Under the pieces are notes generated by a model. It was not told the DNA's origin and made no database searches. It was given only the letters and a program-made list of their open reading frames with translations. The position numbers were made by a program, and so were the translations under genes. Positions 1 to 41,238 of a DNA stretch of 41,238 nt are shown in pieces. Source of the DNA: Elusimicrobia bacterium GWA2_51_34 (GTDB taxonomy: Bacteria; Elusimicrobiota; Elusimicrobia; Elusimicrobiales; UBA9959); assembly GCA_001799565.1 (NCBI GenBank), contig MGTS01000001.1, positions 1 to 41,238 of the forward strand, in the 5' to 3' direction. Numbering within the stretch: the first letter of the stretch is position 1; each line of letters starts with the position of its first letter.

Positions 1-193
1 GAGGCACAAAAACATTCAGAAATGGAGGCTTAGCAAAAGAATTACGACGGAGTAACGACGATACATTTCACCATCATGTTTGAATTAGAAAATGCTATGA
101 AATAGGTGTTGCTGAAAAAGTATGCGGCCCCTTGATTACAGTAACAATAGAACGATTACGGAGCTAGTCGGAAAGGATAAAAACAGGATCGCG
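1..193. other. left-edge region without a recognisable gene
   Basis: I see no convincing coding region here. Loose repetition of a word like ACGACGGAGTAACGACG or AACGATTACGG is visible near 42-65 and 150-165, and may be a degraded member of the spacer word-arrays found elsewhere in the window. Confidence 0.4.
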
Positions 194-233
194 CCTTACA
201 GCTTATAGCCTATGGCTTATAGCTTATGGCAAT
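194..233. repeat. spacer word-array, GCTTATGGC family (single arm)
   Basis: Tandem imperfect units of GCTTATAGC / CTATGGC / GCTTATGGC lie downstream of the 101-residue minus-strand protein. The same words recur at 572-648 and 7051-7082. No inverted partner arm is seen close by. Confidence 0.7.
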
Positions 234-249
234 GGCCGTATCAACAAAC

Positions 250-555
250 CTAATCCAGGTCCATTGGGTTTATGGGTTTTGAGGTGTCGCCGGAGTCTTT
301 AATGCGCTTTTTTTCCTGCTCAAATTTATCCAAAAGCTCCTTTTTTTTCTCTTCCATGGACGCGCCGGCGCCGGAAAAATAATCGTTGAGCCTGGACTTG
401 TCCTCCCTGATCTTCTTCAGGGCTTCAGCCATCGGGTCCGCCCCGCTTTTAACTTCCGGCTTTTCCCAATGGCGCAGAACCTTACCGGTTTTTTTACCTA
501 CTTCTATTCTGGCCTTACAACACGGGCAGTCTACAAGATAAGTTCCATCGGACAT
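250..555 (-). CDS. small CPCC zinc-ribbon-like hypothetical protein
   Basis: This 101-residue protein has no family I can name. I chose the ATG at 555 rather than an upstream in-frame start because GGAGGT lies just before it, while the upstream extension reads through a repeat array. The N-terminus carries a DCPCC motif (residues about 9-13) followed by short beta-like residues, as in half of a zinc ribbon. The rest is a highly charged helix rich in Lys and Glu, with a likely coiled coil in its middle part. It is the last minus-strand gene in the window, downstream of queE, and the gap between them is a word-array. A metal-binding or nucleic-acid role is only a guess. Confidence 0.6.
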   Translation of the reverse strand: MSDGTYLVDCPCCKARIEVGKKTGKVLRHWEKPEVKSGADPMAEALKKIREDKSRLNDYFSGAGASMEEKKKELLDKFEQEKKRIKDSGDTSKPINPMDLD

Positions 556-571
556 GAGACCTCCAGTTCCT

Positions 572-648
572 GCCATACGCCTTAAGCCATAGGCCATAAG
601 CTGCGGAGTTCCTTAAAGCATACGGCTTATAGCTTACGGCTTATGGCA
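572..648. repeat. inverted spacer word-array, GCTTATGGC family
   Basis: The left arm reads GCCATACGCC...GCCATAGGCCATAAGC and the right arm its reverse complement type, CATACGGCTTATAGCTTACGGCTTATGGC. Between them is GGAGTTCCTT (605-614), a centre also seen in other arrays. It fills the gap between queE and the small protein gene. Confidence 0.8.
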
Positions 649-659
649 ATACTTCCAAT

Positions 660-1511
660 CTATTTTACCCCCCACTTCGGGTGCTGTTGCGGCAAAAGCC
701 TTGCTGTTGAAAGTTTGGCCGCGGCCAGACAGCAGGCCTTTTCCAAAAAAATTCCGGATGGCGGCCGGACGGCGCCGGGGGAAGGGCTCCGCCTTGTGGC
801 CGGCTGTATAAAAAACGGAACACTCCGAGAAATAGAAGTGGTCAATTCCACAGCCTTTTTAAACTCCGACAACCGGGTTTTTGAAGTGACAACTGTCTTT
901 ATAAAGGTTTTTTCAGGCGCCACGGACAAAAACCTGCCGTGCTCACGCCAGAATGGCTTCTGCCCGGTTGAAGACGGCAACTTTATATCCATGGCCACCA
1001 CGTCCACCAGACTCTTTACTTTTAAAAACTCGCGATACAGAGTGCCGTTGGTTTCCAGGTGAACAGCCAGCCCGGCTTTTCTGAAAGCGGGGACCAGCGC
1101 TCTTATGAAGCCCCAGTTAAGCAACGGCTCCCCGCCAGTGAGAGAGACCGCTCCGGCCCTGTTTTTCCCGGCAAGTTTAATTACCTCAGCTGCCGCGTCC
1201 ACTACAGACATCTCTTTATAATCCGGACTCTCCTCTCTTATTTTTTCCGGCTTGTGACTAGTAACTTGTAACTTGTGCCGTGCGGTCTGTGACCTGTGAC
1301 TTGCAACCGGCACTTTGTGACTTGTGACTTGAGACTTGTGACAGCCAAAAGGAGCTTGGCTCCTTTTGGCTAAAGCGGCGGGTTCGTCACAGTATGCGCA
1401 CCGCAGATTGCAACCGGCAAAGCGAAGAAAGACCTGTTTTTGCCCGCAATAAAGCCCCTCGCCCTGAATAGAACAGAAAATTTCGGTTATAGAAGCTGTT
1501 AAAATTTTCAT
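660..1511 (-). CDS. queE: 7-carboxy-7-deazaguanine synthase (radical SAM) carrying an in-frame repeat insertion
   Basis: QueE converts 6-carboxytetrahydropterin to 7-carboxy-7-deazaguanine in the queuosine/7-deazaguanine pathway. The N-terminal substrate motif IFCSIQGEG (residues about 11-19), the radical SAM cluster Cys34-x3-Cys38-x2-Cys41 and the SAM-binding TGGEP (125-129) are intact, and the C-terminus has the family's Q-x-HPKWGVK ending. At 283 residues it is longer than usual (about 210-240). The excess, around residues 47-88, is encoded by a perfect hairpin plus an ACTTGTGAC array (1251-1371) that elsewhere in this window is strictly intergenic. Start chosen at Met-Lys-Ile-Leu (1511); the upstream in-frame codons lie in another repeat. 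queC lies just upstream. Activity despite the insert is uncertain. Confidence 0.9.
1251..1371. repeat. ACTTGTGAC word-array plus perfect hairpin, inside queE
   Basis: 1251-1342 is a run of imperfect ACTTGTGAC / CTTGTAACTTG units. 1343-1371 is a perfect hairpin with 13-base arms (AGCCAAAAGGAGC and its complement) around a 3-base loop. The order hairpin then GTCACAAGTC units, read on the minus strand, is the same as at 5141-5322, 9321-9465 and 15735-15862, but here the whole unit is translated in frame. Confidence 0.9.
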
Positions 1512-1516
1512 TATTA

Positions 1517-1625
1517 GCAAAAGAAGGCAAAAGAACGCCACGGAAAGCAACGGAAAATTAAATATATCTTTCTGCCCTTACTTTCTTTGGCTTTCTGTTG
1601 CCTTCCGTAACTTTCCGTTGCTATC
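1517..1625. repeat. inverted spacer word-array, CTTTCCGTTGC family
   Basis: The left arm has AAAGAACGCC / ACGGAAAGCAACGGAAA; the right arm has CTTTCTGTTGCCTTCCGTAACTTTCC in inverted orientation. The right arm forms the last 12 codons and the TAA of queC, and the left arm lies where the queE ribosome binding site should be. Confidence 0.75.
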
Positions 1626-2300
1626 AAACGCCGGGTCTTTAAATCCCGCCCCGGCGAACCCTTTCGCCCGCAGTTTACATGAATCACAATGGCCGCAGGG
1701 TTTGCGCCCGCCCGAATAGCAGGACCAGGTAAGCCCAAGCGGAACACCCAGTTTTAACGCGAACTTAACAATTTCGGATTTGCCCAAATTTATAAGCGGG
1801 GTGATAAATTTTATTTTCCCGCCAGCAACGCCTGAGCGGGTGCCGGCATTGGCGGCCTTTTCAAGCGCCCTGTAGAATTCCGGGCGGCAATCCGGGTAGC
1901 CGGAATAATCGACTATATTTGGGCCCAGCACCACTGACGAAGCCCCGATTGAATCAGCCAGCGACACGCCTATGGAAGCAAAAACCAGGTTTCTACCCGG
2001 CACATAAGTACTGGGTATTTTCCCTCTGCGCCCTATTTTTGAAGGCCTGATGTCCGGGAGTTTTTGCCTTACATCCACCAGCGAACTGGCTTTAAGCCAG
2101 GGGAAAGACAGGTTTATTTCGTAAAGCGGCACTTTAAGCAGCCGGGCAATTTTACGCGCGCTTTTGTTTTCACGGCGATGCCGCTGCCCGTAGTTAAAAG
2201 AAACAGCCCGGCAATCATATCCCCTTTTAATAGCCCAACACAGGGCCGTGGTTGAGTCAAGCCCCCCAGAAAACAGCACAACAGCTTTTGTACGTTTCAT
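1578..2300 (-). CDS. queC: 7-cyano-7-deazaguanine synthase
   Basis: QueC is an ATP-dependent ligase that turns 7-carboxy-7-deazaguanine into preQ0, directly after QueE. The PP-loop motif SGGLDS is at residues 11-16. The NYGQRHRRE segment and the C-terminal zinc site Cys194, Cys202, Cys205, Cys208 (C-x7-CGHC-x2-C) fit the family, and 240 residues is about normal length. Start set at Met-Lys-Arg-Thr (2300); no clear ribosome binding site is seen. The last dozen residues (GKLRKATESQRK) are encoded by a repeat array, so the natural tail has probably been replaced or extended. queD and queF are not in the window. Confidence 0.95.
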   Translation of the reverse strand: MKRTKAVVLFSGGLDSTTALCWAIKRGYDCRAVSFNYGQRHRRENKSARKIARLLKVPLYEINLSFPWLKASSLVDVRQKLPDIRPSKIGRRGKIPSTYVPGRNLVFASIGVSLADSIGASSVVLGPNIVDYSGYPDCRPEFYRALEKAANAGTRSGVAGGKIKFITPLINLGKSEIVKFALKLGVPLGLTWSCYSGGRKPCGHCDSCKLRAKGFAGAGFKDPAFDSNGKLRKATESQRK

Positions 2301-2341
2301 ATAAAATGACTGCACATCTAAACCGCTACGCCTCTAAATTG

Positions 2342-3046
2342 CTACGCATCCTTCTTTATCGCATCCTCCACCACCCCGTAAGAGCCCGTTATTTTTACTT
2401 TCGGCAAAACATCCATGCCGTCTTTTTTTAAAACTATTTCCATATCCATTTTGCCGGTTGCGGGCCGAAGTGCCATGAAATCCATGATCCTGCCGCTTGC
2501 ATGTATCTCCTCAAGCGCTCCGGGGAAAGAATCTTTTCCGTTTATTTCTTCCGCAAGCGCCCTGGCGCAGATAAAATCTTCAACATGCTCCCTGTTGTAG
2601 TAAAGGCAGGCGGGCACAATCAGCGTCGGCATGGGATTTGCGCGGCAATAGACGGAGAGCGCTTCGGAGTTGGCGAAGCAGCCTATTAAAACCTCCCTTG
2701 AGAATGCGAGCGACATGACCGCCGGCGATCCTGAGTTGGTTACAACCAGCGCCGGCCTCGACTTGTCGGAAGAATAAAGGGCCGTGTATGGCGAATTGTC
2801 ATACCTGTCAACCCCCGGCCCCATTTCAATTTCCGAAAAAAGGTCGGAGTTTTTTTCAACCTTCCCGGCTGCGATGGCGCAGGCGGGACTTAAATAAACC
2901 CGCACATCACGGCGTCCGCTTTTAAGAAGCGCGCAGATAGTGTTTGAAAATCTGAATAAATCCACAACCACCGCGCGGCCGCGCCAGAGGCGTGCTTCAG
3001 CGGTTTCACAGGCTACGCGTATTTCATCGGGGGGCGCTTGAGACAT
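2342..3046 (-). CDS. comB: ComB-like 2-phosphosulfolactate phosphatase
   Basis: ComB enzymes are Mg-dependent phosphatases first known from coenzyme M synthesis, and related proteins occur in many bacteria without that pathway. Family traits visible are VVVDLFRFSNTICALL near residues 26-41 (counterpart of the conserved VVIDV-RATTTI segment), a VTNSGSPAV segment, GCFANSEAL, and EDFICARALAEEI with its acidic pair. The length of 234 residues is normal. The start overlaps the end of the upstream lipoprotein gene by 23 bases, suggesting translational coupling. No other coenzyme M genes are nearby, so the true substrate is unknown. Confidence 0.75.
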   Translation of the reverse strand: MSQAPPDEIRVACETAEARLWRGRAVVVDLFRFSNTICALLKSGRRDVRVYLSPACAIAAGKVEKNSDLFSEIEMGPGVDRYDNSPYTALYSSDKSRPALVVTNSGSPAVMSLAFSREVLIGCFANSEALSVYCRANPMPTLIVPACLYYNREHVEDFICARALAEEINGKDSFPGALEEIHASGRIMDFMALRPATGKMDMEIVLKKDGMDVLPKVKITGSYGVVEDAIKKDA

Positions 3047-3440
3047 CGGAGATATATTTAACCGCGAGAGCGCTCAAATATGCTTCCTGCTCCTGGTAGA
3101 CGCCGGACTGAGCCCCCGGATCGGGCATTTCCACGGCGACAATAAGCGCGTCGGCGCCGGCCTTCGCGGCAATTTTTCTGGCTTGAAGCTTCTGGCTCTC
3201 CATGCCGGAAACGTCACTAGCGGAAATCTTTTGGCCGTGAATTACCGCGATGGCGCCCCAGGGATGAGTGATTTCCCCGCGTGAAGCCAACATGGCCACA
3301 TCCTTCCAGTTTTTTGAGGCAAACCACGGCCCCACCTGTATTGTGTCAAGCCGGGAAGCCGCGCACGCGCTGAAAAGAGCCAGGCCGGCCGTTAAGGAAA
3401 TTACCCTCAACGCGGCGGCTGCATACCCAGTTCTTTGCAT
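3024..3440 (-). CDS. small predicted lipoprotein
   Basis: The N-terminus has a hydrophobic signal segment ending in LFSAC, a good lipobox with the Cys at about residue 26, so the mature protein should be lipid-anchored in an envelope membrane. The mature part (about 110 residues) has an alpha/beta pattern and a segment AGADALIVAVEMPD, but I do not recognise a family. The ATG at 3440 overlaps the hicA-like gene by 34 bases and has no clear ribosome binding site. A TTG at 3410 overlapping the hicA stop (TTGA) would give a shorter, equally good signal peptide. The 3' end overlaps comB by 23 bases. Confidence 0.6.
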   Translation of the reverse strand: MQRTGYAAAALRVISLTAGLALFSACAASRLDTIQVGPWFASKNWKDVAMLASRGEITHPWGAIAVIHGQKISASDVSGMESQKLQARKIAAKAGADALIVAVEMPDPGAQSGVYQEQEAYLSALAVKYISDVSSAPR

Positions 3441-3595
3441 ATTTTTTTAACCGTAAAATCCGCTATCTCATTATGGCGGGTAACGGGGACTTCCTTGTTT
3501 GAAACCGGGTTTGAGAAGACGGAATACTTTCCACCCTCGCGCGAAAGAACACAGCCGTTCTGCAGCAGATACCTTACCAGGTCTTTTCTCTTCAT
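3407..3595 (-). CDS. hicA: HicA-like toxin-family protein, catalytic His replaced, no HicB
   Basis: A 62-residue protein of the HicA/YcfA double-stranded RNA-binding fold: MKRKDLVRYLLQNG at the start, REGGKYSVFSNP (19-30), VPVTRHNEI (36-44) and KKICKELGM at the end. HicA toxins are mRNA interferases whose catalytic His follows the GG/GS turn; here Tyr24 is at that place, so nuclease activity is doubtful. Start chosen at 3595 because AAGAGGT precedes it. No HicB antitoxin is found on either side; the neighbours are a lipoprotein gene (overlapping) and a secreted protein. It may be a domesticated RNA-binding protein. Confidence 0.7.
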   Translation of the reverse strand: MKRKDLVRYLLQNGCVLSREGGKYSVFSNPVSNKEVPVTRHNEIADFTVKKICKELGMQPPR

Positions 3596-3741
3596 AATTA
3601 CCTCTTGGCGGAACCGGAAACATACACCCAAGGGCCGGCCCGCTGAATACATTTTAGCATTACTTGATTAAACAGGGAAACCAGGCTGGAATTTATAGGA
3701 CGGGAAAAACCAAACTACAACGCGCCGCGGCTGCCGCGGCG

Positions 3742-3800
3742 CCGGCTTCCGACTTCGTACTTCGCACTTCAGACTTTCCACTTCACTCCTGGCTTCTGGC
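3742..3800. repeat. spacer word-array, ACTTCGCACTTCAGAC family
   Basis: Tandem imperfect units of ACTTC with a period of about 8-9 bases (GACTTCGTACTTCGCACTTCAGAC). It runs into the 3' end of the secreted-protein gene, so that its TGA stop at 3783-3785 belongs to the array. Confidence 0.6.
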
Positions 3801-4217
3801 AACCCTTGCCAGCAATTTCAAGCTGACTGAATTTTTGCCTACCGACGCCTGCACGAAACTGAGAATTCCATCTTCATTTTCAAAAACCAGCACATTGCGG
3901 CCCTGTTCGTTTAAAACGCCCTTCAGCGGGCCATACGCCGCGGGGAGATATGAGGCGAAGCCCGCGTTCTCAGATTGATCCACGCTGTTTTTAGAAGAAT
4001 ACGGGGTAGTATCCACCTCACTGTCTTCCGATTTTGAATCTATCACCACACCGCCCTCTTCACCATCCTGATCCTGCGTTTTAGCCGTTTCTTTTTTGGC
4101 GGCCGTGGAGGATTGGGATTTTTTCGACGCTCCGGCGGCCGCCGGCACCTGGGCGACTTGGGCGATAAGCCCTCCGGCGCAGAAAAGAGTTAACGCTAAA
4201 AACAAATACTTTTTCAT
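3783..4217 (-). CDS. secreted or periplasmic hypothetical protein
   Basis: The protein (144 residues) starts MKKYLFLALTLFCAGGLIAQ, a clear Sec signal peptide likely cut after an Ala near residue 19-22. A low-complexity Ala/Ser/Lys/Asp/Glu linker follows (about residues 25-75), and a C-terminal region of about 65 residues with GPLKGVLNEQGRNVLVFENE suggests a small beta domain. I do not recognise a family. The gene is preceded by a GGAGGC ribosome binding site and lies between murI and the hicA-like gene, each gap holding a repeat array. The last few codons and the stop are part of an array. Confidence 0.65.
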   Translation of the reverse strand: MKKYLFLALTLFCAGGLIAQVAQVPAAAGASKKSQSSTAAKKETAKTQDQDGEEGGVVIDSKSEDSEVDTTPYSSKNSVDQSENAGFASYLPAAYGPLKGVLNEQGRNVLVFENEDGILSFVQASVGKNSVSLKLLARVARSQE

Positions 4218-4230
4218 ATTGCCTCCTACA

Positions 4231-4325
4231 AGTAGCGAATAGCCAATAGCGCGCAGCGAATTAGGGATGGAATTATTCCCTGTTTTATTGGTTCACTCCT
4301 CCCTATTCGCTACTTCGCTGTTTTA
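4231..4325. repeat. inverted spacer word-array, TTCGCTA family
   Basis: Left arm AGTAGCGAATAGCCAATAG, right arm CCCTATTCGCTACTTCGCTG in inverted order, with AGGGATGGAATTATTCCCT in the centre (a palindrome-like relative of the centre seen in other arrays). It fills the gap between murI and the secreted-protein gene. Confidence 0.8.
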
Positions 4326-4327
4326 TA

Positions 4328-5134
4328 TTAAAACCGCATTACCTTTACTTTACCAGTCTTTATTTTAAGCAATTTTAAAGCGAGCCCCTTGAACTTATCA
4401 GGCGCGTCGCTGACTATAAATTCGTCCGCCTTCGGCGGGCGCAGGCCGGCCCTTAGCAAACCTCCTGCTTCAAGCTCCGCTTTCGCGCTTCTGGCGGCGG
4501 CCATGGCGGAATCCACAACCCTTACACCGGGGCCAAGCGCGGCTGAAATAATTTTTTTAAGCAGAGGATAATGTGTGCAACCGAGTATAATCGTGTCAAA
4601 ACCTTTTCTTTTCTGCGGGCCAAGATATTTTTCGGCGGCGGCGGCGGCAACCCTGCCAGAACACCAGCCTTCCTCCGCTAAGGGCACAAAAAGCGGACAG
4701 GCCTTTTCAGCGACATAAATACTGGCGTCATTTTTTTTAAGGGCAAGCGAATAAGCCCGGCTGGAAACCGTGGCCGAGGTTCCTATTACAAGCACGCGTC
4801 TGGCCTCCCCACCTTCAAGAGCCTCTCGCGCCCCGGGCTCTATAACGCCCAGCACAGGAACGCCGGAAATTTTTCTTATCTCCGTGAGCGCGAGCGAGGA
4901 AGCCGTATTGCACGCGACCACAAGAAGTTTTATGTCCTTTGATAACAGATAGGCGGCTATTTCCTTTGAAAAAGCTATTACCGCCTCTTTCGATTTAGTG
5001 CCGTAAGGCACCCTTGCCGTATCCCCGAAATAAATAATATTTTCCTCCGGCAGCAGTTTTCTGAGCGCCTTAAATACCGTCAGCCCGCCCAGGCCTGAGT
5101 CAAAAATTCCGATAGGCCGATCGTTATAGGACAT
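4328..5134 (-). CDS. murI: glutamate racemase
   Basis: MurI makes D-glutamate from L-glutamate in the cytoplasm for peptidoglycan synthesis. The protein is 268 residues, a normal length. GIFDSGLGGL (residues 9-18), YFGDTARVPYG (35-45), the first catalytic cysteine in VACNTAS (Cys75) and the second in GCTHYP (Cys186, with His188) are all present. Between residues about 232 and 238 the PPKADEF segment is encoded by a CCGCCTTCGGCGG palindrome of a type also found in other genes here. No Shine-Dalgarno sequence is visible: the bases upstream of ATG belong to an ACTTGTGAC array. It follows the amidase gene, consistent with a cell-wall cluster. Confidence 0.95.
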   Translation of the reverse strand: MSYNDRPIGIFDSGLGGLTVFKALRKLLPEENIIYFGDTARVPYGTKSKEAVIAFSKEIAAYLLSKDIKLLVVACNTASSLALTEIRKISGVPVLGVIEPGAREALEGGEARRVLVIGTSATVSSRAYSLALKKNDASIYVAEKACPLFVPLAEEGWCSGRVAAAAAEKYLGPQKRKGFDTIILGCTHYPLLKKIISAALGPGVRVVDSAMAAARSAKAELEAGGLLRAGLRPPKADEFIVSDAPDKFKGLALKLLKIKTGKVKVMRF

Positions 5135-5140
5135 AATAGT

Positions 5141-5322
5141 TGCAAGTCACAAGTCACAGGGCACAAGCAACGAACAAAGAAAGTCACGGATATTATGCTC
5201 GGAGCCATGTGAAACTATATAAGCAATAAACTTTTGAGGAACCAATATAAATTTATGTTCTGTGCTTTTCTTGCTTGTGACTTGTGACTTGTGACACCAG
5301 ATTCCGCGAACGCGGAATCTGG
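5141..5322. repeat. ACTTGTGAC inverted array plus perfect hairpin
   Basis: Outer units CAAGTCACAAGTCAC (5143 on) and CTTGTGACTTGTGAC (up to 5296) enclose an AT-rich centre of about 95 bases. A perfect hairpin with 12-base arms, CCAGATTCCGCG and its complement, occupies 5297-5322 directly after the amidase stop codon. A 61-codon open frame through the array looks spurious. Confidence 0.85.
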
Positions 5323-7020
5323 TTATTTCCATCCTTTCATCTCGGTGTATTTCAGCACACCTTTATAAATCGCAGCGGCTAGTTTCGCCCGTACCTTTTT
5401 ATCGTTCAGGTTTTTCTGGTCGCTCGAATTGGACATAAAGCCCATTTCCACCAGAATTCCCGGCGTGTAGGTGCCCCGCAGTACATAAAACGCCGCCTGT
5501 TTAACATTCCGGTTTGAGAACGGCGTGCTTTTTTCAATTTCCCTTGAAACAAGCCCGGCGAGCTTGCTGCCTTCGTTTACATATTCATTTCTCGCGAGTG
5601 AATGCAGAAGGAGAGCCGTGGGGTCGGCTTGCGGCTCTCCGTCTTCCAAACCGACCACGGAGTTTTCATAGTCCGCCACTTCGGCCGCGCCCGGGTCGGA
5701 GGCTTTTTCCGACATAAAATACACCTCAAAGCCTTTTTCCCGCCTGTCCCTCGAAGCATTGGCGTGTATGGAAATAAAAATATCCGCCTTGAAATCGTTG
5801 GCTATACGGGAACGCTCGGCTAGCGGTATAAAAACATCGGAAGTTCGGGTAAGCAGCGCGTCAAACATAGAGTTCCCCTTGAAAAGGGAATAAAGCTCCT
5901 TTGCCACCAGCAGGTTAAGCTCTTTTTCCCTAAAGCCGAAAGCCCTCCTGCCGCCGGGGTCCTTGCCGCCGTGGCCCGCGTCTATCACTATTCTCCTGGC
6001 GCCGGAACTGTCAAGAACCATCTTATCCGGAATACTCACTCCCGCCGAAGGTGTTGAAACTACGCCTTCAACCGGAGCAGTATCAGGGTTTACTTCAAGC
6101 AGGACCGGCTCGCTTATAGCGGAGCTTGTCGGGATTATGACACTATCCGCCCCTGACGGACCCGGGTCTATGGCGCTGACCGCTGCCGCGTGTCCGCCTA
6201 AGGCGGACAAGTCGCCCTCCGGCGCCAGGCGGCCGGCGTCAGGCGAGGGGGCTATGGACTGGGCAACCGGATGCTCAACCTTGGATATATCAAAAACCAG
6301 ACGCGGGGGATTTGAAAGTTTGAAGGAATCCGGCTTACCGAAATTATCGTCGGGAATGATAATAATGCGGACCATCTTATTTTCCTGAAAAAGGTCCACA
6401 CGTTTAACCACTCCGTCTCCTATGTTTATTTTTTCTTCCCCCGCTATAACTCCCTCCGGAACGGTAATGGAGAATAAATTGTTTTCTTTCTGCGAGGTCT
6501 GATAATCAAGCGGCGTCTCAAGGTAAATCACCACCCTGGTTTTATTTTTGTAGGAAAAATAATTGACGGAACGGATATTGATCTCACGTTGAGCCGACAG
6601 CACGCCGGTATCGGAATTATAGCTCAGAGCGAAACCGAAGGCTTTGGCAAAATATTTTGAAACAAAAAAATCCATAGCCAGGAACGCCCGGCCGCCGCGC
6701 ACTATCAGGGGAGCCGAAAAAACGGCTTTTTCATCATTTAAGGAAACAGAATCGTTGTTTATTGAAAACACCACTTTACTGCCCCGTATCTGCAGCATAA
6801 GCCGCCCGGAAACCGGGTACCAGTACACCTTGCCGCCGACGAGCTTTGAGGTTTTAGAAGCGTCCAGGTAAAGCTTCCCTCCCAGGCTGTATGTACCGAT
6901 CTTGCCGGAGTAAATCCCGTTCTTTATGTATGATACTTCATCCACCCTGGCAAAAGCGTTGAGACAGCCGAACGCAATCAGCCCCGCAACCGGTAAAACT
7001 CTTTTAAGGAAAGTTCTCAT
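5323..7020 (-). CDS. secreted N-acetylmuramoyl-L-alanine amidase (AMIN + Amidase_3)
   Basis: This enzyme cuts the amide bond between N-acetylmuramic acid and L-alanine in peptidoglycan, in the periplasm, and is typically used in daughter-cell separation. A signal peptide covers residues 1-24. A beta-rich region follows (about 45-145), resembling the N-terminal domain of copper-amine-oxidase-like wall proteins, then an AMIN-like domain (about 148-248) and a Pro/Ser/Ala linker (about 250-340). The zinc amidase domain (342-565) has IVIDAGHGGKDPGG with His350, Glu365, His419 in FISIHANA, and catalytic Glu525 in VEMGFMSN. Inside the linker a 19-base perfect palindrome (6191-6209) is translated. 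A 12-base-pair hairpin directly follows the stop codon. Confidence 0.93.
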   Translation of the reverse strand: MRTFLKRVLPVAGLIAFGCLNAFARVDEVSYIKNGIYSGKIGTYSLGGKLYLDASKTSKLVGGKVYWYPVSGRLMLQIRGSKVVFSINNDSVSLNDEKAVFSAPLIVRGGRAFLAMDFFVSKYFAKAFGFALSYNSDTGVLSAQREINIRSVNYFSYKNKTRVVIYLETPLDYQTSQKENNLFSITVPEGVIAGEEKINIGDGVVKRVDLFQENKMVRIIIIPDDNFGKPDSFKLSNPPRLVFDISKVEHPVAQSIAPSPDAGRLAPEGDLSALGGHAAAVSAIDPGPSGADSVIIPTSSAISEPVLLEVNPDTAPVEGVVSTPSAGVSIPDKMVLDSSGARRIVIDAGHGGKDPGGRRAFGFREKELNLLVAKELYSLFKGNSMFDALLTRTSDVFIPLAERSRIANDFKADIFISIHANASRDRREKGFEVYFMSEKASDPGAAEVADYENSVVGLEDGEPQADPTALLLHSLARNEYVNEGSKLAGLVSREIEKSTPFSNRNVKQAAFYVLRGTYTPGILVEMGFMSNSSDQKNLNDKKVRAKLAAAIYKGVLKYTEMKGWK

Positions 7021-7050
7021 GTAAACCTCTCAGTATATTTCAGGTTTCAC

Positions 7051-7082
7051 GCCTATAGCGTACGGCTTATGGCCTATGGCTT
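7051..7082. repeat. spacer word-array, GCTTATGGC family (short)
   Basis: GCCTATAGCGTACGGCTTATGGCCTATGGC, between rng and the amidase gene. It uses the same words as 194-233 and 572-648. It begins 2-3 bases after the rng stop codon. Confidence 0.65.
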
Positions 7083-7084
7083 TT

Positions 7085-8536
7085 TTACTCAAGTATTATT
7101 CTGTAATCCTCCCAGGTAAGCTGGGGGTCTGAAAAGATCTTTATACTGCGATGCACATTCTTTTCCATTATATCCTGCTTTTTTTTGAGTATGTCTACAA
7201 GCAGCGGATGCACCACCACACGCAGATTCCCTCCCGGCCGTCCAAAAGTCAGATTTTGCACTTCGCGCTGTATTTTTATTCTCACGCTTTCGCTTGAGAG
7301 CACGCGGCCGGAACCGTGGCATTCCTTGCACTCCTCAGTCAGCAGGCTGAAGGTGCTTTCCCTTTTTCTCTCCCTAGTCATTTCAACCAGTCCCAGACGG
7401 GTTATGGGAAGTATGCGTATCTTTGCGCGGTCACGCCTGAGCGCCCTGTCAAGAGCGTCCACCACCCTGTGGCGGTTTGAAACCCTTTTCATATCTATAA
7501 AATCTATCACGATAATCCCGCCGATATTACGCAGACGCAGCTGCCTGGCCACTTCCTGGGCGGCTTCAATGTTGGTGGCGGTAACGGTATCCTCCTGCGA
7601 CTTGGAGCCGGTATAGCGTCCTGTATTTACGTCTATGGCGCACAGGGATTCAGCTTCCTGTATGATGATGCTGCCGCCATTGTCCAGTTCAACCTTTACT
7701 TTTCTCAGTTCCTCAATCGCTTTCTCGATATTGAAAGCCTTAAAAACAGGCGTTTTGGCGTCGTAAAATTTAACGCGGTCTTTCAGGCCGGGCGAAAGCT
7801 TGGCAACGAAATCAGTTACATTGTGAAAATCATCTTTGTTGTCCAGCATATAAATGGACACATCATCCGAAAAAATATCGCGCGCCACCTGCAGGGTAAG
7901 ATCTATATCCTTATATAACAGGGAGGGAGGACGCGAGGTTTCATATCTTTTTTGGGTTCCATCCCAGAGGCGGATGAGATATTTCAGTTCCCTTTCCAGC
8001 TCCGCCTCGCTGGCACCCTCGGCTTCGGTGCGCACGATGCACCCGTTTTTTCCCAGGTTATTGCTTTCGGCTATTTTTTTTATAATCTCCGAAAGGCGGC
8101 GGCGCTCCTCGTTATCTTCAATATTCTTTGATACGCCCACAAATTCCTGGAAAGGCGTAAGCACAAGGTACCTCCCGGGAAGCGATACATCCATGGTAAC
8201 CTTCATGCCTTTGGTGCTTATGGCGTCTTTGGTCACCTGCACCATAACCTCCTGATCTTTTTTGAGCAGGCGGTCTATAGGCTCCCTTTGTCCGCCGAGA
8301 ACATCTGAAATGTATATGTAGGCGTTTTTTTCGAGCCCTATATTCATGAAAGCGCTTGAAATGCCGGGCAGCACATTTTCAACCACAGCCTTATAAATGT
8401 TGCCGACTATGTTTGAACTGGACCGCCGCTCCCAAAAGAGCTCGGAGAGCTTACCGTCGTCAAGTATGGCGATGCGGGTCTCTTCAAACGAAGTGTTGGC
8501 GAATATTTCTTTGTTTATTTTAGGTCCGTTGTTCAT
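7085..8536 (-). CDS. rng: ribonuclease G/E family endoribonuclease
   Basis: RNase G/E enzymes cut single-stranded AU-rich RNA in rRNA maturation and mRNA decay. The protein is 483 residues, the size of RNase G without the long RNase E scaffold tail. An S1-like domain spans about residues 38-120 (GNIYKAVVENVLPGISSAF). The catalytic metal-binding aspartates are in AIDVNTG (Asp302) and VIDFIDMK (Asp345), and the Zn-link cysteines are in ECKECHGSGR (Cys403, Cys406). AAGGAGAAAGGA precedes the ATG. It follows a DUF2344 gene, an arrangement common in several phyla, and precedes the amidase gene. Confidence 0.95.
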   Translation of the reverse strand: MNNGPKINKEIFANTSFEETRIAILDDGKLSELFWERRSSSNIVGNIYKAVVENVLPGISSAFMNIGLEKNAYIYISDVLGGQREPIDRLLKKDQEVMVQVTKDAISTKGMKVTMDVSLPGRYLVLTPFQEFVGVSKNIEDNEERRRLSEIIKKIAESNNLGKNGCIVRTEAEGASEAELERELKYLIRLWDGTQKRYETSRPPSLLYKDIDLTLQVARDIFSDDVSIYMLDNKDDFHNVTDFVAKLSPGLKDRVKFYDAKTPVFKAFNIEKAIEELRKVKVELDNGGSIIIQEAESLCAIDVNTGRYTGSKSQEDTVTATNIEAAQEVARQLRLRNIGGIIVIDFIDMKRVSNRHRVVDALDRALRRDRAKIRILPITRLGLVEMTRERKRESTFSLLTEECKECHGSGRVLSSESVRIKIQREVQNLTFGRPGGNLRVVVHPLLVDILKKKQDIMEKNVHRSIKIFSDPQLTWEDYRIILE

Positions 8537-8556
8537 AAATTCCTTTCTCCTTATTA

Positions 8557-8628
8557 CAGCTAGTAGGCCCTGAAAAGCATACCCGCATACCAGCCTACTA
8601 GCAATCTTTCTAGCAGTCTATCACTGTA
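8557..8628. repeat. inverted spacer word-array, GCTAGTAGGCTGGTA family
   Basis: The left arm ATTACAGCTAGTAGGCC is matched by the right arm CAGCCTACTAGCAATC...CACTGTAAT in inverted order. It lies between the DUF2344 gene and rng, and shares words with 23104-23247. Confidence 0.7.
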
Positions 8629-8638
8629 ATCTCTGTTC

Positions 8639-9316
8639 TTAAAAAACTTCCAGTTTGCCTTTTGAGTCAAACCAGAATAATTCCTTCCGCACTATACGCG
8701 CCGGAGCCGTACTTGAGCCTGACATCAGGCTGAGCACGGCCTCGGGTTTTATGTTTCTGCCTGGACCGAAAGCCAGCACCAGTTTAAGCGCTCCAGATCC
8801 GGCGGAGCAGTGTGCCTCAAGCACCAGCGGCCGGGCATCTACTGATTTTTTCTCTCCCGATGGCTTTACTCTCTCATAAACCGCGCTTTTAAGCTCAAGA
8901 AAGCGCGCCACTGACTCCTGGGAAAATCCTTCGGGCAAGCCCCCCTCAAGCGCATATTCGGCCGCGTTTACGCAGGCCTCTATGGACGGGAAAAACATCG
9001 GGATGCGCCTGGCCTCAATAAGCCTGAAACGATTACTGTCAAGGGCTGATATTTTTCCCCCGGCCGTTTCCGCCTTCACAAAATCCTCAAGGTAAAGGTC
9101 GGCATACTCGCATGTGCTTTCATATCCCACGGAAATAGCCGGGCCGAAAGACATTTTCGGCACTGTACCCGATCCGGCCTTGGCAGGCCGGCATTTGAGC
9201 CCCGAAGCCATTGCGATAGTCCGAAACGCCTTTATCTGCTCCAAATGGGTAAGCTGGCCTGCCCCTTTGAGCCTGGCAAATTTCAGCCGTATCCGGGATT
9301 TTGGTCCGTCAGTCAT
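8639..9316 (-). CDS. DUF2344 (TIGR03936-type) radical-SAM-associated protein
   Basis: The segment RIRLKFARLKGAGQLTHLEQ near the N-terminus, the SFGPAISVGYEST segment and the length (225 residues) fit the family usually fused to, or adjacent to, a B12-type radical SAM protein and often next to rng. Its biochemical role is unknown to me. The start is placed at Met-Thr-Asp-Gly (9316), because the upstream in-frame codons lie in an ACTTGTGAC array; that array also leaves no Shine-Dalgarno sequence. The radical SAM partner is not in the window; rodA lies upstream instead. Confidence 0.75.
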   Translation of the reverse strand: MTDGPKSRIRLKFARLKGAGQLTHLEQIKAFRTIAMASGLKCRPAKAGSGTVPKMSFGPAISVGYESTCEYADLYLEDFVKAETAGGKISALDSNRFRLIEARRIPMFFPSIEACVNAAEYALEGGLPEGFSQESVARFLELKSAVYERVKPSGEKKSVDARPLVLEAHCSAGSGALKLVLAFGPGRNIKPEAVLSLMSGSSTAPARIVRKELFWFDSKGKLEVF

Positions 9317-9320
9317 AAAA

Positions 9321-9465
9321 GTCACAAGTCTCAGGTCACAAGTCACAAGCAAGAGGTCTCAGGTCACAAGTTTTACAGGAAACCACAGATCTCACCTTTT
9401 CGTTTTTACCTGTGTCATGTGACCTGTGACTTGCGACTATGCTTTGGTCATCAGACCAAAGCATA
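9321..9465. repeat. ACTTGTGAC inverted array plus hairpin around the rodA stop codon
   Basis: 9321-9437 carries GTCACAAGTC and CTTGTGACCTGTGAC units in inverted arrangement. 9438-9465 is a perfect hairpin with 12-base arms, TATGCTTTGGTC and its complement, and a 4-base loop. The right arm encodes the last four rodA codons (Tyr-Ala-Leu-Val) and the TGA stop (9453 to 9451) begins in the loop, so the left arm is an inverted duplicate of the gene end. Confidence 0.85.
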
Positions 9466-10791
9466 CCGCCTTGCATAAATGGACTGCATTATGCCCATGG
9501 CCGTGAGAGTGGCCACCATGTTTGAACCGCCGTAAGACAAGAGCGGCAGAGGCACCCCTGCCACCGGGATAAGGCCCAAAAGCATACCGAAATTTATAAA
9601 AAAGTAAACCATGAACATGCCGAAAATACCGCAGCCGACCAGATAACCGAAACGGTCGCGGGCGAGCTTCGCCGTAAGCATTATACGGCGCAGCAAAAGC
9701 ACATATAGCCCCGCCACAAGCATAGTACCCCAAAAACCCATTTCCTCTCCGATAACGGCCAATATAAAATCCGTGTGCCGCTCCGGCACAAATCCAAGGC
9801 GCGACTGGGTGCCGGAAAAAATACCGCGCCCGAGTATCCCGCCCGATCCTATGGCAACGCGCGCCTGCAAAAGATTATACCCGGCGCCGCGCGGATCTGA
9901 TTCAGGCGAGAGAAAAACCTCAAGACGTTTCTGCTGATATTCTTTCATCTGATGCTGTACCATTATGCCGGAGAGGAATCCAAAAGAAATAACCATGGCC
10001 GCGCCCGCGAAAAAAACTCCGGAGATTTTTGAATAGAGCTGAACCGACAGCACCCACAGCAGGTACGCCGCCAGCCCCGTCCCGGCCAGGAAAAATAACG
10101 CGTTCCAGCTGAAATCGGAGAGATGAAAGAAGTAATTCACAAACGGGTTACCAAGCAGCTCGGGGTTCATGTTTATAAGCGTCCAAAGAACGGGGAAAAG
10201 CCCGGAAATAAAGCTATAACCGAATATAATCGCGAGATGAGAGATATTGGCCCCGGCGGCAAAAAGCATTATCAGTATTATCGGCAGGGTTATAAGTATA
10301 GCCGAAAAATCCGGTTGTTTTATAAGCAGAAAAAACACCGGAAGAGCCAGCAGAAAAGCCCCCAAAACAACTGAAAATTCCCGTATTTTCACAATGCGCT
10401 TATCCAGGTAGTTCGCGAGTACAAGTATCAGGCCTATACGCGCGAACTCAGAGGGCTGCACGGAAAAAAAAGGCAGGTGGAACCACGAACGCGCCCCTTT
10501 ATCCGCCACGCCGAACAGCAGAACAGCCGCCAGCGACATGAGCGTCAGACCGTAAACAAATTTCCACTGATCCTGGAACACCTGATAATTCAGGCTCCAG
10601 ACCGCGGAGAATGCTATAAGGGCGAGCGGCAGCGCTATGAAATGTGTTCTGACTATTTTTGCCTGATGGGGCAAAACTACCACGGAAGAAATAACCGCCA
10701 CCGTGCCGATAGTTAAAAGCAAAAGGATGGAAATAAAAAGCGTCCAGTCCATACGGCTTTTTTTGAGCGCAGCCTGAGGAGTAAATATCAT
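9451..10791 (-). CDS. rodA: RodA peptidoglycan glycosyltransferase (SEDS)
   Basis: RodA polymerises lipid II into glycan strands in the elongasome together with PBP2. At 446 residues with about ten hydrophobic segments it fits the SEDS family. GLGFVPERHTDFILAVIGEE-type sequence (here RLGFVPERHTDFILAVIGEE) and LPLLSYGGSNM near the C-terminus are hallmark motifs. I chose the ATG at 10791 instead of 10893, since the upstream part reads through a palindromic repeat; AGGTGGTGGG from that repeat then acts as ribosome binding site. The gene directly follows mrdA. Its last codons lie in a hairpin. Confidence 0.95.
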   Translation of the reverse strand: MIFTPQAALKKSRMDWTLFISILLLLTIGTVAVISSVVVLPHQAKIVRTHFIALPLALIAFSAVWSLNYQVFQDQWKFVYGLTLMSLAAVLLFGVADKGARSWFHLPFFSVQPSEFARIGLILVLANYLDKRIVKIREFSVVLGAFLLALPVFFLLIKQPDFSAILITLPIILIMLFAAGANISHLAIIFGYSFISGLFPVLWTLINMNPELLGNPFVNYFFHLSDFSWNALFFLAGTGLAAYLLWVLSVQLYSKISGVFFAGAAMVISFGFLSGIMVQHQMKEYQQKRLEVFLSPESDPRGAGYNLLQARVAIGSGGILGRGIFSGTQSRLGFVPERHTDFILAVIGEEMGFWGTMLVAGLYVLLLRRIMLTAKLARDRFGYLVGCGIFGMFMVYFFINFGMLLGLIPVAGVPLPLLSYGGSNMVATLTAMGIMQSIYARRYALV

Positions 10792-10868
10792 CCCACCACC
10801 TGCTTGCCCGCCGAAGGCGGACTTTTTTTCTTTTGATTGACATCCGGGCAAAAAGCAGGTGGTGGGAT
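10790..10868. repeat. palindromic spacer between mrdA and rodA
   Basis: The outer arms ATCCCACCACCTGCTT and AAGCAGGTGGTGGGAT are perfect over 16 bases; inner segments CCCGCC and GGGC extend the symmetry with small gaps. It begins at the mrdA stop codon and ends at the rodA start codon, so it makes up the whole spacer. Half-copies or relatives lie at 12716-12732 and 31868-31933. Confidence 0.85.
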
Positions 10869-12718
10869 CATACTTTCCCCGCTTCGGGCGCAAGCCCGGC
10901 CGGAACCGCCGTCCCGAGCTTAACGGATGGCGCGGGCGCCATATAAGCTTTTGACGGCAATTTATTTTTAAACAAGGCCTCTATCACCATTTTGGCGATA
11001 GGCGCGGCGGCGCTGGCGCCGTGCTCTCCGTGCTCTACCAGCACTGAAACCGCCACTTCGGCGGGCTGACCCGGTAACGCGGCGTAAGCCACGAACCAGG
11101 CGTGATCCTTGCCTTGCGGGTTTTGGGCTGTGCCGGTTTTACCATAAACATCTATGCCGCTTGTTTTGGCGGCCTGCCCTGTGCCTTCGTCCACTACCTG
11201 CCTTAAACCCTGCCGTAACAAATCCCAGGTTGAATCCTTAAAATTAAGACGGCTTAACTCTTCGACCCTGCCGCGATAAAGAGCCACGCCCTCCCTGTTC
11301 ACAATTTTGTTTACATAATAAGGCCGGTGAAAAATGCCCCCATTCGCTACCGCCGCTATAACAAGCGCCGTCTGTATCGGGGTAACCAGCGTCTCGCCCT
11401 GTCCGATGGCAAGATTTAAAGTGTCGCCTATGAACCAATAGCTTTTTTTGGCGGCCCTTTGGCTGGGACCGAAGACATTGCCCGACTTTTCATCAGGCAG
11501 AGATATACCGGTTGGCAGCCCCAGGCGGAACTGGCGGGCCTTTTTTTCGATATTAAGCGGACCCACCCGCAACGCGGCGTTATAATAATAAACATCGCAG
11601 GAATGCGCGAGGCCGTGCAAAAAATCCATTTTCCCGTGGCCTTTTTTTTCCCAACACTTGAATTTTCTGCTGCCGGCGTCATAATAGCCGGGACAATTAA
11701 AGGTTTCATCAACAGAGACCTTTCCGGTTTCAAGCAGCGCCGCGGAGGTAATAATTTTAAAAGGCGATGCAGGCGGATAAGTTCCCTGCAAAGCCACGTT
11801 AAACTCCGGCAGATTCTTCAGTTTTTCCTGGTCGCGGTCTTCCTGATACGCCACAAAAATATTGGGATCGTAATCCGGCATGGAAACAAGCGCGAGCACC
11901 GCTCCGGAACGCGGATCCAGGGCCACCACTGCGCCTTTACCTGTTGCCGACGCGGCAAGCCCCTCTTCGGCCGCCATCTGTGCCTTTGAGTTGATGGTCA
12001 GGTAAATATCGGCTCCGGAGGCCCATTCCCGGCTTTCAAGTCTGCGGCTGAGCCGGCCCCTTGAATCAACTTCCAGATAAATCCCGCCGTCCAGGCCTTT
12101 AAGCTCTGTTTCATACATCTTCTCAAGGCCGGTTTTACCCACGCGCGAATCCATGGAGTAATTTTTATCCTTGCCGCGCTGGCTCCACTCGCGTGGGTCC
12201 ATTTTGCCTATATAGCCTATTAAGTGGCTCAGGTAGGCGCCGAAAGGATAAAACCGCCGGGCTTCCACTATAATATCTACGCCGGGATAAATGCTTTTAA
12301 GCTCGGAAAGGGAAAGCATGTTTTTGGAAGAGATATTTTCCGCCAGACGCATTGGAGTTCCCATGCGGGCTGATTTAAAAAGCGTGTTGCGCAGCGCTTC
12401 ATATGGCAGCGCAAGCTGCCGCGCGAGACCTGAAGCCAGAGCGTCCGTCTCTGAATTTGTTTTGAGCTGTCCCGGAAAATAAATAAGGCTGAAAGAAGGT
12501 TTGTTGGTGGCGACGGCGATATCGTCCGAAGTAAAAATACGCCCCCGGGGCGCGACCTGGGCTATGATTTGGGTGCGGTTTTTATCGGCGATCTCCCTGT
12601 AATGGGACGCCATAAGCACCTGCAGATTTATAAGGCGCAGTAAGAATACCAGGGCCGCCGCGTAAGCGAGTATCCACAGGTAATTGAGCCTTTCCTGCGA
12701 GATGTGACGGTCTATCAT
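10868..12718 (-). CDS. mrdA: penicillin-binding protein 2, elongation transpeptidase
   Basis: PBP2 cross-links peptidoglycan during cell elongation and pairs with RodA. It is a single-pass membrane protein of 616 residues, with a membrane segment at about 13-34 and a non-catalytic pedestal domain to about 230. The transpeptidase domain has Ser318-x-x-Lys321 (in PPASPFK), Ser373-Cys-Asp375 and Lys527-Thr-Gly529. The ATG at 12718 is chosen because GGTGGTGGG precedes it and the upstream codons encode a repeat. It sits in the order mreB-mreC-mreD-mrdA-rodA. Confidence 0.96.
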   Translation of the reverse strand: MIDRHISQERLNYLWILAYAAALVFLLRLINLQVLMASHYREIADKNRTQIIAQVAPRGRIFTSDDIAVATNKPSFSLIYFPGQLKTNSETDALASGLARQLALPYEALRNTLFKSARMGTPMRLAENISSKNMLSLSELKSIYPGVDIIVEARRFYPFGAYLSHLIGYIGKMDPREWSQRGKDKNYSMDSRVGKTGLEKMYETELKGLDGGIYLEVDSRGRLSRRLESREWASGADIYLTINSKAQMAAEEGLAASATGKGAVVALDPRSGAVLALVSMPDYDPNIFVAYQEDRDQEKLKNLPEFNVALQGTYPPASPFKIITSAALLETGKVSVDETFNCPGYYDAGSRKFKCWEKKGHGKMDFLHGLAHSCDVYYYNAALRVGPLNIEKKARQFRLGLPTGISLPDEKSGNVFGPSQRAAKKSYWFIGDTLNLAIGQGETLVTPIQTALVIAAVANGGIFHRPYYVNKIVNREGVALYRGRVEELSRLNFKDSTWDLLRQGLRQVVDEGTGQAAKTSGIDVYGKTGTAQNPQGKDHAWFVAYAALPGQPAEVAVSVLVEHGEHGASAAAPIAKMVIEALFKNKLPSKAYMAPAPSVKLGTAVPAGLAPEAGKV

Positions 12719-12732
12719 CCCACCACCTTTAA
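12716..12732. repeat. half-copy of the CCCACCACC palindrome at the mrdA start
   Basis: CATCCCACCACCTTT here equals one arm of the mrdA-rodA spacer palindrome at 10790. On the minus strand it gives AAAGGTGGTGGG directly before the mrdA ATG, so it can serve as the ribosome binding site. Confidence 0.6.
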
Positions 12733-12737
12733 AATGG

Positions 12738-12840
12738 CCAGGGTAAAGGGTAGAGGGTAGAGGGTGGAGAACAGCGGGTGCATAAATAAGCAACTCCTTA
12801 CCCTATACCCTGCTTTTTGCCCTATCCCCTCAAATAGTAT
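12738..12840. repeat. inverted spacer word-array, AGGGTAGAGGGTA family
   Basis: Left arm GGGTAAAGGGTAGAGGGTAG, right arm CCCTATACCCTGC...GCCCTATCCCC in inverted order, with CAACTCCTTACCCT (12791-12804) between, a relative of the shared centre. It lies between mreD and mrdA. Confidence 0.75.
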
Positions 12841-12845
12841 CTGGT

Positions 12846-13325
12846 TCATAATATACCGAATTTCCGTTTTAACCGGGAAAATATGAAAAAAATGAACGGG
12901 GCAGCGGCCGCGTTCAAAAAAGGTTCCGTCAGAAAATTTTTAAGGCTTAAAGGATTTATTTTAGCCAACACAAGCGAAAGCCCCTGATAAAACAGCATAC
13001 ACACAAACGACATAACGAGCGCTGTTATGATCTGTGAAAAAGGCGCGGCCATGTCAAAATGCCGTTTCATCGAATGAATACCGTAAACAAGCAGGGTATA
13101 GGTAAGCGCGTAAGCCCCGAACATATTGGTGCCCAGTAGATCCATATAAACCCCAAAGAAAAAGCCGTAGGCAAGGGCCTTTACGGGCGAGGCTATTATT
13201 GCGACACAGAGCGCCGCCAGAAAAATAAAATCAGGCGCCATGCCGAAAATTGACAAATGCCCGGTCCACCACCAGTAGAAAACCCCGGTTAAAAAGTAAA
13301 GCAATACGTCGCCCAGTTGTCTCAT
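12846..13325 (-). CDS. mreD: MreD rod-shape membrane protein
   Basis: A hydrophobic 159-residue protein with about five membrane segments, in the fixed position after mreC. It includes the family-typical GFFFGVYMDLLGTNMFGAYAL segment (broadly residues 74-94, small residues around an Asp-Leu). MreD belongs to the elongasome and links MreB and MreC in the inner membrane. An AAGGAAAC site lies a little far upstream of the ATG. It is spaced 15 bases from mreC. Confidence 0.88.
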   Translation of the reverse strand: MRQLGDVLLYFLTGVFYWWWTGHLSIFGMAPDFIFLAALCVAIIASPVKALAYGFFFGVYMDLLGTNMFGAYALTYTLLVYGIHSMKRHFDMAAPFSQIITALVMSFVCMLFYQGLSLVLAKINPLSLKNFLTEPFLNAAAAPFIFFIFSRLKRKFGIL

Positions 13326-13340
13326 CTTTTTTCTGTTTCC

Positions 13341-14183
13341 TTAGAAGCCCTTAATTCCGTCCGCCTTAGGCGGATGGAGTATGAAAACTTCCTTGAGATT
13401 ATTGCCATTCACGGCGGGTTTTATATCCGCCGTGATAAAATTCATAAAAGATTCTTTCGGATATACTTTAAGGACACGGCCTAAATATACGCCTCCCGGA
13501 AAAAGCAGGCCGCCGCCGGAAGTAAAAAGCTCGGTTCCGGCCAAAAGCTCTGAATCTTCCGGAACATAATTCATTTTTAAAAGCCAGGTACCCTTACCCT
13601 CCGCCAGCGCCTCAAAGCCGCCTTTTTCGGGCGAGCAGATAACGGAGGATACGCCGTTCGTTATAGGCAGCGCCTTTGAAAAATCATGATAGACCTCAAA
13701 TATCCGCCCCACAAGGCCCGCGCGGCCGCTCTCAAAACCCAGAATAGTGTCGTTTTGCGCCACCCCCTGGCGCGAGCCTTTGTCCACAAAAAAAGAGCCG
13801 TACCAGTCGGAAGGCTCTTTGTTTGTCACCCTGGCCCAGACGCCTTTCCAGGGCAGGCGGTTTGAAAGCCCAAGTGCCGCCGAGAGCCTTGTGTTTTCGT
13901 CAAACACCGCGGCCGCGCTCTGGCGGTAAATTTCAAGTTCTTTAATTTTGTCTTTCAGGGCGCGGTTTTCCTGGTCAGTGCGGATCAAGGCCAGAAAATT
14001 ATCCGGCACATTGCGCGCATAATACGCATATTTTGAGCCGTAATACAGCGTTGGATAAAGGCTGTAACCGGCGATAACTCGCGCGCTATGCACTATTTTA
14101 GTGGAAGGGAACAGGAGAAGCAGAATTGATAAAACCACAAAAAAGACCGCTACGTAATCAGTCAGATCTTTTTCTTTGTTCAT
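13341..14183 (-). CDS. mreC: MreC rod-shape scaffold protein
   Basis: The protein (280 residues) is a bitopic inner-membrane protein. It has a cytoplasmic tip, one membrane segment at about residues 10-30, a coiled coil at about 68-100, then two beta-barrel domains with WYGSFFVDKGSRQGV and GRAGLVGRIFEV, typical of MreC. MreC activates PBP2 in elongation. AGGGGCGCCGCC precedes the ATG. The C-terminal PPKADGIKGF tail is encoded by a TCCGCCTTAGGCGGA palindrome (13360-13374), so the last residues may be acquired. Confidence 0.93.
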   Translation of the reverse strand: MNKEKDLTDYVAVFFVVLSILLLLFPSTKIVHSARVIAGYSLYPTLYYGSKYAYYARNVPDNFLALIRTDQENRALKDKIKELEIYRQSAAAVFDENTRLSAALGLSNRLPWKGVWARVTNKEPSDWYGSFFVDKGSRQGVAQNDTILGFESGRAGLVGRIFEVYHDFSKALPITNGVSSVICSPEKGGFEALAEGKGTWLLKMNYVPEDSELLAGTELFTSGGGLLFPGGVYLGRVLKVYPKESFMNFITADIKPAVNGNNLKEVFILHPPKADGIKGF

Positions 14184-14275
14184 GGCGGCGCCCCTGCCTG
14201 CAAGCAGACGCCCGTATCGGAAAGAACGCGCCCTCTGCTTTAGAGGGGGTTTAACAACCGGCGCTAAAAGCCGGC
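14184..14275. repeat. mreB-mreC gap with several small hairpins
   Basis: On the minus strand GCCGGCTTTTAGCGCCGG follows the mreB stop, then CCCCCTCTAAAGCAGAGGG, each able to fold. A CGCCCGTATCGGAAAGAACGCG-like segment (14207-14230) also occurs near 32011 in the rplC leader. A partial terminator or a processing site is possible. Confidence 0.4.
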
Positions 14276-15364
<1,089 letters not shown>

Positions 15365-15709
15365 TTAGTCAACCAATTTTATCATGGCGACCTCGGTGGC
15401 ATCGCCTTTTCTTACGCCGATCCTTAAAATTCTGGTGAACCCGCCCGGCCGTTCCTTGTAGCGCGGCGCCAGGACTTCAATCACCTTATTGTAAACTTCA
15501 CGGCCGTGTATGGCCTGCCTGACCGCGAGCATACGGCCATTTTTAGCGTCAGTTATAACACCATCCACCACACGGCGTAATTCCTTGGCCTTGGGCACGG
15601 TGGTGGTTATTTTTTCGTGCAGAAGGAGGCTGGTTGCCATATTGCAGAACATCGCCTTTCTGTGAGAACCGGTCTTTGAAAGTTTTCTATGTCCTAAATT
15701 TTTTATCAT
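15365..15709 (-). CDS. rplQ: 50S ribosomal protein L17
   Basis: Starts with MIKNLGHRKLSKTGSHRKAM, the typical L17 N-terminus, and ends near KGDATEVAMIKLV. 114 residues is a usual length. L17 binds 23S rRNA near the exit tunnel. It closes the alpha operon after rpoA, but a 128-base array-and-hairpin element separates the two. The region before the ATG has only a weak AAAGGAT. Confidence 0.96.
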   Translation of the reverse strand: MIKNLGHRKLSKTGSHRKAMFCNMATSLLLHEKITTTVPKAKELRRVVDGVITDAKNGRMLAVRQAIHGREVYNKVIEVLAPRYKERPGGFTRILRIGVRKGDATEVAMIKLVD

Positions 15710-15734
15710 AAGGTGGCAGATCCTTTGGTATTAT

Positions 15735-15862
15735 AGTCACAGGTCACAAGTTTCATGTCACAAGTAAAGAACCGCCTGCAACTGAAAAGTTTTTGTTCCC
15801 TGTTTAAGCCTCTTACTTGTGGCTTGTGACCTGGAACTTGTGACTAGCGGCGCGTTGCGCCG
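15735..15862. repeat. ACTTGTGAC inverted array plus hairpin after rpoA
   Basis: Left units AGTCACAGGTCACAAG, right units TTACTTGTGGCTTGTGACC...CTTGTGAC in inverted order. CGGCGC-GTT-GCGCCG (15848-15862) forms a hairpin directly against the rpoA stop codon, the same layout as at 5141-5322. It fills the rpoA-rplQ gap, which is normally very short. Confidence 0.85.
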
Positions 15863-16837
15863 TTATGCTTTCATGTCGAGCGAGAGCCCCATCTCCTTAA
15901 GTTTATCCTTAATCTCGTTAAGGGATTTTTGACCGAAATTTTTAACCGCGAGCAGATCATCTTCAGATTTATTCACCAGTTCGCCTATGGTGCAGACACC
16001 GGCCACTTTAAGGCAGTTGGAGGCCCTGGAGGAAAGTTCTATCATCTCCACACCCTGTTTGAGTTTACTGTTAAGCTCTCCGGACACAGCCGTGTTTTCG
16101 CCGGACGTTTCAGGCGCGCTTTTCGCGGCGGACTCTTCCGCAGGCAGGAAGGGATTTATGGAGCGGCGAAGCAGCGCCGCCGTTTTATTTACGGCTTCGG
16201 ACGGGGTGATTGTGCCGTCGGTCCAGATTTCAAGCACAAGCTTGTCATAGTCCGTCTTATGGCCTACGCGGGCATTTTCCACTATATAGTGAACTTTCTC
16301 TATCGGGGAGAATAAAGCGTCCATGGGGATAAAATCCGCAGGCAGGGTCATGCGGGCGATAATCTCGTCCGAGGTCAGATAGCCGGCGCCTCTTGCTATT
16401 TCAAGTTCAACTTCAAACTCGGCGCCCGCTTCTACATGGGCGATTACCAGGTCCCTGTTTATTACCTGCACATTAGCGTTTTCCCTGATGTCGGAAGCTT
16501 TAACTTCTTTTTTCCCCTTGAGCGAGATAAGAAGCGTTTCCGGTCCTTCACCGTGCAGACGCACGCGGAGTTTTTTCAGGTTCAGTAGAATATTTACTAC
16601 ATCTTCCTCTACGCCGTTTACGGTGGCATACTCGTGACGGGCGCCCTTGATACGCACGGCCACCACCGCGGCGCCGTCAAGACTTGACAAAAGTATGCGC
16701 CTTAAAGAATTGCCGATGGTATGGCCATAACCCCTTTCGTAGGGCTCGGCGATGAACTTGGAATAATTTTTCGTCCGGCTTTTTTCCTCAACACTCAGAG
16801 CTTCCGGAATGATCAACTGTTTTGAAAATGTCTGCAT
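15863..16837 (-). CDS. rpoA: RNA polymerase alpha subunit
   Basis: Alpha dimerises to start core RNA polymerase assembly, and its C-terminal domain contacts UP elements and activators. The 324-residue protein has the N-terminal RGYGHTIGNSLRRILLSS segment (about residues 35-52), an acidic/Ser linker at about 230-250, and the C-terminal domain with LSSRASNCLKVAGVCTIGELV and KNFGQKSLNEIKDKL. AGGAGG precedes the ATG. It lies between rpsD and rplQ as usual. Confidence 0.98.
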   Translation of the reverse strand: MQTFSKQLIIPEALSVEEKSRTKNYSKFIAEPYERGYGHTIGNSLRRILLSSLDGAAVVAVRIKGARHEYATVNGVEEDVVNILLNLKKLRVRLHGEGPETLLISLKGKKEVKASDIRENANVQVINRDLVIAHVEAGAEFEVELEIARGAGYLTSDEIIARMTLPADFIPMDALFSPIEKVHYIVENARVGHKTDYDKLVLEIWTDGTITPSEAVNKTAALLRRSINPFLPAEESAAKSAPETSGENTAVSGELNSKLKQGVEMIELSSRASNCLKVAGVCTIGELVNKSEDDLLAVKNFGQKSLNEIKDKLKEMGLSLDMKA

Positions 16838-16855
16838 GCTTTGGCAACCTCCTGA

Positions 16856-17491
16856 TTATTTTGAATAGAATTCAACAATGAGCTGCTCATTTACGGGTAT
16901 GGAAACTTCGGCCCTGTCCGGCCAGCGCACGAGCTTACCGGAAAGAGTGGCCTCATCCCAGCTGAGAAAGCTGGGACGCTGAGCTGATTTCTGCGCGTTT
17001 TCAAGACCCTGCTTTACAAGCAACGTCTGGGAAACCGCGGGATCTATTGAAACCGAATCTCCAGGCTTAAGGAGACACGAAGCTATATCAACCTTCCTGC
17101 CGTTGACTTTAACATGCCCGTGATTGACCAACTGCCGGGCCGCTTTCATAGAAACGGCAAAACCGAGGCGCCGGACCACATTGTCAAGCCGCACTTCAAG
17201 GAAACGCAAAAGCGCCACTCCGGTCTGACCTTTATCCTTTGAGGCCATGGCAAAGAACCTGCGGAACTGAGTCTCGCCTATCTGCGCCATCATGCGCGCG
17301 ATCTGCTTTTCCCTCAGATGAATTGCGTAATCGGATTTCTTATTTCTGCCCGCGCCCGAAGAAAACTTTTTATTTTTCTTCTGTTTATCCTTATCAACTA
17401 CGCAGTTTGTGGCGCACTTAACACCCTTAAGAAACAGTTTCTGGCTGACTTTTCTGCATTTTTTGCAGCTTGGGCCTGTATATCTGGACAT
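16856..17491 (-). CDS. rpsD: 30S ribosomal protein S4 (zinc type)
   Basis: S4 is a primary 16S rRNA binder and assembly initiator. The 211-residue protein has an N-terminal zinc-type pattern Cys9-x2-Cys12 and Cys26-x3-Cys30, and the S4 RNA-binding domain (RLDNVVRRLGFAVSMKAARQLVNHGHV). A GGAGG site lies just before the ATG. An array of GGTAATC words lies upstream, between rpsK and rpsD. Confidence 0.97.
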   Translation of the reverse strand: MSRYTGPSCKKCRKVSQKLFLKGVKCATNCVVDKDKQKKNKKFSSGAGRNKKSDYAIHLREKQIARMMAQIGETQFRRFFAMASKDKGQTGVALLRFLEVRLDNVVRRLGFAVSMKAARQLVNHGHVKVNGRKVDIASCLLKPGDSVSIDPAVSQTLLVKQGLENAQKSAQRPSFLSWDEATLSGKLVRWPDRAEVSIPVNEQLIVEFYSK

Positions 17492-17510
17492 TCAACCTCC
17501 ATGAAAAACT

Positions 17511-17600
17511 GTAATCAGTAACCAGTATCCGGTAATCGGTAAAAAGAGAGCGACAGATAAATTCCTTACCGGAAACCGATTACTGATTACCGGTTACCGC
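17511..17600. repeat. inverted spacer word-array, GTAATCGGTAA family
   Basis: Left arm GTAATCAGTAACCAGTATCC, right arm ACCGATTACTGATTACCGG in inverted order, with AAATTCCTTACC (17560-17571) near the centre. It begins a few bases after the rpsK stop codon. Confidence 0.8.
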
Positions 17601-17608
17601 CGCTGACT

Positions 17609-18127
17609 TTATACTCTCCGCGCCTTGGGCGGCCGGCAGCCATTGTGCGGAATACCGGTAACATCTTTTATGGACACCACGCGGATACCGCTGGCGGCTA
17701 TAGCGCGGATGGCGGTTTCTCTGCCGGGGCCGGGGCCGTTTACAAAAATCTGGGCCTGCCTTACGCCATAATCGCCGGCCTTCGCGCATGCTTTTGAGGC
17801 CGTTATCTGGGCCGCGAAAGGCGTGCCTTTCTTTGTACCCCGAAATCCGTTGCTGCCTGACGTTGACCAGGAAATAACCCCGCCCTTCTCGTCGGTAATA
17901 GTGACAAGAGTGTTGTTAAAAGAGCAGTTAATATAAACGCGCGCGAAAGGCACGTTGCGATAGTGGCGCCTTACCTGCGGTTTCACCGACCCTTTCCCAA
18001 CGGCTGCGACACCGTCCGTCTTAGGCGGCCGCGGGCCTTTGGCGCTGTCCGAGGGGGCGCCGCTTTGCGGTTTACCCTGGTCCGGTTTTTTGACCGGCTC
18101 GTTCTGCGGTTTTTTTTCTTCGCTCAT
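17609..18127 (-). CDS. rpsK: 30S ribosomal protein S11 with N-terminal extension
   Basis: S11 forms part of the platform near the E site. The core runs from about residue 50 ([20 protein letters not shown], then [14 protein letters not shown]) to the typical end [10 protein letters not shown]. At 172 residues it is about 43 longer than usual, because of a Pro/Lys/Gly-rich disordered N-terminus. Part of that extension (RPPKTDG) is encoded by a palindrome-like CCGTCTTAGGCGG. GAGGAGG precedes the ATG, so this start is likely. Confidence 0.96.
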
Positions 18128-18146
18128 AATTTCAAAATCCTCCTCT

Positions 18147-18551
18147 TCAAGCCGCGGGTTTTGCCGCCGCCACCGGCGCTCTTGCTGATGACCCGACAGT
18201 TTTTCTCCTGCCTCTGCGGGTTCTGGCGTTGGTTTTGGTCCGCTGACCGCGGGCAGGCAGGTTCCTTCTGTGCCGGTAGCCGCGGTAGCTGGCTATTTCC
18301 ACATAGCGCTTTATGTGCGCGGTTTCTTCGCGCCTCAGCTCCCCTTCCACTTTGTACTCTCTGGTAATAAGGGAATTGAGCAGCCCAATCTGGTCCTCGG
18401 TCAAATTCTTAACCCTGGTGGCCGGGTCTACCTGGTTTTTAAGGCCTTCCAAAATTTTCCTGGCCATAGGCCTGCCTATGCCGTAAACATAAGCGAGGGC
18501 AATGTCTACTCTTTTTTCCTTCGGTAAATCCACTCCCGCTATTCGTGCCAT
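18147..18551 (-). CDS. rpsM: 30S ribosomal protein S13
   Basis: S13 contacts the P-site tRNA and the central protuberance. The protein starts [21 protein letters not shown] and has [17 protein letters not shown] near residues 100-116, as usual; an Ala/Pro tail makes it 134 residues. No Shine-Dalgarno sequence precedes the ATG, because the bases there belong to a GGTCAGT array that fills the gap to rpmJ. Confidence 0.97.
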
Positions 18552-18559
18552 AATAAAAA

Positions 18560-18708
18560 GTGGTCAGTGGTCAGTGGTCAGTGAACAGTGCGGAAACCGC
18601 ATCATCAAAACCACGCCTTAACTAAGCACTTCCTCCTCTTCATCTTTATCTTTACCAAAACCCAGGCCGCTGTCCACCGGCTACCGGCCACTGAACACTG
18701 GCCACTGC
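18560..18708. repeat. inverted spacer word-array, GGTCAGT family
   Basis: 18560-18590 repeats GTGGTCAGTGGTCAGT. The matching inverted arm is 18671-18708 (CCACTGAACACTGGCCACTG). The about 80 bases between are pyrimidine-rich. It lies between rpmJ and rpsM and shares its word with 28266-28345. Confidence 0.8.
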
Positions 18709-18711
18709 TTG

Positions 18712-18825
18712 TTATCCCTGTCTCTGCTTATGGCGGGGATCGGTGCAAATAACCCGTACCACGCCTTTTCTTTTTACTATCACGCATTTTTTGCAAATTT
18801 TTTTAACGCTCGCTCTTACTTTCAT
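18712..18825 (-). CDS. rpmJ: 50S ribosomal protein L36 (zinc type)
   Basis: This short gene was found by reading the gap between rpsM and infA. The 37-residue product begins [20 protein letters not shown] and ends DPRHKQRQG. Cys11, Cys14, Cys27 and His32 form the zinc site of the C-type L36. Its position between infA and rpsM is the usual one. L36 stabilises 23S rRNA in the large subunit. Confidence 0.96.
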
Positions 18826-18946
18826 CTTGACACCTCTTAACGTCTCACACTGTGCATTTTAAACTTAATATTTATCTGACCTCTGGGCGTGCCGCAACTA
18901 GCGATATGCGCAACAAAGCGGCCTGGAGCTATGCTCATCAGACAGC

Positions 18947-19168
18947 TTATTTTCCCCTGTATACGATCCTGCCCTTGGAAAGATCGTAGGGCGACAACTC
19001 AAGACGGACCTTATCTCCGGGAAGGATCTTTATATGATTAATGCGCATTTTGCCGGAAATTATACCGAGGATGGTTTTTCCGGGCGCTATCTCAACCCTG
19101 AAAGTTGCGTTAGGGAGCGACTCTTTCACTACCCCTTCAAGTTCTATTTTTTCACTGTTTTCGACCAT
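18947..19168 (-). CDS. infA: translation initiation factor IF-1
   Basis: IF-1 occupies the A site of the 30S subunit during initiation. The protein is 73 residues, a single S1-type OB fold with the typical [17 protein letters not shown] and [19 protein letters not shown] segments. There is no ribosome binding site; instead a perfect TATAAT lies 8 bases before the ATG, so it may be read from a leaderless transcript starting at or next to its start codon. Confidence 0.96.
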
Positions 19169-19176
19169 ACGTTAGT

Positions 19177-19182
19177 ATTATA
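19177..19182 (-). promoter_or_regulatory. perfect -10 box directly before infA
   Basis: On the minus strand TTTTGTATAATAC lies 8 bases before the infA ATG, with TG just upstream of TATAAT. No good -35 is visible at 16-18 bases. If used, transcription begins about at the start codon, giving infA-rpmJ-rpsM and following genes a promoter of their own. Confidence 0.5.
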
Positions 19183-19223
19183 CAAAATATACGCCGCACA
19201 CTGTATTTTTAACTACAGGCCGG

Positions 19224-19979
19224 CTAATCTTGAATCGCACTGAGTATTTCGCAGCCATTCTCCGTAACGGCCACGGTGTGTTCAAAATGCGCGGCGTAAC
19301 TTCCATCGGCTGAAACGGCCGTCCAGCCGTCATTTTTTACAATAACTTCAGCACCGCCAAGGCAAACCATGGGCTCTATGGCAAGCGTCATGCCGGACTT
19401 TAACACCACCCCGGTGCCGGGCTGGCCGAAGTTCGGAATGGAGGGTTCTTCATGAAGACGCCTGCCTATACCATGCCCGGTAAAATCCCTTACGACTCCC
19501 ATGCCGGTTGGCGTAACGAATTCCTCAACGGCGTGAGAGACATCGCCAAGGCGCGCCCCGCTTTTAATAGTTTTAAGCGCTCTGTAAAGCGCCTGTTCGG
19601 TGACTTTAAGCAGTTTCGCGACTTCAGGTTTAACACGGCCCGCCGCCACTGTTATGGCGGCGTCTCCGTAAAAGCCGTCCCACACAACGCCCAGATCAAG
19701 GCTTACTATATCGCCTTCACCTATTTTACGGCCGGCATCCGGAATGCCGTGCACCACTTCCTCATTTATTGAAACGCAAAGCGCAGCCGGATAGCCTCTG
19801 TAGCCGAGGAAGGCCGGCTGACCCCCACGCCGCCTTATTTCCTGCTCGGCGCACCGGTTAAGTTCCATGGTTGAAACGCCTGGTTTCACCTTTTTCCTGA
19901 GCAGCTCGAGCGTAGAAGCCACAATGGCCGAGGCTACGCGCATTTTTTCCAGCTCATCCGGAGTTTTCAATTCAACCAT
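19224..19979 (-). CDS. map: methionine aminopeptidase, type I
   Basis: Removes the N-terminal Met from new proteins in the cytoplasm. The 251-residue protein has the five metal ligands in recognisable context: LDLGVVWDGFYGDAAITV (two Asp), GHGIGRRLHEEP (His), AIEPM (Glu) and HFEHTVAVTE (Glu). It overlaps the end of adk by 8 bases. The secY-adk-map-infA order is the classic spc operon end. Confidence 0.97.
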   Translation of the reverse strand: MVELKTPDELEKMRVASAIVASTLELLRKKVKPGVSTMELNRCAEQEIRRRGGQPAFLGYRGYPAALCVSINEEVVHGIPDAGRKIGEGDIVSLDLGVVWDGFYGDAAITVAAGRVKPEVAKLLKVTEQALYRALKTIKSGARLGDVSHAVEEFVTPTGMGVVRDFTGHGIGRRLHEEPSIPNFGQPGTGVVLKSGMTLAIEPMVCLGGAEVIVKNDGWTAVSADGSYAAHFEHTVAVTENGCEILSAIQD

Positions 19980-20622
19980 GTCGGCCGACTTTAAAAAAGG
20001 AAAGAATCCGGCCGGTTATTTCCTCGGGGGGAAGGTCCGCCTTGACCTCTGAAAAAATCCCGTTGCCGCGATAATAAGCGAGCAGCGGTTCCGTCTGATC
20101 TCTGTAAACCATAATGCGTTTTTTGATCACTTCCGCCTGATCGTCCTGCCGAAGGATCAGTTTTCCGCCGCAGGCATCGCAGACATTTTCTTTCGCAGGA
20201 GCTTTGGTAAGAAGGTTGTAAATAATGCCGCACTTCTCGCATGTGCGCCGCGCGCCCAGGCGGGACACAACTTCCTGTTCCGGCAGGTCCAGAAAAACCA
20301 CCCTGTCCACGGCAAGAGACCGGGAATCAAAATAATCATCCAGCGCCTGCGCCTGTTCCACGGTGCGCGGAAACCCGTCAAACAAAATACCGCGCGTTTC
20401 CGTGGCAAGCCTGCTCTTTATTAGATCCAATACAAGCCTGTCCGGCACCAGACGGCCGCTGGAAAGATAGCCGGCAGTCTCAATGCCAAGCGGACTTTTT
20501 TTAGAAATCTCTTCGCGAAAGATATCGCCCGTGGAAAAATGGAAAAGCCCCAGTTTTTGAGCGAGAACTTTAGCCTGGGTTCCTTTTCCTGAACCGGGAT
20601 AACCCAATAAGATTACATTCAT
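19972..20622 (-). CDS. adk: adenylate kinase (zinc-lid type)
   Basis: Interconverts ATP plus AMP and two ADP. The 216-residue long form has the P-loop GYPGSGKGTQ (residues 7-16), the AMP-binding region and FDGFPRT (81-87). Its lid carries four Cys (128, 131, 148, 151) that bind zinc. I chose Met-Asn-Val-Ile at 20622 instead of a start six codons upstream because the family begins there; no ribosome binding site is seen in either case. Confidence 0.97.
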   Translation of the reverse strand: MNVILLGYPGSGKGTQAKVLAQKLGLFHFSTGDIFREEISKKSPLGIETAGYLSSGRLVPDRLVLDLIKSRLATETRGILFDGFPRTVEQAQALDDYFDSRSLAVDRVVFLDLPEQEVVSRLGARRTCEKCGIIYNLLTKAPAKENVCDACGGKLILRQDDQAEVIKKRIMVYRDQTEPLLAYYRGNGIFSEVKADLPPEEITGRILSFFKVGRHG

Positions 20623-20650
20623 AAAAGCAATCCGCTGCACATCCTCTTGC

Positions 20651-21979
20651 TTAACTGCCTACGTTGAACCACCGGCCCTTTATTTTTGAGTTCTTGTAAA
20701 AGCCTTCATAGTTGCGCATTATCAGATGGGCTTCCGTCTGGGCTATGGTATCAAGCGCCACACCTACCACAATTAAAAGCGAGGTTCCGCCAAAATAGAA
20801 AGGCACATTGAATTTAGCGCGCAAATAATCGGGCAGCACCGCTATCACTGACACAAAAAGCGCGCCGCCAAGCGTTATCCTGTTCATCACCCATTCAATA
20901 TGCGACGCCGTCTGCTCCCCGGGCCTTATGCCGGGGATAAAACCGCCCCATTTTTTCATATTCTCAGCCAGATCCTTCGGGTTAATACTCACCGAATTGT
21001 AGAAATAACAAAAGAAAATAATAAGCGCCACATAACACATCTGATAGATCAGACTGGAATGGTTCATGAAAGCCATTATTTTCTGCGCCCAGGGGGCGCC
21101 GGGGTTAAACTGAGTTATTGTGTAGGGCACGCTTAAAAGCGACACGGCGAAAATAACCGCGATAACTCCGGACTGGTCAACTTTTAACGGCAGGAAAGTA
21201 CTTGCCCCGCCATACATCTTTCTGCCCACCATGCGCTGAGCGTACTGCACCGGTATTTTTCTCTGGGCGGTTTCAACCCAGATGGTAAACGCTACGATAA
21301 TTAACACCGCCGCGACTATAAGCAGTCCGGAAAGAAGGCTCATTTCGTCTATCTGTATCAGCTTTATCATGCCCATAGCGGCAGAGGGCATCTCACACAC
21401 TATGCCGGCGAATATTATAAGGGAAATGCCGTTGCCTATACCTCTTTCAGTCATCTGCTCGCCCAACCACATCACAAAAACAGTGCCTGTGACTAGAGTA
21501 AGCACAGTGATGAAATAAAAAGTAAGCGTTGGGTTGCTTACAATGGTGGGGCCTCCGCCCTCGGACATTTTGGTGAGCGCGATAGTAAGGCCAAGCGACT
21601 GGAAAGCGGCCAAAAACAGGGTAAAAATGCGGGTGTACTGTATGATTTTTTTGTGTCCCGTCCCGCCCTCTTTAGCCAGCCTGTCAAGGAAAGGGAATAC
21701 ATGCGCGCCCTGAACCAGGCTCATAATGATGGAAGCGTTGATGTAGGGCATAACGCCCATGGAAAAAATAGAGAATCTCCCCAGCGCGCCGCCGGAGAAA
21801 ATATCCAGGAATCCCAGAAGCGTTCCCGTATTTGCGGCAAAAAGCGCCTGCAGGGCCGCGACATTAATGCCCGGTATAGGTATAAAAGAACCCAGCCGGA
21901 AAATGGCCAGCGCCACCACCACGAATATTATCCTTTTCTTGAGATCCTGAATTTTCAGGATATCGGTCAATTGTTGCAT
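20651..21979 (-). CDS. secY: SecY protein translocase channel
   Basis: Forms the inner-membrane Sec channel with SecE and SecG. The 442-residue protein has ten hydrophobic segments, the plug-region sequence SFIPIPGINV near residues 32-41 and the conserved PGIRPGEQTASHIEWVMNR loop (about 350-368). The start follows the rplO stop directly (TAAATG), so the genes are translationally coupled. Confidence 0.97.
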   Translation of the reverse strand: MQQLTDILKIQDLKKRIIFVVVALAIFRLGSFIPIPGINVAALQALFAANTGTLLGFLDIFSGGALGRFSIFSMGVMPYINASIIMSLVQGAHVFPFLDRLAKEGGTGHKKIIQYTRIFTLFLAAFQSLGLTIALTKMSEGGGPTIVSNPTLTFYFITVLTLVTGTVFVMWLGEQMTERGIGNGISLIIFAGIVCEMPSAAMGMIKLIQIDEMSLLSGLLIVAAVLIIVAFTIWVETAQRKIPVQYAQRMVGRKMYGGASTFLPLKVDQSGVIAVIFAVSLLSVPYTITQFNPGAPWAQKIMAFMNHSSLIYQMCYVALIIFFCYFYNSVSINPKDLAENMKKWGGFIPGIRPGEQTASHIEWVMNRITLGGALFVSVIAVLPDYLRAKFNVPFYFGGTSLLIVVGVALDTIAQTEAHLIMRNYEGFYKNSKIKGRWFNVGS

Positions 21980-22450
21980 TTATTTTCCCACCCCGGACGG
22001 GACCGCTATAACGGAAGCCGTGCCGCCGGCCTTTTCAATTTTTTCTTTGGCGGACGCGGAAAAAGCGTGCGCGAGTACCTTCAGCGATTTCTTAAGCTCC
22101 CCATCGCCCAGAATTTTTACGCGCTTAGAATGCTTAACCAGCCGTTTTTGCACCAGCTTCTCGGGAGTTACCTCTTCGCCGTTATCAAAGCGCTTGTCAA
22201 GCGAGGAAATATTCACCCATTCGCAGTCTATCCTGAACCTGTTGTTTGAGAATCCGCTCTTTGGAATACGGCGCGACAGCGGCATCTGCCCGCCCTCAAA
22301 ACCGGAGCGCTTGGTGCCGCCGGCGGTGGCGCTTTGACCTTTCTGGCCTTTTGTGGAAGTCTGGCCATGCCCCGAACCGCTGCCTGTGCCAAGTCTCTTG
22401 TTTCTGCGCACTGAGCCCGGTTTGGGCCTCAAATTATTTAAACTGACCAT
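21980..22450 (-). CDS. rplO: 50S ribosomal protein L15
   Basis: L15 is a late-assembling 23S rRNA binder. It starts MVSLNNLRPKPGSVRRNKRL and has GSGHGQTSTKGQKGQSATAGG and FEGGQMPLSRRIPKSGF. I place the start at 22450 because AAGGAGA lies 8 bases upstream; the in-frame ATG three codons earlier would sit on top of that site. 156 residues. rpmD (L30), normally directly upstream, is absent. Confidence 0.97.
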   Translation of the reverse strand: MVSLNNLRPKPGSVRRNKRLGTGSGSGHGQTSTKGQKGQSATAGGTKRSGFEGGQMPLSRRIPKSGFSNNRFRIDCEWVNISSLDKRFDNGEEVTPEKLVQKRLVKHSKRVKILGDGELKKSLKVLAHAFSASAKEKIEKAGGTASVIAVPSGVGK

Positions 22451-22483
22451 AGTTTTCATCTCCTTAAATCGCGGACAAAACAA

Positions 22484-22535
22484 ACAATAAGGAACTCATT
22501 CCCTGTCCGCTATACCCTATACGCTATTCTCTGTT
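22484..22535. repeat. spacer word-array with AAGGAACTCATTCCCT centre
   Basis: Between rpsE and rplO: a GCGGACA left part, AAGGAACTCATTCCCT (22489-22504), then TGTCCGC and CTATACCCTATACGCTATTCTCTG words. The centre matches 28741-28756 in 15 of 16 positions. The right words belong to the TTCGCTA family. Confidence 0.65.
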
Positions 22536-22536
22536 C

Positions 22537-23088
22537 CTACACGCCCCTTAGCTTCATAACGGCTTCTTTGCTCTTAAGCCGCTTAAGGGCGTCCATTGTG
22601 GCGTAAACGGTATTGAAAGCGTTTCTGGAACCCAGGTTCTTTGTAAGCACGTTAGATACGCCGCCGGCCTCAAGCACCGCGCGCACCCCTCCACCGGCTA
22701 TAAGCCCGGTGCCGCCCACTGCGGGTTTCATCCACACATGGCCGGCTCCGAAGCGGCCTTCAATTTCATGCGGGATAGTGGTGTCAATAACAGGGAAAGT
22801 GAACATCTCCTTTTTCGCGCCGGAAGTGGCTTTCTGAATGGCGGACTGGACCTCGTTTGATTTGCCGAGCCCCGCGCCTACTGTACCCCGGCCGTCGCCG
22901 ACCACCACAAGGGCATTGAAGGAAAACCTTTTTCCGCCCTTAACCACCTTGGTGACCCTGTTGACTGCCACTACCACGGCCTTTTCTTCCGGGGCCGCCT
23001 CAAAAGTAAGTGCTCCAACCTCGGCCTTAGGCGAACCGTCGGCAGAAAGCTCTTTTTCTGTTTTTAATTGTTTCTGATTTTTAAGCAT
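22537..23088 (-). CDS. rpsE: 30S ribosomal protein S5
   Basis: S5 works in decoding accuracy. The double-stranded-RNA-binding-like domain ([41 protein letters not shown]) and the C-terminal [23 protein letters not shown] are typical. A Glu/Lys-rich N-terminal extension of about 25 residues brings it to 183. AGGGAGAAG precedes the ATG. Confidence 0.97.
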
Positions 23089-23103
23089 TATGGCTTCTCC
23101 CTG

Positions 23104-23247
23104 ATTAACAAGTTAATAAGCTAGTGTAGTTCGCTGGTAAGCTAGCAGGCTTGTATGCTGGTATCTTTTTAGGAGTTCCTTCCTTAAGAAAGGCCTACTA
23201 GCCTACCCGCTTATTAGCGGATTTTAGACATACCGGCCTACCAGCAT
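23104..23247. repeat. inverted spacer word-array, GCTAGTAGGCTGGTA family
   Basis: Left arm AATAAGCTAGTG...GCTGGTAAGCTAGCAGG, right arm GGCCTACTAGCCTACCCGCTTATTAG and GGCCTACCAGCATC in inverted order. The centre AGGAGTTCCTTCCTTAAG is at 23171-23188. It starts right after the rplR stop codon and fills the gap to rpsE. Confidence 0.8.
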
Positions 23248-23248
23248 C

Positions 23249-23614
23249 TTAAAACTTAAGCCCTGCCTCTCTGGCGGCGTCGGCAAAAGCCTTTATGCGG
23301 CCGTGATAAATGCGTCCGCCGCGGTCAAAACAGACTTCTTTCACGCCTTTTTCAATGGCCCTTTTGGCTAACAGCGAACCGACTATTTTGGCGGTTTCAA
23401 CGCTCTTGCCGGATGACTTAAACTTTCCTTTCAATTCCTTATCCAGGCTGGAAGCGGCGGCCAAAGTGCCGCCTTTCTGGTCGTCAACCACCTGGGCGTA
23501 AATATATTTGTCGCTCCTGTAAACGCTAAGACGCAGCCGCCTGATGCCGCCTTCAAGCAACTTTCTCCGTGAACGGTCTTTTCTGAACTGATATCTTTCC
23601 TTTTTGGTTATCAT
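23249..23614 (-). CDS. rplR: 50S ribosomal protein L18
   Basis: L18 binds 5S rRNA. The 121-residue protein has RRKLLEGGIRRLRLSVYRSDKYIYAQVVDD in its first half (broadly residues 16-45) and ends with the typical YHGRIKAFADAAREAGLKF. Ribosome binding site GGAGA lies upstream of the ATG. The order rplF-rplR-rpsE is standard. Confidence 0.97.
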   Translation of the reverse strand: MITKKERYQFRKDRSRRKLLEGGIRRLRLSVYRSDKYIYAQVVDDQKGGTLAAASSLDKELKGKFKSSGKSVETAKIVGSLLAKRAIEKGVKEVCFDRGGRIYHGRIKAFADAAREAGLKF

Positions 23615-23629
23615 AACGGGATCTCCAGA

Positions 23630-24211
23630 TTATTTCTTGGCCGCTGCGCCGCCGCCGGCTCCGGCACTCGCTCCGGCCGCGGTCTTACCTGCCTTGCGAA
23701 TGATGTGCTCGCCCTGATATTTGATGCCGGTGCCTTTGTAGGGTTCCGGTTTTTTAATCCTTTTTATCTGCGCCGCGATGTTGCCTACGGCTTCCTTGTC
23801 TATGCCCTTTATGGTGAGCACGACCTGTTTTGGATCAAAGGACATTTTGATACCCTGCGGTATATCAAGTATGACGGGGTGAGAGAAACCAAGCTGCATG
23901 GTAATTTTTGAACCTTCCACCGCGCCCTTAAAGCCCACTCCGCTTATTTCCAGCACTTTCTCAAATTCCCGGGTAACGCCGGTCACCATATTATTAATTC
24001 TGGCCCTGGAAGTGCCGAAAAGCGCGGATTTCCCCTCGGCCCCGGCTTCCACCGCGACCGTAAGCTTACCGCCCGCTACGGCGGCGCCTATGCCGTCAGG
24101 CAGACAATAATTAAGTTTCCCCAACGGGCCCTCTATAAAGACCGTCTTATTTTCCACGCGGACTTTAACCTTTTCCGGAACGATAATGGGCTGTTTTCCA
24201 ATTCTGCTCAT
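23630..24211 (-). CDS. rplF: 50S ribosomal protein L6
   Basis: L6 lies near the GTPase centre of the large subunit. The protein begins MSRIGKQPIIVPEKVKVRVE and has the C-terminal signature PEPYKGTGIKYQGEHIIRKAGK. An extra Ala/Gly tail of about 15 residues makes it 193 long. AAGAGGT precedes the ATG. The gap to rpsH holds a word-array with a nested 45-base module. Confidence 0.97.
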   Translation of the reverse strand: MSRIGKQPIIVPEKVKVRVENKTVFIEGPLGKLNYCLPDGIGAAVAGGKLTVAVEAGAEGKSALFGTSRARINNMVTGVTREFEKVLEISGVGFKGAVEGSKITMQLGFSHPVILDIPQGIKMSFDPKQVVLTIKGIDKEAVGNIAAQIKRIKKPEPYKGTGIKYQGEHIIRKAGKTAAGASAGAGGGAAAKK

Positions 24212-24240
24212 ATTTTTACCTCTTAAATCAGCTTGTGCAT

Positions 24241-24322
24241 CTTACTTGTGACCTGGCCGTCTGATAGCCATAGGCTCTGATACGGCACTGCCATAGGCTT
24301 GTGACTTGTGCTCTTGTGACTT
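24241..24322. repeat. ACTTGTGAC array interrupted by a 45-base module
   Basis: CTTACTTGTGACCT (24241-24254) and TTGTGACTTGTGCTCTTGTGACTT (24299 on) are array units. Between them 24255-24299 is a foreign module, beginning GGCCGTCTGATAGCC and ending TGCCATAGGCT, also found at 39375-39419 inside a quite different repeat. Confidence 0.8.
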
Positions 24323-24331
24323 CTCTTTATA

Positions 24332-24739
24332 TCACCATACCTGGCAAAGGACTTCGCCGCCGACTCTTTCTTTTTTCGCCTGATCGCCGGTCAAAATACC
24401 CTTTGAAGTTGAAATGATGGTCACGCCGAAAGCGGCTCTTACCTTTGGAATTTCAGTATAAGGGCGGTATATCCGCAGTCCCGGCCTTGAACTGCGCCTG
24501 ATGCCGATAATCACCGGTTTCTTGCTCTGCGTGTATTTAAGGGCTATACGGATCACTCCGCGCCTGTCCAGGGTTTTGTCGGTTTTGGGATCAAGCACTT
24601 TGTAATTTGAAATAAAACCTTCATCCTTCAGAACTTTAACTATGTTCGCCTTGATATTTGAAAACGGCACATCCACTCTTTCTTTTCTCTTTGCCGACGC
24701 ATTTCTAACGGAAGTCAGCATGTTTGATATCGGGTCCAT
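24332..24739 (-). CDS. rpsH: 30S ribosomal protein S8
   Basis: S8 binds the central domain of 16S rRNA and, in many bacteria, represses the spc operon. The protein begins MDPISNMLTSVRNA and has RRSSRPGLRIYRPYTEIP and the C-terminal GVTIISTSKGILTGDQAKKERVGGEVLC (broadly residues 107-134). 135 residues. AAGGAGA precedes the ATG. Confidence 0.97.
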   Translation of the reverse strand: MDPISNMLTSVRNASAKRKERVDVPFSNIKANIVKVLKDEGFISNYKVLDPKTDKTLDRRGVIRIALKYTQSKKPVIIGIRRSSRPGLRIYRPYTEIPKVRAAFGVTIISTSKGILTGDQAKKERVGGEVLCQVW

Positions 24740-24770
24740 ATTTTTCTCCTTGGAAAAACTAAATCGTTGG

Positions 24771-24868
24771 CGAATTGGGGTTAGCGAATAGCGGATAGTA
24801 GCGGAAAAACGGATTCTGATAGTTTTTTGTTTTCATTCGCTACTTACCATTCGCTATTCTCTATTCGC
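24771..24868. repeat. inverted spacer word-array, TTCGCTA family
   Basis: Left arm GCGAATTGGGGTTAGCGAATAG, right arm CATTCGCTACTTACCATTCG and CTATTCTCTATTCGCC, in inverted order around an AT-rich centre. It lies between rpsN and rpsH. Confidence 0.8.
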
Positions 24869-24879
24869 CGCCGTTATTC

Positions 24880-25065
24880 TTACCAGCTGGATTTCCTTAA
24901 GCCCGGGATAAGGCCGTCGTGAGCCATATTCCTCAGGCATATCCTGCATAAACCAAAATCACGGTAGTACCCGCGCGGCCTGCCGCATATCTGACAGCGG
25001 TTCCGTAATCGCGTGGAGAACTTCTGTGGTTTGCGCATTTTCGCCATCCAGGCGTATGTTGCCAT
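24880..25065 (-). CDS. rpsN: 30S ribosomal protein S14, zinc type
   Basis: The protein is 61 residues, the short zinc-containing form (type Z). The motif [20 protein letters not shown] shows the two CxxC pairs, and the end is [17 protein letters not shown] precedes the ATG. S14 lies in the 30S head. Position between rplE and rpsH is standard. Confidence 0.97.
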
Positions 25066-25096
25066 ATCTGCTCCTTTAATTATCTAAAACGATCGC

Positions 25097-25708
25097 CTAC
25101 TGTTTAGCTTTGAGCGCCGGTTTTTTAAAAGGCATGCCAAGACGCTCAAGAAGGGAGCGGCCTTTCTCATTATCTCCGGCGGTGGTGACAAAAGTTATGT
25201 TCATGCCCCGGGCCTTCGGGGACTTCTCCATGTTGACTTCCGCGAAAACATGATGTTCCTTCAAGCCCACATTCAGGTTGCCGCGCCCGTCAAAAAATTT
25301 CGGATCCATCCCCTGAAAGTCTCGGATCCTGGGCATGGCAATGGAAACGAAACGGTCAAGGAACTCATACATCCGCATGCCGCGCAGCGTAACCCTCACG
25401 CCGATAGGCATGCCTTCCCGCAGCTTGAAGTTAGAAATGGATTTCTTCGCGCGCCGTATCTGCGGAGCCTGGCCGGCGATAAGAGCAAGGTCCTCTTTAG
25501 CCTGTTCAAGCAGCTGTATATTCTCTTTAGCCTCGCTGACGCCGATATTTACCACGATCTTCGTCAGTTTGGGCACAGCCATGGGCGAAGCGAGCTTCAG
25601 ATCTTTCATAAGCTCAGGCACTACCTTACGCGTGTAAACCTCGCTCAAGCGGGCCTTGTAATCACTGGGAAGGGCGGTCTGTTGAATTTTTTCTTTTTCT
25701 TTAGCCAT
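25097..25708 (-). CDS. rplE: 50S ribosomal protein L5
   Basis: L5 binds 5S rRNA and contacts the P-site tRNA. The typical PKLTKIVVNIGVSEAKEN, GQAPQIRRAKKSISNFKLRE and MPRIRDFQGMDPKFFDGRGN segments are present. A short Lys/Glu N-terminal extension and a Lys-rich tail give 203 residues. AGGGG lies upstream of the ATG. Confidence 0.97.
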   Translation of the reverse strand: MAKEKEKIQQTALPSDYKARLSEVYTRKVVPELMKDLKLASPMAVPKLTKIVVNIGVSEAKENIQLLEQAKEDLALIAGQAPQIRRAKKSISNFKLREGMPIGVRVTLRGMRMYEFLDRFVSIAMPRIRDFQGMDPKFFDGRGNLNVGLKEHHVFAEVNMEKSPKARGMNITFVTTAGDNEKGRSLLERLGMPFKKPALKAKQ

Positions 25709-25748
25709 TGGTAAGTTACCCCTTGCGCTTCACTTTACATTTTTCGTT

Positions 25749-26066
25749 TTAGATTATCATTTCTCCGCATTTTTTGCAGGCGCGCATTTTGCCGGCGCCC
25801 GGCGTATTCAAAACTTTCACCCTGGCGGGCTTGCCGCACTTTGGGCAGATAAGCTGCACATTTGCGATATCAAGCGGAGCCTCCACTTTGCTGATGCCGC
25901 CCGGCTTGTCTTTGGTGGCTTTTTTGTGTTTTGAAACGATATTAATTCCCATCACCACCACTTTGACGGAATCTTCGCCGGGAATTATTTCCTTGATCTC
26001 GCCTTTTTTCCAGCGGTCCTTGCCTTTGATAACTATAACAGTATCTTTCTTTTTAAGTTTAAGCAT
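25749..26066 (-). CDS. rplX: 50S ribosomal protein L24
   Basis: L24 starts large-subunit assembly. The KOW motif at residues about 5-32 (KKDTVIVIKGKDRWKKGEIKE) is followed by NIVSKHKKATKDKPGGI, and the C-terminus has two CxxC pairs (CPKCGKPARV and CKKCGEMI), so a zinc ribbon is likely. 105 residues. A purine-rich AGGCGAGG precedes the ATG. Confidence 0.97.
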   Translation of the reverse strand: MLKLKKKDTVIVIKGKDRWKKGEIKEIIPGEDSVKVVVMGINIVSKHKKATKDKPGGISKVEAPLDIANVQLICPKCGKPARVKVLNTPGAGKMRACKKCGEMII

Positions 26067-26077
26067 AGCCTCGCCTT

Positions 26078-26446
26078 TTAAATCACTTCAGGCGCCAGAG
26101 AAATGATCTTTAAAAAATTTCTGGCTCTGAGTTCCCTGGCCACAGGCCCGAATACGCGGGTGCCTTTGGGTTCGCCGTTCTCGTCGATCACGCATACGGC
26201 ATTTTCGTCAAACCTTATATATGACCCGTCCTTGCGGCGGGATTCTTTGGTGCATCTGACCACCACGGCTTTAACCACATCGCCTTTCTTTATCGCCCCG
26301 TGCGGGATGGCGTCCCTGACCGAGCAGACTACTATGTCGCCAAGGTAAGCGTAAGTCCGGGTGCTGCCGCCCAGAACCTTAAAGCACTGAAGCAGCCTGG
26401 CGCCTGAATTGTCAGCCACATTTAATATTGTTCTTAGCTGGATCAT
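26078..26446 (-). CDS. rplN: 50S ribosomal protein L14
   Basis: L14 lies at the subunit interface. The 122-residue protein begins [20 protein letters not shown] and contains [20 protein letters not shown] and [24 protein letters not shown], all textbook. CGGAGA precedes the ATG. The gap upstream to rpsQ is a CTTCAG word-array. Confidence 0.98.
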
Positions 26447-26456
26447 AATTTCTCCG

Positions 26457-26521
26457 TACTACCAGCGCTGAAGCGCTGAAGTTTTTTCTCCTCTTTGCTT
26501 CAGAGCTTCAGCTCTTCAGCT
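26457..26521. repeat. inverted spacer word-array, CTTCAGCT family
   Basis: Left arm CAGCGCTGAAGCGCTGAAG, right arm GCTTCAGAGCTTCAGCTC and TTCAGCTC in inverted order. It begins immediately after the rpsQ TAA and forms a strong potential stem of nearly 20 pairs. Confidence 0.8.
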
Positions 26522-26522
26522 C

Positions 26523-26795
26523 TTATTTCGCGGCTTTTAAAACAACGCGCGAAATCCGCCATCTCTTAAGACTGGACATCGGCCGCGTACTCATGATTTC
26601 CACCGTATCGCCCTCGTGAGATTCGTTGCTTTCATCGTGGGCATAATACTTGGCGTTGCGTTTCATGGTTTTGGCGTAAGCGGCGTGGTGAAGCGTTCGT
26701 TCAACGCTGATAACGCGGGTTTTATTCATGCGGTCGGAAACCACCACTCCGCGAAAAATCTTTCTGCCGGGGCGTTCAAGCTTGTTCTCATTCAT
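26523..26795 (-). CDS. rpsQ: 30S ribosomal protein S17
   Basis: S17 is a primary 16S rRNA binder. The OB-fold sequence GVVVSDRMNKTRVISVERT is followed by KYYAHDESNESHEGDTVEIMSTRPMSSLKRWR, typical of S17. 90 residues. The start overlaps the rpmC stop (TAATG), so the two are translationally coupled; GGAGGT sits in the end of rpmC. Confidence 0.97.
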   Translation of the reverse strand: MNENKLERPGRKIFRGVVVSDRMNKTRVISVERTLHHAAYAKTMKRNAKYYAHDESNESHEGDTVEIMSTRPMSSLKRWRISRVVLKAAK

Positions 26796-27025
26796 TATTT
26801 TTTTACCTCCGCGGCTGTTTTGGGAAGCGCGGCCTCTTTGGCCCTGAGCAGCGTTTTTATCATGGCCGCTTTCCTGCGCGCGGTCCTTATCTGCAGCGGG
26901 TTTTCAAGAGGCGAAGACGTGCGCTTGAATTTAATCTGGAACAGCTGTTTTTCGATATCCCTGCCATGAACTTTAAGCTCGTCTACGGACAGGGTTTTTA
27001 AATTTTCTTTTTCTTTGCTTTTCAT
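26795..27025 (-). CDS. rpmC: 50S ribosomal protein L29
   Basis: A helical 76-residue protein with LSVDELKVHGRDIEKQLFQIKFK and the typical QIRTARRKAAMIKTLLRAKE end. An Ala/Lys tail follows. It sits between rplP and rpsQ as usual, lies at the tunnel exit and helps dock trigger factor and SRP. Confidence 0.95.
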   Translation of the reverse strand: MKSKEKENLKTLSVDELKVHGRDIEKQLFQIKFKRTSSPLENPLQIRTARRKAAMIKTLLRAKEAALPKTAAEVKK

Positions 27026-27086
27026 AAGTTTAAGAGCTCCATTACCTTTTGCGCTTTATATTTTTAATTTTGCACCTTGCATTTTC

Positions 27087-27500
27087 TCAATCTTCCCGAC
27101 TGATAAACTTGGTAAGAATAGGCAGCTTATAGGCGGCGCGCGTCATGGCTTCCTTTGCGGTCGCCAGATCAAGGCCTTCCAGTTCAAACATAATACGGCC
27201 GGGCTTTACCACCGCGACCCAATGGTCCGGCGCGCCCTTCCCCTTACCCATGCGGGTTTCGGCCGGATGTTTTGTAATTGCTTTGTCCGGGAAAATGCGT
27301 ATCCACATTTTTCCGTTTTTCTTAACATAGCGCATGATGGACACGCGGCAGGCCTCTATCTGGCGGGCCGTTATCCAGCGCGGCTCAAGAGCTTTCAGGC
27401 CGTAATCGCCGTGCACCAGCACCGCGCCGCCCTTGGTATTGCCTTTTATCCGGGGCGCGGAATGGGTCTTTCTGTACTTCACTCTTTTAGGCATCAGCAT
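27087..27500 (-). CDS. rplP: 50S ribosomal protein L16
   Basis: L16 helps position tRNA in the A site. The 137-residue protein begins [20 protein letters not shown] and contains [21 protein letters not shown] and [24 protein letters not shown] lies 10 bases before the ATG at 27500; it starts 5 bases after rpsC. Confidence 0.97.
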
Positions 27501-27505
27501 AAAAT

Positions 27506-28261
27506 TTATGCTCCTTGTTTATTGTCGTCGGCGGACTGGGCGCGCTTTGCCGCGGCGGACTCGTCCATCACCGAAACTTCGGTCGGATTCTCGGCCTCAA
27601 GTTTCTTAAGCTGTTCCATAAGCTCGCGCGGGGTTTTGGCGAAAAAAAGTTTTTTGAAGATCCACACTTTGATGCCGATCTTTCCCATCGTGGTGTAAGC
27701 CTCGGTCAGGCCGTAGTCTATATCGGCGGACAGCGTCTGCAGCGGCACGCGGCCCTTGCGGAACCACTCCCTGCGCGCTATTTCAGACCCGCCAAGGCGG
27801 CCACCCACCTGCACTTTTATGCCAAGCGCCCCGGAAGCCATGGTCCGCTCCATGGCGCGCTTTATGGCGCGTTTATGAGAAATGCGTTTTTCAAGCTGCT
27901 GGGCTATGGACTGGCCGACCAGGCGCGAATCCATCTCAGCGATCTTTATTTCCGAAACATTCACGTACACCTTGCGCTTGGTCAGCGTTTCAATGTCTTT
28001 TTTAAGATTTTCAATATCGGTGCCGCGCCGGCCTATAACGACCCCGGGACGCGCGGTATGTATGGTAAGTTTCAGGAAGGGGCCCGCCCGCTCAATATCA
28101 ACCCAGCTGACGGAAGCCTGCTGAAAACGCTCGCCGATCATTTTCCGTATTTCAAAATCTTCGCCTATAAGCTCCGGCATTTTCTTGGGAGCGAACCACC
28201 TTGACTGCCAATCCTGAATATATCCGAGCCGCATGCCCCGGGGATGAATTTTTTGTCCCAT
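27506..28261 (-). CDS. rpsC: 30S ribosomal protein S3
   Basis: S3 forms part of the mRNA entry channel. The protein begins [20 protein letters not shown] and has a KH domain ([20 protein letters not shown]) and the C-terminal [23 protein letters not shown] hydrophilic tail extends it to 251. No Shine-Dalgarno sequence is visible; the bases before the ATG are part of a GGTCAGT array. Confidence 0.97.
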
Positions 28262-28265
28262 AGTT

Positions 28266-28345
28266 TAGTCAGTAGTCAGTGGTCGGTGGTCAGTGGTCAG
28301 CCGGGAATTTTTGTCCGGTCACTGATCACTGGTCACTGGTCACTT
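28266..28345. repeat. inverted spacer word-array, GGTCAGT family
   Basis: Left arm GTCAGTAGTCAGTGGTCGG, right arm GGTCACTGATCACTGGTCAC in inverted order around GCCGGGAATTTTTGTCCGG. The rplV stop TGA (28342 to 28340) lies inside the array, which then runs to the rpsC start. Confidence 0.85.
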
Positions 28346-28702
28346 TCCCTTCGCCTCCTTAGTGTCTGAAACTGCCACTGTTACATGGCACATTTTTCTC
28401 TTGAAAGGCATGGCCCGGCCCTGAGGCCCCGGCTGCACCCTTTTCAGCGCTTTCATGGGACCCTGATCCGCGAAAGCGGTTTTTATCCACACGGTTTTAA
28501 GGTCCAGTTTGCGGCCAAGTTTGACCGCCAGATTGGCTCCCGCGGAATTAACAGCTTTACCAACCATCTCAGTGGAACGCATAGGTATAGCTGCCAGTAT
28601 ATTCTGGGCTTCATAAAGGGATTTTCCCCTTATCTGGTCAAGCACCTGCCCCACTTTTCTGCGGCCGTATCTCTGGTATCTCAGTTTGCAAATAGCATCC
28701 AT
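28340..28702 (-). CDS. rplV: 50S ribosomal protein L22
   Basis: L22 lines the peptide exit tunnel. The protein (120 residues) has YGRRKVGQVLDQIRGKSLYEAQ and the C-terminal LKRVQPGPQGRAMPFKRKMCHVTVAV loop-strand region. There is no clear Shine-Dalgarno sequence upstream. The stop codon is part of a repeat array. Confidence 0.97.
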   Translation of the reverse strand: MDAICKLRYQRYGRRKVGQVLDQIRGKSLYEAQNILAAIPMRSTEMVGKAVNSAGANLAVKLGRKLDLKTVWIKTAFADQGPMKALKRVQPGPQGRAMPFKRKMCHVTVAVSDTKEAKGK

Positions 28703-28714
28703 ATTTTAAATAGC

Positions 28715-28790
28715 GTCCAGCGGTCGGCGGTCAGCGATTTAAGGAACTCCTTCCCTATTCGCTATTCGCCATTCGCTATTCGCTTTATTC
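28715..28790. repeat. mixed spacer word-array with AAGGAACTCCTTCCCT centre
   Basis: The left side (GCGTCCAGCGGTCGGCGGTCAG) resembles the GGTCAGT family; the right side (TTCGCTATTCGCCATTCGC) is the TTCGCTA family. Between them AAGGAACTCCTTCCCT is at 28741-28756. It looks like a recombinant of two families and lies between rpsS and rplV. Confidence 0.75.
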
Positions 28791-28796
28791 CTCCAA

Positions 28797-29084
28797 TTAT
28801 GTCAAGTCCGTGGCATCCTTCGTATGAGAAGCGCCATGACCCCTGAATTGCCGGGTGAAAGAAAACTCTCCCAGTTTATGCCCGATCATGCGTTCGGTAA
28901 CGTAAACAGGCAGAAATTTACGGCCGTTGTGCACCATAAAAGTATGTCCGATAAATTCCGGCGTTATTGTGCAGGCCCTGGCCCAGACTTTTATCGGCTT
29001 TTTCTCGCCGGACTGGGCCATCTTCTGCACTTTTACAAGGACCCCTGGGTCTACAAACGGCCCTTTTTTTGAAGATCTGCTCAT
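28797..29084 (-). CDS. rpsS: 30S ribosomal protein S19
   Basis: S19 lies in the 30S head near tRNA. The 95-residue protein begins [20 protein letters not shown] and contains [20 protein letters not shown] and [21 protein letters not shown] precedes the ATG. The order rplB-rpsS-rplV is standard. Confidence 0.98.
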
Positions 29085-29100
29085 TTTTAAAAACCTCCGT

Positions 29101-29145
29101 TAAACTGCGGTAATCGGTATTCGGTGAACGGTATTCAGTTACTGA
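29101..29145. repeat. spacer word-array, GTAATCGGTAA family
   Basis: GCGGTAATCGGTATTCGGTG...CGGTATTCAGTTACTGATTTAC between rplB and rpsS. Words are shared with 17511-17600. The inverted part is short. Confidence 0.65.
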
Positions 29146-29146
29146 T

Positions 29147-29989
29147 TTACGCCGTCACCTGGGACTTACGTCTGTCCTGCACTATCATCCAGCCCCATAT
29201 TTTTTTCTTGGTTCTGGTTTTATAGCCTTTGGAAGGCTGGTTCCACGGGGAGCGGGGCACGTTATTGCCCTTGGAACGGCCGCGGCCGCCGCCGAGCGGG
29301 TGGTCCACGTTATTCATAGCGCCGCCCCGGACCGTGGGCTTTATGCCCCTGTGACGGGAACGGCCGGCCTTGCCCAGAGAAATAGTATTGTGTTCAAAAT
29401 TACCCACCTGACCGATGGTGGCCATGCAGCCTATAAGTATCTTTCTTATTTCACCGGATGGCATTTTTACCAGGGCATACTCGCCCTCTTTGGCCATAAG
29501 CTGAGCCTGCGTGCCGGCCGAGCGCACGAACTGCGCGCCTTTGCCGGGAATCATCTCTATGGCGTGCACAAAAGTGCCTTCAGGAATATTTAAAAGCGGC
29601 AGGGCGTTGCCAAGACGTATTTCAGACTTGGGACCGCTTACCACGGAAGCTCCCACGCCAAGGCCTAAAGGCGCCGGTATGTAGCGCTTCTCCCCGTCCG
29701 CGTAAAAAAGAAGGGCTATGCGGGCATTGCGGTTGGGATCATACTCAATGGCGGCCACTTTAGCCGGCACGCCGAATTTTTCCCGCTTGAAATCTATCTG
29801 GCGGAACAGCCTGCGGTGGCCGCCGCCATGATGGCGTACCATAAGCATGCCCGTATTATTGCGGCCGCCATTTTTCCTGAGGCCGCGGGTAAGATTTTTC
29901 TCCGGCACGGTCTTTGTGATATCGGAGTAATCACTGATAGTGATAGTCCTTCTGGAAGGGGTATAAGGGTTAAAAGATTTAACTGGCAT
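29147..29989 (-). CDS. rplB: 50S ribosomal protein L2
   Basis: L2 supports peptidyl transfer and subunit association. The protein is 280 residues. [20 protein letters not shown] begins it, and [20 protein letters not shown] carries the conserved His region. Start at ATG 29989 (AGAGG seven bases upstream) rather than the TTG two codons earlier. The order rplC-rplD-rplW-rplB is intact. Confidence 0.98.
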
Positions 29990-30018
29990 ATTCAATTCCT
30001 CTCTTTAAATACCGCGCG

Positions 30019-30315
30019 TTATTTAGGCAGATCCGTCGTGTCTATTTTCTGGCCGGCTTTTACCGTTACAACGGCTTTCTTCCAATCCGGGCGCTTGCCT
30101 TCCGAACGGCCCACGCGATGCATCTTCCCCGGCATGTTGGCCGTGCGCACCGCTTCCACTTTTACCTTAAAAAGCGCCTCCACAGCGGCCTTTATTTCGA
30201 ATTTATTGGACAGCGGGTTTACGCGAAAAGAATATCGGTTCTCCTTATCCTTAAGCTTCATGCTTTTTTCGCTCAGGATAGGGGTGATAAGAACATCTGT
30301 AAAATCTCTGCTCAT
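30019..30315 (-). CDS. rplW: 50S ribosomal protein L23
   Basis: L23 lies at the tunnel exit and docks trigger factor and SRP. The 98-residue protein has DVLITPILSEKSMKLKDKEN at the start, YSFRVNPLSNKFEIKAAVEAL and MPGKMHRVGRSEGKRPDWKK. GGAGGGTT precedes the ATG, four bases after rplD ends. Confidence 0.97.
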   Translation of the reverse strand: MSRDFTDVLITPILSEKSMKLKDKENRYSFRVNPLSNKFEIKAAVEALFKVKVEAVRTANMPGKMHRVGRSEGKRPDWKKAVVTVKAGQKIDTTDLPK

Positions 30316-30319
30316 TGAA

Positions 30320-30949
30320 TTAACCCTCCTTCAATTTCGCGCTCAAACCGTTTAAGGCCGCGGCGGTAAAAACCAGCCTGCCGGCGCTTAAAACCTGATA
30401 GGCGTTCAGATTTGAGGCCAGACACCATTTAACATGAGATAGATTGCGCGAAGCGGCGGTAAAGCTCTTGTCGGCCTTATCAAGAACGAAAAGCGCTTTT
30501 TTCGAACCCGGATTAAGGGCGGAGAATATGGACTGGATCTCCCTGGTTTTCGGCTTCTCCATGGTTAAATTGTCAACCACCGTCATGGACCCGGCCGCGT
30601 GCATGGCTGAAAGCGCGTCTATAAGGGCCTGCCGCAGTTTCTCCGCGGGCATGCCCTGCCTGTAAGAGCGGGGCCTTGGGCCGAACACTACTCCGCCCTT
30701 GCGCCACAACGGAGAGCGGATGGTTCCGGCCCTCGCGCGGCCCGTGCCCTTCTGCTTCCAGGGCTTGCGGCCGCCGCCTGAAACCTCACCGCGGGTTTTG
30801 GTGGAAGCGGTGCCTCTTCTGCGGTTGGCCAGATAATACTTGGCCGCCTCATAAAGGAAATAAGGGTCGGCTTTTCTGGCAAATACAACTTCGGGCAATT
30901 CATATTTGCCCACTTCCTGCCCTTTTAGGTTTAAAAGTTTAGTTTCCAT
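30320..30949 (-). CDS. rplD: 50S ribosomal protein L4
   Basis: L4 reaches into the exit tunnel and in Enterobacteria regulates the S10 operon. The 209-residue protein shows GTASTKTRGEVSGGGRKPWK, KGTGRARAGTIRSPLWRKGG and GPRPRSYRQGMPAEKLRQAL, the hallmark loop. AAGGAAA precedes the ATG. Gap to rplC is 27 bases. Confidence 0.98.
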   Translation of the reverse strand: METKLLNLKGQEVGKYELPEVVFARKADPYFLYEAAKYYLANRRRGTASTKTRGEVSGGGRKPWKQKGTGRARAGTIRSPLWRKGGVVFGPRPRSYRQGMPAEKLRQALIDALSAMHAAGSMTVVDNLTMEKPKTREIQSIFSALNPGSKKALFVLDKADKSFTAASRNLSHVKWCLASNLNAYQVLSAGRLVFTAAALNGLSAKLKEG

Positions 30950-30976
30950 AAATTTTTCCTTGTGTCAGATACGCCT

Positions 30977-31789
30977 CTACTTTTTTGCCGGCGCGGCGGC
31001 TTTCTTGGGCGCCGCCGCCTTCACGGGTGCCTGCTTGCCCTTCGTTTTACCTTTTGCCACCATCGGTTTAGGCGTTTTTTTATTGGTTTTGGTGATATAA
31101 ACCAGGCTGCCCGCGGCGCCTGGCACGCTTCCGTTTACAAGCAGCATGTTCTCTTCCGGAATTATTTTTATAATTTTTATCTTCTGCATACTGACGGTCT
31201 CAACGCCCATATGCCCCGCCATGCGCTGGCCGGGCAGCACGCGGCCAAGCGAGCGCCTTGAACCGATAGATCCCGGAGCCCTTTCCCTGTCGGAAGCGCC
31301 GTGTGAAGCGGGCCCGCCGCGGAAATTATAGCGTTTCATGCCGCCGGCAAAACCATGGCCTTTCGACACGCTTTGCAGATCCAGATATTCCCCTTCGGCA
31401 AAACGCGCCGCCAGATTAGCCACCTGGCCTTCCATCACTCCGGAAAGATCCGACACGCGGAACTCTTTAAACTTGCGCACAGGCTTCATGTCAAGTTTTT
31501 TAAAAATCCCCATTCTGGCGGCATTGACGTTTTTTTCCGTCATGTGCCCGAAACCCAGGCAGACAGCCTTATAGCCGTCCTTCTCGGGCGTGCGCGTATA
31601 CATCACGCGGCAGGGCCCTGCCTGCACCACCGACACGGCGAACAATTCGCCCGCCGCGTCAAAAACCTGCGTCATTCCCAGCTTACGGCCGATAAGGAAC
31701 TTGAGCCCCAAAGGCATTTCGGCGGGCTGCGCCTTGGTCTCCGGCGCGGTCTGCGGCTGCTCGCCTGCGTTTTTATTTTCTTCGGTCAT
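30977..31789 (-). CDS. rplC: 50S ribosomal protein L3 with N- and C-terminal extensions
   Basis: L3 initiates 50S assembly near the peptidyl-transferase centre. The core has LIGRKLGMTQVFDAAGELF (from about residue 32), KGHGFAGGMKRYNFRGGPAS and GSRRSLGRVLPGQRMAGHMG. A Glu/Gln/Ala N-terminus of about 28 residues and a Lys/Ala/Pro tail of about 30 are additions (270 residues). ATG at 31789 is chosen: AGGAG lies six bases upstream. It heads the S10 block here, since rpsJ lies 8.8 kb away. Confidence 0.97.
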   Translation of the reverse strand: MTEENKNAGEQPQTAPETKAQPAEMPLGLKFLIGRKLGMTQVFDAAGELFAVSVVQAGPCRVMYTRTPEKDGYKAVCLGFGHMTEKNVNAARMGIFKKLDMKPVRKFKEFRVSDLSGVMEGQVANLAARFAEGEYLDLQSVSKGHGFAGGMKRYNFRGGPASHGASDRERAPGSIGSRRSLGRVLPGQRMAGHMGVETVSMQKIKIIKIIPEENMLLVNGSVPGAAGSLVYITKTNKKTPKPMVAKGKTKGKQAPVKAAAPKKAAAPAKK

Positions 31790-31867
31790 AATCAACTCCT
31801 AAAAAGTATTTACCTGAAAATAGACAAAAACACTCTGCCGGAGCCGCAAAGGCTTCCGGTTGTCCAA

Positions 31868-31933
31868 TTCACCCCAACCACCTGCTTATTTGCCGACGGC
31901 AAATCTCCGATTTGCAAGCGGGTGGTGGGGTCA
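31868..31933. repeat. palindromic element in the rplC leader
   Basis: Outer arms ACCCCAACCACCTGCTT and AAGCGGGTGGTGGGGT are a relative of the mrdA-rodA palindrome at 10790. Inside are smaller symmetries (ATTTGCCGACGGCAAAT; AATCTCCGATT). It lies in the presumed 5' leader of the S10 block. Confidence 0.7.
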
Positions 31934-31956
31934 ACTTCTTTTTTGTTCCTGTTTTT

Positions 31957-31962
31957 ATTATA
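31957..31962 (-). promoter_or_regulatory. possible second -10 box upstream of rplC
   Basis: TTTATAATA on the minus strand holds a perfect TATAAT 168 bases before the rplC start. No good -35 is seen at 17 bases. Weaker than the promoter at 32145-32173. Confidence 0.35.
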
Positions 31963-32144
31963 AAGTCCGCAGTCGGAGGGAATTTAGGCCGCTCCGCCTA
32001 TAGGACCGACCGCCCGTATTCGTAAAGAACGCGACGGCCTTATGATAAAAACAAACCTTTTCAAAGATACAGCTTTTCCGCCACACACCGCCGGCGGACC
32101 CGCCAAAGCAGTAGCGGCGGGAAGGTTTCGGTTACTACGGTATT

Positions 32145-32173
32145 ATTGTAACAAAAAACCGGTTCAGAGTCAA
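32145..32173 (-). promoter_or_regulatory. near-consensus sigma-70 promoter for the rplC operon
   Basis: On the minus strand TTGACT (32173-32168), a 17-base spacer and TACAAT (32150-32145) with TG one base upstream of the -10. It points toward rplC, leaving a leader of about 350 bases that includes the palindrome at 31868-31933 and a stem CCGGAAGCC-TTTGC-GGCTCCGG followed by U-rich bases, a possible control hairpin. Confidence 0.75.
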
Positions 32174-32351
32174 AAGATTTTTTGGGATACGCCGCTTTCA
32201 CCCGGCGCGCTATTGTGGGAGAAGGAACATAGCGGCACAATAACCGCCATTGTCCGGTTGGGACTACCGGGAAAAACAAATCCGGCAGATATCCTGTTTC
32301 CATGCTCTCTCCTTATATATAGGCAAGCCGCTGCCTTTTAATCAATCTTGT
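32174..32351. other. gap between the pentapeptide gene and the rplC promoter
   Basis: No gene is supported. TTCAGGCGTCCTGAA is a small palindrome at the stop codon of the pentapeptide gene. The open frames that cross this region span the promoter and have no family features. Confidence 0.5.
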
Positions 32352-32978
32352 TCAGGCGTCCTGAACTCTGATTATTTTAATATCCAGGCAGTATAGCAGA
32401 GACATGGCCTCCGGCATTGAGAATTTGGCGTCTTTAACCCGGTTGTCCGACACCCGTATGGCATAATTCCGCGCCCGGGTCAGGTCCGCACCTGTCAGAT
32501 TTGTTTTCCCGAACAGGCTGTCCGTAAAATCAGTGTGGGTAAGATCGGCGCAGGAAAGGTCGGCTTCTCGGAAGTCCGCGCCCCTCGCGAAGCATTTTGT
32601 AACACGCGCGCCCCGCAGCGACAACCCCAGAAAATTGGAGTCGCTGATCACGCAGTTAACGAACTGCAGCAGGCCGGGAAGCTTCACGCGCGGCCAGGAG
32701 GCCGCTGTCCAGTTGACCCCGGCAAGTTTAGAGTCTTTAAAATCCGCGCTCGCGAAAGACGAACCTGTTACTTTTACCAGACTGAGGTTGCAGCTTTCAA
32801 ATTTACAATCTGAAAACTTGCAGGACATAAAAGCCGTCCCCGTAAAATCGCAACCCTTGAAAACGCAGTTATAGAACTGTTTTGAGGAGATCGTCTTCCC
32901 TTTCAATGAAAGTCCCTCAAAAACGACATTATCATATTCCTTCTCCGCCCCATCCGGGAAAATAGCGTTTTTATTCAT
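32352..32978 (-). CDS. pentapeptide-repeat protein
   Basis: A 208-residue protein made largely of A(D/N)LxX-type repeats that fold as a right-handed beta helix: FKGCDFTGTAFMSCKFSDCK, FASADFKDSKLAGVNW, and SCADLTHTDFTDSLFGKTNL. Such proteins have varied roles; some mimic DNA and bind gyrase. No signal peptide. It is the last gene of a small operon with the FKBP gene and an unknown gene, upstream of the rplC promoter. Confidence 0.85.
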   Translation of the reverse strand: MNKNAIFPDGAEKEYDNVVFEGLSLKGKTISSKQFYNCVFKGCDFTGTAFMSCKFSDCKFESCNLSLVKVTGSSFASADFKDSKLAGVNWTAASWPRVKLPGLLQFVNCVISDSNFLGLSLRGARVTKCFARGADFREADLSCADLTHTDFTDSLFGKTNLTGADLTRARNYAIRVSDNRVKDAKFSMPEAMSLLYCLDIKIIRVQDA

Positions 32979-33004
32979 ATTGAATTAGGTATTATGTCAC
33001 CGGA

Positions 33005-33541
33005 TTACATGCTAAATCCATAGCCCGGGAGAACGATGGAGGCCATTTTGAGCCTGTTCGGTTCCGTGACGAAAAAAACAGGGGCTTTACCTGGGCCGGG
33101 GAGGGTAACTTCGCAGTGCGGGGTATTCTTGAGGATCGTAAACACGCAGGTTTTCGGGTCATCATAGCACAGCCGCAAAGCCAGTATGTCCCGCCCGGAC
33201 AGGCGGCCGAGCCTGGCTTTCCGCGCTAAATTCTTCGGACTATCAAGACCAATGATAAGATATAGCGGCTTAAATTTATAGCCTCCCGGATTTATTACGA
33301 TTATATCCTCGTTATCGGGATGCGCGGTCAGGCCGATGCGCGTCTCATTCTTACCCACGCAGACCAGCTTATGCGTGCCGAAACGGGGGGCAGTGGCGTA
33401 AACCTTATCCACTACGCAGCCCCCCTCTTTCACGCGCAAACTCCGGGTTGTAGGCCTGAAAGCGCGCACCAGCCCAAGCTTTTCAAGCCTGCGAATAACG
33501 ATCGGGGTAATGGCAACTGGTTTTAAGTTGATGATTCTCAT
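33005..33541 (-). CDS. hypothetical protein between FKBP and pentapeptide genes
   Basis: I do not recognise this 178-residue protein. It has no signal peptide or membrane segment, and a mixed alpha/beta pattern: TPIVIRRLEKLGLVRAFRPT near the start could be a winged-helix-like piece, followed by DIIVINPGGYKFKPLYLIIG and a C-terminal KMASIVLPGYGFSM. The start region has only a weak GGGCAG. It lies 34 bases downstream of the FKBP gene and 26 bases upstream of the pentapeptide gene, so co-transcription is likely. Confidence 0.6.
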   Translation of the reverse strand: MRIINLKPVAITPIVIRRLEKLGLVRAFRPTTRSLRVKEGGCVVDKVYATAPRFGTHKLVCVGKNETRIGLTAHPDNEDIIVINPGGYKFKPLYLIIGLDSPKNLARKARLGRLSGRDILALRLCYDDPKTCVFTILKNTPHCEVTLPGPGKAPVFFVTEPNRLKMASIVLPGYGFSM

Positions 33542-33575
33542 ATCGCCCGCTGCCCTTTCCCCTGCTATCTTCTGT

Positions 33576-33926
33576 TTACTCTACGCCGAGAAGTTCCACT
33601 TCAAAATGCAGTTCAGCGTCTGGGGGAATGACGCTGCCCGCGCCCCTTTTCCCGTAACCAAGCTCCGGCGGGACAAAAAGTTTGCGTTTGCCGCCTATGC
33701 GCATGCCGGATACGCCTTCATCCCAGCCCTTTATAACGCGGCCCTCGCCAAGCTTAAAAGTAAAAGGTTTACCGCGGTCCACGGAACTATCGAATTTTTT
33801 ACCGTTAGGGAACTTGCCGGTATAATGCACCGTAACATCCTTGCCGCTGACGGCAACGGCGCCCTCCCCCGTTTCCAAGTCCACATATTTCAGCCCCGAC
33901 TTCAAAACCACTTCATTCTCCGGCAT
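33576..33926 (-). CDS. FKBP-type peptidyl-prolyl cis-trans isomerase
   Basis: The protein is 116 residues, a single FKBP domain without signal peptide, so cytoplasmic. [40 protein letters not shown] and the [26 protein letters not shown] segment include the usual active-site aromatic and Asp residues. It catalyses prolyl isomerisation in folding. GGGAGG precedes the ATG and a TGGTAGAAT promoter lies about 50 bases upstream. Confidence 0.93.
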
Positions 33927-33972
33927 ATCTGATCCTCCCTTATAAACCCGCGTCTGCGGCTTACCACACCTT

Positions 33973-33981
33973 ATTCTACCA
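33973..33981 (-). promoter_or_regulatory. extended -10 promoter of the FKBP operon
   Basis: TTTTGGTAGAATAAG on the minus strand: TG-G-TAGAAT is an extended -10. The same string recurs before other genes of the island. It lies just beyond the RAYT 3' end. Confidence 0.6.
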
Positions 33982-34010
33982 AAACAAAACTGCCATATCC
34001 CCCGGAGGTT

Positions 34011-34652
34011 TCAAAAAACTCCTGCCGCCTTTTTGAGGTAATGGCGGAAAACGGCGTCACCCAGAACACCATTGCGCTCTTTATCTAATATTTTCCACTC
34101 TTTTTCGGGGATGGGCTTACCAAGAAAATCCAGATATGCGGCCCGGGCATTCTCCAGATTATCGCTGAAGAACAGAAGCGCCTCTTTTGAGTCAGTGATA
34201 ACCCTGTCCGTATCTGCCAGATAAGCCCGGTGGCTGCTCCACTCATATTTCTCAGGGCTGGAAACAATGCCGGCCTTTACAGGGTTCATATGGAGATAGC
34301 GCAGCAAGGCCATGAAATAGCGATCCTCCTGCACAAGCTTGCTTTTAAATCTGCTCTCAAACAAATGCCCCGTTTTACCGTGCCGTTTATTGAAATATAA
34401 CGAGTAGTCCAGGCTAAGCCTGTACATTGCCTCGCTGATATTTGGAAGGAGGGTTTTAAGAAAAAGATGTATATGGTTCGACATCAGCACGTAGGCATAT
34501 ATTTTCAGCCGGAAGGCTGAAATTGCCCCGCACAGCAGGTCAAGATAGTGTCGCCGGTCAACGCCATCAAGAAAAATATCCCCCCTGTCATTTCCGCGGC
34601 TTCGCACATGATAAACCGCCCCCGGATAAGCGATCCTGAAAGGTCTGGGCAT
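34011..34652 (-). CDS. REP-associated tyrosine transposase (Y1_Tnp / RAYT)
   Basis: A single-strand DNA transposase-like HUH enzyme of 213 residues. It begins MPRPFRIAYPGAVYHVRSRG, has the metal-binding His60-Ile-His62 in MSNHIHLFLKT, a tyrosine-bearing helix LSLDYSLYFNKRHGKTGHLF (Tyr83 or Tyr86 as nucleophile) and RYLHMNPVKAG, typical of RAYTs. These proteins act on palindromic REP sequences. Here a GGTACC-type palindrome lies 9 bases before its start and more such elements occupy the next four gaps. Its last codons resemble a repeat also found at 37361-37420. Confidence 0.93.
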   Translation of the reverse strand: MPRPFRIAYPGAVYHVRSRGNDRGDIFLDGVDRRHYLDLLCGAISAFRLKIYAYVLMSNHIHLFLKTLLPNISEAMYRLSLDYSLYFNKRHGKTGHLFESRFKSKLVQEDRYFMALLRYLHMNPVKAGIVSSPEKYEWSSHRAYLADTDRVITDSKEALLFFSDNLENARAAYLDFLGKPIPEKEWKILDKERNGVLGDAVFRHYLKKAAGVF

Positions 34653-34660
34653 AATCCCCC

Positions 34661-34789
34661 CTTAAAAAGGTACCTGCTACCTTTTTAAGTATAGCAGACG
34701 ACCACGACAAGGGTCTGTCGCGTTGTTTTTTGCCTATAATGAGATGATTTTTCCGCCCTATCTCTAAAAAGGTACCTGGTACCTTTTTA
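34661..34789. repeat. BIME-like element A: two GGTACC palindromes and a core
   Basis: Palindrome 34661-34689 (CTTAAAAAGGTACCTGCTACC onward) and palindrome 34766-34789 (AAAAAGGTACCTGGTACC onward) flank a core containing GTCGCGTTGTTTTTTGCC and GATGATTTTTCCGCCC. It lies between the divergent RAYT and pseudouridine synthase genes. Confidence 0.9.
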
Positions 34790-34798
34790 TGTTATTAT
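34790..34798 (+). promoter_or_regulatory. extended -10 for the pseudouridine synthase gene
   Basis: TG-T-TATTAT on the plus strand ends 6 bases before the ATG at 34805, so the transcript would begin at the start codon. It sits directly at the end of BIME-like element A. Confidence 0.5.
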
Positions 34799-34804
34799 AG
34801 CGGC

Positions 34805-35623
34805 ATGGGAAAGACCGACAATCACAATTTAAATCCCCGGCTGGCCTGCCCCTGGCCCCGGCAGATAAAGCTGGCGCATTTGCGCATGATAGCGCCGGAC
34901 GAACTAAAAAACTGGATCCTCCATGAAGACGATGATGTAATCGTAATCAATAAACCCGGCGACCTCGTATGCCACCCGTCCAAGGCCGGCCCCCGGTCCA
35001 GCCTTGTGGGAGCGGTGCGCGAGTATTCGGGCCTTGCCTTATCACACTTGATCTTCCGCCTTGACCGCGAGACGAGCGGCGTGGTGGTATTCGCGAAAAC
35101 TTCCGTAATGGCCGCCCGCCTGCAAAATGCGATGCAGTTGCGCAGGGTGGGCAAAGCGTACCTCGCCATCATGACAGGCGAGTTTTCGGAGCCGGTGACA
35201 GTGGATCAGCCGCTTGGTGACGATGAAAACAGCATGGTCCTTGCTAAATCAGCCGTACGGCCCGGCGGCAAGCCCGCCGTCACGCACTTTACCCCGCTTT
35301 CCCATGGCGAAGGTTTCACTCTGGTCCGCGTAGTTACCGAAACCGGCCGCAAGCACCAGATAAGAGCCCACGCGCAATGGCTTGAAAAATGCATCGTCGG
35401 GGACAAGATCTACGGACCCGACGAGCGCTGCTTTCTGGATTTCCTGGACCACGGCTGGACACCGGCGCTCGCGGAGAAACTCCTTCTGCCCCGCCAGGCC
35501 CTGCATTGTTCCGAAATTGATATGAGAAAGGCCGGGACCCCCCGGGTGTTCTCCGCCCCAATGCCCGGCGATATGCGCGCTTTTTGCGAAGCCCGCGGGA
35601 TAGTAATCCCCGAAGGAATATAG
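34805..35623 (+). CDS. RluA-family pseudouridine synthase
   Basis: Converts uridine to pseudouridine in rRNA or tRNA; the target cannot be told. The catalytic Asp is in FRLDRETSGVV (Asp87). VINKPGDLVCHP, KAYLAIMTGEF and TGRKHQIRAHAQWL with GDKIYG are family motifs. There is no S4 domain; 272 residues. Two starts are possible: ATG 34805 (leaderless, just after an extended -10) or ATG 34886, which would trim 27 residues that lie before the conserved part. It is one of only two plus-strand genes in the window. Confidence 0.9.
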   Translation: MGKTDNHNLNPRLACPWPRQIKLAHLRMIAPDELKNWILHEDDDVIVINKPGDLVCHPSKAGPRSSLVGAVREYSGLALSHLIFRLDRETSGVVVFAKTSVMAARLQNAMQLRRVGKAYLAIMTGEFSEPVTVDQPLGDDENSMVLAKSAVRPGGKPAVTHFTPLSHGEGFTLVRVVTETGRKHQIRAHAQWLEKCIVGDKIYGPDERCFLDFLDHGWTPALAEKLLLPRQALHCSEIDMRKAGTPRVFSAPMPGDMRAFCEARGIVIPEGI

Positions 35624-35658
35624 CCGCAGGAGAGGCCCCCCTACATTCCAAAACCCGT

Positions 35659-35781
35659 AAAAGGTACCTGCTACCTTTTTAAGTATAGAAATGGGCCACG
35701 ATAAGAACCTGGCATGTTAGTTTTTGTCAATGAAGTGATATTTTGCCCGGCCCCGCTCTAAAAAGGTACCAGGTACCTTTT
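35659..35781. repeat. BIME-like element B
   Basis: Palindromes at 35659-35680 (AAAAGGTACCTGCTACC) and 35760-35781 (AAAAAGGTACCAGGTACC) flank a diverged core that still aligns with element A (GTATAG...CCACGA.AAG...GTT.GTTTTTG). It lies between the pseudouridine synthase and peptidase genes. Confidence 0.85.
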
Positions 35782-35786
35782 CACTT

Positions 35787-35795
35787 TGGTAGAAT
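35787..35795 (+). promoter_or_regulatory. extended -10 for the peptidase gene
   Basis: TG-G-TAGAAT on the plus strand ends 8 bases before the ATG at 35804. There is no ribosome binding site between, so a leaderless or nearly leaderless transcript is likely. Confidence 0.55.
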
Positions 35796-35803
35796 AATAT
35801 TAT

Positions 35804-36529
35804 ATGAGAGGTTATGCCGCTTTTGCGGTTGCAATTTTTCTGCTGTTTTACGCGGGACCGAAGGGACACACCGCGCCGGACGAAGCAATAAGCGCGTCGG
35901 AATTTATGGAGCGGTTTACCTCTATGCTGGACTCCATGCCCGCGCCACCCGCAATAAGCGAACCCGAAGTGATAGACCTGGAGGAAGATGATCCGGAAAC
36001 CTATATCTTCATAAACAACGCAAAGTCGCGCCCGCCGGAGCCAGTGTACCTAGGAGGCGACGGCCGCCTGGCCTTAAACCGTCAGAATAGCGGCGAACAA
36101 ATAATTTCCTACTATCGCAATAAGGACGGCACCTATAATCAGGACGAGATTAATAAAATAAACCGGATAATGCGCTGCAGCCTTACCGGCAAGGAGACTC
36201 CGGTTTCCATAAAGCTTATAGAAATATTGGACGCTATTGAGGATCGGTTCGGAAAGCGGGAGATTATTCTTTTAAGCGGCTACCGCACGCCAAAGCTGAA
36301 CAAATGGGTCCCCGGAGCAGCTCGCAGAAGCCTGCATATGCTGGGATGGGCGGCCGATATCAGGGTTCAAGGATACAGTCCCGCCAAGGTGGCGGCATAT
36401 GCCAGGAAAATACACGCGGGGGGCGTCGGGTACTATCCGGACGCCGCTTTTACCCACCTGGACGCGGGACGTCCCAGGCACTGGTTAGTCCGGCGCCCTT
36501 CAAATACTCAAGCTACCGGTACCCCATAA
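35804..36529 (+). CDS. secreted M15/DUF882-type peptidase
   Basis: The fold is that of zinc D-Ala-D-Ala carboxypeptidase-like enzymes (YcbK/DUF882, M15A). A signal peptide covers about residues 1-23. After an acidic linker the domain starts near residue 95. LLSGYRTPKLNKWV, SLHMLGWAADIRV (His178, Asp185), GGVGYYP and FTHLDAGRPRHW (His218, Asp220) give the metal and active-site pattern. It probably trims or remodels peptidoglycan in the periplasm. 241 residues. Start at 35804 has no Shine-Dalgarno sequence. It lies between BIME-like elements B and C. Confidence 0.85.
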   Translation: MRGYAAFAVAIFLLFYAGPKGHTAPDEAISASEFMERFTSMLDSMPAPPAISEPEVIDLEEDDPETYIFINNAKSRPPEPVYLGGDGRLALNRQNSGEQIISYYRNKDGTYNQDEINKINRIMRCSLTGKETPVSIKLIEILDAIEDRFGKREIILLSGYRTPKLNKWVPGAARRSLHMLGWAADIRVQGYSPAKVAAYARKIHAGGVGYYPDAAFTHLDAGRPRHWLVRRPSNTQATGTP

Positions 36530-36597
36530 GCCGCTCCCGCAAAATAACCGAAAACCCCGCGTAACAGTGACAATTAAAATCGCAACAACCCGCCCCT

Positions 36598-36712
36598 AAA
36601 AAGGTACCTGGTACCTTTTTAAGCTAACAGCCAACGGTTTTGCTGCGTTGTTTTTTGTCTATGAAGATATGATTTTTCCGCCCACTCTGCAAAAAGGTAG
36701 CTGGTACCTTTT
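36598..36712. repeat. BIME-like element C
   Basis: Palindromes 36598-36622 (AAAAAGGTACCTGGTACC) and 36691-36712 (AAAAAGGTAGCTGGTACC) flank a core with GCTGCGTTGTTTTTTG and TATGATTTTTCCGCCC. It separates convergent genes and ends at the stop codon of the flavoprotein gene. Confidence 0.9.
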
Positions 36713-36713
36713 A

Positions 36714-37298
36714 CTAAGGGTTGGCGTGCAGTTTTGAGAGCAACCAGGCCATATTCTCACCCAGCACCTTCATGGTGGTCAAGCCTTCTTTGTCGTTCTC
36801 CACTTCGCCTATAGCCCGCCCCACTCCCACGTTCCAGTAATTGGAGCCGGGGATTATCATCTGGGTTATGGTAAAGAAATGGTTTATAGTATCAAACGCG
36901 TGTACGGCCCCGCCGCGCCTGACCGCCACCACCGCGGCGCCCGCTTTGCGCGCAAAAAGCCCGCCGTTAGCCATGCTGACATAACCCGCCCGCTCTATGA
37001 GCGCCTTGGTATCGGTACTCACGTCCGCGAAATAAGTAGGGGAACCGATAAGCACGCCAGCCGAGGCGGCCATCTTTTCGATATAGCCGTTCAGCCCGTC
37101 ATCCGGCAGGATGCATTTTTTATCTTTATTCTTAAAACAGCCCATGCAGGCCGTGCAGCCGCGCAGCGGCTTGCCGGCCAGTTGTACCAGCTCCGTTTCA
37201 AAACCTTTCTTCTTCAATTCCGCCAAAGCCGCATTCAGAAGAATGGCCGTGTTCCCGTCCTTCCGGGCGCTCCCGTTAAAAGCCGTTATTTTAAGCAT
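36714..37298 (-). CDS. NADPH-dependent FMN reductase / iron-sulfur flavoprotein
   Basis: The flavodoxin-like protein of 194 residues has the FMN phosphate loop NGSARKDGNT (8-17) and GSPTYFADVS for the isoalloxazine. Cys48-x2-Cys51-x2-Cys54-x7-Cys62 is the cluster pattern of iron-sulfur flavoproteins, which pass electrons from ferredoxin to acceptors. GGAGGAAAT precedes the ATG. The leader carries a lone GGTACC palindrome (37328-37348). Physiological substrate unknown. Confidence 0.88.
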   Translation of the reverse strand: MLKITAFNGSARKDGNTAILLNAALAELKKKGFETELVQLAGKPLRGCTACMGCFKNKDKKCILPDDGLNGYIEKMAASAGVLIGSPTYFADVSTDTKALIERAGYVSMANGGLFARKAGAAVVAVRRGGAVHAFDTINHFFTITQMIIPGSNYWNVGVGRAIGEVENDKEGLTTMKVLGENMAWLLSKLHANP

Positions 37299-37327
37299 AT
37301 TTCCTCCAAAACAATTCTCACTACCTT

Positions 37328-37348
37328 AAAAGGTACCTGGTACCTTTT
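37328..37348. repeat. solo GGTACC palindrome D
   Basis: AAAAGGTACCTGGTACCTTTT without a core or partner, between the promoter at 37360 and the flavoprotein start, so it would be transcribed as a hairpin in the 5' leader. Confidence 0.85.
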
Positions 37349-37359
37349 CACTCATACTT

Positions 37360-37368
37360 ATTCTACCA
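37360..37368 (-). promoter_or_regulatory. extended -10 promoter of the flavoprotein gene
   Basis: TTTTGGTAGAATAAG on the minus strand, TG-G-TAGAAT, identical to the FKBP promoter core, directly after a terminator hairpin. Confidence 0.6.
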
Positions 37369-37373
37369 AAACA

Positions 37374-37397
37374 AAACCGCCGTAACTCCGGCGGTTT
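37374..37397 (-). terminator. intrinsic terminator after the duplicated-motif protein gene
   Basis: Minus-strand stem AAACCGCCG / CGGCGGTTT (9 pairs, 6-base loop) followed by TGTTTTGG. A relative, partly decayed, lies at 33983-34010 after the RAYT gene. Confidence 0.65.
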
Positions 37398-37423
37398 CAA
37401 AAGGCTCCTGCTGCCTTTTCCCC

Positions 37424-37540
37424 TTAAAAAGGTAGCTGGTACCTTTTTAAGTATACCGGACAACGGTTTGCCGCGTTGGTTTTTGCCTATGAAGAGATGA
37501 TTTTTCCGCCCACTTTGCAAAAAGGTAGCTGGTACCTTTT
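37424..37540. repeat. BIME-like element E
   Basis: Palindromes 37424-37450 (TTAAAAAGGTAGCTGGTACC) and 37519-37540 (AAAAAGGTAGCTGGTACC) flank a core with GCCGCGTTGGTTTTTGCC and GATGATTTTTCCGCCC, close to elements A and C. It lies just after the 125-residue protein gene. Confidence 0.9.
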
Positions 37541-37544
37541 ACTT

Positions 37545-37922
37545 TTAAAAGAATTTTGCCAGCAGGAAGAGGGCGGCTAGGACTATAATTATTACAGTGG
37601 TCCGCAGCGAGAGCCCCCCCGCCTGCACCGAACCGCCGGGCTGGATACCGAAATCGGACAAATTGATGTGTTTCTCTTTTGCCATCGCCCTGGCCTTCAT
37701 GAAGGCCTCATCATGTATCTTGCGCACTTCAGGCGGCATAGCATCGGGGCTGTCATATCCCACCCCATTGACGATGAACTTGCCGGACGGAGAAGTATCA
37801 GCCATCCCCATGGCATTCTGCAAGTTATGCCGATGCTCTTCCGGCACCTCGTCCAGCGACCCATACTCCTTCCCGTTTACTATAATCTTCCGCGTTATAT
37901 TGATCTTAAAATCAATCCCCAT
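37545..37922 (-). CDS. small tail-anchored protein with a duplicated motif
   Basis: This 125-residue protein contains an internal duplication: KIIVNGKEYGSLDEVPEEHR (residues 12-31) and KFIVNGVGYDSPDAMPPEVR (48-67). A Gly/Gln linker and a C-terminal membrane segment (TVIIIVLAALFLLAKFF) follow, so it is probably anchored in the inner membrane with the repeats in the cytoplasm. I know no function. GGAGGCGG precedes the ATG; it has its own extended -10 promoter. Confidence 0.7.
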   Translation of the reverse strand: MGIDFKINITRKIIVNGKEYGSLDEVPEEHRHNLQNAMGMADTSPSGKFIVNGVGYDSPDAMPPEVRKIHDEAFMKARAMAKEKHINLSDFGIQPGGSVQAGGLSLRTTVIIIVLAALFLLAKFF

Positions 37923-37971
37923 AACTTTCCGCCTCCATTAAACCCTGTATCAGCGTCACCTGCCCCATAAT

Positions 37972-37980
37972 ATTCTACCA
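37972..37980 (-). promoter_or_regulatory. extended -10 promoter of the duplicated-motif protein gene
   Basis: GTTTGGTAGAATATTATG on the minus strand, TG-G-TAGAAT, about 50 bases before the ATG and directly after a terminator. Confidence 0.6.
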
Positions 37981-37995
37981 AACCCTAAAAGCAAA

Positions 37996-38017
37996 AACCG
38001 CCGGTTCCCCGGCGGTT
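37996..38017 (-). terminator. intrinsic terminator downstream of mrr
   Basis: Minus-strand stem AACCGCCGG / CCGGCGGTT with a 4-base loop, followed by TTTGCTTTTAGG. Confidence 0.65.
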
Positions 38018-38192
38018 CAAAATAAGCAAGAAAGTAAGCAGCGCCCCCTATCCCCCTCAGTTTTAACTCTTTTAAGATTCCAATTTGGAATCTTAAACCT
38101 TCAAAAAGGCTCCTACTTATATTCCTAAAATTCAATCTTTCATTCTTTAAACAACGTCCCCCAGGACCCCTACTCTGGACTTTTTCCTTAAT
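38018..38192. other. AT-rich gap downstream of mrr with a 27-base palindrome
   Basis: No gene. 38071-38097 is a perfect palindrome, TTTAAGATTCCAA-T- and its complement. The same sequence, inverted, lies inside the ORF6N gene at 39911-39933. Confidence 0.7.
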
Positions 38193-39104
38193 TTACTCCT
38201 CAATAAAATAGTCAGAATCAATCTTTTTAATATCGTAGGTCCGCAGGGTAGAAACCCCGACATTATTATCTATCATCAACCGCGCTAACTCCTCTCCATC
38301 AATAAGAACGATTTTTGTGTTTATCTTGGAAACATACTCGAGAGCATCTTTGGAGAAATATGAAGTAGTGATAAAAACACCTTTTTTTGCTCTCTGCCCC
38401 TCAAGAGCTCCGACAAATTTATGAATTTCTGGGCGACCGACAGTCCCCTCCCATCTCTTAGCCTGAATATATATAGCATCAAGGCCAAGTTTATCTTCTT
38501 TTATTATTCCATCTATGCCACCATCTCCAGTTTGCCCAATAGCTTTGCCAGCATCTTTAATAGACCCGCCATATCCCATCTTAAGCAACAGTTCCACAAC
38601 CAGTTTCTCAAAAAAATCAGGCGAACAACTTTTAACCTTTGCCAGCAATTCTTCTGCCATTTCATTTTGAATAGAAGTATAGGTGCGATCTAAAAGTTCT
38701 TCTGGAGTTCGACTTTCCACTCCCTGTTCAACCGATTCTGGCGCAATAATTGTATCAGCATGGCGAGTTCTAAACTCAACAAATGCAGGAAACTGCGCGA
38801 GAAAAGATATATCAATATGATCAGGTTTTTTACTTAATACTTCAAGCCCTGCTTGAGTAATTTTTTGTGTCGCGCGTCTCTCCGATTCTAACAGGCCGGC
38901 TTTCTTTAAATAAGTCCTCGCCCATCCAACGCGATTAGCAAATATCGGTTGCTGTCCACTAGGAAGCAACTCCCGTCTCTCTTGATCAGTAAGTTTGAAA
39001 TGAACAGCCAATTTTTCTGTTAAATCGCGGGTAGAATAAGTATTTTCATCCTTCAGGACTTCCAAGAGCGGCAACATTATTGTTTGATAATCAGGTATAG
39101 GCAT
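38193..39104 (-). CDS. mrr: Mrr-family type IV restriction endonuclease
   Basis: Mrr enzymes cut DNA bearing foreign methylation. The 303-residue protein has an N-terminal winged-helix Mrr_N-type domain (residues about 5-90) and a C-terminal nuclease domain: FFEKLVVELLLKMGYGGS, GQTGDGGIDGIIKED (Asp198) and IYIQAKRW (Gln214-Ala-Lys216), then VGRPEIHKFVGAL and GVFITTSYFS. These are the PD-(D/E)xK family D-QxK residues. The gene is clearly AT-richer than its neighbours, as expected of an acquired defence gene. No methylase is nearby. GGAGA precedes the ATG. Confidence 0.93.
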   Translation of the reverse strand: MPIPDYQTIMLPLLEVLKDENTYSTRDLTEKLAVHFKLTDQERRELLPSGQQPIFANRVGWARTYLKKAGLLESERRATQKITQAGLEVLSKKPDHIDISFLAQFPAFVEFRTRHADTIIAPESVEQGVESRTPEELLDRTYTSIQNEMAEELLAKVKSCSPDFFEKLVVELLLKMGYGGSIKDAGKAIGQTGDGGIDGIIKEDKLGLDAIYIQAKRWEGTVGRPEIHKFVGALEGQRAKKGVFITTSYFSKDALEYVSKINTKIVLIDGEELARLMIDNNVGVSTLRTYDIKKIDSDYFIEE

Positions 39105-39166
39105 ATTGTCTCCAAGTAATATTTTAATAATTAGGGGGATACTAAATTTCCCTTAACCCTAATTAT

Positions 39167-39175
39167 ATTCTAGCA
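39167..39175 (-). promoter_or_regulatory. extended -10 promoter of mrr
   Basis: TTTGCTAGAATATAAT on the minus strand: TG-C-TAGAAT, overlapped by a TATAAT. About 60 bases before the ATG. Confidence 0.5.
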
Positions 39176-39207
39176 AATGGGCGATTAACTATAAGGCTGG
39201 CTGCGAC

Positions 39208-39595
39208 CACTGGGTGGGTTATTGTGACGTATCGTAAAAAGGGCGGGGGCAATAACCTATTAATTTAAAGAAGCGGCGGAAATAAATGGAGGGGTGGCGG
39301 CGGGATTTATTTGCGGGGGGTTTCCGGAGGCCGACTTGTCATGCAAGGCGGCTGAGGATAAGGGCGGCCGCACAGGCCGTCTGATGGCCATAGGCCCTGA
39401 TACGGCACTGCCACAGGCTGGTGGCTGACCCGGCCCCCGCAAATAAATCCCGCCGACAGGCCCCCGCTCTTTTGCCAACGGATTCAAAAATCTTAGGGCA
39501 AAAGGGCGGGGCGAGCCCCAAACCCCCATAAGCCTGGCGTTACCTTATTTTTCTGGACCCCCGACAACGGATTTCGGGGGTGACAGCAGTAAATA
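39208..39595. repeat. long mosaic repeat, copy 1
   Basis: This repeat has no supported gene. It contains arms GGCGGGATTTATTTGCGGGG (39298) and CCCCGCAAATAAATCCCGCC (39434) that form a 21-base perfect inverted repeat. A second stem is CCCCGCTCTTTTGCC / GGGCAAAAGGGCGGGG (39465-39515), a third ACCCCCGACAACGGATTTCGGGGGT-like. It matches 40190-40520 in most modules but in different order, and holds the 45-base module at 39375-39419. Confidence 0.85.
39375..39419. repeat. 45-base nested module, copy 2
   Basis: Begins GGCCGTCTGATGGCCATAGG and ends TGCCACAGGCT. It matches 24255-24299 at about 42 of 45 positions. The copy at 40190-40520 lacks it (GGCCGCAC joins TGTGGCTGACC), which marks it as an insertion. 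Confidence 0.85.
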
Positions 39596-39607
39596 AAAAA
39601 TGTCAGG

Positions 39608-40129
39608 CTACTTTTCCGGTTTAAAGCCGGGGATTTTTCTGTGGCCGGGGTCGGGCTCAGCCGGCGGAGCCATCAACATTTTTATGGCGTCAAAGACGCT
39701 CTTGAACTGCGCGTCGTATTTCTTTTCCAGCTCTTCAAGCTTACGGGCCAGTTCTTTGTGTGAGTTTAATAGTTCACGCAATTTCACAAATGCCCGCATT
39801 ATCTGTATATTCACCTGCCTGGCACGTTTGCTTTTTAACACGCTGGAAAGCATTGATACACCTTGCTCCATAAATACGCGCGGCAGATACTTGGAATGAG
39901 CGCCTTTCTTTAAGATTCCAAATTGGAATCTTAGAGATTTATACTCTGCAGAAGATAGCTGGAACATAAAATCTGGCGGGAAACTATCCAGATTACGAGA
40001 TACGGCCTTATTAAAATTACCGGTACTTACCTCATAAAGTTCTGCCAGGTCGCTATCAAGCATAACCCGGTGCCCCCGTATAAGGAATATCTTCTTTTCA
40101 ATTACCTCTAGTAAAATTAAATCTTTCAT
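39608..40129 (-). CDS. ORF6N-domain DNA-binding protein
   Basis: ORF6N/KilA-N-type proteins are common in phages and mobile regions. The domain runs from about residue 15 (IRGHRVMLDSDLAELYEVST) through FPPDFMFQLSSAEYKSL to KYLPRVFMEQGVSMLSSVLK (about 105). A helical coiled coil (ELARKLEELEKKYDAQFKSV) and a short tail follow. Start at 40129, with AGGAGGGG just upstream; 173 residues. It stands alone between two copies of a mosaic repeat, and its own coding region contains a 23-base palindrome (39911-39933). Confidence 0.88.
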   Translation of the reverse strand: MKDLILLEVIEKKIFLIRGHRVMLDSDLAELYEVSTGNFNKAVSRNLDSFPPDFMFQLSSAEYKSLRFQFGILKKGAHSKYLPRVFMEQGVSMLSSVLKSKRARQVNIQIMRAFVKLRELLNSHKELARKLEELEKKYDAQFKSVFDAIKMLMAPPAEPDPGHRKIPGFKPEK

Positions 40130-40156
40130 ATCCCCTCCTAAATACCCATACAAATA

Positions 40157-40190
40157 GCATAGCAGACCAACACGACAACCGTCTGTCGCG
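40157..40190. repeat. partial BIME core fragment
   Basis: ATAGCAGACCAACACGACAA then CCGTCTGTCGCG resembles the left core of BIME-like element A (34690-34722). The GGTACC palindromes are missing. It lies upstream of the ORF6N gene. Confidence 0.6.
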
Positions 40191-40520
40191 TAAAATGGGT
40201 GGGATATTGTGCCGTATCGTGAAAAGGGAGCCCCGCTCTTTTGCCAACAGATTTAAAAAGTTTAGGGCAAAAGGGCGGGGCGAGGGGTCAATAACCTATT
40301 AAGTTAAAGAAGCGCCGGGGAATAATTGGCGGGGTGGCGGCGGGATTTATTTGCGGGGGTTTTCCGGAGGCCGACTTGTCATGCAAGGCGGCTGAGGATA
40401 AGGGCGGCCGCACTGTGGCTGACCCGACCCCCGCAAATAAATTCCGCCGACAGGACCCCAAACCCTCCGGCGTTACCTTAATGGACCCCCGACAACAGAT
40501 CTCGGGGGTGACAACATGGG
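40191..40520. repeat. long mosaic repeat, copy 2
   Basis: Direct-orientation partner of 39208-39595. The CCCCGCTCTTTTGCC hairpin module (40234-40281) stands before the main body here but after it in copy 1. The GGCGGGATTTATTTGCGGGG arm is at about 40338. Confidence 0.85.
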
Positions 40521-40545
40521 GCGCGCGTGGCGCGCGCACAAATGA

Positions 40546-40580
40546 AAACCCGGGATGTTCTTTTGGAACATCCCGGGTTT
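40546..40580 (-). terminator. strong intrinsic terminator after rpsJ
   Basis: A perfect 15-pair stem, AAACCCGGGATGTTC and its complement with a 5-base loop. Read on the minus strand it lies 23 bases after the rpsJ stop and ends in GGGTTTTCATTTG. Confidence 0.8.
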
Positions 40581-40602
40581 GTGACTGTTAGAAGATACGG
40601 CC

Positions 40603-40941
40603 TTACAGTTTTATCTTTACCTCTACACCGCTCGGCAGATCCAGCTTTTTCAGTTCGTCCACCGTTTTGAAGGTCGGGCCTATAACCTCTATGAGACGCT
40701 TGTGTATGCGCATTTCAAACTGCTCGCGCGACTTCTTGTCCACATGCGGAGACTGGTTCACCGTGTACTTGCGGATCCTTGTGGGCAGAAGCACGGGGCC
40801 CGCTATAAGCGCGCCGGTGCGTTTTGCCGTTTCAATGATCCTCGCGGTGGACTGGTCAATAAGCCGGTAGTCGTACGAGTTCAGACGAATGCGGATTCTC
40901 TGCGCATCAGGTTTTTTTTCTTCTTTTTTAGCTTCAGTCAT
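40603..40941 (-). CDS. rpsJ: 30S ribosomal protein S10
   Basis: S10 is also NusE in antitermination. The 112-residue protein has a Lys/Glu N-terminal extension of about 13 residues, then [20 protein letters not shown] and [20 protein letters not shown], and ends [19 protein letters not shown] precedes the ATG. It follows tuf as usual, but the usual next gene rplC lies 8.8 kb farther on. Confidence 0.98.
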
Positions 40942-40953
40942 AGTTTCCTTGAG

Positions 40954-41052
40954 TGCAGTGATTAAGTGATTCAGTAATTAAGTGATTGAGTTAAGAATAA
41001 TCGAGTTCCGATTCCAACTGAATCACTCAATCACTCATCACTTAATCACTCT
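40954..41052. repeat. inverted spacer word-array, AAGTGATT family
   Basis: Left arm AGTGATTAAGTGATTCAGTA, right arm ACTGAATCACTCAATCACTC and ATCACTTAATCACTC in inverted order around GAGTTCCGATTCC. The last tuf codon and stop (GAGTGA) are part of the array. It fills the tuf-rpsJ gap. Confidence 0.85.
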
Positions 41053-41238
41053 ATAATTTCTGTTACTACGCCGGCTCCTACTGTGTGGCCGCCTTCGCGA
41101 ATGGCGTAGCGCAAACCTTTTTCCATGGCTATCGGCGTGATCAGCTCAACAGTTATCTCCGTATGGTCGCCCGGCATTATCATCTCGGCCCCGTCTTTCA
41201 ACTGCACGGAACCCGTAACATCCGTCGTCCGGAAGTAG
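41046..41238 (-). CDS. tuf: elongation factor Tu, C-terminal part
   Basis: Partial: the gene runs off the right edge. The translated end reads [40 protein letters not shown] and [20 protein letters not shown] with IE at the end, the domain III of EF-Tu, which delivers aminoacyl-tRNA to the ribosome. The stop TGA at 41048-41046 lies in a repeat array. Confidence 0.97.

Follow-up and report, generated by a model that had tools for sequence, protein, structure and literature searches.

Perfect hairpins at the edges of inverted heptamer arrays in Elusimicrobia bacterium GWA2_51_34 as possible products of fold-back template switching

Introduction

The rodA gene of the uncultured Elusimicrobia bacterium GWA2_51_34 ends in a perfect hairpin that carries the stop codon in its loop and leads directly into an array of heptamer repeats. 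This raises the question whether the hairpin was copied from the end of the gene, was delivered together with the array or is maintained as an RNA structure. The locus is part of a stretch of 41,238 nucleotides (contig MGTS01000001.1), which was analyzed at its full length and is referred to here as the window. It has been reported that template switching both creates hairpins and makes them perfect and that it leaves compensatory changes and inverted loops as footprints (PMC8794818), and the correction of quasipalindromes by this route is established in E. coli (PMC7202029).

Results

The hairpin at the end of rodA

The product of the gene belongs to the RodA/FtsW family; the best NCBIfam model is rodA_shape, with a score slightly below the model cut-off. 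Read on the minus strand, the gene end forms the structure TATGCTTTGGTC-TGAT-GACCAAAGCATA, and the position of the hairpin as well as the location of the stop codon TGA (9451-9453) within the 4-nt loop were given correctly in the initial annotation. The sequence occurs only once in the genome and its predicted folding energy is far below that of shuffled sequences (-24.6 versus -9.3 kcal/mol, z = -6.3). The 3' arm adjoins the heptamer array GTCGCAAGTCACAGGTCAC..., an element of the (GTCACAA)n type, without a gap. As the stem is followed by GTCGCAAG and not by a U-tract, it lacks the combination of GC-rich stem and U-tract that defines an intrinsic terminator. The features of the locus are as follows:

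9451..10893, minus strand: rodA (PF01098, E 1e-79)
9438..9465, minus strand: perfect 12-bp hairpin, loop TGAT with the rodA stop (sequence, genome uniqueness, fold of -24.6 kcal/mol)
9454..9465, minus strand: 5' arm TATGCTTTGGTC, the final four RodA codons Y-A-L-V, native (coding end kept in about 35 relatives)
9438..9449, minus strand: 3' arm GACCAAAGCATA, apparently a derived inverted copy (missing from all orthologous rodA/DUF2344 junctions read)
9372..9437, minus strand: rodA-proximal heptamer arm (GTCGCAA GTCACAG GTCACAT...) and element centre (sequence)
9319..9371, plus strand: DUF2344-side arm of the element, (GTCACAA)n in inverted orientation (periods of 7 and 21 in the tandem repeat finder)
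9447..9451, minus strand: ATGAC, copy 1 of the 5-nt direct duplication on either side of the insertion (sequence)
9312..9316, minus strand: ATGAC, copy 2, the start codon of the DUF2344/TIGR03936 gene (sequence)

The duplication follows from the junction TG-ATGAC-CAAAGCATA-array-CTTTT-ATGAC-TGACGG and is evidence from this one locus. Target duplication as a general feature of the elements was rejected, because it is clear only at rodA and the words shared elsewhere seem to be coincidental. Of the features of a MITE, the elements thus show the inverted heptamer arms and, at rodA only, one 5-nt duplication; no transposase is linked to them.

Comparison with orthologous junctions is informative about the origin of the two arms. 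The coding end of rodA (RRYALV, stop) is conserved in about 35 relatives, in many of which the next gene (DUF2344) begins only 1-20 nt after the rodA stop. These junctions contain a different heptamer or no array; G001 and G002, for instance, have other heptamers and no hairpin. The 3' arm GACCAAAGCATA was found at none of the approximately 35 rodA junctions, whether or not an array is present, and the chance of a given 12-base match is about 6e-8. As the 5' arm is conserved and the 3' arm occurs in no relative, we conclude from these comparisons that the former is ancestral coding DNA and the latter its derived inverted copy. The proposal of the initial annotation that the arm was templated from the gene end is therefore borne out at rodA, also by the comparison with empty sites that it had called for: a hairpin kept constant at array-less orthologs would have predated the element, and the 3' arm is absent from all of these relatives.

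Heptamer arrays in the genome

The array at rodA is one of many: when up to two mismatches are allowed, the pattern ACTTGTGACTTGTGAC matches 131 times in forward and 135 times in reverse orientation, as opposed to 8 and 4 times for the pattern read backwards. The rates given below for the source genome come from a sample of 819 kb, made up of the regions around array hits and the window; they apply to this array-rich sample and should not be extended to the genome as a whole. A 7-nt periodic stretch follows 17.7% of the stop codons versus 0.6% of in-gene controls, and the same test returned no stretches with periods of 4-6 after stop codons of the sample. Several heptamer families coexist (GTCACAA, GCCATAA, GTAGGCT, GGGTATA and TAGCGAA), and the usual layout is a pair of inverted heptamer arms around a centre, which in the GCCATAA, GGGTAGA and GCGAATA types is often AAGGAACTCCTT. 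The window contains no Rfam families.

The number of GTCACAA matches is 177 in this genome, 268 in the congener G001 and 102 in G006, with two matches across genus g4 and none in genera g7, g12, g13 or the neighbouring family f2; the counts of GGGTATA are similarly patchy across genomes. Taking both tested families together, g4, g7, g11-g13 and f2 are nearly or wholly devoid of them, whereas relatives have hundreds. The junction downstream of rho (L154 and orthologs) carries a repeat array in all five genomes read, and these arrays are of at least four kinds (GTCACAA with hairpin, CAGAAGT type, TAGTGGA and GGGTATA). At L156 15837-16018, a unit of about 45 nt, GTCACAAGACACAAGTCACAGGTCACAAGTAGCAGAATTTCTGTT, is repeated head to tail beside a hairpin.

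Hairpins at array edges

An edge hairpin was defined as a perfect hairpin with an arm of at least 8 bp and a loop of 3-8 nt that ends no more than 2 nt from the outer edge of an array. Such hairpins are present at 30 of 100 outer array edges in the sample, compared to 38 of 20,000 random positions (0.19%), and at a single one of 100 positions located 35 nt inside the element. Most of the 30 are flush with the array (21 with gap 0), and 18 have a 3-nt loop. With respect to long stems, 47 perfect hairpins of at least 12 bp were found in the 819 kb, 16 of which adjoin an array edge, and a Markov-shuffled copy of the sample contained none of this length. The excess over random positions and the lack of long stems after shuffling exclude chance as an explanation. 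Where the upstream gene was identified, its stop codon is mostly located within the stem or among the initial bases of the stem. Hairpins that span the gene end and the stop codon also precede GCCATAA, GTAGGCT and GGGTATA arrays in the source genome. We found no published description of template-switch hairpins concentrated at array edges and stop codons.

In the congener G001 hairpins occur at 7 of 22 array edges, one locus being counted twice. Genus g5 (G006) has arrays of the same GTCACAA heptamer, and only 1 of its 29 edges bears a hairpin, which indicates that the array alone is not sufficient for hairpin formation. On the same count we rejected the view that the hairpin is an invariant component of the array. 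Edges without a hairpin are the majority in the sample as well.

Three further hairpins in the window had been assigned to the same element family. All of them are present, with the reservation that the one behind rpoA is limited to a 6-bp core, beyond which pairing is imperfect:

1343..1371, minus strand: 13-bp hairpin, loop of 3 nt, before the in-frame array of queE (stem covarying with G002 and L064)
5296..5323, minus strand: 12-bp hairpin, loop of 4 nt, at the stop codon of the amidase gene (two pairs compensated relative to G001)
15848..15862, minus strand: 6-bp hairpin core CGGCGC-AAC-GCGCCG, loop of 3 nt, after the rpoA stop (loop GTT in G001, inverted)

In QueE (window 660-1550), the hairpin and the heptamer array are translated in frame immediately after CDEPAAL, and the profile match of the protein is split around the translated insert. 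In-frame versions are found in G002 and L064, G010 has the hairpin alone and the remaining relatives have neither.

Covariation of stems and inversion of loops

Stems were compared between this genome and relatives in 16 cases, which were picked post hoc because hairpins are visible on both sides and are therefore biased towards pairing. They contain 11 compensated pairs and 11 one-sided changes (3 left-only and 8 right-only), whereas 1.5 double changes are expected if both sides vary independently. Compensated changes were found at queE, amidase, polA, a type II secretion gene and L140; the queE stem varies in three ways (AGCC/GGCT, TGTA/TACA and GGTA/TACC). In addition, exact inversions of three-base loops were detected at rpoA (AAC/GTT) and at a tolC-like gene (GAA/TTC); the sdhC loop (TAA/TTA) differs in just one base and is a weak case. 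Covarying stems and inverted loops fit fold-back synthesis and are the footprints that have been described for template switching.

Hairpin and array are separable

Hairpins without an array are found at the end of the agmatinase gene in G001 and G002, at the end of polA in G010, there with one G-T pair, and inside queE of G010. Arrays without a hairpin occur at the DAG-kinase locus in G001 and in most of G006. At sdhC of G001 both flanking hairpins have been retained and the array is reduced to 12 nt. The idea that the element family begins with a hairpin is, as a general rule, contradicted by these cases and by the edges in g5.

The 5' arm at polA is native coding sequence, as it is at rodA, and fold-back copying probably also accounts for polA, agmatinase and the L140 locus. 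Other stems, namely AGCAAAAGGAGC-NNN-GCTCCTTTTGCT and GCGGCGC-NNN-GCGCCGC, recur at unrelated loci and were therefore probably carried in and not copied locally. Thus, the expectation that the arm is always copied from flanking host sequence holds for rodA and probably for these three loci, but not for the recurrent stems, and to judge from their distribution part of the hairpin set probably spread with the array instead of arising in place. At L117 it is the coding arm (AGATGG to CGCTGG) and not the outer arm that seems to have changed; as it appears to have been brought into line with the outer arm, copying may run in both directions. Given the recurrent stems, the g5 arrays without hairpins and the hairpins without arrays, the hairpin is, by this comparison of loci, a secondary feature of array edges, and the element does not always begin with one.

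Discussion

We assume with moderate confidence that the hairpins were formed, and later made perfect, by fold-back template switching at the edges of inserted inverted heptamer arrays. This reading accounts best for a native 5' arm next to a new 3' arm, for the clustering at edges, for covariation and for loop inversion. Three traces that template switching should leave behind were found: an ancestral arm with its derived inverted copy at rodA, judged against about 35 relatives, multiple paired stem changes between relatives at loci chosen post hoc, and inverted loops in a few cases. In the proposed mechanism, the two inverted heptamer arms would fold into a long hairpin and stall replication at the base of the array, so that the nascent 3' end, located within the last bases of the gene, could fold back. 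The folded end would copy 9-12 nt of itself and then either return to the template or continue into the array. At rodA the seed could have been GTC-TGAT-GAC at the stop/start overlap, since in the native junction, written as GGTC-TGATGAC, GAC can pair with GTC across TGAT; given this seed, only CAAAGCATA would be left to copy. ATGAC on both sides would be expected if synthesis had returned to the template 5 nt short of where it had left it, a consideration that applies to one site. Repeated switching at later times would keep imperfect stems perfect and at times invert the loop.

It is also conceivable, but we regard it as unlikely, that a lineage-specific insertion process couples the self-copying of a folded 3' end to the gain of inverted heptamer arrays. 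In such a process, a DNA end at the stop/start junction would snap back, copy about 10 nt of itself, then copy heptamers and rejoin, and hairpin plus array would be the signature of this process at many gene ends. A single event of a related kind, in which an end located at the terminus of the gene first folds back and copies itself, then takes heptamers from another array or template and rejoins in a microhomology-mediated or telomerase-like manner, would explain why hairpins are flush with the array and why a 5-nt ATGAC duplication flanks the rodA insertion. We consider it highly improbable, as most array edges are devoid of hairpins and no reverse transcriptase domain was found in the genome, which is 97.8% complete; heptamer synthesis by a reverse transcriptase or a telomerase-like enzyme was rejected because the genome has no match to RVT_1 (PF00078).

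Selection on RNA is a different kind of explanation. Structures at gene ends might serve as terminators, protect the mRNA 3' end or insulate the stop codon from the array, and compensatory changes would then come from selection and not from template switching. Stop codons do lie at or within many stems, the stems covary and about one third of the listed stems contain T-runs in their right arms that could act as terminators. However, GTCACA and not a U-tract directly follows most stems, some stems are located inside operons (rpoA-rplQ) or within the queE reading frame, the same gene ends in relatives lack stems, and the exact inversion of loops is not explained by selection alone. This makes selected RNA structures quite unlikely in our view, and intrinsic terminators in particular were rejected, owing to the absence of a U-tract at rodA and the operon-internal and intragenic positions. 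Very unlikely, too, seems a mobile composite of hairpin and GTCACAA array that delivers both by insertion and has a hypervariable hairpin. The recurrence of stem families beside the array at several loci, the dispersal of near-identical array segments and the patchy distribution among genera are in line with it, but the 5' arms at rodA and polA are native coding DNA, the g5 arrays of the same heptamer lack hairpins, and hairpins persist or occur where there is no array.

Fold-back template switching as proposed here resembles the quasipalindrome template switching described for E. coli and other organisms, in which perfect inverted repeats arise in one step, paired changes keep stems perfect and loops can invert (PMC8794818 of 2022; PMC7202029 of 2020), a likeness in mechanism that we infer from sequence. 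The known cases differ in that those described here are concentrated at heptamer array edges and stop codons, with tens of loci in one genome. In REP/BIME elements, which go with RAYT transposases, short palindromes likewise lie behind genes and bear an invariant tag, GTAG or CGTC, on one of their sides (PMC3733652). Here, in contrast, the stem differs at almost every locus, the foot is GTCAC instead of GTAG or CGTC, and the RAYT genes inspected are not flanked by heptamer arrays. The genome has six Y1_Tnp matches, and an origin from RAYT/REP was rejected, as the inspected flanks of these genes carry other palindromes or none and not those of the arrays. The RAYT-like Y1_Tnp gene in the window (34011-34652) is preceded by a repeated palindrome, AAAAAGGTACC-AGGTACCTTTTT, and similar copies of it are present at other places in the window. 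Perfect palindromes of 24-25 bp, AGTTAAGGTGACACACAACTTAATT..., are located at L132 7106-7160 and 8111-8167, and a similar one lies upstream of a RAYT gene in L248, which marks them as a separate palindrome family.

Intergenic 7-nt repeats that are numerous per genome are also known from cyanobacteria as STRRs. The TAACTGA heptamer repeats of Beggiatoaceae (PMC4679880) are likewise intergenic, occur many times per genome and have no known function, but are almost all direct repeats of a single heptamer, whereas inverted pairs and several families per genome are found here. The arrays described here further differ from them in the centre AAGGAACTCCTT, common to several families, and in the edge hairpins. 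The palindromic elements of Rickettsia, inserts tolerated in frame within genes, are similar to the situation in queE, but differ from the present arrays in sequence, heptamer structure and phylum.

The arrays that accompany the hairpins are a larger unexplained object. They use different heptamers in different lineages and share a centre among several families; to our knowledge no engine behind them is known, and our literature search for heptamers in Elusimicrobiota returned no report. The contrast between array-poor genera and the array-rich g1, g3, g5 and g6 could be used to search for a trans-acting gene. With regard to the hairpins, the mutational mechanism is a known one, and it is the setting that is unusual, dense and comparable. 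Template switching has mostly been inferred from rare, scattered events. Within one genus, tens of loci now allow the same gene ends to be compared in the empty state, with the array only, with the hairpin only and with both, which permits a direct study of the birth and upkeep of perfect hairpins without assuming selection.
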